A DNA stretch of 47,067 nt from assembly GCA_035939775.1 (NCBI GenBank), contig DASZFO010000308.1, positions 1 through 47,067 of the forward strand, written 5' to 3'. The DNA comes from Pirellulales bacterium (GTDB taxonomy: Bacteria > Planctomycetota > Planctomycetia > Pirellulales > DATAWG01). This document shows positions 1 through 47,067 of this stretch, piece after piece. The notes beneath the pieces are model-generated. The model was not told where the DNA came from and searched no databases. It saw only the letters and a list, made by a program, of their open reading frames with translations. Position 1 is the first letter of the stretch. Each line of letters starts with the position of its first letter. The translations under genes were made by a program, and so were the position numbers.

Positions 1-170
1 TCATGGCGGTCGGCCTTTGCCTGTCGGTCGTCGTCGGCTTCATGCTGGTCGTCGCGGCGATGCAATATCTCGGCTCGAGCTACCTGATCCCGCCCGATCT
101 CGCCGCCTGGTGCCCACTGCTGCTATTCGCCCCAGCGGCGATGGCAATGTCCGAGCCGCTGCGAGAATAG
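1..170 (+). CDS. LptF/LptG-like permease, C-terminal end only
   Basis: The frame is open from the window edge to the TAG at 168-170, with codons starting at position 3. The 55 visible residues are strongly hydrophobic: one membrane segment rich in Val/Leu/Ala, then a motif LGSSYLIPPDLAAW, then a second membrane segment and a short polar end (SEPLRE). The pattern of a last loop with a PP-x-LAAW-x-P motif before the final helix is what I know from the YjgP/YjgQ (LptF/LptG) permeases, which extract lipopolysaccharide from the inner membrane as part of the LptB2FG transporter. The assignment rests on this short tail only; another polytopic membrane protein remains possible. Confidence 0.55.
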   Translation, partial: MAVGLCLSVVVGFMLVVAAMQYLGSSYLIPPDLAAWCPLLLFAPAAMAMSEPLRE

Positions 171-238
171 CTGTTAATCGCGGTTATAATTCCATGAGTT
201 ACGAAGCGGCGAGACGCGTTTCTGGCGGGAGTTGACTG

Positions 239-1915
239 ATGGCGGACCAATCGGCGGCGCCTTGGGTGGACGGCAAAACGATCGGCCATGTGCTGGAGAC
301 GACCGTCGCCGCACATGGCTCGAATGACGCGCTCGCTTTCCCGCAGCTCGGCCTGCGGCTCTCGTACGACGAATTCGCGGCAGAAGTCGATGAAGCGGCC
401 CGCGGGTTGTTGGCGATTGGCATTCAGCCGGGCGAGCATGTCGCCGCCTGGGCGACGAACGTGCCGCATTGGGTGGTGCTGCAATTCGCGACGGCGCGGA
501 TCGGGGCCGTGCTCGTCACGATTAATCCGGCGTATCGGCCGTTCGAGCTGAAATACGTGCTGAATCAATGCGACGCGGCCGCGCTTTTCTTGGTCGATCG
601 TTTCAAGTCGTCGGATTATTTCGCCATGCTCCGCGAGGTATGTCCGGAAGTGGCGAGCGCCGCGCCCGGTCAACTTGCGGCGGCGCAGTTCCCGCGGCTC
701 CGCTGGGTCGTGCGATTGCGCGGCGACGATCTGGTGGGCAGCATTTCGTGGGACGAGATGTGTCGCCGCGGCCGCGGCGTCGAGCCCGCTCAAGTCGATG
801 CCGCCGCGGCCGCTCTTAAACACACCGACGCCATCAATATTCAATACACCTCAGGCACGACTGGATTTCCCAAAGCCGCGACGCTCAGCCATCGCAATCT
901 GCTCCTCAACACGTACTACGTCGGTCAATGCTTGAAGCTCACCGACCAAGATCGGGTCTGCATCCCAGTGCCGTTTTATCACTGCTTCGGCTGCGTCCTG
1001 GGAACGATCTGCGCCGCCGTCTATGGAGCGACGATGGTCGTGCCGGCTGAATCGTTCGACGCTCCGGGCACGCTCGACGCGATCGAAAAGGAGCTGGCGA
1101 CCGTGCTCTACGGCGTTCCGACGATGTTCATCGCCGAATTGCACGATCCCGGCCGGCCCGGTCGCGATCTGTCTTCGCTGCGAACAGGAATCATGGCGGG
1201 AAGCCCTTGCCCGATCGAGACGATGCGGGCGGTCGTGAACGATCTCGGCTGCCGCGATATTACGATCGGCTACGGCCAGACGGAAGCGTCGCCGATCATC
1301 ACGCAAACGCGAACCGACGATCCGCTCGAATTGCGCGTCGAGACCGTCGGCCGGCCGATTCCAGGCGTCGAGGTGCGGATCATCGATCCGGCGACCGGCG
1401 AAGTGCTGCCCGAAAACCGGCAGGGAGAGCTGTGTGCCCGCGGGCATATCGTCATGCTCGGCTATTACAAGAATCCTGAAGCGACTCACACGGCGATCGA
1501 TTCCGACGGCTGGCTGCACACCGGCGATCTGGCGCTCCGCCTGCCAAACGGCTACTACAAGATCACCGGGCGGATCAAAGATATGGTCATTCGCGGCGGC
1601 GAGAACATCTATCCGCGTGAGATCGAAGAATTCCTGTTCACCCACCCGGCGGTCGAGCAGGCCACCGTCGTCGGCGTTCCCGATCCGAAGTTCGGCGAGG
1701 AACTTTGCGCGTGGATCAAGCTCAAGGAAGGAACCTTAACGACGGAGCAAGAAATCCGCGATTTCTGCCGCGCGAAACTGGCTCATTTCAAGATCCCGCG
1801 GTACGTGCGCTTTGTAGACGGCTTCCCGCAGACGGTAACGGGCAAGATTCAGAAGTTCAAGATCCGCGACCAGATGCGGCAGGAACTCGGGCTCGATGAG
1901 CTACCGACGGCATAG
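239..1915 (+). CDS. AMP-binding acyl-CoA synthetase (ACSF2/FadD-like)
   Basis: This enzyme is expected to activate a fatty acid with ATP to the acyl-adenylate and transfer it to coenzyme A. The 558-residue length is normal for the family. The phosphate-binding motif YTSGTTGFPKAATLSH begins at residue 203, followed by VPFYHCFGCVLG. The adenine-contact region reads GYGQTEASP, the hinge region has GWLHTGDLA, then GRIKDMVIRGGENIYPREIE, and the C-terminal catalytic lysine lies in TVTGKIQKFKIR. The start ATG has a GGGAG sequence about 8 bases upstream. The motif set resembles medium/long-chain synthetases of the ACSF2 type rather than acetyl-CoA synthetase, but chain length cannot be read from sequence. 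It follows an LptF/G-like gene by 68 bases and ends before a palindromic repeat region, so it may be transcribed alone or with the upstream gene. Confidence 0.9.
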   Translation: MADQSAAPWVDGKTIGHVLETTVAAHGSNDALAFPQLGLRLSYDEFAAEVDEAARGLLAIGIQPGEHVAAWATNVPHWVVLQFATARIGAVLVTINPAYRPFELKYVLNQCDAAALFLVDRFKSSDYFAMLREVCPEVASAAPGQLAAAQFPRLRWVVRLRGDDLVGSISWDEMCRRGRGVEPAQVDAAAAALKHTDAINIQYTSGTTGFPKAATLSHRNLLLNTYYVGQCLKLTDQDRVCIPVPFYHCFGCVLGTICAAVYGATMVVPAESFDAPGTLDAIEKELATVLYGVPTMFIAELHDPGRPGRDLSSLRTGIMAGSPCPIETMRAVVNDLGCRDITIGYGQTEASPIITQTRTDDPLELRVETVGRPIPGVEVRIIDPATGEVLPENRQGELCARGHIVMLGYYKNPEATHTAIDSDGWLHTGDLALRLPNGYYKITGRIKDMVIRGGENIYPREIEEFLFTHPAVEQATVVGVPDPKFGEELCAWIKLKEGTLTTEQEIRDFCRAKLAHFKIPRYVRFVDGFPQTVTGKIQKFKIRDQMRQELGLDELPTA

Positions 1916-1956
1916 GTGATTCCGACCGCCGAGTATCGGAGACGAGTTCCGCGCGG

Positions 1957-2088
1957 TGGGTGCCATGCTCACGCGAGCGCCACAGGATTGGATCGAACCA
2001 ACCGCGTCCGCCGCTCGCGTGGGCATGAGAGCTGACTCGGCCAACCTGCACCTCCATGCCCACGCCGAGCCGTGGGCATGGCACCCTA
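1957..2088. repeat. Composite inverted repeat between genes
   Basis: A left arm at 1957-1979 reads GTGGGTGCCATGCTCACGCG and continues with AGC. A right arm at 2066-2088 is its near-perfect inverse, with TGGGCATGGCACCCTAC at its end. An inner copy of the same sequence lies at 2013-2032. The right arm is itself a hairpin: CCATGCCCACG at 2054-2064 pairs exactly with CGTGGGCATGG at 2071-2081. It lies between the converging ends of the acyl-CoA synthetase and the minus-strand secreted protein gene, so it could also serve as a bidirectional terminator. I infer a dispersed palindromic (REP-like) element. Confidence 0.75.
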
Positions 2089-2110
2089 CGCAAGGTGATC
2101 GCGCAGACTT

Positions 2111-3061
2111 CTACCGCCCGTCCACATAGAGCATCGTGTCATCGACGACCCACTCAGTGGACCACGATTTGCCGTCATCCATGTTCAAGACGTCGAAAAA
2201 CATCGTCTCGAGGTGCTCGCAGCGATAGCCATAGGGGTTGTAGGTGGCGACGAAATCCTTCGACGTGAGGTCCTCGACCCCCTGCTTGATAAAATAATGC
2301 ACTTTGCCGTCCGGGCTGAACGACATGCCCAGCGTCCACCACCCGGTTTGTTTGATTTCAGGACCCCATACATCGTGGCCCAACTCGTCGGCTCGGATCA
2401 TGAAGCGGGCGGAGTCTTCCTTGTTTTGCCCGCCGGCTTTGGTCTTGAACCAGATGAACATGCCCGGCCAATAGGTTTCCGATTTGCGCGACATCCCTCC
2501 GAACCAGCGGCCCGAGGATTTGTTGACGGTCGTGAGCGCCGCAGTGCGGAAGCCGAACGTGTTTCCAGTCCGCTTTTCCCATTCGTCAAACGGCGGCAGG
2601 TAGACTCGCGTCACAACGCTCGGCGACCGCGAGACCGAAGTCGTCCCGATCTTCGACGCCACGTTGGCGACGAAATCGTCTTGCTGGACTTTGTAGCTCG
2701 GCTTTCCAGGAACGCCCGAAAAGAGCGTCTTCATGAGCATCGATCCCTTGCTCCCCGGAATACCGTCGGGAGGTGTATCGACGCGCTTCACGATATCCGG
2801 CGCCCCGCGCATTTCCGGCTCAAACCATCGGCCATTGGCGGCAATTCCGCCGGGCAAGCGCGTCTGACCGTCGTTCTCTTGGCTGCTCTTGGGGAGATTA
2901 GCGATGTAATTCCATTTGGGGTCCTCAAAATCGTCCCCGACCTCCGCGACCCGTTTACCCGTGCCGGGAACGACAACCTGGGCGGCAGCCTGGCGCGCCA
3001 CTGTGGCGATCAGCGCGACGGCCAGCAGCGATGTTGGAATCGAAGGGAAACGAACGCGCAT
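2111..3061 (-). CDS. Secreted protein of unknown function
   Basis: The product has 316 residues when started at the ATG at 3059-3061, which has GGTGG upstream on its strand. A longer frame exists upstream, but this ATG places a typical signal peptide at the very N-terminus: two arginines, a hydrophobic core (SLLAVALIATVA) and an AAA/QA cleavage region near residue 28. The mature part is rich in Trp, Gly, Tyr and Phe, with segments such as ARFMIRADELGHDVWGP, GWWTLGMSFSPDGKVHYF and ending EWVVDDTMLYVDGR. This look of alternating beta strands suggests a jelly-roll or concanavalin-like sandwich, as in many planctomycete secreted proteins, but I recognise no catalytic motif. It ends convergently with the synthetase gene. 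Function unknown. Confidence 0.75.
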   Translation of the reverse strand: MRVRFPSIPTSLLAVALIATVARQAAAQVVVPGTGKRVAEVGDDFEDPKWNYIANLPKSSQENDGQTRLPGGIAANGRWFEPEMRGAPDIVKRVDTPPDGIPGSKGSMLMKTLFSGVPGKPSYKVQQDDFVANVASKIGTTSVSRSPSVVTRVYLPPFDEWEKRTGNTFGFRTAALTTVNKSSGRWFGGMSRKSETYWPGMFIWFKTKAGGQNKEDSARFMIRADELGHDVWGPEIKQTGWWTLGMSFSPDGKVHYFIKQGVEDLTSKDFVATYNPYGYRCEHLETMFFDVLNMDDGKSWSTEWVVDDTMLYVDGR

Positions 3062-3238
3062 GAATGCCACCCTTGCGAAAGAGTTTCGAACTGAGAAACG
3101 CCTGCGCTCGCCGGCAGCGCCGTCAACTTCGGCCACCAACTTGATGAGGCGCGAGACGCCCTTCGGCGGCAGCCCTTGCCGCCTCGCGTGAGTAATCTAC
3201 TGGGGGAGGCCGGCTATGCCAAGTGCGATTTTTGCGAG

Positions 3239-3604
3239 CTACCAGCCGAGCGGCTTGAGGCGGGGATCGAGATTGGGAATCAGCGGCAGCGAGGATTTCG
3301 CCGTGCCGCGCTGCGTGCGGATTTCCATGAGGATGAGCGAGCCAGTGCTGCCTGGTGAAGAAGGACGAGCTTCTGGGGCAATTGGCGTTGCAGCATTGCG
3401 CTCCGATGCGAAAAACGAAATCGGCGGGCTCGCGCGAGCGGTGTCCGGCGGCGCACGCTGGCTTTCGACGCTCGCCGGCGCCGCACCCGTTTGTGCCAAT
3501 GCGCTCCGCGATCCGAAGAATGTCGCGGTGGAAAGAGTGCTAATGGCGATCATCGGCGCGCCGAGGTGGATCGTAAGGCGCCTGAAGTTGTTCTTGCGAT
3601 CCAT
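3239..3604 (-). CDS. Possible small exported protein
   Basis: A 121-residue frame begins MDRKNNFRRLTIHLG with a weakly hydrophobic stretch ending in SRSALAQTG, which resembles a signal peptide with an ALA-Q cleavage site. The rest is proline- and serine-rich, without domains, and ends LPLIPNLDPRLKPLGW. A longer frame with a few more codons exists upstream. A competing plus-strand frame over the same bases shows no protein-like features. No Shine-Dalgarno sequence of note is visible. It would be transcribed in the same direction as the secreted protein downstream of it (2111-3061). The evidence is weak and the frame may be chance in GC-rich DNA. Confidence 0.35.
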   Translation of the reverse strand: MDRKNNFRRLTIHLGAPMIAISTLSTATFFGSRSALAQTGAAPASVESQRAPPDTARASPPISFFASERNAATPIAPEARPSSPGSTGSLILMEIRTQRGTAKSSLPLIPNLDPRLKPLGW

Positions 3605-3945
3605 TTGCGGATGTCTCTTTTCTTCCATCATTCGGTTCAAGAGCTGCTAGCTTCGCCCACGTGAATCATAGCTCAAATTCTCGGTCCGCCACGCGACGAT
3701 CCGGCATGATCGGCAAAATCGGGGGGCGCTTCGCGCGGCATTTGCGGATGACGGTGACCGCGTTTGACGCCGGACCAAGTCAACGTAGAGTTGGTTTGAA
3801 TCCATGTTTTCCGCTCGTGCTTGGCGGAAGAGGGGACGGACGGCGAGTCGTTTGAAGGCAACAGCTCCGCGTCGGCATCCGCGACGAGCGCGCCCCCTCT
3901 TCCGCCAGACGCAAGCCAGGAATCCGTACAAGGCGATGTGGGGAT
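3605..3945. other. Intergenic region with one inverted repeat
   Basis: I see no gene here. The only structure is an inverted repeat: TTGGCGGAAGAGGGG at 3821-3835 pairs with CCCCTCTTCCGCCAG at 3894-3908, separated by about 58 bases. It lies just upstream of the AAA ATPase start at 3946 and could fold as a long hairpin in its leader. The region between two divergent transcription units should also hold the ATPase promoter, which I could not place. Confidence 0.5.
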
Positions 3946-5505
3946 ATGTCTGAGAATGCGGTTGAAAACCTGTTGGCGCGATTGGCTGGGCGCGGTGGTG
4001 ATGCGGACGCCGATCCCTATTCCGTCATTGCCGCCACCGAGCCCGACCACACTGCTCCCAAGGCCGCGGCCGTCCAGCATGCGGAAAAGGCGCGGCAAGA
4101 CAAGCTCGATCAACTCCTCGGCCGAATCGCCCAATTGACCGGCGCCGCCACTGCGGCCAATAACCCGACCGCCGTTGGCGCGACAAACGGCGCCGATGCT
4201 CCGCCGGAGCCCGCTTCCGGCGAGGGATCCGCGCCGGCAACTGTGAACGAATTCTTTCCCGCCGAACCGACCACCCTGGTGCAAGCGAAGCTGACGGAAA
4301 GCGACGTCGAGGATCTGGTGTTCAAGTTTCTCTTGGCCCGCGGCGACGCGAGCGGCCGAGACATTGCCGAGCAGATCAAGCTGCCGTTTATCCTGCTCGA
4401 GGAACTGCTCCGAGTATTGAAGTCGGACCATTGGATCGTCCATCGCGGCGCCGCGGCGATGAACGACTATCAATATCAGTTGACCGACAAAGGCCGCGAG
4501 CGGGCGCGACGGCTGGTGGAACACTGCACGTACTACGGTTCGGCCCCGGTCGCGCTGAGCGATTATCTCGCCTGCGTGGCCGCTCAATCGCTGACCATGC
4601 AGCATCCCACCACGGACGACTTGAGTCGCGCGTTCGACGATTTGTTGATTAATCCGCGGATGCTGGCCCGGCTCGGGCCGGCGATCAACTCCGGCCGCGG
4701 ACTGTTTCTCTACGGCGCGGCCGGCAACGGCAAGACGAGCATCGCGGAGCGGGTCACGCGGGCATTCGGCCAGTTTATCTGGGTCCCTCGCTCCATCGGC
4801 ATCGACGGCGAGATCATCCGCCTTTTCGATCCGAGCAACCACGAAGAGGCGCCCCTGGAGAGCACCGGCGGGCTGCTCGATAATCGGAAAATCGACAAAC
4901 GCTGGATTCGCATCCGCCGGCCGACGATCGTTGTCGGTGGCGAGTTGACGATGGACAATCTTGAAGTCGTGCGCAACACCTCGACCGGCACTTGCGAAGC
5001 CCCGATGCAGCTCAAAAGCAACTGCGGCACCCTGGTGATCGACGATTTCGGCCGACAACGGATGAGCACCGATGAACTGCTGAACCGCTGGATCGTGCCG
5101 CTGGAAAAGCGATTCGACTTTCTCAATCTGCCCAACGGGAAGAAAATCCAAGTCCCATTCGATCAGTTGATCATCTTTTCGACGAACTTGCAGCCCCGCG
5201 ACCTGGTCGATGAAGCTTTTCTGCGACGCATTCCCTACAAGATCGACGTGATCGATCCAACCGAGGACGAATTCCGCCGACTATTCGAAATCGTGGCCCC
5301 AAAACTGGGCTTCGAATATCGAGAAGAACCGGTCAATTATCTCATCCAGCAGCACTATCTTGCCGCGGGCCGGCCGTTCCGCAATTGCCAGCCCCGCGAC
5401 TTGCTCATGCAAGTGCGCAATCGTTGCTTCTATGAGAAGCGCACCCAGGAATTGACCAAAGAGAATTTCGACATGGCGGTCGAAAACTACTTCGCGATGA
5501 TGTGA
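3946..5505 (+). CDS. AAA-family ATPase with N-terminal winged-helix region
   Basis: The product has 519 residues. Residues 1-100 are Ala/Pro-rich and probably disordered. Residues about 105-195 have a winged-helix look ([20 protein letters not shown], then [19 protein letters not shown] and a [11 protein letters not shown] segment). The ATPase core follows: Walker [10 protein letters not shown] from residue 257, Walker B TLVIDDFG with aspartates 366-367, a sensor-like IIFSTNLQP, and an arginine-rich [10 protein letters not shown] that may hold the arginine finger. Proteins of this make-up occur across planctomycetes, sometimes near pilus assembly genes, but none of those genes is visible here. 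The substrate is unknown. The gene stands alone, ending convergently with dcd across a palindromic element. The ATPase call is secure; any role is not. Confidence 0.88.
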
Positions 5506-5528
5506 TCGACTCTCGAACGTAAGAACAC

Positions 5529-5618
5529 CTAACAAATCCGGCCAGGGAGAAGGGGACAGTCCCCATTTTGCTGCGCGGTCTCCGCAAAAGGGAGATAGTC
5601 CCCGCCCGGATTTGTTAG
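5529..5618. repeat. Palindromic element, intergenic copy
   Basis: The outer arms CTAACAAATCCGG (5529-5541) and CCGGATTTGTTAG (5606-5618) are a perfect 13-base inverted repeat. Inside lie GGAGAAGGGGACAGTCCCC (5546-5564) followed by ATTTTG, then CAAAAGGGAGATAGTCCCC (5585-5603). The core closely matches the element inside the HD-domain gene at 39850-39926, while the outer arms are different. It sits between the converging 3' ends of the AAA ATPase and dcd and may act as a terminator. Confidence 0.85.
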
Positions 5619-5623
5619 CTGTT

Positions 5624-6199
5624 CTAATGCGATCGTTCCATGCCGAATTCGAGCTGCAGTTGCAGGTCGTCGTCGCGCTGGGGATTCAGCTCCTTGAAGA
5701 GCAAGCTCGGCTGGATATCGTGATTGTGTTGATACTTGTCGCTGACGTATTCGATGATCTCGCCGCATACTTGATGATAGAAGATTTGGCAGATCGGCAC
5801 GCCGGCATAAATCCGCACCGGCTGTACGGCGAACATCTCGAGCGTCCAGTAACCGCAGAAGCCGACGTCGCCGAAACCGGCGGTGACGTGCACGAATAGC
5901 CCCAGCCGTCCCACCGACGACCGCCCCTCGATCATCGGCACATGGTTGTGCGTTTCGGTGCGCTCGATCGTGCGACCCAAATAAAGCTGATTCGGACTGA
6001 GAACCAATCCCTCGGGCGGAATCTCGATGCGGCGCACTCGGTTCGCGCGCCGCATGTCGAGCACCACTTCCTCGTACGTCATCAATTCGTGGTGCAGCGT
6101 GAGGTTGTAACTATTGGGATTGAGATTCGCGTCGTCGAACGGATCGATGACGATGTTCTCTCCCAACTGCTTCCGAATTTCTTGGCCGGTGAGAATCAT
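5624..6199 (-). CDS. dcd: dCTP deaminase
   Basis: The enzyme deaminates dCTP to dUTP, the first step of the Gram-negative route to dTMP. The 191-residue length is standard. Typical segments are visible: PNSYNLTLHHEL near residue 29, EGRSSVGRLGLFVHVTAGFG with the family's catalytic-site signature, followed by VGFCGYWTLEM holding the glutamate that activates water, and GVPICQIFYHQ in the trimer core. The protein ends QLEFGMERSH. Its start ATG is at 6197-6199, directly next to a GGGGCGAGG-type repeat. It stands as a single gene, convergent with the AAA ATPase and upstream of which nth runs in the same direction, about 95 bases away. The call is firm; a bifunctional dCTP deaminase/dUTPase cannot be excluded without structural comparison. 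Confidence 0.93.
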   Translation of the reverse strand: MILTGQEIRKQLGENIVIDPFDDANLNPNSYNLTLHHELMTYEEVVLDMRRANRVRRIEIPPEGLVLSPNQLYLGRTIERTETHNHVPMIEGRSSVGRLGLFVHVTAGFGDVGFCGYWTLEMFAVQPVRIYAGVPICQIFYHQVCGEIIEYVSDKYQHNHDIQPSLLFKELNPQRDDDLQLQLEFGMERSH

Positions 6200-6202
6200 G
6201 GC

Positions 6203-6373
6203 AGGGGCGAGGGGCGAGGGACTAGGGGCGAGGGAAGCAAGCGACAGAGGGCGAGTGGCAGGTTAGGGCAGTTCATACGGCGCGGCCTCTCTCATTACCG
6301 GCCATTGTTCGACGAGAAGCGGGGTTTCCGCTTGCGCGTCCTCTCGCCCCTCACCCCTCGTCCCTCGCCCCTC
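6203..6373. repeat. Inverted GAGGGGCGAGGG-type repeat
   Basis: Sequence AGGGGCGAGGGGCGAGGG at 6203-6220, followed by ACTAGGGGCGAGGG, reappears inverted at about 6341-6373 (CTCGCCCCTCACCCCTCG, then TCCCTCGCCCCTCTCC). The right arm lies inside the 3' end of nth and is translated there; the left arm lies between nth and dcd. The two arms could form a long stem spanning the nth stop codon. Confidence 0.7.
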
Positions 6374-7020
6374 TCCTCGACGCCGATCCTGGGACAAATG
6401 GGCTCCAGCGGGCAGATTTCGCATTTGGGCCGCCGGGCTATGCAGATCGCGCGGCCGTGGAAAATCATTTCGTGGCTGAAGTCGATCCAGTCGCGCTGCG
6501 GGATCTGCGCCATGAGGTCCTGTTCGATTTTCACCGCGTCGTTCTTTTTGGTAAGCCCGAGCCGGCGGCTGATCCGGGCGACGTGCGTGTCGACGACAAT
6601 GCCGGTCGCGATCCCATAGGCCGTCCCGAGCACGACGTTGGCCGTTTTCCGGCCGACTCCTGGCAACTTGATCAACTCTTCCAATGTCCGCGGCACGTGG
6701 CCATCATGCTCGGCGACCAGCTTCTCGCAGCAACCTTGAATGCTCTTGGCCTTGCTCCGAAAAAAACCGGTGCTCAGAATGATTCGCTCGATATCCTTTC
6801 GCTCCGCGGCGGCCAGCGCCGCGGCAGTCGGATACTTCCTGAACAGCACCGGCGAGACCATATTCACCCGCACGTCGGTGCATTGTGCCGAGAGGATCGT
6901 CGCGATTAGCAACTGCAACGGGTCGTTGAATTCGAGCGCGCAATGCGCCTCTGGATACGCCCGGCGAAGGCGCTTTACGATTTCCGTCGATCGGCGCTTG
7001 TCGGCGGCAGTGACAGCCAT
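6295..7020 (-). CDS. nth: Endonuclease III (DNA glycosylase/AP lyase)
   Basis: This base-excision repair enzyme removes oxidised pyrimidines and nicks the abasic site. I start it at the ATG at 7018-7020 (MAVTAADKRRSTEIV), since upstream codons are not protein-like. The 241-residue product shows LIATILSAQCTDVRVN, the helix-hairpin-helix LPGVGRKTANVVLG with the catalytic lysine, VDTHVARISRRLGL with the catalytic aspartate, and the iron-sulfur cluster cysteines in ICIARRPKCEICPLEPICP. After the last cysteine there is an unusual tail of about 30 residues, rich in Arg, Gly and Glu (GVEERGEGRGVRGERTRKRK), encoded by the GAGGGGCGAGGG repeat. It is divergent from the DUF309 gene, with about 200 bases between the two starts. 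Confidence 0.93.
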   Translation of the reverse strand: MAVTAADKRRSTEIVKRLRRAYPEAHCALEFNDPLQLLIATILSAQCTDVRVNMVSPVLFRKYPTAAALAAAERKDIERIILSTGFFRSKAKSIQGCCEKLVAEHDGHVPRTLEELIKLPGVGRKTANVVLGTAYGIATGIVVDTHVARISRRLGLTKKNDAVKIEQDLMAQIPQRDWIDFSHEMIFHGRAICIARRPKCEICPLEPICPRIGVEERGEGRGVRGERTRKRKPRFSSNNGR

Positions 7021-7224
7021 GTATTGCCCCGGAATCGCTCGGGCCGAACGAGGTGCATGCGGCCAACTCGAAGCGCCAATTCTCAGAGGGTTCGCACGCG
7101 CTGTCAAGCCTGTGCGCCGTTCGCCCCCGCGGATCGCGTCATGGCAGAAACCGGCCGGGCTGCCTATAATTTTGCGATCGGTGAATGCCGCGAACGTTTG
7201 GCTCGGCCAATTTGGGATCGCGCG

Positions 7225-7614
7225 ATGGATGATGGTCCGTACGACCCGCTGTATCTCAAGGGGATCGAGCACTTTAACGTGTGCGATTTCTTTGAGAGTC
7301 ACGAGGTTTGGGAGGATTTGTGGACCGAATATCGTGGGCCGTCGCGGAAATTCTATCAGGGGCTGATCCAGGCGGCGGTGGCCCTCTATCATTTTGGAAA
7401 CGGCAACATCCGCGGGGCGAAGAAGTTGTTTCACAGTTCGCGGGGCTATTTGGTCCCTTACGGCCCCAAGCACATCGGCTTGGACCTCGAGAAATTCATC
7501 GCCGAATTCGACCGTTGTTTCGCCGAGGTCGCGGCCGCGACGGAGGAATTTCCAACCATCGACCTTGATCCCGAACTCATACCAGAAATCCATCTCGATC
7601 CGCCGGCGACGTGA
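7225..7614 (+). CDS. DUF309 domain protein
   Basis: The 129-residue product carries the DUF309 signature: FNVCDFFESHEVWEDLW, then FYQGLIQAAVALYHFGNGN and an arginine/glycine segment SSRGYLVPYGP. The family is small, alpha-helical and uncharacterised, with conserved His and Glu in the HExxE-like segment. I chose the ATG at 7225 because a TATAAT hexamer at 7165-7170 would be a good -10 box some 55 bases upstream; an ATG at 7141 in the same frame is possible but would put that hexamer inside the gene. The C-terminus is acidic and proline-rich. It is followed after 52 bases by the LON-domain gene on the same strand and is probably co-transcribed with it. Function unknown. Confidence 0.85.
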   Translation: MDDGPYDPLYLKGIEHFNVCDFFESHEVWEDLWTEYRGPSRKFYQGLIQAAVALYHFGNGNIRGAKKLFHSSRGYLVPYGPKHIGLDLEKFIAEFDRCFAEVAAATEEFPTIDLDPELIPEIHLDPPAT

Positions 7615-7666
7615 GCGCGGAAAGGGTTTTCGAGTCCGTTTCCAAACAACGCGCATCGAGCGAAGC

Positions 7667-8347
7667 ATGTCGCTATCAGAAAACTTGTCGTTTTCGCCTG
7701 AAAATTTTTCGGGTCGGGTGCGGCTGTTTCCACTGCCGAATCTCGTCGTGTTTCCACACGTGATGCAGCCGCTGCACATCTTCGAGCCACGATATCGCGC
7801 CATGCTTGAAGAGGCTTTGGCCGATGACCGCTTGATTGGGATGAGCTTGTTGGCCCCTGGCTGGGAACAGGATTATGAAGGTCGTCCTCCGCTGCGGCCG
7901 GTTGGCTGTCTCTGTCGGGTGGCGACCTATCACAAAACGGATGAGGGTTCATACAACGTGCTCGTGCTCGGCTTGCGGCGGATGGTGATCGAGCGTGAGC
8001 TGCCCGCCGAAAAAACCTTCCGCGTTGCGGAAGTCCAACTCTGCGAAGACCGGTATCCCGACGCGGTTGCGGCGCAACGTCCCGAATTGCAGCGCCGCTT
8101 GCTGGCGGCATTCAAGCGCGTCTTGCCGCGAATCCCAGAAGCCTACGAACAACTGGATCAACTCTTGGGCAGCGAGATCCCCTTGGGAATGCTAACGGAC
8201 ATCGTCGCCTATACGCTGGACATCGAACTGGACTTCAAAGAGCGGCTGTTGACCGAGGCGGGCGTCGATCAACGAGCCCAATTGCTGCTCGAGCACCTTA
8301 ATCGGCTGCGCAAGGCAATCTTTCCGCCGGAATTCAGCATTAATTGA
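7667..8347 (+). CDS. LON N-terminal (substrate-binding) domain protein
   Basis: The 226-residue product matches the N-terminal domain of Lon protease without the ATPase and protease parts. Typical segments are VRLFPLPNLVVFPHVMQPLHIFEPRYR near residues 18-44, IGMSLLAPGW, GCLCRVATYHKTDEGSYNVLVLGLRR and the helical C-terminal part with LLTEAGVDQRAQLLLEHLNRL. The start ATG at 7667 precedes the domain directly; a longer open frame exists upstream but overlaps the DUF309 gene out of frame. Stand-alone proteins of this type are common in bacteria and are thought to bind protein or peptide ligands; their role is not established. folE follows on the same strand after about 100 bases. Confidence 0.9.
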   Translation: MSLSENLSFSPENFSGRVRLFPLPNLVVFPHVMQPLHIFEPRYRAMLEEALADDRLIGMSLLAPGWEQDYEGRPPLRPVGCLCRVATYHKTDEGSYNVLVLGLRRMVIERELPAEKTFRVAEVQLCEDRYPDAVAAQRPELQRRLLAAFKRVLPRIPEAYEQLDQLLGSEIPLGMLTDIVAYTLDIELDFKERLLTEAGVDQRAQLLLEHLNRLRKAIFPPEFSIN

Positions 8348-8450
8348 TGTATTTGCAAGTCGGAAACCCGCGCGCAGTTCCCCTCACTCCGGCCCTTTCC
8401 GGTTCGACTGAACTCGCCGAAGTCCAGAGGGGTAGGGAGACATCGCTCCA

Positions 8451-9101
8451 ATGAAAACCGATTCCAAGACTTCCATCCCGCGTTGCCTAGCCGACGAGGA
8501 CGGCATTTCCGCCGCGTCGGCGGCCGTCGATCTGCCGCGAATCGAGCGGGCCGTGCGCGAAATCCTCGCCGCCATCGGCGAGAATCCCGACCGTGAAGGC
8601 CTGCGAGAGACGCCGGCCCGCGTCGCCCGAATGTACGCCGAGCTTTTCGCCGGGTTGCATCAAGACGCGCGCGTCCATCTGCAAAAATGCTTCACGGAAA
8701 AGTACGATGAGATCGTGTTGGTGCGCGATATCAGCTTCAACAGTATGTGCGAGCATCACATGCTCCCTTTCATGGGCAAAGCGCATATTGGGTACCTTCC
8801 CAACGGCCGGGTGATCGGCTTGAGCAAGTTGGCCCGAGTGGTTGAGGTGGTCTCGAAGCGTCCACAAGTTCAAGAGCGCATGACCGAGGAGATCGCCAAT
8901 CTTCTGGTCGAGGAACTCGATGCCAAGGGGGTCGCGGTCGTGATCGAGGCGACACATTCCTGCATGGCGATTCGCGGGGTGCGAAAGCCGGGGAGCGTCT
9001 GCGTCACTTCGGCCATGAAGGGTACATTCCGCGCCAATCTCTCTAGCCGCTCGGAGATCATGACCTTGATCTACGGCGACACGCTCGGCACGCGAGGCTA
9101 G
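8451..9101 (+). CDS. folE: GTP cyclohydrolase I
   Basis: It converts GTP to 7,8-dihydroneopterin triphosphate, the entry step to tetrahydrofolate and related pterins. The 216-residue product has an N-terminal extension of about 30 residues before the conserved part, then [20 protein letters not shown], the zinc-site segment [20 protein letters not shown] with Cys and His ligands, the [23 protein letters not shown] block, and [16 protein letters not shown] with the third zinc ligand. All hallmark residues are present, so a type IA zinc enzyme is expected. The ATG at 8451 is preceded by GGTAGGGAGA at 8431-8440. The preceding 100 bases hold no gene. Confidence 0.96.
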
Positions 9102-9193
9102 CGGTCATTCAGGAGTGAAGCGCGCGGCCGAGGCGGTCGGAGGACGCCGGCAGCGTCCGATACGAACTCATCCCAGCGGAACGCAATCCGGCA

Positions 9194-9940
9194 ATGCTGA
9201 TCCTGATCGAATTTCTCTTCCGGCTTTCGTTCGGACTATCGCTCTCGATGGCCGTTACGTCTCCGCGCCAAGTGACAAGTGGCTACTATCGCAATCATCT
9301 TTACGTGCTGCTCGGGCTGAACGTATTGGCGATGCTCGTAGCGCTAGCCGCGCCAGAGCAGTTCGAACTCTGGCCTCCACTCGCGGGCGCTTGTTTGAGC
9401 TACGCCGGCGCTGTCGCCTGGCTGTATGCGAAGCCTCGCGCGGGAATCGCGTTGCTCTTGCTCGTCGCAATTGCCGGATTGGCCGGTGCCTGGCTGGCCA
9501 AGCCGCAGCCGATTCTAACTTCCAATGCGGCCGCGGCATTGCGCTGGCTCGATGCGCCCACGAGTGGATTGCTGCTCGGTTCAACTTTGGCGGCAATGTT
9601 TCTTGGCCATTGGTATCTGAACACCCCGACGATGGAACTCGCTCCGCTCCGGCGATTGGTTCTGCTCATGGGTGGTGCAGTGATCGCGCGAGCCGTTGTT
9701 TGCGGTGCCGGCCTGGCCATGCAATTCGACTACGCCGGCATGCCGCAACCAGCGTTCGTCGGATTGCGCTGGCTTTCCGGCCTGTTTGGCGCGCTCGCGC
9801 TCACGATAATGACCTGGAAAATCCTCAGAATCCCCAACACGCAAAGCGCCACCGGAATTCTTTACGTAGGCGTAATCGCCGTCTTTCTCGGGGAATTGAC
9901 CTCTCAGCTACTGTCCGCCAGGACATGGTTTCCAGTATGA
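9194..9940 (+). CDS. Polytopic membrane protein, unknown function
   Basis: The 248-residue product has about seven or eight predicted membrane segments, spread over its whole length (for example LYVLLGLNVLAMLVALAAP, IALLLLVAIAGLAGAWLA and LVLLMGGAVIARAVVCGAGLA), and almost no soluble domain. A central conserved-looking stretch, LGHWYLNTPTMELAPLRR, contains His, Trp and Asn and may line a membrane-embedded site. I recognise no family. The stop codon overlaps an ATG of the next frame (ATGA at 9937-9940), and the zinc-ribbon gene starts 15 bases later, so the two are surely translated from one mRNA. Confidence 0.8.
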   Translation: MLILIEFLFRLSFGLSLSMAVTSPRQVTSGYYRNHLYVLLGLNVLAMLVALAAPEQFELWPPLAGACLSYAGAVAWLYAKPRAGIALLLLVAIAGLAGAWLAKPQPILTSNAAAALRWLDAPTSGLLLGSTLAAMFLGHWYLNTPTMELAPLRRLVLLMGGAVIARAVVCGAGLAMQFDYAGMPQPAFVGLRWLSGLFGALALTIMTWKILRIPNTQSATGILYVGVIAVFLGELTSQLLSARTWFPV

Positions 9941-9954
9941 TAGAGGGAGATTCC

Positions 9955-10422
9955 ATGAACATTGAGTTTCTGTGTCCCCATTGTGAGCAAGCGAGCCGGG
10001 CCGAGGTGTCGCCTGCGGCGAGCGATTTTTGTTGCGCGGATTGTGGCGAGAAGGTCCTTCTTCCGCCCGGCGCAATGGACAACGTGCAACTGCATCGCTG
10101 TCTAGTTTGTCCGAGCACGGATTTGTTCGTGCGGAAGGATTTCCCTCAGCGGCTTGGCGTGGCGATCGTCACGCTGGGAATCGTGGCTAGTTGCGTGGCA
10201 TGGGGTTATCACGAGTTGCTTCTCACCTTTCTCATCCTGTTTCTAACGGCCTTGATCGATGTCGTGCTGTATATCGTGGTCCCCAATGCGCTGATGTGCT
10301 ATCGCTGCGGGGCTCAATATCGGGGCGCCCCTGGGGTCGATTCCCATTTGTCATTCAATCTGGAAACCCACGAGCGTCATCGGCAGCAGAGAGCCCGGCT
10401 GGTCGAGCACCGGCGGGCGTGA
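9955..10422 (+). CDS. Zinc-ribbon membrane protein
   Basis: The 155-residue product starts with a cysteine-rich ribbon: LCPHCEQ, then CCADCGE, and later LVCPSTD and CYRCGAQYRG, giving paired CxxC knuckles before and after a hydrophobic stretch of about 45 residues (LGVAIVTLGIVASCVAWGYH and LLLTFLILFLTALIDVVLY) that should form two membrane helices. So it probably anchors a zinc-binding domain at the inner membrane. I chose the ATG at 9955 since AGAGGGAG stands 6 bases ahead; an earlier in-frame ATG at 9937 overlaps the stop of the upstream gene. Translational coupling to the membrane protein at 9194-9940 suggests joint function. No family name can be given. Confidence 0.82.
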   Translation: MNIEFLCPHCEQASRAEVSPAASDFCCADCGEKVLLPPGAMDNVQLHRCLVCPSTDLFVRKDFPQRLGVAIVTLGIVASCVAWGYHELLLTFLILFLTALIDVVLYIVVPNALMCYRCGAQYRGAPGVDSHLSFNLETHERHRQQRARLVEHRRA

Positions 10423-10542
10423 CCGGCACGGACGGCACACGAGGCTAGCGTCGGTTTCACCCTTCCTACGGCGAGGCGCGAATCCGTTGGCGGCCGGCAC
10501 ACTGCCGGGCAGTTGGCGATCGCAGGCCGACAGTTTTCTTTC

Positions 10543-13512
10543 ATGGATCAAGAGCGGCAAAGAATTCAGGACGACTTGCGCGGGCTCGTGAGCGGCGATG
10601 TGCGCTGCGACGACGTCTTCGTGCAGCTCTACGCCAGTGACGCGAGCGTTTACCAAATCAGGCCGCTGGGGGTCGTCCGCCCTCGGAACTCGGCCGACGT
10701 GGTGGCCACCTTGCAGTACGCGGCGGAGAAAAAGATCCCCATCCATGCCCGCGGCGCCGGAACCGGTCTGGCCGGCGAATCTCTCGGCGCTGGGTTGATC
10801 CTCGATTTCAGCCGCTATATGCGGCGTATCTTGCGGATCGACGACGATCGGGTCCGAGTGCAACCGGGCGTCGTTCATGCCCAGCTCAATCAACATCTCC
10901 GCTCGTTCGGACGGTTGTTCGGTCCCGATCCGGCGATGAGCCAAGTGACGACGATGGGGAGCGTCGTGGCCATCGACGCCTCGGGAAGCCACTGGCTGCA
11001 ATACGGCTCGGCGCGGCGGCACGTGCTGAGCCTGCAAATCGTGCTGGCCGACGGCACACTGCTGGAGGTCGGCCGCGAGCCCTTGTCGCTGGCCAACGTG
11101 GACGTGCCGACCACCCGCCGGCAGGAGTTGGTGAGCCAGCTCACCGATCTCTTCACCCGCCGTGCCCAATTGATCAGCGAGCGCCAACCGCAGACGATGC
11201 TCAACCAGTGCGGCTACCAGCTCGGCGACGTGCTGGAGTCCGGCAGCCTCGACTTGGGTCGGCTCTTGGCCGGCAGCGAGGGGACGTTGGCCATCATCAC
11301 CGAAGCAACGCTGGCCACGACGCCGTTGCCTCGTTATCGGGGGGTTGGCGCTCTGTTCTTCGATTCGCTTGAAAACGCGGCCTTGGCCGTGCAGGAGATT
11401 CTTCCGTTTTCTCCCTGCGCTTGCGATCTGCTCGACCGCCGGCATCTGAGTCTGGCGCGGGAGAATTATCCTGAGTACAGCCTGCTGGTTCCCGCCGAGG
11501 CCGAGGCGTTGTTGCTTGTCGAGCACATGGGCGACGATCCGGTTTCCGTGCGCGACCGGATGGTGCAGATGCTCGATCGCGTGCGGCGGAAGTGCCGCTT
11601 GGCCTTTGATACCCGTCAGGCATTTGATCACGAGGAGATCGATCTCTATTGGCAATTGGCCACGCGCATCGTGCCGACGTTGCACCGCATCAAAGGTACA
11701 ACACGGCCATTGCCGTTTGTCGAGGACTTGGCGGTGCCGCCAGCGGCGCTCCCCGATTTCCTGGTGCGAATGCAGAATACCCTCAAGAAACATCAAGTGA
11801 CCGCCTCGCTCTTTGGGCATGTGGGTCACGGGCAACTTCACGTCCGGCCGTTCCTCGATCTGACGATTGCCGACGATGTCCGGAAAATGGAGGATCTCGC
11901 GGCCGATCTCTATCACGAAGTGTTCGAGGTCCATGGGACAATCAGCGGCGAGCATGGCGACGGATTGAGCCGGACCCCGTTCATTCGGCGGCAGTACGGA
12001 GAACTCTACGATGTCTTCGCCGAGGTTAAGCAGGTTTTCGATCCGCAAGGAATTCTCAATCCTGGCAAGATTGTCGGCGGCGACGGTCAATCGTTGACGC
12101 GCCATTTGCGGCCGGTGAGACTACCGTCCGAGGAAGTCGTTCCATCGGCCAATGGCCGAAGCAGTGCGCCGCCGGCGCTCGTCGATGTGCAGCTCAACTG
12201 GACGCCGGCGGAAATCGCCGCGGTGGCGAGCCACTGCAACGGCTGCGGCAGTTGCCGCGCGCAATCCGGCGACCTGCGAATGTGCCCGATTTTTCGCGTC
12301 GCTCCGGCGGAAGAAGCCTCGCCGCGAGCGAAGGCCAATTTATTCCGTGGCTTGCTCAGCGGCCAACTCGATCCGGCGCTCCTGACCACCGACGACTTCA
12401 AGGACGTCGCCGATCTGTGCGTCAACTGCCATCAGTGCCGCCTGGAATGTCCGGCAGGCGTCGATATTCCCAAGCTGATGATCGAGGCGAAGGCCGCTTA
12501 TGTCGCCACCAACGGCTTGCAGCCGAGCGACTGGATTCTGGCTCGATTCGACATCTTGAGCGCGCTGGGGAGCCATTTTAGTCCGGTGGCGAATTGGGCG
12601 GTTGGCAATCGCCAGGCGCGCTGGCTGCTGGAAAAGACTTTCGGCATCGCCCAAGGGCGAAAGCTCCCGCGGTTTGCCCCGCGAAGCTTCTTGCGCCGCG
12701 CCGCACGTCGACGTTTGACGCGCCCGACTCGCCGCAGCGGGCGGAAAGTAGTCTATTTTGTCGACACCTACGCGAACTATCACGATCCGCAATTGGCCGA
12801 GGCCCTGGTCGCGGTGCTCGAGCACAATGGCGTAGCCGTTTATGTCCCCCCGAATCAGCGAGCCTCCGGAATGGCGATGATCTCAATGGGAGCGGTCGAG
12901 CGGGCCCGGCGCCTAGCCGCGAAGAACGTCGCGCTTTTGGCGGAAGCCGTCCGGCAGGGATACCAAGTTGTGGTCACGGAACCTTCCACGGCCGTCTGCC
13001 TGACTCACGAATATCCCAATTTGATGGACGATGAGGAAGCGCGACTCGTCGCTCAGAACACGACGGAAGCTTGCACCTATCTTTGGCGGCTGCACCAGCA
13101 GGGCATCCTCCAACTCGACTTGCGGCCGGTCAACGCGGCGCTGGCCTACCATATGCCGTGCCATATCAAGGCGCTCGGGGTCGGCTCGCCGACCGAAAAC
13201 CTCCTGCGGCTTGTTCCGGCCCTAAGTGTGCAGCGGATTGAAAAAGGATGTTCTGGCATGGCCGGCACGTTTGGCCTGAAGAAGGCGAACTATCGCACCA
13301 GCCTGCGCGCCGGCTGGGAATTGATTTCGCATATGCGTCAACCTGGCCTTCAGGCCGGGACCACGGAATGCAGCGCCTGTAAAATGCAGATGGAGCAGGG
13401 CACCACCAAGCCGACACTTCATCCCTTAAAACTGCTAGCCATGGCCTACGGATTGATGCCGGAGTTGGCAGGGCAACTGACTGCACGAGGCGCCGAGTTG
13501 GTCGTAACATGA
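10543..13512 (+). CDS. FAD-linked and Fe-S oxidoreductase, YdiJ-like
   Basis: A fusion of an FAD-binding dehydrogenase with an iron-sulfur and a CCG-domain half, 989 residues from the ATG at 10543 (a TTG in frame lies 30 bases earlier). The PCMH-type FAD domain covers about residues 30-260, with IHARGAGTGLAGESLGAG and DASGSHWLQYG. The FAD-oxidase C-terminal domain runs to about 520 (GHVGHGQLHVRP, then SGEHGDGLSRTPF). Two [4Fe-4S] motifs follow, CNGCGSC near 565 and CVNCHQCRLECP near 626, and CCG-type segments MPCHIKALG, KGCSGMAGTFG and ECSACKMQME near the end. E. coli YdiJ, a D-2-hydroxyglutarate dehydrogenase, has the same architecture and length, so oxidation of a D-2-hydroxy acid to the quinone pool is likely. 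The gene overlaps moaD by 4 bases. Confidence 0.93.
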   Translation: MDQERQRIQDDLRGLVSGDVRCDDVFVQLYASDASVYQIRPLGVVRPRNSADVVATLQYAAEKKIPIHARGAGTGLAGESLGAGLILDFSRYMRRILRIDDDRVRVQPGVVHAQLNQHLRSFGRLFGPDPAMSQVTTMGSVVAIDASGSHWLQYGSARRHVLSLQIVLADGTLLEVGREPLSLANVDVPTTRRQELVSQLTDLFTRRAQLISERQPQTMLNQCGYQLGDVLESGSLDLGRLLAGSEGTLAIITEATLATTPLPRYRGVGALFFDSLENAALAVQEILPFSPCACDLLDRRHLSLARENYPEYSLLVPAEAEALLLVEHMGDDPVSVRDRMVQMLDRVRRKCRLAFDTRQAFDHEEIDLYWQLATRIVPTLHRIKGTTRPLPFVEDLAVPPAALPDFLVRMQNTLKKHQVTASLFGHVGHGQLHVRPFLDLTIADDVRKMEDLAADLYHEVFEVHGTISGEHGDGLSRTPFIRRQYGELYDVFAEVKQVFDPQGILNPGKIVGGDGQSLTRHLRPVRLPSEEVVPSANGRSSAPPALVDVQLNWTPAEIAAVASHCNGCGSCRAQSGDLRMCPIFRVAPAEEASPRAKANLFRGLLSGQLDPALLTTDDFKDVADLCVNCHQCRLECPAGVDIPKLMIEAKAAYVATNGLQPSDWILARFDILSALGSHFSPVANWAVGNRQARWLLEKTFGIAQGRKLPRFAPRSFLRRAARRRLTRPTRRSGRKVVYFVDTYANYHDPQLAEALVAVLEHNGVAVYVPPNQRASGMAMISMGAVERARRLAAKNVALLAEAVRQGYQVVVTEPSTAVCLTHEYPNLMDDEEARLVAQNTTEACTYLWRLHQQGILQLDLRPVNAALAYHMPCHIKALGVGSPTENLLRLVPALSVQRIEKGCSGMAGTFGLKKANYRTSLRAGWELISHMRQPGLQAGTTECSACKMQMEQGTTKPTLHPLKLLAMAYGLMPELAGQLTARGAELVVT

Positions 13513-13754
13513 GGATCAGCATTAAGTTATTTGCGATGGCCAGGGACATTTGCGGGCGCGAAACGGTCGATTTGGTGGTGAATGAACATGCTCGAATTGG
13601 CGATGTGCGGAACGTCTTAATCCGGCAAATCCCAGCGTTTTCCACCCTTTTGAGGAGTTCGTGCTTTGCGGTTAACGCTCAATTCGTTGATGACGAATTC
13701 CCCTTAAGAGAGGGAGACGAAGTGGCTTGCATCCCGCCGGTCAGTGGTGGATAA
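13509..13754 (+). CDS. moaD: Molybdopterin synthase sulfur carrier MoaD
   Basis: The 81-residue product has the ubiquitin-like MoaD pattern: ISIKLFAMARDICGRETVDL at the start, FAVNAQFVDDEFPLREGDEVA in the middle, and IPPVSGG at the end. The terminal Gly-Gly is the part that is adenylated by MoeB-type enzymes and turned into a thiocarboxylate, which gives sulfur to precursor Z in molybdopterin synthase together with MoaE. Its ATG overlaps the stop of the upstream FAD/Fe-S gene in ATGA, which indicates translational coupling. moaE and moaA follow in the same direction after a small acidic protein gene. The link to an Fe-S flavoprotein rather than a molybdoenzyme gene is notable. Confidence 0.9.
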   Translation: MRISIKLFAMARDICGRETVDLVVNEHARIGDVRNVLIRQIPAFSTLLRSSCFAVNAQFVDDEFPLREGDEVACIPPVSGG

Positions 13755-13768
13755 AGGAGGAGCCACAC

Positions 13769-14011
13769 GTGGACGAGAACCGTCTGCTAGCAATGCTAGC
13801 GCGAGTGTCTTTTGGAGGAGACAACGTCATGAAGCGAAATGAAGTGCTATCGCTCTTGGAGCGTTTTCCAGAATTGGTCGATGGCGACGACGATTTGCTC
13901 AACGAGTTGATTACCGACACCAACCCCGACCGCCCGGAAAAGAACTTCGAGCGTTCGGAGCCATTGCCAAAGCCCGAATTCGACGAACGGCTGGCGAAAC
14001 AGCCACGCTAG
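13769..14011 (+). CDS. Small acidic protein between moaD and moaE
   Basis: A frame of 80 residues starts at GTG 13769 with a near-perfect AAAGGAGG at 13753-13760, 8 bases upstream. An ATG at 13829 in the same frame also has its own GGAGGAG and would give 60 residues (MKRNEVLSLLERFPELVDGD). Two strong ribosome-binding sites in a row could mean two start sites. The C-terminal half is rich in Asp, Glu and Pro (ELITDTNPDRPEKNFERSEP) and probably disordered. I recognise no family. It has no signal peptide or membrane segment and sits in the molybdenum cofactor cluster, where a role in complex assembly is only a guess. Confidence 0.7.
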   Translation: MDENRLLAMLARVSFGGDNVMKRNEVLSLLERFPELVDGDDDLLNELITDTNPDRPEKNFERSEPLPKPEFDERLAKQPR

Positions 14012-14090
14012 CTAGCGGCTTCAGAAGCGCGATTTTCATCGCGGCCTATTGCAAGCGCGATTACATCGCGGCGCCGCACGCGGTGCATGC

Positions 14091-14510
14091 ATGATTCGAT
14101 TGACGGACGAGCCGATCGCGCCAGCGGAGGTGCTTGCCCAGATTCAATCGAACGCGGCGGGAGCCGCGGTGTTGTTTATCGGCACGACTCGCGCGTCGAC
14201 CGGGGGGCGGGCGACGAATTCACTGGACTACGAATGCTATCCCGAAATGGCTCGCGTCAAGCTGGCCGAGCTGGAGAGCGAAGCCCGGCGGCGCTGGCCA
14301 ATCGTCGATTGCGCCATCGTTCATCGCCTGGGGCATTTGCAGGTCGGTGAGGCGAGCGTGGCGATTGCCGTCAGTTCGGCCCATCGAGCGGCCGCGTTCG
14401 CCGCGGGCCAATGGCTGATCGATACGCTCAAGCAGGTCGTGCCGATCTGGAAGCGCGAAAACTGGGCCGACGGGACGAGCGAGTGGGTCCATCCCGGGAT
14501 AGAATCGTAG
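14091..14510 (+). CDS. moaE: Molybdopterin synthase catalytic subunit MoaE
   Basis: MoaE uses the MoaD thiocarboxylate to insert the dithiolene sulfurs into cyclic pyranopterin monophosphate. The 139-residue product shows the family motifs: RASTGGRATNSLDYECYPEMA near residue 30, HRLGHLQVGEASVAIAVSSAHR in the middle, and LKQVVPIWKRENWADGTSEWV near the end, with the catalytic lysine region in VPIWKRE. The ATG at 14091 is chosen because the domain begins right after it; a longer frame upstream reads non-homologous residues. moaA follows 16 bases after its stop. Confidence 0.93.
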   Translation: MIRLTDEPIAPAEVLAQIQSNAAGAAVLFIGTTRASTGGRATNSLDYECYPEMARVKLAELESEARRRWPIVDCAIVHRLGHLQVGEASVAIAVSSAHRAAAFAAGQWLIDTLKQVVPIWKRENWADGTSEWVHPGIES

Positions 14511-14526
14511 TGGAAGCAAACATGTC

Positions 14527-15558
14527 ATGGCGGCGCCAAATCTCAATTCGTCACCTGCCGATCGCCATTCCCCTCTCATCGACGGGCATGGACGCGTTCA
14601 CACGAATCTGCGGATCAGCATAACGGACCGCTGCAATATCCGCTGCTTTTATTGCATGCCGCAGGAGGCCGTTCAGTTCGTGCCGCGGAATGATCTGCTC
14701 ACATACGAAGAGATTGAGCGATTCGTGCGGGTTGTCGCGAAACTTGGCGTCAACAAGATTCGCCTCACGGGCGGAGAGCCGCTCGTGCGCAAAGACGTGC
14801 CCGAGTTGGTGCGACGTTTGGCCGCGGTCGAGGGAATCACCGATCTGGCGCTGACGACGAATGGAATGCTGCTCGGCGAATTGGCGGGCCAACTTCGCTC
14901 GGCCGGATTGCATCGGCTGAACATCAGCCTCGACACGCTGCGCGAAGAGACATTCCAGAAGATTTCGCGCCGCCAAGGGATCACCCGTGTGCTCGAAGGG
15001 ATTTTCTCCGCCAAGCAGGCCGGCTTTACGCGAATCCGTCTTAACGCCGTTTCAATTCGCGGCCTCACCGAGGAAGAGGTCGTGCCACTGGCCCAATTTG
15101 CTCGGCAGCATGGGCTCGAATTGAGATTCATCGAATACATGCCGCTGGACGCCGACGGCCGATGGCAAATGGATCAAGTCCTTTCGGGCGATCGCGTCCG
15201 CGCGATGATCGAGCAACAAGTCGGACGGCTCGAACCGCTCGCGGTCGACGATCCGAGCCAGCCCGCGACTGACTATCGCTACCTCGATGGCGGCGGACGG
15301 GTCGGCTTCATCAACCCCGTGACTCACTCGTTCTGCGGCAATTGCAATCGGCTGCGGCTCACCGCGGAAGGGCAAGTCCGCAATTGTCTCTTTTCGACCG
15401 TCGAATGGGACGCCCGAGCCATTCTTCGCGGAGGCGGCAGCGACGACCAACTCGTCAAGCTGGTCCGCGCGTCGATCGCGGCCAAAAAACCCGGCCACGG
15501 CATCGATACGCCCGATTTCGTCAAACCGCAGCGGGCCATGTATCAAATCGGCGGTTAG
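14527..15558 (+). CDS. moaA: GTP 3',8-cyclase MoaA (radical SAM)
   Basis: It makes (8S)-3',8-cyclo-7,8-dihydroguanosine triphosphate from GTP, the first step of molybdenum cofactor synthesis. The 343-residue product has the radical SAM cluster motif CNIRCFYC near residue 37, the SAM-binding LTGGEPLVRKD, the NISLDTL segment, and the C-terminal second cluster cysteines in FCGNCNRLRLTAEGQVRNCLF. It ends with Gly-Gly, as active MoaA proteins do, where the tail reaches into the active site. The first 25 residues are a variable, proline/histidine-containing extension. A MoaC gene is not present in the window. Confidence 0.96.
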   Translation: MAAPNLNSSPADRHSPLIDGHGRVHTNLRISITDRCNIRCFYCMPQEAVQFVPRNDLLTYEEIERFVRVVAKLGVNKIRLTGGEPLVRKDVPELVRRLAAVEGITDLALTTNGMLLGELAGQLRSAGLHRLNISLDTLREETFQKISRRQGITRVLEGIFSAKQAGFTRIRLNAVSIRGLTEEEVVPLAQFARQHGLELRFIEYMPLDADGRWQMDQVLSGDRVRAMIEQQVGRLEPLAVDDPSQPATDYRYLDGGGRVGFINPVTHSFCGNCNRLRLTAEGQVRNCLFSTVEWDARAILRGGGSDDQLVKLVRASIAAKKPGHGIDTPDFVKPQRAMYQIGG

Positions 15559-15564
15559 CAAAAC

Positions 15565-16773
15565 ATGTCGCCGCGTCGCATCTATCTCGACAACGCCGCC
15601 ACGAGTTGGCCGAAGCCCGAGGCCGTTTATAAGGCGGTCGAGCGGTATCAGCGCGAGATCGGGGCCGCGGCCGGGCGCGGTTCGTACGCCGAGGCGCTGG
15701 AAGCCGGACAATTTGTGGATCGGGCACGAGCCGGCGTCGCGCGGCTGATCGGCGCCGGCGACCCGCGGAGAATCGTCTTCACAAATAGTGGCACCGACGG
15801 TTTGAATCTCGCGATCCACGGCTGGCTCGAGCCAGGGGATCGAGTCGTCACCACGGCCGCGGAGCACAATTCGGTGCTGCGGCCGCTGAGCGAGCTGGAA
15901 CGCCGCCAAGGCGTGCGCGTCAAGCGCATCGCCTGCGATGCGGCCGGGCGTGTCGATCCAGACGATCTGCGCAAGGAAATGTCGCCCGAGACGAAGCTCG
16001 TCGCCGTCGTCCACGCGTCCAATGTCACCGGTGCGATTCAGCCGCTGGCGGAGATCGGGCGAATTGCGCATGAGTACGGCGCGACGCTGCTGGTCGACGC
16101 CGCGCAATCGTTGGGGCATCTGCCCATTTCGGTCGATGAACTGTCGATCGATCTGCTGGCCGCCCCTGGACACAAGGGCCTGCTCGGACCGCTGGGGACT
16201 GGGATTGTTTATTTTCGGCCGGGGATCGAGTCGCGGCTCAAAAGTTTTCGCCAAGGAGGCACCGGCACGCGGAGCGAGGAACACTGGCAACCCGAAAGCC
16301 TTCCGGATAAATACGAAGCGGGGAATCTGAACGTTCCCGGACTAGCCGGCCTTGCGGCTGCGATCGAATTCCTTGAATCGCGAGGAGTTTCCTCGATTCG
16401 CCAGCACGAATCGTTCCTGACCGACCGCTTTCTTGGGGGATTAAGACAAATCCCAGGCGTCTACGTCTTTGGACCCGCCCAGGCCGCAGACCGCGTGGGC
16501 GTTGTCAGCCTGCGGATCGACGGTTATGATCCGCAAGAGGTTGCTGCGGTGCTCGATGCGACTTATCGGATCCAAGTCCGTTCCGGTTTGCACTGTGCCC
16601 CACTCTTGCACAAGGCCCTTGGAACCGCGGACGGTGGCGGAACGGTTCGGTTCAGCTTCGGCGCATTTACTTCCGAAGATGACGTTGACGCATCGTTGGC
16701 GGCGATCGCGGGAATCGCCGCTTCAGCAGCGGCCCCAATTAGCGGAAAATCAAGTGTGAAACCAACTTCATGA
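15565..16773 (+). CDS. Class V aminotransferase / cysteine desulfurase
   Basis: The 402-residue product is a PLP enzyme of the SufS/CsdA type: YLDNAATSWPKPEAV at the start, TAAEHNSVLRPL, DAAQSLGHLPI with the PLP-contact aspartate, the Schiff-base lysine K204 in AAPGHKGLLGP, and C344 in RSGLHCAPLLH at the position of the nucleophile that takes the cysteine sulfur. Expected reaction: L-cysteine to L-alanine with an enzyme persulfide. It lies 6 bases after moaA and overlaps the next gene, so the context makes it a plausible sulfur source for MoaD or for the iron-sulfur cluster of MoaA. No SufE/SufU-like partner is adjacent. Only the enzyme class can be stated with confidence. Confidence 0.9.
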   Translation: MSPRRIYLDNAATSWPKPEAVYKAVERYQREIGAAAGRGSYAEALEAGQFVDRARAGVARLIGAGDPRRIVFTNSGTDGLNLAIHGWLEPGDRVVTTAAEHNSVLRPLSELERRQGVRVKRIACDAAGRVDPDDLRKEMSPETKLVAVVHASNVTGAIQPLAEIGRIAHEYGATLLVDAAQSLGHLPISVDELSIDLLAAPGHKGLLGPLGTGIVYFRPGIESRLKSFRQGGTGTRSEEHWQPESLPDKYEAGNLNVPGLAGLAAAIEFLESRGVSSIRQHESFLTDRFLGGLRQIPGVYVFGPAQAADRVGVVSLRIDGYDPQEVAAVLDATYRIQVRSGLHCAPLLHKALGTADGGGTVRFSFGAFTSEDDVDASLAAIAGIAASAAAPISGKSSVKPTS

Positions 16774-17186
16774 ACGACAATCCCTGGTTTAAGGATGGGC
16801 TTCGGTTTCAATGCACGCAGTGCGGCGATTGCTGCACTGGAGCGCCTGGTTACGTATGGGTGAATAAGGCGGAAATCGAGGCGTTAGCCGCTAAGTTGGG
16901 GATCGACGTCGGCGATTTCCAGCGCAAATATGTCCGAGAGGTAGGGGTGCGGAAAAGCCTAGTCGAGTTTGCGAACGGCGATTGCGTCTTTTTTGACGGA
17001 CAAACCCGCAAGTGCAAGGTTTACGACACCCGCCCTCGGCAGTGCCGGACTTGGCCCTTCTGGGAATCGAATATCCGCTCGGAGGAGGCTTGGCGACAGA
17101 CCTGCGAGGTCTGTCCCGGCAGCGGGACCGGCCCCTTAGTTCCGCTGGAGAAGGTCTTGGAACAGGCGGCCGTCTTCCGACTATGA
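16770..17186 (+). CDS. YkgJ-type cysteine cluster protein
   Basis: The 138-residue product belongs to the small cysteine-cluster (YkgJ/CxxCxxCC) family. The conserved cysteines are in FQCTQCGDCCTGAPGYVWV, NGDCVFFD, RKCKVYDTRPRQCRTWPFW and TCEVCPGSG. Such proteins are thought to bind a zinc or iron-sulfur centre; the function is not known. It overlaps the desulfurase stop by 4 bases (ATGA) and is the last gene of the cluster that starts at the YdiJ-like gene. The pairing with a cysteine desulfurase fits a metal-cluster role. Confidence 0.9.
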   Translation: MNDNPWFKDGLRFQCTQCGDCCTGAPGYVWVNKAEIEALAAKLGIDVGDFQRKYVREVGVRKSLVEFANGDCVFFDGQTRKCKVYDTRPRQCRTWPFWESNIRSEEAWRQTCEVCPGSGTGPLVPLEKVLEQAAVFRL

Positions 17187-17613
17187 TGGCGGCTCGGCAC
17201 TAGCATGCCCCCGCTTCCGATCCTCCGACATGCTGTCGGTCGAGTTTGGCTAAAAAGGATTGCCCCGCTCGAATCATCGAATGCTCAATCTGGATGAAGT
17301 TTTCCGATTAGAGCGCCGATAATGGTTGGCAGGAGTTTCCTGGAGGCAGGAGTTTGCGCAACGGCGATATGCTGGCCGCAATCGCCCGCCGCGAAGGGAG
17401 CGCCTTTGGCGGAGAGTCGCCGTGCGAGCGCTAAAAGCCTTTGTAGCGAGCGACTTACGTTCAAGAATCCGGGAAACCGATTGAAGTCTCATCGCTAAGT
17501 TCTTTGACAACTGAAAGTTACTGCCGATGATCCGAAGCATCCGCTTCGGATCCTGACTATACTCCGCGCCTAACGATGCGGTGATTCCGGGATTTGGATC
17601 GCCGAGTTTGTGC
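17187..17613. other. Long leader region without a gene; one perfect hairpin
   Basis: I see no protein-like frame in the bases upstream of the HU-like gene. The clearest structure is GATCCGAAGC at 17529-17538 pairing exactly with GCTTCGGATC at 17543-17552 around a 4-base loop, without a following T-run. A TTGACA hexamer at 17504-17509 (in TTCTTTGACAACTGAAAGTT) has no convincing -10 partner. The region could hold a small RNA or a regulatory site, but nothing identifies one. Confidence 0.45.
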
Positions 17614-17642
17614 TTGACACTACTTCTTATGCCACCTACACT
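17614..17642 (+). promoter_or_regulatory. Sigma-70-type promoter for the HU-like gene
   Basis: TTGACA at 17614-17619 is separated by exactly 17 bases from TACACT at 17637-17642. The spacing and the perfect -35 box make this the best-placed promoter of the region, and the start codon follows about 80 bases downstream, leaving a leader of some 75 bases. Confidence 0.75.
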
Positions 17643-17722
17643 TGGAGCATGACGAAGGCAGCGGAAACTGGTCTCGTGTTGGCCTTTTTCCGTCGCAAGT
17701 TCTCGAGAGGAGAATTAAAGTC

Positions 17723-18151
17723 GTGACCAAGAAAGAAATCGTCAAGACGATCTCCGAAGAAATCGGACTGACTCAACTCAAGACCAAGGAAATCGTCCAG
17801 AAGACGTTTGACGCCATCGTGGAAACACTGGTCGAAGAGCGTCGCATCGAGTTGCGGAACTTCGGAGTATTCGAGGTCAAGCAGCGGGCGGCCCGAAAGG
17901 CCAGGAACCCGCGAACCGGCGCGAAGGTCAATGTGCCGGAGAAATTTGTTGTCACCTTCAAGCCGGGCAAGGAGATGGAGGAGCGGGTTCGCGAACTGGA
18001 ACGTCAAGCGGCCGCCAGGGCGGCGGGCCAGGCGATACCCCAACCAACGGTCCAGCCAGCACCCAGCGACATGCCGGCCAGCAGGCCGGCAACGAGCGGA
18101 AATACTGAACCAGCAGCAGCTTACGGCGCTCATCCGAGCGCGCAGACTTAG
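17723..18151 (+). CDS. HU/IHF-family DNA-binding protein with long tail
   Basis: The product has 142 residues from the GTG at 17723, which has GAGAGGAG upstream. Residues 1-92 are a typical HU/IHF fold: [17 protein letters not shown], the [20 protein letters not shown] arm region, and [16 protein letters not shown] with the proline that intercalates in DNA. The remaining 50 residues are rich in Ala, Pro, Gln and Ser, with no clear domain, and would be a flexible tail. HU proteins with extra C-terminal tails occur in planctomycetes and actinobacteria and bind or bend DNA in nucleoid packing. The promoter at 17614-17642 is strong, in keeping with an abundant protein. Confidence 0.92.
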
Positions 18152-18682
18152 CCTCAACGATCATTAGCTTGCCAGGGCGGCATCAGGCAAGATTCGACTC
18201 GGAATTCGACCCCGATGGGCAATGAGATAAGGGCGGAATTACCGCTCGTTCGCGACAGATTCCAGAGAGATTTGATCTCGGCGCGGAACGCTGAAATCGT
18301 TAATGTTCGCACGGAGCCTCGTATTGTCGGCAATCAGGCCGTTCGGCCCGAACGGCAACCCCGGTGTTCAAGATAGTTTACGTCAATGCAGCCTAAGTAG
18401 ATACGCAGTGGCCGGCGAAGCAGTCCGACTCATCCAACGCTTCACGGCATAGGTCGTTCGACCTAAGCAAATCAGCTAATTCAGATCGATTCGTCTTTCG
18501 TTGCTTTGGAGTGATGGCATCGCTGAAGGCATGCGCCGTCGCGCGATTGCGCTGCAAGAAAACCGCGGCGTGAACAATCGCTCGCCAGGTGAGCGTCGAG
18601 AGCGAGAGCAGGAAGCTCAAGGTATACCGATCAGGTTCCGCGCGCGGCGCGGCGTACTGACTCTCAGGGAGGAGTTGTTCAG
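18152..18682. other. Intergenic region; no gene recognised
   Basis: No convincing protein is encoded in these 531 bases. Two short perfect hairpins are present: CCGTTCG/CGAACGG at 18339-18355, and TAGGTCG/CGACCTA at 18450-18465. A minus-strand frame of 75 codons (18393-18620) lacks a family, a signal peptide and a ribosome-binding site. The last 30 bases hold the AGGGAGGAG ribosome-binding site of the small lipoprotein. Confidence 0.5.
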
Positions 18683-18901
18683 ATGCGCAGGCTACTTTTG
18701 GCAGCGACGATTGGGCTTTCGCTCGGCGCGACCAGCGGCTGCATTCTTCCTGCTTACAGCGGCGATCCGCCGCGGCGAACCGCCGAATTGCTCAATACAT
18801 CGGAGGATCTTCGCCTGTTGCTCGACGAATGGGAGCGATTCTGGTTCCTCGATGAACCTTCGCACATGACCGAATATCGGTCGCATGGCGGCGTTCTCTA
18901 A
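18683..18901 (+). CDS. Small lipoprotein-like protein
   Basis: The 72-residue product starts MRRLLLAATIGLSLGATSGC and then ILPAYSG, so the hydrophobic N-terminus is followed by a cysteine at residue 20 in a lipobox-like context (TSGC). The rest has an acidic amphipathic segment, ELLNTSEDLRLLLDEWERFW, and ends EPSHMTEYRSHGGVL. The ATG has AGGGAGGAG upstream. I recall short proteins with a DEWERFWF...PSHMT...HGG pattern in several planctomycetes, but no function is known. It would be an outer-membrane or periplasmic-side lipoprotein. pyrD follows on the same strand after 220 bases. Confidence 0.78.
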   Translation: MRRLLLAATIGLSLGATSGCILPAYSGDPPRRTAELLNTSEDLRLLLDEWERFWFLDEPSHMTEYRSHGGVL

Positions 18902-19124
18902 TCCGGGTCCCGTCGCCGGCAATCGGTCGCGGAACTCGCCGGAGTTCAGCCGGCGTCATTCCGTTGTCGGCCTCGGAATTCTGGCAATTCCGCAACATCA
19001 TTTCGTCGCGCTACGTGTCCCGGCACTCGTTGCCCGCCGCCGCTTCGACCGGTACATTGGCATCTGAGTTGTCGCCTTCCCCCGGCGGCCGACGCGATCC
19101 CTCGCATTTGAGCCAATTGTCGTT

Positions 19125-20054
19125 GTGAGCAGCACTGCCTCCGTCGTCGACCTGCATGTCGAATTGGGCCGTCTCCGTCTGGCCAACCCCGTCATCGTGG
19201 CCTCGGGAACGTTCGGCTACGCGCGCGAAATGGCTGGGTTGGTTGATCTTAAGCGGCTGGGAGCGATCATCCCGAAAACAATCACTCACCAGCCGCGCGC
19301 CGGAAACGCACCCTGGCGCACGATCGAGACCCCGGCCGGAATGCTCAACTCGATCGGCCTCGATAACGACGGCCTCGAGGCGTTTGCCGCCCATCACATG
19401 CCATATCTCGCTAGCCTCGGAGTGCCGATCATCGTCAGCATTGCCGGGCGGACCCATGATGAATTCGTCGAAATGGCGGCCGCGCTGGAAGGCGTACCCA
19501 CGATCGCGGCGATTGAGGTGAACATTTCATGTCCGAATGTCAGTCATGGTGTCGATTTCGGCACCGACGCGAGGATGTGCGAGCGAGTCGTGGCCGGTGT
19601 CCGCGATGCGACCTCGTTGCCGATCATTGCCAAGTTGACGCCGAATGTCACCGACATTGCGTCGATCGCCGTGGCTGCCGCCGCCGGCGGAGCGGACGCC
19701 ATCTCGCTCATCAACACTTGCCTCGGCGTGGCCGTCGATTGGCGGCGCCGCCGGCCGCTCTTGGGCAATGTTTTGGGCGGCTTGAGCGGGCCCGCCATCA
19801 AGCCGATCGCTCTGCGGGCCGTCTATCAGGTCGCCCAAGCCGTGCGGACTCCCATCATTGGGATCGGTGGAATCGCCACGGTCGACGATGTGATGGAATT
19901 CCTGGTGACTGGCGCATCGGCCGTCCAAATCGGCACCGCAAACTTCTATCACCCCACGACCTCGACGGAAATCCTCGACTCCTTACCGGCCGCTCTCGCC
20001 GAACTCGGCTGTCGTTCCGTCAATGACGTAGTCGGCACCCTACAAAAACAATGA
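19125..20054 (+). CDS. pyrD: Dihydroorotate dehydrogenase, class 1B-like
   Basis: It oxidises dihydroorotate to orotate in pyrimidine synthesis. The 309-residue product has [14 protein letters not shown] near the FMN site, [19 protein letters not shown], and [13 protein letters not shown]-type active site with Cys136 as the catalytic base, which marks cytosolic class 1 enzymes. Further segments are [29 protein letters not shown] and [29 protein letters not shown] for FMN phosphate binding. The start is a GTG at 19125 with no good ribosome-binding site. A class 1B enzyme would need a PyrK partner, which is not in the window. trpS follows after 62 bases that carry a TAGTCCTTGGTCCATAGTCC repeat. 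Confidence 0.93.
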
Positions 20055-20116
20055 ACCCGAGCCTTTCGCACTTAGTCCTTGGTCCATAGTCCTTCCCCCG
20101 TCCCCAGTCCCATGCC

Positions 20117-21088
20117 ATGCGTGTACTTTCGGGCATTCAACCGACGGGCCGATTCCATTGGGGAAACTATTTCGGCGCGATTCGGCAGTATATCGACTTG
20201 CAACGTGAAGATGCGGCGTTCTATTTCATCGCCGACCTCCACGCGCTCAACAGCGTGCGCGATCCGGCGGCGTTGCGCGGTTGGACGCTCGACGCGGCCA
20301 TTGATTTGCTCGCGCTAGGGCTCGACCCCGAGCGGGCGGTGTTGTTCGTGCAATCCGATGTGCCGGCGGTGAGCGAACTCTGCTGGATCCTGATGACCGG
20401 CGCGCCGATGGGGCTCTTGGAGCGGTGCCATGCCTACAAGGATAGGAAGGCGAAGGGCTTGCCGGCCGACGCCGGTGTGTTGGCGTATCCGGTGCTGATG
20501 GCGGCCGACATTCTGGCCTACGATTCGGATACGGTGCCCGTCGGCGAGGACCAGGTGCAACATATCGAGGTCTGCCGCGATCTGGCGGCGAGCTTCAACC
20601 ATCAATTCGGCCAGGTGTTCACCATGCCCAAGGCCAAGCTGCTCGATGCCTCGAAGAAGGTGCCCGGCATCGATGGCGAAAAGATGTCGAAGAGCTACAA
20701 CAACACGCTCGAGGTGTTCGACGACCCCAAAGCGCAGCGGAAGAAGATCATGCAGATCGTCACCGATTCGCGGCCGATGGAGCAGCCGAAAGAGCCGGAG
20801 AGCGACTACTTGTATCAACTCTTCTCCCTCGTGGCGACCGAGGCGGAGCGCGACGCGATGGCCGCGCTATACCGACGCGGCGGTTTTGGCTATGGTGAGG
20901 TGAAGAAAGCCCTGGCTGACGCCGCGGAGCGGTTCTTCGCCGCGCCTCGGTCCAAACGGGCCGAACTCGCCGCCGATTCCAAGACGGTCCGAGAAATACT
21001 AGCCGACGGCGCGAGCCGCGCCCGCGGCAAGGCCGAGGAAGTTTTGCGGCGAGCCAAGCGCGCCTGCGGGCTCGCGTCAGCGACATGA
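20117..21088 (+). CDS. trpS: Tryptophan--tRNA ligase
   Basis: This class I aminoacyl-tRNA synthetase charges tRNA-Trp. The 323-residue length is normal. The HIGH-type signature is HWGN at residues 14-17 in [17 protein letters not shown], and KMSKS appears in [16 protein letters not shown]. Between them are the tryptophan-pocket segments [20 protein letters not shown] and [13 protein letters not shown]. The ATG at 20117 precedes the signature directly. The stop overlaps the start of acpS in ATGA, so the two are coupled. No sign of truncation or a T-box leader is seen. Confidence 0.96.
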
Positions 21089-21489
21089 ACATCATCGGCA
21101 TCGGGACCGACATCACGGAGTGCTTGCGGATCGCGCAGATGATCGAGCGCCACGGGGAACTGTTCATCACGCGAGTCTACACGCCAGACGAGATTCAATA
21201 CTGCCAGAGCCGCAAGCAGGCGACGCAGCATTTCGCCGGCCGCTGGGCAGCGAAAGAAGCGGTGCTCAAAGCGGTCGGCACGGGTTGGCGTCGCGGCATA
21301 AGTTGGCGCGACGTAGAGATTCGCAACTTGCTCGGTGGAAAGCCGCAGGTCTCGCTGCATGGCGGCGTGCGCGACGTTGCCGAGGACCTCGGCATCGGCC
21401 AAATCCTTATCAGCATTTCCCACTGCCGCAGCCACGCGACGGCGTATGCCCTGGCTCTCGAGCGAATCGAAGGCGAAGCGGACGAGTGA
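21085..21489 (+). CDS. acpS: Holo-[acyl-carrier-protein] synthase
   Basis: AcpS transfers 4'-phosphopantetheine from coenzyme A to a serine of acyl carrier protein. The 134-residue product has [14 protein letters not shown] with the Mg-binding aspartate near residue 8, [18 protein letters not shown] with the conserved Glu-Ala-Lys helix, and [17 protein letters not shown]. The start overlaps the trpS stop. The stop lies only 16 bases from the 3' end of topA on the other strand, which leaves no room for separate terminators on both sides. Confidence 0.95.
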
Positions 21490-21505
21490 CGAGGGGCGAC
21501 AATCG

Positions 21506-24280
21506 TTAGAACGGAACGTCGGCACTTACGGCATTTTGATGCCCGACCACAGTTGCAACGGCAGCGAACTTCTTCTTGGCGGCGGATTTCTTCTTTGATG
21601 TCTTGGCTCTCTTCGTCGCTGGCTTTTTCGCCTTGGCGGGCGGTTTGGCCGACTTCTTCTTTACCGCGGCGGCCGGTCGGGTCGCCTTGCGGCGCGCCTT
21701 CTTTGACGGCCCGGCCGCGGCCCGCTCGGCGAGCAGCCGCAGAGCCAGTTCCTGGGTGACCTCTTCGGGCGTCGTATTCTTGGGAAGCGAGGCGTTCGTC
21801 GTACCGTCGGTCACGTACAGCCCGTAACGGCCGTCGAAGAGTTGAATCTTCTCGCTGGTGACCGGCGACGCATCGAGCACTTTGAGCGGCTCGCGCTTGG
21901 CGCCGAATCCCCGGCGGGCCGCCTTGGGCTGCGCCAACAGTTCCAGGGACTGCGACAAACTCACGTCGAGCGGTGAAAGGTCGGCCGGCAGGGAGCGCGT
22001 CTCCGTGCCGCTCTTCACGTAGGGCCCGAATTTTCCATTGAATACGACGATCGTTTCACCTGTCGTCGGATGCGCGCCCAATTCGCGGGGGAGCGAGAGC
22101 AGCCTCACCGCTGTCGCCAGGTCGATATCCTCGGGCCGCATGCCCTTGAGCAACGAAGCATTTTTCGGCTTATCGTCTTCCCCAGCCGCGGCACGCTGCA
22201 CGTAGGGACCGAATCGTCCCGTCTTTAAATAGATTAGCCGGCCGGTCTCGGGACAAGTTCCCAGCGGCTCTTCCGCTTTTTGCGATTGGTCGAGCAGTTC
22301 GTTGGCGCGGTCGAGCGTCACCTCGTCGGGCGCCAGCCCCTCGGGCAAAGCCGCCCGCCGCTCTCCCTGCTCGAGGAATGGCCCATAGCGGCCGACGCGC
22401 ACGTAAATCGGCTCTTGCCCATCGATCTCAGCGATCTTTATCCGGCTCACGTCGCGGGCTTGAATTCGATCGCCGATGCTCTCCAAATGCGGTTTGAGTC
22501 CGGTCTGCCCGTTCCCAAAATAGAAGTGCCGCAGATAATCGACGCTCTGCGCCTCGCCGCGGCTGATGGCATCGAGGTCATCTTCCATTTGCGCCGTGAA
22601 TTGATAGTCCACCAGCCCTGGCAAGTGCAGCTCCAAGAGTTGCGATACGGCAAATGCAACCCACGTCGGCACGAGCGCAGTGCCCTTCTTGAACACGTAC
22701 TCGCGATACTGGATCGTGTCGATAATCGAGGCGTATGTGCTCGGCCGGCCGATTCCCATTTCTTCGAGCGTCCGAATCAGCGCCGCTTCGCTGAAGCGGC
22801 TCGGCGCTTGAGTGAGATGCTCCTTGGGAGTCAACTCTCGGCAGGAAATTGGGTCGTCTTGCGCGACGGCCGGCAACAGCGCCTCTCGATCGGCCAAATC
22901 CCCCTCCGGATCGTCGGAGCCCTCGACGTACGCCCGCAGGTAGCCGGGAAACTCGATCGTCTTGCCGCTCACCTGAAACACAGCGCCGTCGCCTTCGATC
23001 GTGATTGTCATGCGCCGGCCGCGGGCATCCGCCATCTGGCTGGCGACGGTTCGTTTCCAGATCAAGTCGTAGACCTTGAATTCATCGGAACCCAACTGGC
23101 CGCGAAGTTGTTCCGGAAAATCAAACGGATGCCCCGCCGGCCGGATCGCCTCGTGGGCCTCTTGGGCGTTTTTCACCTTGGTCTGATAGACTCGCGGTGA
23201 ATCGGGCAAGTACTCGCGGCCATATTGCTCGGCAACCAGATCGCGGGCCGCGTCGATCGCCACCTTAGCGAGGTTCGTCGAATCGGTCCGCATGTAGGTG
23301 ATGTGACCGTTCTCATACAGGCTCTGCGCTGCCTGCATCGTGCGGCGGGCGGTGAAACCGAGCTTGCGGTTGGCCTCCTGCTGGAGCGTGCTCGTCGTAA
23401 ACGGCGGATAGGGCTTCGAGGTATACGGCTTGTCGTCGATCTTGGCGACGCGAAACGAAGCCTGGCGAAGCCGCTCGGCCAACTCGTTTGCCCCCCGGCT
23501 GTCGAGTAGCAGCAGCTCTTCGTTCTTCAGCTTTCCGGTGGCCGGATCGAAATCCTTTCCCTCCGGAATCTTTCGCCCGCCGACGGAAACCATTTCCGCC
23601 TGAAACTCCTGCCCGCCGGCATTCGCGAATAGGCCAAGCAAGTCCCAATAGGCGGCCTCGTGGAAGGCCATCCGCTGCCGCTCGCGCTCGACGATCAGCC
23701 GAACCGCCACGCTTTGCACCCGCCCGGCCGAGAGCTTGGGGCGCACTTTTTTCCATAATAGTGGCGAGACCTCATAGCCGTAGAGCCGATCGACGATCCG
23801 CCGCGTCTCCTGCGCCCGGACAAGGTCCGCGTCGATCTCGCGGGGATGCGAGAGGGCGTCTTCAATCGCCTCTTTGGTGATTTCGTGGAATACGAGACGA
23901 TGGACGGGCACCTTCGGCTTGAGCAGCTCATTGAGGTGCCAACTGATGGCCTCCCCTTCACGGTCCTCGTCCGTCGCCAGATAGAGATCCTTGGCGTCTT
24001 TCAATAGCCCCTTGAGTTTGCGGACTTGGGCAGTCTTCTTGGGGGGAACGATATAGAGCGGGGCGAAATCCTCAGCCACATTGACTCCCAGCCGCGACCA
24101 TTGCTCTTTGCGGTACTCATCCGGAATCTCGGCGGCCTTCTCGGGCAAATCGCGAACGTGGCCGATGCTGGCCTCGACCGTGAAACCGCTCCCCAGGAAT
24201 TTGCTGATCGTGCGGGCCTTGGCGGGTGATTCTACGATCACCAGCGATTTACCCGAACGCCCTGTAGCGCGTTTTGCCAT
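21506..24280 (-). CDS. topA: DNA topoisomerase I with basic C-terminal tail
   Basis: This type IA topoisomerase relaxes negative supercoils. The product has 924 residues from the ATG at 24278-24280. The TOPRIM domain shows SLVIVESPAKARTISKFLG and LATDEDREGEAISWHL with the metal-binding acidic residues. The catalytic tyrosine is Tyr329 in GHITYMRTDSTNLAK. Further family segments are LPDSPRVYQTKVKNAQEAHE and GIGRPSTYASII. After the core come repeated C-terminal units of the type RFGPYVQ...KNASLLKG...PxD, each about 60 residues long, in place of zinc ribbons. A final lysine/alanine-rich stretch (KKKSAKPPAKAKKPATKRAK) should bind DNA without sequence preference. Tails of this kind are known from actinobacterial TopA. 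The gene is divergent from the PpiD-like gene. Confidence 0.97.
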   Translation of the reverse strand: MAKRATGRSGKSLVIVESPAKARTISKFLGSGFTVEASIGHVRDLPEKAAEIPDEYRKEQWSRLGVNVAEDFAPLYIVPPKKTAQVRKLKGLLKDAKDLYLATDEDREGEAISWHLNELLKPKVPVHRLVFHEITKEAIEDALSHPREIDADLVRAQETRRIVDRLYGYEVSPLLWKKVRPKLSAGRVQSVAVRLIVERERQRMAFHEAAYWDLLGLFANAGGQEFQAEMVSVGGRKIPEGKDFDPATGKLKNEELLLLDSRGANELAERLRQASFRVAKIDDKPYTSKPYPPFTTSTLQQEANRKLGFTARRTMQAAQSLYENGHITYMRTDSTNLAKVAIDAARDLVAEQYGREYLPDSPRVYQTKVKNAQEAHEAIRPAGHPFDFPEQLRGQLGSDEFKVYDLIWKRTVASQMADARGRRMTITIEGDGAVFQVSGKTIEFPGYLRAYVEGSDDPEGDLADREALLPAVAQDDPISCRELTPKEHLTQAPSRFSEAALIRTLEEMGIGRPSTYASIIDTIQYREYVFKKGTALVPTWVAFAVSQLLELHLPGLVDYQFTAQMEDDLDAISRGEAQSVDYLRHFYFGNGQTGLKPHLESIGDRIQARDVSRIKIAEIDGQEPIYVRVGRYGPFLEQGERRAALPEGLAPDEVTLDRANELLDQSQKAEEPLGTCPETGRLIYLKTGRFGPYVQRAAAGEDDKPKNASLLKGMRPEDIDLATAVRLLSLPRELGAHPTTGETIVVFNGKFGPYVKSGTETRSLPADLSPLDVSLSQSLELLAQPKAARRGFGAKREPLKVLDASPVTSEKIQLFDGRYGLYVTDGTTNASLPKNTTPEEVTQELALRLLAERAAAGPSKKARRKATRPAAAVKKKSAKPPAKAKKPATKRAKTSKKKSAAKKKFAAVATVVGHQNAVSADVPF

Positions 24281-24712
24281 GCGAGGAGCCAAAGATGATC
24301 GAGAGGTTGACGTGCCTGTTAAACTTTAAGGTCTGCGGGAAGTTGTCACTAAATATCGCCGCGCGGCGCTCGATTTCTGAGCCAGCCGGTCTGGCGCACG
24401 GTTAACCGGTGCAGATGCTTCGTTGCACCGTCGCCGGCAGTCGTAATAATTGGTAAAATTGGTCAATTCGGCCTTTTTCAAGCGGCGCGATTGGGATTGC
24501 ATTTGCCGGCTTGGCTCTTAGAATCACTAGGCTTATGTGACCCAACTGCCGTGCCGCAAAGGCTTTTCCGCGCGAGCACAGCGCCCCATTGGCGGTCCAA
24601 TCGCCGGGTCGGGCAGGTAAACGCCGCTATAATCGCATAACCGTCACAGGCCGTCGTTGTCAAGCCGTCTTCCCATCGCGGCGCGGCGGACCTCTTTAAA
24701 GGAATACTCCAC
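24281..24712. promoter_or_regulatory. Divergent intergenic region, topA / PpiD-like gene
   Basis: These 432 bases separate two divergent starts and contain no protein-like frame. TATAAT at 24628-24633 is a perfect -10 hexamer pointing toward the PpiD-like gene; the -35 position has no clear match. AAAGGA at 24698-24703 is the ribosome-binding site for the ATG at 24713. An AT-rich stretch at 24441-24470 (TCGTAATAATTGGTAAAATT) stands out from the GC-rich surroundings and may hold the topA promoter, but I cannot place its boxes. Confidence 0.5.
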
Positions 24713-27304
24713 ATGGCAAGTCCTTTTTCCATTTTTCGCAAGAACCAGCGGCTGATGTTGGCCGCCGTCACCATCCTCTCGATGATTGGCTTTGTGTTCT
24801 TCGTCCCGTTCGGGCGAGGTGGCAACGGCCCGCGCGGAGGCGGGCAGGGCGTCGAGGTCGCCACCTGGAAATTCGGCACGATCTACAAATCCGACGTCGA
24901 TAACCGCCTCTACGCTCGCCGCTTGGTGAACGAGTTCATCCAATACGCGTTTAGCGAAGCACGGAGCAAAGGTGGATTCCTGACCGGACGCCGTCCGCCC
25001 CAACCATTTCCGAACGACGCTTCGTCGATGCTCACGACGATCCTTTTGCAGAAAAAGGCCGAGCAAATGGGGATCGCCGTGAGCGATGCGGCGATCAACG
25101 ACTTCATCGACACGGAAGTGACCGACAACAAGCTGAGTGGCGCGGAAGAGTTGGCGATCCTGCAAAAGTTCAACACCCCTACGCAAACCCGCTTGTCACA
25201 AGATCAGCTTTTCGACGCCCTACGGTTTGAGCTGCAGGCCAGAAACCTCGAACGATTGCTCATCAGCGATGTTGGGAGTCCAGGCACGCCCGAGCAGCGC
25301 TACGACTATTTCAGCCGCCTTTATCGAAAGGCGACCATTCAGGTCATGCCGGTGGCGGTCAAGGACTTTGCCGACAAGGTCCCAGACCCGACGGACAATG
25401 AGCTGCGGGCGTTTTTCGAGAAGTACAAGGACGATCTCAGCAATCCAATTAGCCCCGAACCAGGATTCAAGGAACCGACTCGCGCCAAGTTTCAGTATTT
25501 CCTTGCCAAGCAGGAAGACCTGATCAAGGAAGAAAAGCCGAAGGTCACCAACGACGAGATAAAGGACTATTACGAGAAGCACAAGGAGCAGTTTCGCAAA
25601 TCGGCTGACGAAGGGACCGACTCCTCGGACAAATCCAAGAAGCCGGATACCAGTGCCAAGCCCGACGCGGCCATTAAGCCCGATGCGGCCGGAAAATCCG
25701 ACCAGAAGTCGGACACTACCGAAAAGAAGCCCGACGTCAGCGCGGGCGGGAAAACCAACGAGCCCGGCAAGGATGCGGGCAAGGACGCGACCGGTGCCGC
25801 TCGGTCAGCCGAGAAGCCGGCACCGGACAAGGATGCGGGCACAATCGGCAAACCGGCAGCCGCCAAGCCTGCGGATAAAGAGCCGGCGGACAACAAGGCG
25901 CATGACGCCAAGGCTGCGACGGGGAGCGGCAAGTCCGCCGCGCTCGCGCCATCGTCCCGGCATCGTGCCGAAGTAGAGTTGATCGCTTTGGCGGACGGAC
26001 CTCCGCCGGCTGCTCCCGCCTCTGGCGCAGCAAAAGACGGCGTGAAGCCGGATGCAGCGCCGCCGGCGACCAAGACCACCGACAAATCGCCGACAGCCAA
26101 CAAGCCCGTAGCCGGCGCTGCTAACGTTGGCGCGAACGGCAAATCTCCGGATGGCGAAAAGCCCGCCGCGCCCAAGACGGAGGGCCCAAAAACGGAGACT
26201 CCCAAGAGTACAGTGCCGGGAACCGGTAACCCCGATGTGGACCTCAAGCCCAACGAGGCGCCGAAGAAAATCCCGATCGTCGAATACGAATCGCTCGACA
26301 GCGAAAAGGTCCGCGATGAGATTCGCACGAGCCTCGCTCGCGAAAAGGTGGGCCAGCAAATCGACGATGCGTTCAAGGCCCTCTCCACCGAAATCTCGAC
26401 CTATCGGCGGAAGCATTCGGCTTGGGCAGTCAAGAAGGAAGGCGAGGCGCCGACACTACCGGACTTTCGCGCGCTGGCCAAGGCCAAGGGGCTGAAGTTC
26501 GAAGAAACCGGTTTGATTTCTGCCCAACAAGCTTACGACACGACGGAACTCGGTAAATCGTTCTCTTTCAACGCGAGCGCGGACGGACAGCCGCAACAGG
26601 CCTACTTCGTGCAGCAGGCGTTTCACGCCAACATTCCCAATTACAGTCCCTACACGATGTTTAGCTCCGACGACGAGTTGAACTTTCTCTGGTGGCGGGT
26701 CGATTATCGCGAAGCGTTTGTCCCGGACTTCGAAAAAGTAAAACCGGAAGTCATCGAGGCCTGGAAGATGGTCGAAGCCCGCAAGCTCGCTTTGGCCCAG
26801 GCCAAGGAATATGCCGATCAGGCGAACAAGCAACACTCCGAATTGAAGGAGATGTTTCAGTTCGAGAAGAATCTCCACGTGAGCCCGATCGGGCCGTTCA
26901 CCTGGATGAGCCAACTGTCGGTGGCCCAAAATCCAGAGCAACCGGCCCCGTTGCAAATGACGCAACTGTCCGGCGTCGATAAGGCCGGCGATGAGTTCAT
27001 GCGGACCGTATTTGGTCTCGATGGCGGCTCGGCCGGCGTCGCGATGAACGAACCACAAACGATCGCTTACGTGATCCAGGCAATCAGCTTCGATCCAGCG
27101 GAAACGGTTTTTCGCCGCGAATTCCTCAACCGCATGGCCAATCCGTTCGGCGACGTTTCGCTGCAAACTGCGCAGGGGGATGCATACCAGGCCCTACGAG
27201 CCAAGATGAGCGCGATCCGCGCCGAATTCGACTTCAAACCCGCGCCAGGCACGACAGCCCAAGCCGCAACTCCCTCGCCCAGCGGTGACGACAGCGACGA
27301 TTGA
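24713..27304 (+). CDS. PpiD/SurA-like membrane-anchored chaperone
   Basis: The 863-residue product starts FSIFRKNQRLMLAAVTILSM with one membrane anchor, then a SurA/PpiD-type N-terminal chaperone part (ATWKFGTIYKSDVDNRLYARR, ILLQKKAEQMGIAVSDAAINDFI). From about residue 300 to 520 there is an extremely biased linker made almost only of Lys, Ala, Asp, Pro, Gly, Thr and Ser. A second folded part (residues 520-840) follows, with coiled-coil-like helices such as VRDEIRTSLAREKVGQQIDDAF. I could not identify an intact parvulin catalytic domain, so the isomerase activity usually annotated for such proteins is unproven. The likely role is folding of exported proteins at the outer face of the inner membrane. 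Confidence 0.8.
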   Translation: MASPFSIFRKNQRLMLAAVTILSMIGFVFFVPFGRGGNGPRGGGQGVEVATWKFGTIYKSDVDNRLYARRLVNEFIQYAFSEARSKGGFLTGRRPPQPFPNDASSMLTTILLQKKAEQMGIAVSDAAINDFIDTEVTDNKLSGAEELAILQKFNTPTQTRLSQDQLFDALRFELQARNLERLLISDVGSPGTPEQRYDYFSRLYRKATIQVMPVAVKDFADKVPDPTDNELRAFFEKYKDDLSNPISPEPGFKEPTRAKFQYFLAKQEDLIKEEKPKVTNDEIKDYYEKHKEQFRKSADEGTDSSDKSKKPDTSAKPDAAIKPDAAGKSDQKSDTTEKKPDVSAGGKTNEPGKDAGKDATGAARSAEKPAPDKDAGTIGKPAAAKPADKEPADNKAHDAKAATGSGKSAALAPSSRHRAEVELIALADGPPPAAPASGAAKDGVKPDAAPPATKTTDKSPTANKPVAGAANVGANGKSPDGEKPAAPKTEGPKTETPKSTVPGTGNPDVDLKPNEAPKKIPIVEYESLDSEKVRDEIRTSLAREKVGQQIDDAFKALSTEISTYRRKHSAWAVKKEGEAPTLPDFRALAKAKGLKFEETGLISAQQAYDTTELGKSFSFNASADGQPQQAYFVQQAFHANIPNYSPYTMFSSDDELNFLWWRVDYREAFVPDFEKVKPEVIEAWKMVEARKLALAQAKEYADQANKQHSELKEMFQFEKNLHVSPIGPFTWMSQLSVAQNPEQPAPLQMTQLSGVDKAGDEFMRTVFGLDGGSAGVAMNEPQTIAYVIQAISFDPAETVFRREFLNRMANPFGDVSLQTAQGDAYQALRAKMSAIRAEFDFKPAPGTTAQAATPSPSGDDSDD

Positions 27305-27316
27305 ACTCCGAACTGG

Positions 27317-29527
27317 CTAACGACACGGTTTCAGCACCGTCACGCCGAGCGGCGGGAGCGTTAGCTCGATCGAGTACGGGCGGCCATGGCTGGGGATGTC
27401 GGTGGCCATCACTCCCGCGCCGTTGCCCAGATTACTGCCGTCGTAGAACGCCGAATCGCTGTTGAAGATCTCCTGATACCAGACCCGCTCCGGCACGCCG
27501 AAACGATAGCCGACGCGCGGCACGGGGGTAAAGTTGCAGCAGACGAGCACGAAGTCGGCCGGGTTCTTCGCTTTCCGCAGCCAGCAGAGCACGCTGTCGG
27601 CGTAGTTGTGGCAATCGATCCACTCGAAGCCCGTGTAGTCGAAATCGACTTCGTGCAGGGCCTTCTCGCGGCGATAAAGCTGGTTCAGATCAGCGACGCA
27701 CTTTTGCAAGCCCTGGTGCGAACCCCATTGCAGCAGATGCCATTGGAGGCTCGTCTCGTAGTTCCATTCGTTCCACTGGCCGAAGTCGCACCCCGTGAAC
27801 AGCAGCTTCTTGCCCGGATGCGTCCATTGGTATGAATACAAAAGCCGCAAGTTGGCGAACTTTTGCCATAGATCGCCGGGCACCTGGTCCAAGAGCGATC
27901 CCTTGCCGTGAACCACCTCGTCGTGCGAGAGCGGCAGGGTGAAATTCTCGTGGAAGGCATAGATCAAGCTGAAGGTCAGCTCGTCGTGGTGATATTGGCG
28001 ATGGATCGGCTCGTGGCGGAAGTAGCGCAGCGTGTCGTTCATCCAGCCCATGTTCCACTTCAAACTGAAGCCAAGCCCGCCGACATATGTGGGCCGAGAA
28101 ACGCTCGGCCAGGCGGTCGATTCCTCGGCGATCGTCAGCACGCCCGGATACTCCTGGTGCGAGAGGACGTTGAACTCCTTGATGAACGAAATCGCTTCGA
28201 GGTTTTCGCGGCCGCCGAATTGGTTCGGGATCCAGTCTCCCGGCTGGCGGCTGTAATCGAGGTAGAGCATCGAGGCGACCGCGTCCACGCGCAGCCCGTC
28301 GATGTGATATTTGTCGAGCCAGAAGATCGCGTTCGAGAGCAGGAAGTTGCGCACTTCGTTGCGCCCGTAGTTAAAGATCAGCGTGCCCCAGTCGGGATGC
28401 TCTCCCTTTCGCGGATCGGCATGTTCGTAGAGGCAGGTGCCGTCGAAGCGGTATAGCCCGTGCCCGTCGCGCGGGAAATGCGCCGGCACCCAATCGATGA
28501 TCACGCCGATGCCATTTTGATGAAGCTGATCGACGAGGAACATGAAATCCTGCGGCGAACCATATCGGCTCGTCGCCGCGTAATAGCCGACGGTCTGATA
28601 TCCCCAGCTTCCCGAGAACGGATGCTCGCTCACCGGCAGCAGCTCGACGTGCGTGTAGCCCATCTGCCGGCAGTAATCCACGAGCTGCGGAGAGATCTCG
28701 CGGTAGCTCATCCACCGGTTCGGATCGTCTCCCGGCCGCCGCCAACTTCCCAGATGCACCTCGTAGACCGAAATCGGGGCATCGAGCCCATTAGCCTTAG
28801 TGCGGTTGGCGATCCAGGCCGCGTCGTTCCATTGATAGGTGTCGAGGTTCACGACCTTCGAGGCGGTCCGCGGCGGCACCTCGGCGGCGAAGCCGTAGGG
28901 ATCGCTCTTGTCGACGATGTTGGCCCCTTGCTTGACGCGGAATTTGTAGATCGTCCCCTCGTTCAGCCCCGGAATGAACAGCTCCCAGATACCGCTGGGA
29001 ATGTGCTTCCGCATGGCGTGGAATCGGGCGTCCCAATTGTTGAAATCGCCCACGACGCTCACGCCGGCCGCATTCGGCGCCCAAACGGCGAAGTTGATTC
29101 CCGCGACATCGTCGATCGTCCGCAATTGCGCGCCGAGCCGAGTGTAACTCCGCAAGTGCCGACCCTCGGCCAGCAAATGCAGGTCGTAATCGGTTAACAG
29201 CGGAGGAAAGGCGTACGGATCGTGAATGGTGGTCTGCTGACCACGCTGGTCGGCCGTTCGCAGCATATAGGTTCCGGCATGGGGTTGGTCGGGCATAGGA
29301 CAGATCGCTTCGTAAAGGCCGGCCGGGTGTATCCGCCGCATCGGGAGCGTCTTGGAATGGGCCTGATCGACGACCCACACCTGGGTGGAATTCGGAAGGA
29401 ATGCTCGAACGGCCAGAGCGCGCCGCCCGGAATCCATGACCTCGTGAGGCCCAAGGATTTCGAACGGGTTCTCGTGGCGGCCTTCGACCAGTGCCCCTAG
29501 TTTATCCAAAGCAACAGAGGTTCGCAC
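27317..29527 (-). CDS. glgB: 1,4-alpha-glucan branching enzyme
   Basis: GlgB makes alpha-1,6 branches in glycogen. The 736-residue product has the N-terminal domain ([11 protein letters not shown]), a CBM48-like region ([42 protein letters not shown]) and a GH13 barrel: [33 protein letters not shown], the nucleophile Asp in [18 protein letters not shown], the acid Glu in [11 protein letters not shown], and the transition-state Asp in [15 protein letters not shown]. The C-terminal beta domain ends with LELTLPP-like [16 protein letters not shown]. The start is a GTG (29525-29527) with GGGAGC upstream. No other glycogen gene lies in the window. Its 3' end is 12 bases from that of the PpiD-like gene. 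Confidence 0.97.
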
Positions 29528-29584
29528 GGTGTCGCTCCCTTCAGAAATCCTATGCCGCCAAATCCGCGGTCGGATGCATTTCGT

Positions 29585-30247
29585 CTAATCAAGCCACGGG
29601 GCGCGAAAGAGGGGTGAACCGATTTCTCGCGACCGAAGCCAAATCCTCTCGAATAGCCCGCAAATGGCACGCCGCCACTTCAGCATTTGCGGATTTCGTC
29701 GGCCGTGCTCGGAGAGCGAAGTGCGTCCGGCGGCGAGGCTTGCGGCTTCGCACGCGGTCCCGACGCAGGCAGCGTCTCCTACATACCCGACGCTGCCAGC
29801 GTTGGAACGATCGCCCCCAACCCCGTTCGCCGCTTGTTCATGCGGAGCATCCAGCCGCCATTGGCGACACTCGACGCGATGAAACTCGAGCGCCCGATCC
29901 ACCCGCTGCCACAGGTCCCGGTTTTTGACCGGCACCATCTCCCCATGCCGCTCCCACTGCCAGCCGTTCTCGCGCCAGTCGTTCAGCCCGTCGCTGATCC
30001 CGCGGCTGACGTAGCGGCTCGGCGTGACGAGCGTCACTCGCGCCGGCTCGTCGATCGCTTCCAGGCCGCGCACGACGGCCAGCAGCTCGAGCCGCTCGCC
30101 GCGCACATCCGGCTCGCTGTCGGCAATCTCGACCTTCGACGAGCCGTCGACGGCCTCCAGGACGAATCGCCAGTCGCCCGGCTGATCGCTGGGCGCGGCG
30201 GGAGCCGAGGCAGAGAACAAGAGATAATGGGGCGCACGCGCGCTCAT
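29585..30247 (-). CDS. Degenerate RNase H-fold protein
   Basis: The 220-residue product aligns by pattern with RNase HI over about residues 7-135: GERLELLAVVRGLEAI matches the region of the catalytic Glu, VTLVTPSRYVSRGI the region of the third strand, and ENGWQWERHGEMVPVKNRDLW the part around the basic protrusion. Yet two metal-binding aspartates are gone. The usual TDGS near the N-terminus reads LFSASAP, and the usual TDSxYV reads TPSRYV with proline 76. It is therefore unlikely to cut RNA by the two-metal mechanism. Residues from about 140 on form a low-complexity tail containing a peptide encoded by a palindrome (29768-29797). The gene runs in the same direction as glgB, whose start lies 58 bases beyond the 3' end of this gene. 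Confidence 0.78.
   Translation of the reverse strand: MSARAPHYLLFSASAPAAPSDQPGDWRFVLEAVDGSSKVEIADSEPDVRGERLELLAVVRGLEAIDEPARVTLVTPSRYVSRGISDGLNDWRENGWQWERHGEMVPVKNRDLWQRVDRALEFHRVECRQWRLDAPHEQAANGVGGDRSNAGSVGYVGDAACVGTACEAASLAAGRTSLSEHGRRNPQMLKWRRAICGLFERIWLRSREIGSPLFRAPWLD
29768..29797. repeat. Perfect hairpin inside the RNase H-like gene
   Basis: GGCAGCGTC at 29768-29776 pairs exactly with GACGCTGCC at 29789-29797 around a 12-base loop. It lies in frame in the tail of the RNase H-fold gene and reads there as part of NAGSVGYVGDAACVGT. The surrounding bases extend the pairing with GC-rich, less perfect matches. A similar sequence, GCCGGCAGCGTCCGATA, occurs near 9148 without a partner arm. 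I infer a small dispersed palindrome that has entered a coding region. Confidence 0.65.
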
Positions 30248-30473
30248 GGGACGGCAGCCGCGACTCGGGTGGGGAGGAAAACCGATGTCTGGTCAACGGC
30301 CTTCAGGAGGAGCCGATGACCAATCGCTTTCACTTATCGTCAACGGCTTCGCGGCTTCGCTAGCTTAAGCGCGCGCTGCAGCACTGTTCGCTGAGGGCGA
30401 CGCGCGGTAAATTCGCTAGGTCAGGCATTTGCCGAGTGTCAGTGATCCACGCGCCGCCGTTTCGTTTTCGATT

Positions 30474-31166
30474 ATGCCGAGCGCTCCGACTGAATCGATT
30501 GGCGACGAGCGTCTGTTCGCAGCGTTGAATCGTCGCTTCGATGTCGTTTCCACAATCGTCGAGATCGGCGGCAAGCGATTTGAGATTCTTCGGCCGTTCA
30601 GTGCCGACGACCTGATCTCCGAAGCGGAATTCAACCGCGACGAGCGGTTGCCTTACTGGGCCGAGTTCTGGCCCAGTTCGATCGCGCTGGCCCAGCGGCT
30701 GGTGTCAGAATCGGGCCAGGGGAGGTCGCTCTTGGAATTCGGCTGCGGCACGGGACTCGTGGCAACGGTGGCCGCGAGCGTGGGATTCGACGTCACCGCG
30801 ACTGACTACTATGCCGATGCGTTGGAGTTCGCTCAACTAAACGCGCTGCGAAACCGTGCGGCTATTTCCGCGACTCGTCATGTCGATTGGCGCGATTTTC
30901 CCGAAGATTTGGGGCGGTTCGACGTGGTAGTCGCCTCCGACGTTCTCTATGAGCGCCCGAACGCAGCGTTCGTCGCCGCCGCATTCGCCGCAACGCTAAA
31001 GCCCAACGGCCTCGGCATCCTGGCCGATCCGCAACGCCAGAATGCCGCGGCATTTCCCGTAGAATGCCGCCGCCGCGGGCTGGAAATCGCCGGCACGGCA
31101 GCGATCCAGATCGAACATTCGGCCAAGCGGCAGTTCATCGATCTCTATGAACTCCGCAAGGCATGA
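30474..31166 (+). CDS. SAM-dependent methyltransferase, METTL21-like
   Basis: The 230-residue product has the class I fold: motif I LLEFGCGTGLVATVAA, a following acidic DVTATDYYADALEFAQLNA, and motif IV FDVVVASDVLYERPN. The upstream segment LPYWAEFWPSSIALAQRL is the typical lead-in of the protein-lysine methyltransferase family 16 (METTL21-like), also seen in bacterial homologues. Expected reaction: transfer of a methyl group from S-adenosylmethionine, likely to a protein; the substrate is unknown. I start it at the ATG 30474, since a further upstream frame begins with TTG and reads non-homologous residues. It precedes the toxin-antitoxin pair by 64 bases. Confidence 0.82.
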   Translation: MPSAPTESIGDERLFAALNRRFDVVSTIVEIGGKRFEILRPFSADDLISEAEFNRDERLPYWAEFWPSSIALAQRLVSESGQGRSLLEFGCGTGLVATVAASVGFDVTATDYYADALEFAQLNALRNRAAISATRHVDWRDFPEDLGRFDVVVASDVLYERPNAAFVAAAFAATLKPNGLGILADPQRQNAAAFPVECRRRGLEIAGTAAIQIEHSAKRQFIDLYELRKA

Positions 31167-31230
31167 TGCACCTTGTTCTTGCCATTCTTAGGGCGGGGTG
31201 CGAAGATTGCTGTAGCGTTGGAGGCATCGC

Positions 31231-31488
31231 ATGACCATTCTCAATCCAGAACTTATTCAGGCGCTTCAACAAGCGGGCGGCGGACCTGTCACCGTCGTTA
31301 ATCCCCAGACCGGGATCGAATACGTTGTGGTTCGTGCGGACTTGTACCAGCGGGTCAAATCGCTGTTTGAGACGGACGATCTTTCCAGCGAGGAAAAGCG
31401 GCTTCTGCTGGCTGAATCCGGCAAGCGGGCCGGTTCGGACAGCCCCGAAATGGACGAGTACGACGACTACGACGCCCATCGCCCATGA
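31231..31488 (+). CDS. Putative antitoxin of a MazF-type pair
   Basis: The 85-residue product has a short hydrophobic beginning and the sequence VVNPQTGIEYVVVRADLYQRVKSLF, followed by an acidic tail (ESGKRAGSDSPEMDEYDDYD). The length, the acidic tail and the position before a MazF-like gene, overlapping it in ATGA, point to the antitoxin. GGAGG stands 7 bases ahead of the start. It does not match Phd, RelB or MazE motifs that I know, so the family name is left open. Such antitoxins usually neutralise the toxin by binding its active-site groove and repress their own operon; no operator is evident here. Confidence 0.7.
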   Translation: MTILNPELIQALQQAGGGPVTVVNPQTGIEYVVVRADLYQRVKSLFETDDLSSEEKRLLLAESGKRAGSDSPEMDEYDDYDAHRP

Positions 31489-31814
31489 ACGTCCATCGCG
31501 GCGAGATCGTTCTTGTGCCCGTTCGCTTTTCGTCTGGCCAAGGGCAGAAGGTCCGTCCCGTGCTGGTCGTCCAATCGGACCACAATAACGTTCGTCTCGC
31601 GGATACGATCGTCGCCATCATCACGAGCAACATCCGGCGCGCAAACGTTGAGCAAACGCAAATTCTGATCGACGTTGCCGCGCCCGACGGACGACAAAGC
31701 GAACGACTGCACACGATTCTTCAAGCCGATGTCCAACGAAAGATCGGGTCGCTATCGGCTGCGGCAATGCAGCAAATTGACGCGTGCCTGAAGGTATCAC
31801 TCGGAATAATCTGA
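31485..31814 (+). CDS. MazF/PemK-type endoribonuclease toxin
   Basis: The 109-residue product has the SH3-like MazF pattern: HRGEIVLVPVRFSSGQGQKVRPVLVVQSD at the start, with the conserved GxxxRPVLVVQ strand, then VAIITSNIRR, and a C-terminal helix AMQQIDACLKVSL. MazF enzymes cut mRNA at short sequences. The gene overlaps the antitoxin by 4 bases, the usual type II arrangement. It is followed by a palindrome that may terminate transcription from both sides. Cutting specificity cannot be predicted. Confidence 0.88.
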   Translation: MNVHRGEIVLVPVRFSSGQGQKVRPVLVVQSDHNNVRLADTIVAIITSNIRRANVEQTQILIDVAAPDGRQSERLHTILQADVQRKIGSLSAAAMQQIDACLKVSLGII

Positions 31815-31844
31815 TCGCTATCTCAGACTTCAATTTGACAGCAG

Positions 31845-31878
31845 GCGTAGGACGCCTCGAGCTCGAGGCGCCCTACGC
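31845..31878. terminator. Long palindrome between converging genes
   Basis: GCGTAGG at 31845-31851 followed by the nested CGCCTCGAG pairs with CTCGAGGCG and CCTACGC up to 31878, with one mismatched base pair, and almost no loop. It lies between the 3' ends of the MazF-type toxin and the minus-strand GATase-like gene, without a clear T-run. A bidirectional terminator or a dispersed REP-like element is possible. Confidence 0.6.
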
Positions 31879-31898
31879 CGCATTATCGCGTGACAGTC

Positions 31899-32645
31899 TC
31901 ACGCCGCCATCGAGATGACGAGTGCCTCGCCGGTGATTCCGCAGAGGAATTCCTCGAAGATGCGGATGTCGAGCGCTGAAGCGGATTCGGCCTCGGGGTG
32001 GAATTGGGTGCCGAGGGCGAACCAATCCTCCCGAACGCTTTCGATCGCTTCGATCACGCCGTCCGGACAGCGAGCGGTCACTTGGAACCCGGGGGCCACC
32101 ATGTCCACGGCCATGTGGTGCATGCTGTTCACCCGAATTTCGCCGTCGCCGTAGACCCGCTCCATCAGCGAGCCAGGCACGACCGTCAGCCCATGCCGAT
32201 GGGCCGCGTCGAGCGGGTCCTTGTGCGGCAGGGCCTTCGGCAGATCCTCGGGCACGTGCAGGAAAAGATTGCCCCCCTGCGACACATTGAGCAATTGCAT
32301 TCCGCTGCCGATGCCAAAGAAGGGCAGCCGGCGATCGGCCACCATTCCCATCAGCAAGCGGTCAAAATCCTCTCGGCGGGTTTCCATAGGACGAATCGTC
32401 GGATGGAGCATGAAGCCGTCGCGGCGGGGGTCCAAATCGGCCCCACCGACCATGACGACTCCATCGAGTAGGTCAAGAACTCGCTTCAGGTCGACCTCGT
32501 TGGCCAACGGGGGAAGTACAATTGGGATGCCTCCCACCGCGGTGATCGCATCGTAGTAACCGGCGCTGACGAATGTAAACGCGGGAGCGTCCTTCTTGGC
32601 CGCCCGGTAATCCGCATTCAAACCAATCATGGGTTTCGATCGCAT
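31899..32645 (-). CDS. Class I glutamine amidotransferase-like protein lacking Cys
   Basis: The 248-residue product is like PuuD-type gamma-glutamyl-GABA hydrolases: PMIGLNADYRAAK at the N-terminus, GGIPIVLPPLA, LLDGVVMVGGADLDPRR, and GTQFHPEAESAS with the catalytic His and Glu. The nucleophile elbow, normally GICRGxQ, reads FGIGSGMQLLN, so the cysteine is glycine 113 and the following arginine is serine. The rest of the fold is intact, which points to a non-hydrolytic role such as binding. The ATG has AGGAG at an 8-base spacing. It is divergent from the OleA-like ketosynthase with about 660 bases between. The two might be a functional pair, but nothing proves it. Confidence 0.85.
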   Translation of the reverse strand: MRSKPMIGLNADYRAAKKDAPAFTFVSAGYYDAITAVGGIPIVLPPLANEVDLKRVLDLLDGVVMVGGADLDPRRDGFMLHPTIRPMETRREDFDRLLMGMVADRRLPFFGIGSGMQLLNVSQGGNLFLHVPEDLPKALPHKDPLDAAHRHGLTVVPGSLMERVYGDGEIRVNSMHHMAVDMVAPGFQVTARCPDGVIEAIESVREDWFALGTQFHPEAESASALDIRIFEEFLCGITGEALVISMAA

Positions 32646-33141
32646 TCGAGTTTTCTCCTGGACATGTCGTTTGTCCTTCGCAAGACCATGAAACGAAACA
32701 TTCCGTCGAGGCCCCCCTCTTCGCTCGTGACGGAAGGATTCGTTGATGCGGTCGAGAACCGCCGGTGTGTCGCACGGAGCGTGTGGCGGCAGCCGAAATA
32801 CGGCGAGGAGACTGCGGTCTTGTCGCGATGCGTCGTCCTTAACGCCGTCGGCTACCCCGCGGCGACAGCCGGGCAGGGTTCATGCCGATCGATCGAAATC
32901 CATTCCTGGCACTTCGCCGAAGGGAATTCCTTTTCCGTTAGCCTCGAAACATCCTTGTCGCAAGTCGCCGCGCGGCTTGCAAATCCGCGGCTGAGTCTAC
33001 AAACGCGCGTGGTGATCGCCAAGGATTTCCCTCATTTTGGAGGGATGCGCGAATGCAAGCACAACATGATGTGCTAGCAAGAGTTGCGGAAAGCGGCCGG
33101 CAAGCGGTATACAATGTTGAGGAACTCACGGACCGGTTTTG
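32646..33141. other. Intergenic region without a recognised gene
   Basis: No protein-like frame is seen on either strand. A plus-strand frame of 137 codons at 32664-33077 has a random composition and begins inside the leader of the GATase-like gene. The segment should contain that gene's promoter, which I did not locate. The adjacent inverted-repeat element begins at 33142. Confidence 0.45.
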
Positions 33142-33295
33142 TTTATGAGGAGACCAGGAATGCAGGAAACGACTTCAGATTGATCATGCAGTAGGTCAGG
33201 CGTCGTCGCCTGACTGCGGCTGATTCGGCGCTGGTCAAGTGTGCACGCATGACCTGCGAATCCTTACTCCTGCCTTCCTGGTTTCCTCATAAAAA
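33142..33295. repeat. TTTATGAGGA-ended inverted-repeat element, copy 1
   Basis: The left end TTTATGAGGAGACCAGGAAT (then GCAGGAA) at 33142-33168 and the right end at 33267-33295 (CTCCTGCCTTCCTGGTTTCC then TCATAAAAA) are near-perfect inverses. The middle carries GTCAGGCG/CGCCTGAC with a 4-base loop. The whole is about 154 bases. The ketosynthase start at 33308 is only 12 bases beyond the right end, so the element must supply that gene's leader or promoter. Related ends occur at 39274-39303 and 41080-41162. Confidence 0.85.
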
Positions 33296-33307
33296 TTCCG
33301 TTTGATT

Positions 33308-34495
33308 ATGGCCGACGGCATGATGAAGTATCAACACGTTTGTTTGGAAAGCATCGGCTACTCGCTGCCCGAGGAAATCGTCACCTCCGAGCAGATCGAA
33401 TCCTGGCTCGCGCCGCTCTATACGCGGCTGCGGTTATCGCCAGGACGGTTGGAGTTGATGACCGGTATTCGCGAGCGGCGGTTCTGGCCGCGCGGGATGT
33501 TGCCGAGCGAGAAGAGCGTCGAGTCGGGGGAACGAGCGCTCGCTGCCGCCGAGATCGACCGCGCCGAAGTCGGCGCGCTGATTCACGCCTCGGTCTGCCG
33601 CGATTATCTCGAGCCGGCCACGGCGTGCAGCGTGCATCATCGGCTCGGGCTGCCGAGCGATTGCCTCGTCTACGACGTCTCGAACGCCTGCCTCGGCATT
33701 CTCAACGGCATCGTGCAAGTGGCCAACATGATTGAACTCGGCCAGATTCGCGCCGGGCTGGTCGTCGGCACCGAGGGGAGCCGGCAGCTCGTCGAAACGA
33801 CGATCGAGCAACTCAATTCCGACGTTTCTCTCAGCCGCGCCGATCTCAAGCGGGCCATCGCTTCGCTCACCATCGGCTCGGGCAGTGCGGCCGTTCTGCT
33901 CACGCATTCGGAATATAGCCGCACGCAGAACCGGATTCTTGGCGCCGTCGCCCGCACGGCAACGGAGCATCACGCGCTCTGCCACAGCGGCCGAGATGAA
34001 TCGGTCGCCGGCGACATGCGGCCGCTAATGGACACCGACTCCGAGCGGCTGATGGAAGAAGGGATCCGGGCGGGTGCGGAGACCTTCGCCGCTTTTCTCA
34101 ACGAGGCCGGTTGGTCGGTAGGCGACGTCGACAAAACGTTCTGCCATCAAGTCGGCACGGCCCATCGCAAGCTGATGCTCGCGGCGCTCGGTCTCGATCC
34201 ACGGATCGACTTCCCCACGGTCGAAACACTCGGCAACACCGGCTCCGTCGCGCTGCCGCTGGCGATGGCTCTGGGAATCGAGCAGGGCCATCTGAAGCAG
34301 AACGACCGTGTGGCCCTCCTCGGTATCGGCTCGGGGATCAACGCGCTGATGCTGGGGATGCAGTGGCAGGGATCGAGCAGACGAGAATCGACTGTTGAAG
34401 CGCGCGAGGCCGCCATTGACCGGATTCTTAAGAGCAAAGTTACGTTGGGTCCCGACCTGACGATACGCCAATTGATCGAAGAGGGGCGCCGCTGA
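33308..34495 (+). CDS. Ketoacyl synthase III-like / OleA-like thiolase
   Basis: The 395-residue product has the FabH/OleA fold. The nucleophilic cysteine is in VYDVSNACLGILNG (Cys128 from the ATG at 33308; an ATG at 33323 is also possible), the histidine in FCHQVGTAHRK, and the asparagine in TLGNTGSVALPLAMA, so the triad is complete. A region between (TEHHALCHSGRDESVAGDMRP) is longer than in FabH and resembles proteins annotated as 3-oxoacyl-ACP synthase III in planctomycetes. OleA-type enzymes join two acyl chains head to head in olefin synthesis; FabH-type enzymes start fatty-acid synthesis. No oleB, oleC or oleD gene is adjacent. So the enzyme class is sure, the product is not. Confidence 0.85.
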   Translation: MADGMMKYQHVCLESIGYSLPEEIVTSEQIESWLAPLYTRLRLSPGRLELMTGIRERRFWPRGMLPSEKSVESGERALAAAEIDRAEVGALIHASVCRDYLEPATACSVHHRLGLPSDCLVYDVSNACLGILNGIVQVANMIELGQIRAGLVVGTEGSRQLVETTIEQLNSDVSLSRADLKRAIASLTIGSGSAAVLLTHSEYSRTQNRILGAVARTATEHHALCHSGRDESVAGDMRPLMDTDSERLMEEGIRAGAETFAAFLNEAGWSVGDVDKTFCHQVGTAHRKLMLAALGLDPRIDFPTVETLGNTGSVALPLAMALGIEQGHLKQNDRVALLGIGSGINALMLGMQWQGSSRRESTVEAREAAIDRILKSKVTLGPDLTIRQLIEEGRR

Positions 34496-34574
34496 GCGCG
34501 GCCGCCATCGACGATTCGAGCGCAAACCGGACGGTTGCTCGCCCGTCAATTGACCGCCGCGATGGATTATGTAA

Positions 34575-34591
34575 ACTAGATTATGTCTAGT
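34575..34591 (+). promoter_or_regulatory. Palindromic operator candidate upstream of the Phd/VapC pair
   Basis: ACTAGA at 34575-34580 and TCTAGT at 34586-34591 are a perfect inverted repeat with a 5-base spacer, located about 55 bases before the antitoxin start at 34646. Antitoxin-toxin complexes of this type usually bind such palindromes to repress the operon. Binding is inferred from position and symmetry only. Confidence 0.5.
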
Positions 34592-34645
34592 CAGAATATT
34601 GCAGACAGGTTGATCCACGGTATTTTAAGATCACAAAGGTGTACG

Positions 34646-34903
34646 ATGGCAATTGGCCCAGAGAACATGATCGGGGCGTTTGACGCCAAATCGCATTTTT
34701 CGGAGCTTCTCGTGCGAGTTGAAAAAGGGGACGAGGTCACAATTACAAAACACGGGAAACCCGTCGCCAAGCTCGTGCCCATCCACCAAGAGTCGACGGC
34801 CGAGGAGCGGCGTGCTGCGATGGACCGTTGGATCAATGCGCCGGATCGGCCGACTCTCGGCGGATTGAAAATCCGTGACCTTATCAATGATGGCCGGCCA
34901 TGA
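34646..34903 (+). CDS. Phd/YefM-type antitoxin
   Basis: The 85-residue product shows IGAFDAKSHFSELLVRVEKG, then EVTITKHGKPVAKLVPI, the standard pattern of the Phd/YefM DNA-binding domain. The C-terminal half (AMDRWINAPDRPTLGGLKIRDLINDGRP) would wrap the toxin. I start it at ATG 34646 with AAAGGTG upstream; an ATG at 34583 would extend the frame by 21 residues but lies inside the palindrome at 34575-34591. It overlaps the toxin gene by 4 bases. A Phd-type antitoxin with a VapC toxin is a common mix. Confidence 0.9.
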   Translation: MAIGPENMIGAFDAKSHFSELLVRVEKGDEVTITKHGKPVAKLVPIHQESTAEERRAAMDRWINAPDRPTLGGLKIRDLINDGRP

Positions 34904-35319
34904 CGGCGAGCTTCGTCCTGGACTCGTCGGTTGCGCTCGCGTGGTGTTTTGCCGACGAGGCCACGCGCGAAACCGTGCGGCTTTACGACCGCATGGAGAA
35001 AGAGTCGGCTGCGATTCCGGGTTGGTGGTTCATTGAGATTGCCAATGTTTTGGCGCTTTCCGAGCGCAAAGGTCGCATCGTTCCCGCGAAGACAGCCGAA
35101 TTCATTTCGCTGATCGCCCGGTTCAAGCTGGAAATCGACAATGATGCGCCGCGTCGGGCGTTTGACTTTCTACTGCCGCTCTGTCGCACTCATAACCTGA
35201 CTAGCTACGACGCAATTTATCTCGATCTCGCCATCCGCCGGCATTTGCCGCTGGCCACGCTCGACGAGCCGTTGCGGAAGGCGGCGAAGAAGGTAGGCGT
35301 GAAGCTTCTGGGCAAGTGA
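34900..35319 (+). CDS. PIN-domain toxin, VapC family
   Basis: The 139-residue product has the PIN fold: SFVLDSSVALAWCFADEAT with the first metal-binding aspartate, WFIEIANVLALSERKGRI with the conserved Glu, and NLTSYDAIYLDLAIRRHLPLATLD with the later aspartates. VapC toxins are Mg-dependent ribonucleases, often acting on tRNA or rRNA. All four acidic positions appear to be present. The gene overlaps its antitoxin in ATGA. The blaI promoter begins 80 bases beyond its stop. Confidence 0.93.
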   Translation: MTASFVLDSSVALAWCFADEATRETVRLYDRMEKESAAIPGWWFIEIANVLALSERKGRIVPAKTAEFISLIARFKLEIDNDAPRRAFDFLLPLCRTHNLTSYDAIYLDLAIRRHLPLATLDEPLRKAAKKVGVKLLGK

Positions 35320-35399
35320 GCCACCGATTATAACGGCGGTTGCCACCCCATATCTCGACGCAGGCACCCTCGCGGAATGGAATCCTACGAAACGCTTCG

Positions 35400-35428
35400 T
35401 TGACATTACGAAGATGTTCGTATATGAT
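35400..35428 (+). promoter_or_regulatory. blaI promoter with operator in the spacer
   Basis: TTGACA at 35400-35405 and TATGAT at 35423-35428 are separated by 17 bases, so this is a near-consensus sigma-70 promoter. The palindrome TACGAAGATGTTCGTA at 35407-35422 fills nearly the whole spacer, with 6-base arms that pair exactly. A repressor bound there would block RNA polymerase. Since the next gene codes for a BlaI-type repressor, autorepression is the natural reading. Confidence 0.75.
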
Positions 35429-35467
35429 GCGGCGGTCTTGAACGGTTGGGCTTAGGAGTCGAATCCC

Positions 35468-35857
35468 ATGGCCAAGAAAGACCTGCCGCGGCCGACGGAG
35501 GCTGAGTTGGCGATTCTGCGCGTGCTGTGGCACCGGGGGCCGAGCACGGTGCGCGACGTCCAGCAGGCGCTTGAAGAGGAGCGTGGCACCGGCTATACGA
35601 CCGCGCTCAAGCTCTTGCAGATCATGACCGAGAAGGGGCTCGTTCGCCGCGACGACCGCCAGCGGAGGCATGTCTTCGACGCGGTGCTCCCGGCCGAAGC
35701 CACTCAGCGGCAATTGGTCCGCGACCTTCTCGGCCGGGCGTTCGGCGGCTCCGCGCGGCAATTGGTCATGCAAGCCCTCTCGGCAAAAAAGGCCTCAAAG
35801 GCTGAGCTAGCCGACATTCGCGAACTGCTCGATGCCCTAGAAAAAAACCGGGATTGA
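35468..35857 (+). CDS. BlaI/MecI/CopY-family transcriptional repressor
   Basis: The 129-residue product has the BlaI winged helix: LPRPTEAELAILRVLWHRGP, then STVRDVQQALEEERGTGYTT with the recognition helix and ALKLLQIMTEKGLVRRDDRQ. The C-terminal half (LLGRAFGGSARQLVMQALSA) forms the dimer interface. In the classic system, an M56 membrane protease (BlaR1/MecR1) senses a beta-lactam and causes cleavage of the repressor. Here the M56 gene is next, 93 bases downstream, but no beta-lactamase gene is in view, and planctomycetes carry many such pairs with unknown signals. Its own promoter and operator are at 35400-35428. Confidence 0.93.
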   Translation: MAKKDLPRPTEAELAILRVLWHRGPSTVRDVQQALEEERGTGYTTALKLLQIMTEKGLVRRDDRQRRHVFDAVLPAEATQRQLVRDLLGRAFGGSARQLVMQALSAKKASKAELADIRELLDALEKNRD

Positions 35858-35950
35858 GGCCGATTGCGTCGTCCCTTTGGGAGAGGGACGGGGTGAGGCC
35901 CTCGCAAATAATAAGAAATCAGCGGCAAGCATTAGAAACCGAGGTGAGTC

Positions 35951-38941
35951 ATGCACGCGATTGAAGCTCTATTGAACCGGCCCGAGGTTGAGCGTCTCGG
36001 CTGGGTGCTGCTCCATTTTTTCTGGCAAGGGACGATTGGCGCCGCTCTCTTGTCCATCGTTCTCTTTGCCTTACGGCGCGCATCGGCCAATTCCCGATAC
36101 TTCGCGGCATGCGCTACGCTGATGGCAATGGCCGCGTGTCTGCCGACGACTTGGCTCGTGATGCTTCGCGAAGTCCCGACCGTGGCCGGTTATTCGTCGG
36201 ACTCTGCCGCGGCAGCGCCAACAGGTAACGCCGATCAGTTCGCGCAAAATACCGTGCGGCCGGTCGCGGAGCGGAGCCAGCCCGAGGCACGGCCTCCGAT
36301 GGCTTCCACCGAAATGAATTGGCAGCAACGGCTCGCCACGTATTTGCCCTGGCTGGCGGTCGCGTGGCTCTCTGGCGTGTTCGCGTTATCGTTGCGGCTG
36401 GCAATTGGCTGGTCAGCCGTGCATCGCCTGCGCCGCACCGCTTCGCGGCCATTGGACGACGCGCGGCAATCCATTCAGTCGCGCCTGAGCCAACGAATTG
36501 GCATCCGCTGGCCGGTCAAACTGCTCGAATCGTCGCTCGTCGACGTGCCGACGATGATCGGCTGGCTCCGGCCGGTGATCCTCTGGCCGCCCAGCGTGCT
36601 CGCGGGACTGTCGGTCGAGCAATTCGAAGCGCTCCTGGCCCATGAATTGGCCCACGTGCGCCGGCACGACTATCTCGTCAATCTCGTGCAAACGGCGATC
36701 GAAACGCTCCTCTTCTACCATCCGGCCGTGTGGTGGGTTTCGAGCCGAATCCGCCAGGAGCGCGAATCCTGCTGCGACGACCTCGCCATCGCCACCTGCG
36801 GCAATCGACTCTCCTACGCCCGCGCGCTGGCGACGCTCGAAGAACTCCGCCCGCGGCCGCGGCAATTGGCGCTGGCGGCAAGCGGGAGTTCGTTGCTCGG
36901 GCGAATTAGACGAATCGTCGGCCTGCCGTCGATACGGCACAACCGCAGCCGTCATTGGCTTCTCGGGACCGCGCTTTCAGCGGCGCTATTAGCGCTGGTC
37001 ATCGCGCTTGGGGTTTCAAACTTCGCAACTGGCGACGAACCAACTCCGAAGTCCGCCGATTCGCCGCCCGCCAAATCAAACGAAACCGCCAAGCCCGCCG
37101 AGTTGCCCAAGTCGCAAGAAGCCCCGCATCAATACCCATTCGACCTGAGCGTCCAGAAACTCGGCAACAGCGACGCGGACGATTTGCTGCCGGAAGAGTT
37201 GGGGAATCGCATCAAACAGATTCCTCACGTCACATCCGTCACGGGCTCGTTAAACATGTTCGATATGTGGCCATGCGTATTCGGGGTGCCTTCCGATTCT
37301 CCGCCCTTCAAAGCGTTGAAAGTGCTGTCGGGTAGATTGCCGGTGGCTGCGGATCGGCATGTGGTGATCGTCGGCAAAGCAGTCGCCGACAAGGCCGGAT
37401 ATAAGGTCGGCGACACGATGAAACTATTCGACAAGGTGCAAGTGATCGGTGTCGTCGAAAGCCCGCTGACACTCCTAAACGACTCCATCCTGATGCCGCT
37501 CGCGGATCTCCAGGAGTTCACACATGCCGAGCATCGCGTGAACGAGTTCCTCGTCAGCGTCGATATCCCAAAAGACGGCTCCCCGGAGCACCGCGCGCAA
37601 GTGTCTGAAGTGAACGCGAGAATCGAGGCGCTTGCCAACGACTTTCGTACCGAGATCGCCGTGACCGACGTTAACATGCCGAAAAAGCCGCCGGAAGCGC
37701 CCGAGCTGCGCGAAAAGCGAACTTGGCACGGGGGGCCGAATCAAACTGACGTGCATTTCCGAGTCGTTGACGACGAGACCGACCAGCCTGTTGCACTCTT
37801 TCATCAGCAGGGCGGCTTTGTTGAATCGAATCGAATCACCTGGGGCACGATGGAGTACATCAATCCACTTTCGACGGTGGATCTCAACTGGGAAGCCGGG
37901 CAGCGAGCAAGAATCGTGGCTGGCGGTTATGTCCCTCAACGAATCCTGGCCGAACGGCCGAAACCCGGAGCGACGACAATCGAAGGACTCGTCGTCCGCA
38001 TGAAGCGCGGTCGGAAGGTTTCGGGGCGCGTGCTCGATTACCGGGGCACACCAGTCTCCGGCGCGAGTCTATTTGTGGTCGGGGCTCTTGCCCGAGTCAA
38101 AATCGGCGGTGGCAAAGCGATGACCGAACAAGGCGATGGTTGGACAGAGGACGATTCCATTACGAGATTCACGACCGATGCCGACGGCAAATTCACCCTC
38201 ACCGGAATTGGCTGGGATGCGAATTACATCGCCGTTTCTTGCCCGAAACTCGATATCTGGGTCGTGCCTGCGCCACGGGCCAGCGGGCCGCAGGATGATT
38301 TCGAGATTCGATTGCCGCAGTCTGGAAAACTGGTCGCGCACTACGACATCGCCGGCGCTCCCGACGAAGCCGAAGTGACTCTGTGGCCGTCGGTCACAAA
38401 TCTTCCGTATGCCGGGGGCGTCGGACCCACAGGGCCGGGTTGGTTCTCGCGCCGGGATCAGCAAGGAAGACCGCTCGACCTGGCGAGCAATGTCATTTAC
38501 GGCCGCAATGCGGTTCTAGAACAGCACGGCGAAGTGGTCTTCGACAATCTCCCGCCGGGCGACTACACGATCCTGCGAACAAAACAAGTTGGCTTTCGCT
38601 TTGAGGGGACGATGGTGACACTTGGCCGGCACGTTGTCAAAGTCGCGTCTGGAAAGACGGCGGTAGCAGATTTTGTGAGGGATCGCGGCGCGCCGATCGC
38701 CGGCCAAGTCGTCGGTCTCAATCGAGATGAGGTCGTCAAGTCCCAGCCCTATGCGATGATCGTGACCATCCGAAAGGCAGTAGACGCCGACGATTCGGTC
38801 GAAAATAGGATCGATGAGATTCTTTTGTCCCGGATCGACAAAGACGGAATGCCGGCCGACGGAAAATTCACTACCGAGCGCCTCATCCCTGGGCAATACA
38901 CTCTCGCGGCACGAATCTTTGCATATGACGCTTGGAATTAA
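35951..38941 (+). CDS. M56 peptidase fused to MacB-like periplasmic domain
   Basis: The 996-residue product starts with a BlaR1-type M56 metalloprotease: several membrane segments in residues 1-160, the zinc motif HELAH at 231-235 and Glu272 in ESCCDD, and a further membrane helix near residues 340-357. Residues about 395-560 resemble the MacB/FtsX periplasmic core: FKALKVLSGRLPVAADRH, VIVGKAVADKAGYKVGD, and MPLADLQEF...VNEFLVSVD. The rest, from about 590, looks like carboxypeptidase-regulatory-like sandwich domains (FRVVDDETDQPVALFHQQGG, GRKVSGRVLDYRGTPVSGAS). The frame stops at a TAA at 38939-38941, and the next 62 codons stay open and read like the missing end. The nearby BlaI should be its partner; the signal it senses is unknown. 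Confidence 0.82.
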   Translation: MHAIEALLNRPEVERLGWVLLHFFWQGTIGAALLSIVLFALRRASANSRYFAACATLMAMAACLPTTWLVMLREVPTVAGYSSDSAAAAPTGNADQFAQNTVRPVAERSQPEARPPMASTEMNWQQRLATYLPWLAVAWLSGVFALSLRLAIGWSAVHRLRRTASRPLDDARQSIQSRLSQRIGIRWPVKLLESSLVDVPTMIGWLRPVILWPPSVLAGLSVEQFEALLAHELAHVRRHDYLVNLVQTAIETLLFYHPAVWWVSSRIRQERESCCDDLAIATCGNRLSYARALATLEELRPRPRQLALAASGSSLLGRIRRIVGLPSIRHNRSRHWLLGTALSAALLALVIALGVSNFATGDEPTPKSADSPPAKSNETAKPAELPKSQEAPHQYPFDLSVQKLGNSDADDLLPEELGNRIKQIPHVTSVTGSLNMFDMWPCVFGVPSDSPPFKALKVLSGRLPVAADRHVVIVGKAVADKAGYKVGDTMKLFDKVQVIGVVESPLTLLNDSILMPLADLQEFTHAEHRVNEFLVSVDIPKDGSPEHRAQVSEVNARIEALANDFRTEIAVTDVNMPKKPPEAPELREKRTWHGGPNQTDVHFRVVDDETDQPVALFHQQGGFVESNRITWGTMEYINPLSTVDLNWEAGQRARIVAGGYVPQRILAERPKPGATTIEGLVVRMKRGRKVSGRVLDYRGTPVSGASLFVVGALARVKIGGGKAMTEQGDGWTEDDSITRFTTDADGKFTLTGIGWDANYIAVSCPKLDIWVVPAPRASGPQDDFEIRLPQSGKLVAHYDIAGAPDEAEVTLWPSVTNLPYAGGVGPTGPGWFSRRDQQGRPLDLASNVIYGRNAVLEQHGEVVFDNLPPGDYTILRTKQVGFRFEGTMVTLGRHVVKVASGKTAVADFVRDRGAPIAGQVVGLNRDEVVKSQPYAMIVTIRKAVDADDSVENRIDEILLSRIDKDGMPADGKFTTERLIPGQYTLAARIFAYDAWN

Positions 38942-39130
38942 TCGCTTGACGGAGGGAAGGAATGGCACCCGAATGAGTTCTACCAACCGACATTCACGGG
39001 CGAGGCGACGGTCACCGTTCCGGAAAATGGCGACCCGCCGCCGGTGAAAATCGAACTGCACAAATTCGAGAAGCCATCCCCCGAACCCGCGCCCGCCAAA
39101 AGCGCGGCTGACGCGGCCGCTCGCAAGTAA
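38942..39130 (+). pseudogene. In-frame continuation of the M56 gene after a stop
   Basis: Directly after the TAA at 38939-38941 the same frame stays open for 62 codons to TAA at 39128-39130. It reads SLDGGKEWHPNEFYQPTFTG, then EATVTVPENGDPPPVKIELH and a Pro/Ala/Lys-rich end. The preceding part (RLIPGQYTLAARIFAYDAW) is an unfinished beta-sandwich, and the continuation supplies the missing strands. The most likely cause is one nonsense change in a real gene, or a base-call error. No start codon or ribosome-binding site would make it a separate gene. Confidence 0.7.
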
Positions 39131-39145
39131 ACTACGAGGAGCGAG

Positions 39146-39240
39146 CCGGAAATGAACGGTAATGAACGCGAATGGCATGCGCGTAAATGACGACGTCATT
39201 TGGCTCCCTCAAATCTCCGTGCATTCGCGTCCATTTCCGG
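39146..39240. repeat. Inverted repeat with inner palindrome
   Basis: AATGAACGCGAATGGCA at 39161-39177 and its inverse at 39220-39236 (GCATTCGCGTCCATT near its core), with CCGGAAATG and CATTTCCGG at the outer ends (39146, 39232-39240), form a long imperfect stem. In the centre, AAATGACGACGTCATTT at 39185-39201 is a perfect palindrome with a 1-base spacer. It starts 16 bases after the end of the interrupted M56 frame and is followed by the end of another repeat family at 39274. Confidence 0.7.
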
Positions 39241-39273
39241 CCAATCCGACGCTAGTCGTCGCTGGCCGCCGTA

Positions 39274-39303
39274 CTCCTGCCTTCTTGGTCCCCTCATAAA
39301 AAA
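39274..39303. repeat. Right end of TTTATGAGGA-family element, copy 2
   Basis: The sequence CTCCTGCCTTCTTGGTCCCC (then TCATAAAAAA) is the same as the right end of the element at 33267-33295 with two changes. No left arm is found within 200 bases upstream, so this is a solo end or a decayed copy. The HD phosphohydrolase gene starts 112 bases further on. Confidence 0.7.
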
Positions 39304-39415
39304 TCCGCTCGGTTGCAGCCAGCGGTCGCGCGACGTCCTGTGTGGTTTTTCAAGCGGGATTTGTTTAGGCTGTCGTTCTTGACGCCGACCATCCGACGCT
39401 TGCTGGGTCCGATTC

Positions 39416-40864
39416 ATGTCCTCCATCCGCGACTTGCCTGAGATTGCCGGGCTCGATGCGCGGCGGGGGATGGTGCGGATTCCGCCGGAAGTCGACGTGC
39501 CGCTCACGCCGCGGGTGCGGCGGCTGATCGATGCGGCCGATTTCCGCCGGTTGGCCCGGATCAGCCAGTTGGGGCTGGTGCCGCTCGTCTATCCGGCGGC
39601 GATCCACACACGGTTCGAGCATTCGCTGGGCGTCTATCGGACGGCCCTGCTGTTCTTGCAGCAGCTTTCGCACGACGAGCGATTCGCCGCGACGATCGGC
39701 CCGGCTGACGCGGAGTTGTTCATCGCGGCGGCGCTCCTGCACGACATCGGGCATTGGCCGTTCTGCCATCCGATCGAAGATATTCACCTGCCCGACGTGC
39801 CGCGTCACGAGTCGTTTGCCAACGGGTACTTGCTGGACGAGCCGATCCAAAAGCGGCCTGCGGAGAAGGGGACAGTCCCCTTTTGTTCCGAGGACTTCAC
39901 AAAAGGGGACAGTCCCCGGCCGCTTTCGGGCGAAATTGCCAACGTCTTGCGCGGCGAGTGGCACCTTGAGCCGCGCGACGTGGCGGCTCTGGTATCAAAA
40001 GAGGCAACCGACACCGCGCGTCCCGACACGAAATCGCGAATCCTTTCGAGCATGCTCTCCGGCCCTATCGACGTCGACAAAATGGACTACCTGCAGCGCG
40101 ACAGCCTGCACGCGGGGGTCCCGTACGGCCGCAATTTCGACCAGCAGCGGCTGATCGGCAGCCTTTGCTTGAACGAGGAGGGGGACGGGCTGGCGATCAC
40201 CGACAAAGGAAAGACGGCCGCCGAGATGATGGTCTTCGCCCGCTATGTGATGTTCAGCGAAGTCTATTGGCATCACGGCGTGCGCTCGGCGACGGCGATG
40301 CTCCAGCGGGCGTTTTACCAACTCCGCGGCGGGCTCGACCTGACGCAACTCTTTCGGCTGGCCGAAGCGCCCATGATCGCCGAACTCCAGCGCGCTGCCG
40401 TCAGCACACCGGCCGCGGAGCTGCTCGACGGGCTGTTCGGCCCGAGTCGGCGGCTCTACAAGCGATTGGCCCGTTATAGCCTCTTCGAGGAGGCGGACCT
40501 GTACCGACGGCTGGCGCGGCGGCCCTATCCTTGGCTCGTGCGCTGCGCTGAGCAGTTCGCGGCGCTCGCCGCCGGTGCGATTGGCCAGCCGATCGCCCCG
40601 CACGAGCTTCTCTTCGATGCCCCGCCTGTCGAGCGCGAGGTGGAATTCGATTTCGAGGTCTTCTTTGCGAAGGACCACCGCTACCGCCGGCTGGGCGAGA
40701 TTTCTCCGGTCGTGCGCACATTGGCCAAGGAGCAATTCGACGACTACGTCAAACGTGTCCGCATCTTCGCGCATCCGCGAATCGCGAACGAATTGCGGCG
40801 GCTCGGCAGGCTCGGGGACCTGCTCAATGCGGCAATCGATCGAACACCGGCATTGGGCGAGTAA
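39416..40864 (+). CDS. HD-domain phosphohydrolase with inserted peptide
   Basis: The 482-residue product is like dGTPase-type HD proteins: the beginning RDLPEIAGLDARRGMVRIPP, then RRLARISQLGLVPLVYPAAI, the metal His in HTRFEHSLGVYRTALLFLQQ, the HD pair in AALLHDIGHWPFCH, and a late SGPIDVDKMDYLQRDSLHAG with a fourth metal ligand. Such enzymes hydrolyse nucleotides or other phosphomonoesters; the substrate is open. Residues about 146-170 (KRPAEKGTVPFCSEDFTKGD followed by SPRPL) are encoded by a palindromic element (39850-39926) that keeps the frame; in homologues this place should be a short loop. The C-terminal part is helical with a conserved-looking SLFEEADLYRRLA. No operon partner is evident. 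Confidence 0.88.
   Translation: MSSIRDLPEIAGLDARRGMVRIPPEVDVPLTPRVRRLIDAADFRRLARISQLGLVPLVYPAAIHTRFEHSLGVYRTALLFLQQLSHDERFAATIGPADAELFIAAALLHDIGHWPFCHPIEDIHLPDVPRHESFANGYLLDEPIQKRPAEKGTVPFCSEDFTKGDSPRPLSGEIANVLRGEWHLEPRDVAALVSKEATDTARPDTKSRILSSMLSGPIDVDKMDYLQRDSLHAGVPYGRNFDQQRLIGSLCLNEEGDGLAITDKGKTAAEMMVFARYVMFSEVYWHHGVRSATAMLQRAFYQLRGGLDLTQLFRLAEAPMIAELQRAAVSTPAAELLDGLFGPSRRLYKRLARYSLFEEADLYRRLARRPYPWLVRCAEQFAALAAGAIGQPIAPHELLFDAPPVEREVEFDFEVFFAKDHRYRRLGEISPVVRTLAKEQFDDYVKRVRIFAHPRIANELRRLGRLGDLLNAAIDRTPALGE
39850..39926. repeat. Palindromic element inside HD gene
   Basis: Outer arms AAAGCGGCC (39850-39858) and GGCCGCTTT (39918-39926) are a perfect inverse. The inner part has GGAGAAGGGGACAGTCCCC then TTTTG at about 39862-39885, and CAAAAGGGGACAGTCCCC at 39900-39917. 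The core matches the intergenic element at 5529-5618 closely; the arms do not. It is read in frame in the HD gene as the KGTVPF...KGDSP peptide. Confidence 0.88.
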
Positions 40865-40892
40865 CCGATGGGTGGACCCGACGGCCCTACAA

Positions 40893-40979
40893 ATTGAAAC
40901 GCAGAGGACGCCGAGACCGCGGAGACGATCAAAGAGTTCTCAATTGCTCCGCGAACTCCGCGTCCTCCGCGTTTCAATC
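40893..40979. repeat. Inverted AAACGCGGAGGACGCGGAG-type repeat
   Basis: The left arm at 40893-40924 (ATTGAAACGCAGAGGACGCC then GAGACCGCGGAG) and the right arm at 40948-40979 (its inverse with about four changes, ending CGTTTCAAT) leave a loop of some 23 bases. It lies 28 bases after the HD gene stop. It could serve as a terminator, though there is no T-run. Another dispersed repeat follows 100 bases on. Confidence 0.8.
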
Positions 40980-41079
40980 TGTTTCGTATTTCGATGCTCG
41001 CACGCCCAGAGAGATCCGGTACGTCGTCGCGGACTTCACGCAACCTATCCCCCTACTAATTGAACAATCTTAATGATTC

Positions 41080-41162
41080 TTATGAGGAGTCCAGGAAACC
41101 TGGAGAGAGAGGTGACAATCGCAATCCACTACCTCCCTGTGCTCCTGGCTTCCTCATAAAAA
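41080..41162. repeat. TTTATGAGGA-ended inverted-repeat element, copy 3
   Basis: TTATGAGGAGTCCAGGAAAC at 41080-41099 and the right end at 41133-41162 (CTCCCTGTGCTCCTGGCTTC then CTCATAAAAA) are imperfect inverses, spanning 83 bases. The ends match copy 1 at 33142-33295; the middle is shorter and different. It is located 27 bases beyond the 3' end of the alpha-2-macroglobulin gene. Confidence 0.82.
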
Positions 41163-41189
41163 CTTCTGAGCTTCGTTTTCTTCGCTGCT

Positions 41190-44100
41190 TCAGTCCGCGA
41201 TTTGCAGCTTGATCTCGTCGCTGTTGCCTTTCAATTCTGGCGCATACATCGCCGAGGCGCGGGCGGGAAGGGCGCTGAAGCGGCCGGGGGTTTCGGCGCG
41301 GAGGCGATAGGCCACGCTGTGCTTGCCGCGGGCCAGCGTGCGGAGGAAGAAGCTCACGCGGTTGTCGCGCAGCTCCATGTACGCACCCAGGGCGTTGCCG
41401 CCATAGCCGCTGCGGACTTCGACTGGCTCGAATCCGGCGGCCTTCATGTCCTCGAAAACCAAGTATTCGTAGTCGTTCTTCGCGTCGATTTCGAGTTCCA
41501 CTTCGACCAAGTCGCCGCTCTTGAGCGTGTCGAGGTCTTTCAATTCCTCGCGGCGGTATTTCTCGACTTGCTGGCCGACGGACTGCCCGCGTGAGCCGGC
41601 CACTTGGATCGTCTTGTCGTCGCGGATCAGTTTGTACACCTTGCGGTTGACCTTCACTTCCAAGCCCGCCCGCGGGATGGTGTCTTCGAGCGAGAAGAGT
41701 GTCAGATAGGCGTTGTAATAGAGGGGCCCCGAACCTTTCTTTCGCAGCTCGATATCGTGCTTGCCGGTGGTCACGGCGTCGCCTTGCAGGACGAACTTGT
41801 TGTCGAAAGTGAAGAGGTCCTCGGACGCGATCTTCACTTCCTTCTGTTTCTTGCCGTCGAGCCAGACTTCCACGGAGAGATCGGGCTTGTCCTCGCCGCT
41901 GGTCTTGAGGAATTCGGCCATCGCTTCGATCGCCAGCGCCGTGTCGCGGGTCGAGTTCCAGTAGCTGGCGTGCTTGCGGTTGTTGAGCAAATACTTGACG
42001 AGCTTCGGGGCGACGGCGCCTTTCGGATCGGTGCGCGAGAGGAGCTTGAGATAATAGGCGTCGGCCTCGATCTCGCTGCCATACCAAGCCCACCACCAGT
42101 TGTCTTCCGGCAGCTTGAGATAAGCAGTCTGGTTCTCGTTGTCCTCGACCAGGAACTGCTCGATGTTCTTGAGCACCATCGCGAGCTTTTCTTTTTGATT
42201 TTGTTTCTCGAGCGCGAGGCCCAGGAGCGCCTTGCCATAGACGGCAAGCTGCGTGCGATCGCGATAGAGGAACTCGCGCATCTCGACGTTGTTCACTCCG
42301 CCATCCACCAGCACCATGTAGACGAAAGCGTCGAGATTGTCGGCCGCCGTCTTGTATGGCTCCTTTGGCTTTGGTTTCACCAGCGCGTTTTTCAACAATT
42401 CGATCTGCTGCTCTTGATAGTGCTTAAGCCACTCGATCCCGCGCTCGATCGTGCCGGGCACGAGGGCCACGTCGTTCAGCTTGGCCACTTGCAGTCCGTG
42501 GACGACAACCGCCGTGGTATGCGGCCAAGATTGCTCTCCGAATCCGGAGAACCAGCCCCAACCACCGTCGGCAAGTTGCATCTGCGTGAGCTTTTGCGCG
42601 CCGTCATGCGCCATGCGGCCCACTTCCTCACTGTCGAAAACCGGATTGCGGTCGAACCGCTTCCAGCCGGCGGCGCGGGCTTTGTCGTCGCCGATTTCCT
42701 GAGCGTTAAGGTTCGTGCGCTTCTGTTGGACCTTCTTGAGGTCCAGCCCCATGCGGATCAACACATGTTGCGTGACGACGGTGGGGAGGAAGCGGTTCAG
42801 CGTCTGCTCGGTGCAGCCGTAGGGGTAATCGACGAGGTACGGCAAGGCATCGATGAGCGCCCCGGCGAGCGTCGGCGAGTAGCGCACTTCCAGCACCGAT
42901 TCGCTCCGCCGGCGCTGGGCGGGAACATTGATCGTGATGTGCCCCGATTCATCTTTCGGCCGCAGGGCGCCGGAGAAGGAATCCATCTTGAGCATGCCGT
43001 GAACGTAGACGGGGAACTTCTGCTCGACGGCATCGGATTCCTCATCGGTGAGCGCCTTCATGCGGATCGTTGTCTCGCCTTCGCGGACCACTTTGACGCG
43101 CCAATCCACCCGGCTCTCTTCCCCGGCGGGAACTTCGATCTCCTTGACGCCGTCGGTCTCGGCACTGAGTTCCTTGCCGGGCAGTTCCAAAGCGACTTGG
43201 ACTTTCTTCTTGGTCTTGAGATAGTTATGCACATTGGCCGAGAGGACCACTTCATCCTTCTCGACAAAGAACCGCGGGCCTTGCAGGCGGACGATCAAGT
43301 CCTTGCGCGTCACCACCTCGGCTTCGCCTTGGCCGACTTTCGTGCCATGCCCCATGCCCCAGACCTTCACTTTCCAGGTGGTGAGATTCTCCGGCATGTC
43401 GAGGCTCACTTCCGCCTCGCCGTTTTCATTGGTCGCCAATGACCCGACCCAGAGCGCCGTATCGGCGAAATTGGTGCGGATCGTGGGCTGCACGAGCGGC
43501 GGAGCGGCCGCGCCATTGTCAGCTCTCCCCTCAGCGCTCGCCGGCGCATGGGCCATTCCAGCAGCCAGCGACAGACTTGCGGGGGCTGGAAATGCGGCAC
43601 CGGCGGGCGCCTCTTTGGCCAAACGTGACTCAGCGAACCGGCTGCCCAATCCCGATGCGCCGCTCGCGTCCATCGACAGTCGGTCATTTTCCGCTTCTTC
43701 AACGCCCGTCTCGCCAAACACACCCAGATTCTGCATCCAGGCTTGATCCGGCCGAACCAGACTTGCAAAACTTCGGAACAGGCTCGATTCGGTCGTCGGC
43801 GTGTGGTTGCGGCGCCATTTCCAGAAGAAGGACTTGATTTCCTCGACGTTCGAGCCGCCCGAGATGTATTCGACGGCCATGTCGTAGATCGCCACCACGG
43901 TCGAGCCGACAAATGGCTTGCCGGCGATGTCGGTCAGCTTGATGGCTATGCTTGCCTTTTGCCCCGGCTTATACTCGTTGCGCGACGGCTGCACCGCCAC
44001 ATTCAGCACCCGCTTCTCCGGCGGGACAACGATCTCGCGGGTTTCCGAATAGAGCTTTCCGCCGGAGATCGTGAGCGCCTCGACGAAGAAATTCGGCATG

Positions 44101-47067
44101 TCTTTCTGAACGACGGCGATTTCTTGGACGAGCGATTTGCCTTTCAGCCGGTGCAGAGTGGTTTCTTTCTCCAGATAGACGCCGTTGGCCGGGCGGACGA
44201 AGAGTAGCACGGTGCCGCCCGAGCGATTGGTGTTCACCATCAGATTGACGGATTGCCCTGGGGCATATTCGCGCTTGTCGGCGATAAGTTCGAGATTGTT
44301 GAACTGAAAGTCGGCCCCGTCGAAGCCATCGCCCATGATCGTGAAGAGATAGCCCCCTTCGATCGAATGCTTCTTGGCATCGGTGACATTGTAGGAGAGC
44401 CGATATTGCCCCGGCTCGGAAGCCTTCACCTGCATCTTGGCCTGTCCCGCGGCGTCGGTCGGTAGGTCCCACTCGCGCACGGAGGCTTCGACCGGCTTGT
44501 TGTCCTTGTAGCTGATCTTGAGCAGCTTGAGTTTTCCTTCGCCTTGCACCGGCTTGCCGTCGACCGTCTGAGCGAAGAAATCACCTCGAACCACGTCGTC
44601 AACTCGATAGTAGCCCCGATCGACCCAGGCGAACACCTTAAACGGCTTTCGGGCGACTAACACTTTGCCGACGCCGACAATCGTTCGCCGCGACTCGTCG
44701 ACCACTTCCGCGGTGATCTCGTATTGATGATCTTCGTCGGGATGGATCAGCTTGGCGACGGCGGTGTCGATCTCGACCGGCACGGCGCCGTCCGCGCCGA
44801 TATCGACCTGTCGATCGGCGACGACCTCCGGCGGATCCTGGCCCTGATTCCACCACCATGGGATTGGCCGGCGGCAGCCCCAATCCAGCCAGCCGGGATA
44901 CCAGGGATCGTCGTAAGAAAACCACCAATATCCGGGGCCGTAGAGCCAATCCCATTCGCCCGTCGGATACCATTGCTGCGAGTAGTTGGTTCGCAGCACC
45001 TTGTAGTGCACCTTGGCCTTGGTGACCGGAGAGCCGAAGTAATACTTCGCCTTCACCTTGGCGGTGATCTTCTCGCCGAGCATGACGGGCTCGGTGGGCG
45101 CATCGACGGTCACTTCGTACTCGGGCTTCTTATATTCCTCGACGCGGAAGCTGCCGCCGGCGCTAAAGTTGACGACCGACAATTGATAGGTGCCGAGCTT
45201 GGCGTCGGCCGGAAGCGGAAATTCCCCTTCCAGCCCACCGTAAGCGTCAGTCGTGAAGACCTTCGACAGGGCCTTCTGTCCCAGCGGATCGTGGATCTCG
45301 ACGGTGAAATGCTGATTGGCGAAGTCGGAGACGTCTGGTTCGTCGTATTTTGCGTGCCGAATCCAGAATTTGAACTTCACCTTTTGCTCGGGGCGATAGA
45401 CGGGCCGATCCGTGATCGAAAAAACTCTTGTTTCATTGTATTCGGCGTCGAAATAGGTCGGATACCAGACGCTCGTGTAGCCTAGGTAAGCGAAGCGGCC
45501 GGAGGGAGTGGTCGCGGTGACCATCCACTGAAATTGGTTGTCGTCCTGCTTCGGGTGCCCGATGAATTCACCGTTAGCATCCGTGAATTCGGCGAAGGAG
45601 CTGATCTCGAGATTGAATTGGTTCTTGTCGCGGACCTGCGCCTGGCGGAAGCCGAAGAATTCGAGATTCGCTTTGGGAATCGGCTCGCCAGTGATCGCAT
45701 CGGCAACGAAGTAGAACATTCCCTTGTCGAGCGGCTTCTTCACAATGACTGTGTCTTCCAGCCAGATGATGATGTGGCTCGTGTTTCCGTCCGCCATTTT
45801 TGCGGTGAGCAGATAGGCCCCGGCTTTTTGCAGTGGCGTGCTTACGGTGACGCGCCGATCGAAGTGATCCGCGAGCGGCTTCAATTCCAGGTCCCAATCA
45901 GCGACTTTGGCGCCCAGATACTGCTGCTGATTTTCGGTGACGAGCCGATAGCCGACGTCGCCAATGTTGGTCTTTTGCCAGTCGAGTTGATTGGGGCGAG
46001 TCTTGAGATAGGCCTTCACATCAGCCAGCAGCTCGGCGACCTTGATCTCGTGGGCTTCGAAGCTGACTTTGCTGCCGTTTCGATAGCGAAATTCGACGGT
46101 CGCTCCCTTGCCCGCCGGCTGCGACATGATCGGCTCGAAGCGGCCCCAATTGCCGACGATCTGATCGAGCCGTTGTTGGCGATAGTTGCGATCGCCGGGG
46201 CCGTATTGCTTGATCGCGCGCCGCCAGTAATCTGCCGCTTTGGGATATTGCCGGCGGTTTTCATAGATTTGGGACAATTGCTCGAGCGCCTGCGCACCAT
46301 AGCCCGATTGAGGTTCGGCGGCGATCTGCTCGAAGATATTGATGAAGTCGAATTCGGCCGGGAGCTTGAAGCGCTTGATCCCGATCGCCAGCCGGGCGAT
46401 CGTTTCGCCGTCGGCCAGCGTTTGCAGGGCGTACGTCCCACTTCCATTCTTTTTCGAGTCGTCGGCTTCGTCTTGTCGGGCGAAGAAGCGGCCATAGTAG
46501 GCCATCGTTTGCACGCCGAACTGATTCTGCAGAAAATCGGCAAGCTGCCAACGGGATTCGTTCTTTCGGCTCGGAGCTAACTCTGTCGCTTGCTCCAATG
46601 CCCAACGCCAGAGTTCGCCGTCGCTGACCGCTTTGTCGAATGACTTGGGAACGCGATAAAAGATGGGATTGCCATCGACGCCAACCGGCGCGCCCTCTGG
46701 CGTGTGTCCGTAATACCAGCCTTCGACGAAATCCGGAAGTTGACTCAGATCGGTAAGGTTCTGAAGCCGCCAGGCCTCGTCATAGCCGCGATTGCCCAAA
46801 AGCAAGCGAGCAAAATCGAAGTAAAATCCGGCGATGTCATTTTTCACGGAATCGGCCGCCGCGAGGTGCATGGCCTGCACCATGAGTTGCAAGGCCCGAA
46901 CTCGATCGCGCTCGAAGGAGTTGACCGCCTGCCCGCCACCGCGATGCTGGCCCCGATAGAATTTGCCGGCGACAAGGAAGCCGTAGTTGTCGTACGAGAG
47001 GTAGGTCTCGGCGGCTCTCCACAGCAGCCGCCAGTTTCTTAAGTGAGCGCGGATAACCGCCTCTCGG
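41190..47067 (-). CDS. Alpha-2-macroglobulin family protein (5' end cut off)
   Basis: The frame is open from the window edge to the stop at 41190-41192; 1958 residues are visible and the start is beyond the window. MG domains come first (VYRPEQKVKFKFWIRHAKYD, LGTYQLSVVNFSAGGSFRVE). A tryptophan-rich insert follows at about 44838-44975 (GEWDWLYGPGYWWFSYDDPW). An Ala/Ser/Gly-rich stretch at about 43470-43750 is the probable bait region. The A2M domain has DTALWVGSLATNENGEAEVS. The thioester motif YPYGCTEQTLNRFLPT is intact at about 42815, in the alpha/alpha-toroid region. Bacterial relatives such as YfhM trap proteases in the periplasm, with the bait cleavage exposing the thioester. A pbpC-type partner, common in proteobacteria, is not in view. 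Confidence 0.92.
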   Translation of the reverse strand, partial: REAVIRAHLRNWRLLWRAAETYLSYDNYGFLVAGKFYRGQHRGGGQAVNSFERDRVRALQLMVQAMHLAAADSVKNDIAGFYFDFARLLLGNRGYDEAWRLQNLTDLSQLPDFVEGWYYGHTPEGAPVGVDGNPIFYRVPKSFDKAVSDGELWRWALEQATELAPSRKNESRWQLADFLQNQFGVQTMAYYGRFFARQDEADDSKKNGSGTYALQTLADGETIARLAIGIKRFKLPAEFDFINIFEQIAAEPQSGYGAQALEQLSQIYENRRQYPKAADYWRRAIKQYGPGDRNYRQQRLDQIVGNWGRFEPIMSQPAGKGATVEFRYRNGSKVSFEAHEIKVAELLADVKAYLKTRPNQLDWQKTNIGDVGYRLVTENQQQYLGAKVADWDLELKPLADHFDRRVTVSTPLQKAGAYLLTAKMADGNTSHIIIWLEDTVIVKKPLDKGMFYFVADAITGEPIPKANLEFFGFRQAQVRDKNQFNLEISSFAEFTDANGEFIGHPKQDDNQFQWMVTATTPSGRFAYLGYTSVWYPTYFDAEYNETRVFSITDRPVYRPEQKVKFKFWIRHAKYDEPDVSDFANQHFTVEIHDPLGQKALSKVFTTDAYGGLEGEFPLPADAKLGTYQLSVVNFSAGGSFRVEEYKKPEYEVTVDAPTEPVMLGEKITAKVKAKYYFGSPVTKAKVHYKVLRTNYSQQWYPTGEWDWLYGPGYWWFSYDDPWYPGWLDWGCRRPIPWWWNQGQDPPEVVADRQVDIGADGAVPVEIDTAVAKLIHPDEDHQYEITAEVVDESRRTIVGVGKVLVARKPFKVFAWVDRGYYRVDDVVRGDFFAQTVDGKPVQGEGKLKLLKISYKDNKPVEASVREWDLPTDAAGQAKMQVKASEPGQYRLSYNVTDAKKHSIEGGYLFTIMGDGFDGADFQFNNLELIADKREYAPGQSVNLMVNTNRSGGTVLLFVRPANGVYLEKETTLHRLKGKSLVQEIAVVQKDMPNFFVEALTISGGKLYSETREIVVPPEKRVLNVAVQPSRNEYKPGQKASIAIKLTDIAGKPFVGSTVVAIYDMAVEYISGGSNVEEIKSFFWKWRRNHTPTTESSLFRSFASLVRPDQAWMQNLGVFGETGVEEAENDRLSMDASGASGLGSRFAESRLAKEAPAGAAFPAPASLSLAAGMAHAPASAEGRADNGAAAPPLVQPTIRTNFADTALWVGSLATNENGEAEVSLDMPENLTTWKVKVWGMGHGTKVGQGEAEVVTRKDLIVRLQGPRFFVEKDEVVLSANVHNYLKTKKKVQVALELPGKELSAETDGVKEIEVPAGEESRVDWRVKVVREGETTIRMKALTDEESDAVEQKFPVYVHGMLKMDSFSGALRPKDESGHITINVPAQRRRSESVLEVRYSPTLAGALIDALPYLVDYPYGCTEQTLNRFLPTVVTQHVLIRMGLDLKKVQQKRTNLNAQEIGDDKARAAGWKRFDRNPVFDSEEVGRMAHDGAQKLTQMQLADGGWGWFSGFGEQSWPHTTAVVVHGLQVAKLNDVALVPGTIERGIEWLKHYQEQQIELLKNALVKPKPKEPYKTAADNLDAFVYMVLVDGGVNNVEMREFLYRDRTQLAVYGKALLGLALEKQNQKEKLAMVLKNIEQFLVEDNENQTAYLKLPEDNWWWAWYGSEIEADAYYLKLLSRTDPKGAVAPKLVKYLLNNRKHASYWNSTRDTALAIEAMAEFLKTSGEDKPDLSVEVWLDGKKQKEVKIASEDLFTFDNKFVLQGDAVTTGKHDIELRKKGSGPLYYNAYLTLFSLEDTIPRAGLEVKVNRKVYKLIRDDKTIQVAGSRGQSVGQQVEKYRREELKDLDTLKSGDLVEVELEIDAKNDYEYLVFEDMKAAGFEPVEVRSGYGGNALGAYMELRDNRVSFFLRTLARGKHSVAYRLRAETPGRFSALPARASAMYAPELKGNSDEIKLQIAD

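Follow-up and report, generated by a model that had tools for sequence, protein, structure and literature searches.

A probable IS5-type palindromic element with a REP-like core lies in frame in unrelated protein-coding genes of a Pirellulales genome

In a draft Pirellulales genome (6.39 Mb, 384 contigs, 96% complete, 2.7% contamination), the gene of an HD-domain phosphohydrolase-like protein carries an in-frame palindromic insert that is very probably a copy of a Pirellulales MITE, with 20-bp terminal inverted repeats (TIRs), a TNA target duplication and a hairpin core, which would be moved in trans by an IS5-family transposase, translated and tolerated. The family has a high copy number, inverted-repeat ends and a TNA duplication, its insert in the HD gene is absent in orthologues, and copies within host genes retain the reading frame; we best read it as an IS5-type MITE with a REP-like core. 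The features in the 47,067-nt stretch of DNA that was analysed (henceforth referred to as 'the window') are collected in Table 1.

Table 1. Positions in the window of the two copies of the element, their parts and the host gene.
Feature	Position	Strand	Basis
Host gene, HD-domain phosphohydrolase-like protein, 482 aa	39416-40864	+	ORF; Pfam HD and HD_assoc_2; orthologues in 54 relatives
Inserted element, type B, 90 nt/30 codons, encodes EPIQKRPAEKGTVPFCSEDFTKGDSPRPLS	39839-39928	+	absent in all orthologues examined; ~90% identity to dispersed copies
Left TIR, type B, GAGCCGATCCAAAAGCGGCC	39839-39858	+	5 mismatches vs family consensus GAGCCTATCCGAGAACCGCC
First core motif GGGGACAGTCCCC, encodes KGTVP	39868-39880	+	exact match
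Second core motif GGGGACAGTCCCC, encodes KGDSP, one frame over	39905-39917	+	exact match
Shortened right TIR GGCCGCTTTCG	39918-39928	+	9-bp pairing with left TIR; family copies run on to ...GGATAGGCTC
Target duplication TAA, left of intergenic copy	5520-5522	+	sequence; TNA duplication family-wide
Intergenic copy, type A ends (GAACACCTAACAAATCCGGC...), between convergent ORFs	5523-5624	+	covariance model 94.4 bits; sequence
Core motif GGGGACAGTCCCC of intergenic copy	5552-5564	+	exact match
Second, diverged core motif GGAGATAGTCCCC of intergenic copy	5591-5603	+	2 mismatches
Target duplication TAA, right of intergenic copy	5625-5627	+	sequence; TNA duplication family-wide

The ORF of the HD protein, whose PDB relatives are HD phosphohydrolases and SAMHD1, reads through the element. 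An orthologue was found in 54 of the 56 relatives searched (57 genomes including its own), and all 54 are without the insert: the match ends near residue 141 and restarts near residue 170, and the two halves are adjacent in the DNA. Direct alignment with 29 orthologues places FANSFLLE immediately before GEIADVLR where the window has FANGYLLD, the inserted peptide and then GEIANVLR. The insert is also missing from the orthologue (L035) of genome G001, which belongs to the same family and to a different, sister genus, and from 80 further HD homologues in named planctomycete records. Since the orthologues, including that of G001, are without it, the insert can be delimited to 90 nt and is young. 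The earlier note on this DNA had described a 77-base element with a perfect 9-base stem, lying in frame and adding about 24 residues. The stem is indeed exact (AAAGCGGCC at 39850-39858 pairing with GGCCGCTTT at 39918-39926) and the frame was correctly read, but the element is 90 nt long, beginning with a full 20-bp TIR and ending in a shortened one, and the orthologue alignment corrects the addition to 30 residues. The segment 39850-39926 folds far better than shuffled sequences (z of -6.0 as DNA and -5.1 as RNA), and the copy is ~90% identical to several dispersed copies over 85-89 nt; Rfam returned no match anywhere in the window.

The AlphaFold2 model of the HD protein, which was made with 35 homologues, has a mean pLDDT of 87 and a pTM of 0.88. 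Low confidence is found mainly in the insert (residues ~142-171; block means 30-57), which connects helix 131-139 to helix 173-181. The HD insert is therefore predicted to sit at a helix-helix loop; its low confidence is partly trivial, because no homologue covers it. Together with the relatives and homologues that are without the insert, the model supports, at the level of sequence and predicted structure, the earlier proposal that a non-autonomous repeat can enter coding DNA and be tolerated as a translated loop.

The element is one of a large dispersed family. The genome contains 214 occurrences of the 15-mer AAGGGGACAGTCCCC and 0 of the reversed control, and a covariance model built from 21 copies recovered at least 150 copies, which together exclude chance; a profile search of most of the listed copy loci gave 185 copies or fragments. 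The core is 50-52 bp long (68-70 bp in some copies), contains the GGGGACAGTCCCC motif twice, at a spacing of 37 or 39 bp, and is framed by 20-bp TIRs of several sequence types, namely type A (GA(A/G)CGCCTAACAAATCCGGC), type B (GAGCCTATCCGAGAACCGCC), type C (GAACCCCTCACAAAACCGCC) and a rarer fourth type. The HD copy is of type B with its right end shortened, and the intergenic copy is of type A with TAA on both sides. This second copy, which had previously been placed at 5529-5618, is real and shares the core, although its TIR type differs. Together with its target duplications (5520-5627) it lies between convergent ORFs (3946-5505 on the plus strand and 5624-6199 on the minus strand). A terminator-like hairpin coincides with its core motif, and the CTA at 5624-5626, made up of its right end and the duplication, is the TAG stop of the dCTP-deaminase-like minus-strand ORF. 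We also considered whether stems that differ between copies yet pair within them reflect targets that were already palindromic before insertion, and rejected this since the TIRs fall into a few recurring types and the HD site is found in orthologues without extra sequence. Another dispersed repeat, TGGTTTCCTCATAAAAA-like, is present in the window at 33140-33295, 39286-39302 and 41146-41162; it has ~30 copies in the genome at up to 2 mismatches (control 0), several of them as inverted pairs ~50-215 bp apart, and looks like another small MITE family.

The ends of the family link it to IS5-type transposons. Among the copies listed, 131 have both ends within 4 mismatches, and 53 of these have identical 3-bp flanks (20.8 expected, maximum 34 in 1000 shuffles), chiefly TAA/TAA and TTA/TTA, with none identical at 4 bp; the flanks are thus identical in only 40% of the listed copies with both ends, and in many the two flanks have different bases at the centre of TNA. 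A TNA duplication is that of the IS1031/IS427-type members of the IS5 family. The arms within a copy match better than arms shuffled inside the same type, as expected if each copy is born with matching ends. The TIRs were compared with those of IS5-family elements of the same order: one (L239), bounded by TGA on both sides, begins with GAGCCTATCCGGAAAC and finishes with GTTTCCGGATAGGCTC, matching type B, and another (L252), bounded by TAA, begins with GGAACTCTAACAAAACC and finishes with GGTTTTGTTAGAGTTCC, matching types A/C. A third DUF4096 element of the order (L254) has the end TTAGAAGCACTAACAAAACC, and DUF4096 occurs in 97 of 196 genomes of the order. The IS1031/IS427-type group is described in a paper on Paracoccus. 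In the draft genome itself there is no intact IS5-family transposase and no PF13340 (DUF4096) match, and a search for DDE_Tnp_1 (PF01609) gave four partial matches only and no intact parent. Measured against IS5-family MITEs, the family therefore has the shared TIRs and the 3-bp TNA duplication and lacks a cognate transposase in the genome; the latter is not strictly required of a MITE, since sources may be lost or unassembled. Because no intact transposase is present in the draft, we infer mobilisation from relatives: most likely the family was moved in trans by an IS5-family transposase that has been lost or is unassembled here.

To identify host proteins, each copy was examined for a frame that is open through the element with long flanks, and Pfam was run on 40 such ORFs. 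A strict set was defined by a domain spanning the insert or by domain support on both sides, with assignment by Pfam, PDB and relatives. Among the copies listed, this set holds 12 host genes from unrelated protein families: the HD protein of the window, KdpA, QueC, a TIM-barrel AP_endonuc_2 protein, ZnuA, a second HD/dGTPase-like protein, PabB/TrpE, an HtrA-like PDZ protein, a GT2/TPR protein, a TgpA/transglutaminase protein, a YchF-like GTPase and dihydrolipoamide dehydrogenase. The insert adds roughly 24-40 residues per host protein, and the peptides are mainly two readings, the EPIRKRPAEKGTVPFCSEDSTKGDSPRRFS kind on one strand and the ESLSENRRGLSPFVESSEQKGTVPLSAGGSRIGS kind on the other, the intragenic ones being of the KGTVP/KGDSP or RGLSPF...KGTVPL kind. 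The recurrence of the peptide, which the earlier note had suggested, thus holds within the genome, where peptides of this kind are encoded by 11 or more further genes that are unrelated and have Pfam support. It also holds, more sparsely, in the sister genus, and across the order the core is patchy, with the 15-mer in 28 of 296 genomes and weak model matches in 18 of 294. Contrary to the outcome that the earlier note had named as refuting, the peptide is missing from the HD orthologues examined and copies occur elsewhere in the genome.

Comparisons with proteins that are without the element locate the insert in several hosts. In the G001 dihydrolipoamide dehydrogenase (LpdA) the sequence runs on without a break at the place of query residues 134-159, and the match of this host to PDB 2eq7 leaves off at residue 135 and resumes at 165. 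The HtrA-like protein aligned to DegP has a 34-residue gap, equal to 99 + 3 nt, and KdpA and PabB/TrpE have gaps at the element that are longer than the element alone; QueC had no match in the PDB. The HtrA-like host (L113:551-3133, plus strand) has NNYGG where GNSGG is expected in DegP-type proteases and may be a pseudoprotease. In the PabB/TrpE ORF (L127, 714-2531, minus strand), residues 9-88, upstream of the PabB/TrpE domains, match dozens of places in the same genome and consist of a copy of a CCTCATAAAAA repeat and a further repeat around GGTGCCATGCCCACGGCTCGGCGTGGGCATG. A candidate ABC-F gene (L114) was kept out of the strict set, as its upstream half is without coding support, and ORFs with domain support on one side (e.g. 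L119, L129, L188, L152 and L153) entered only a looser length test.

This looser set comprises 23 intragenic candidates, 10 of which keep both ends; nine of the 10 have a length of 3n (99, 117 or 138 nt), compared with 36 of 121 other full copies among the copies listed (Fisher p = 0.0003). In the strict set all four full copies are 3n, each of 99 nt (p = 0.013). The candidates were picked for a frame that stays open across the element, and this criterion favours a 3n length without forcing it by itself. The full elements are open in 3.84 of six frames, compared with 2.98 for shuffled sequences. Among the copies listed, both ends are intact in 10 of the 23 intragenic candidates compared with 121 of the 162 others (p = 0.006), so many intragenic copies, the HD copy included, are trimmed. 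Since full intragenic copies are so often 3n, it appears that frame-preserving insertions survive, and this conservation of frame suggests that the inserts are translated, with selection against frame breaks.

In the mechanism that we propose, an IS5-family (DUF4096, DDE) transposase would bind the ends and move the element in trans. The type B 99-nt form with its 3-nt duplication would add 102 nt (34 codons); as stop codons are scarce in this form and the peptide it encodes is polar and probably unstructured, a copy that inserts at a protein loop would be translated and not be disruptive, and frame-breaking or core-disrupting insertions would be lost by selection. Most copies probably give the protein nothing useful, and the inserts are most likely selfish DNA that is tolerated at loops. 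That they are instead kept as useful, with the peptide altering the regulation or interactions of host proteins, seems to us improbable. Inserts are indeed retained in conserved enzymes, dihydrolipoamide dehydrogenase and KdpA among them, where the frames are open and the peptides recurrent; yet the hosts have unrelated functions, the peptides come from two readings on opposite strands, the HD and LpdA inserts, both checked in the sister genus, are absent there, and the trimming of many copies looks like tolerance. It is considerably less probable still that the palindrome never reaches the protein because it is cut out of the mRNA or skipped by ribosomes (in an intron- or byp-like manner): the predicted RNA hairpin is very stable (-46.6 kcal/mol), which would suit such a process, but intragenic copies are 3n and have no stops in the host frame, which matters only if they are translated, and these lengths and the open-frame figures favour translation over splicing or bypass. 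The view that KGTVP...KGDSP belonged to the HD protein from its ancestor onwards as a normal segment, with the palindrome there by coincidence, is already refuted by the orthologues and by the identity of the insert to dispersed copies.

The core raises a separate question about mobility. The GGGGACAG found in both core motifs fits GGGGWSAS, the motif of the repeats (TIRs) that flank TIR-associated tyrosine transposase (TIRYT) genes (PMC3733652), and core-like hairpins that do not have IS5-type ends are present in other members of the order and phylum. Four matches to Y1 transposases lie in the genome, and planctomycetes and acidobacteria are the main groups with class 3 Y1 enzymes (PMC6006769). 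All of this would suit a palindrome of REP/TIRYT type that a Y1 (HUH) tyrosine transposase moves via single-stranded DNA, with the outer repeats being just part of the hairpin. We nonetheless regard this as unlikely, as a TNA duplication and IS5-like ends are unexpected for IS200/REP-type movement and the element flanks a Y1 gene at none of the four Y1 loci of the genome, one of which (L197) has a single GGGGACAG, 68 bp from the gene and on one side only. The fit of the core to GGGGWSAS, the core-like hairpins without these ends and the want of a flanked Y1 gene instead lead us to a tentative reading, less probable than not, of the family as a mosaic: a REP-like (HUH-type) hairpin core may have been captured by, and exchanged among, several IS5-type MITE ends, and its 3n-long, stop-poor form may, in some Pirellulales, keep generating new loops in proteins, a few of which have perhaps been put to use. 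In other genomes of the order (L265, L269, L271 and L272), GGGGACAGTCCCC also occurs as inverted pairs ~50 bp apart with AAAA/TTTT flanks and without IS5-type ends; these families are a different repeat built on the GGGGACAGTCCCC motif.

Three known systems resemble the family in part. Rickettsia palindromic elements (RPE) are in-frame palindromes in unrelated genes (Ogata 2000, 2002, as related in PMC10969869 and PMC3733652). The present family is likewise made up of dispersed palindromic repeats of roughly 100-150 bp that lie in frame in functionally unrelated genes (12 domain-supported hosts, with the 3n excess among full intragenic copies) and are presumably translated, whereas it differs in phylum, GC content and core, has recognisable IS5-type TIRs and a TNA duplication, and has most of its copies outside genes. 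By analogy of organisation and placement, and not by sequence homology, we liken it to RPE as a planctomycete counterpart and do not file it as RPE. With IS5-family MITEs (IS1031/IS427-type ends) it shares TIRs near-identical to those of the DUF4096 elements of the order, the 3-bp TNA duplication and the lack of a transposase gene; unlike them, it has several TIR types around one conserved core, no cognate transposase in the draft genome and a frame-preserving 99-nt form found inside genes. With REP/REPIN and TIRYT-associated repeats it has in common the GGGGWSAS fit, the hairpin core and the high copy number, but it is bounded by IS5-type TIRs with duplications and the Y1 genes here are unflanked by it. 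No paper in the open-access literature searched mentions the KGTVPF or KGDSP peptides or the core DNA sequence. The element is thus known in kind; it is new as a family and, in the hypothesis set out above, as a mosaic.

Protein-coding palindromes have been described chiefly from Rickettsia, and the family provides a second case, in a GC-rich planctomycete, in which transposon ends and duplications are identifiable. It allows one to ask how often mobile DNA adds protein loops, and for conserved enzymes, dihydrolipoamide dehydrogenase and KdpA among them, it supplies before/after pairs in which a host protein that has the insert can be set beside one that lacks it. For annotation it is a warning that the KGTVP/KGDSP peptides of planctomycete proteins can be mobile-element sequence and not domains.
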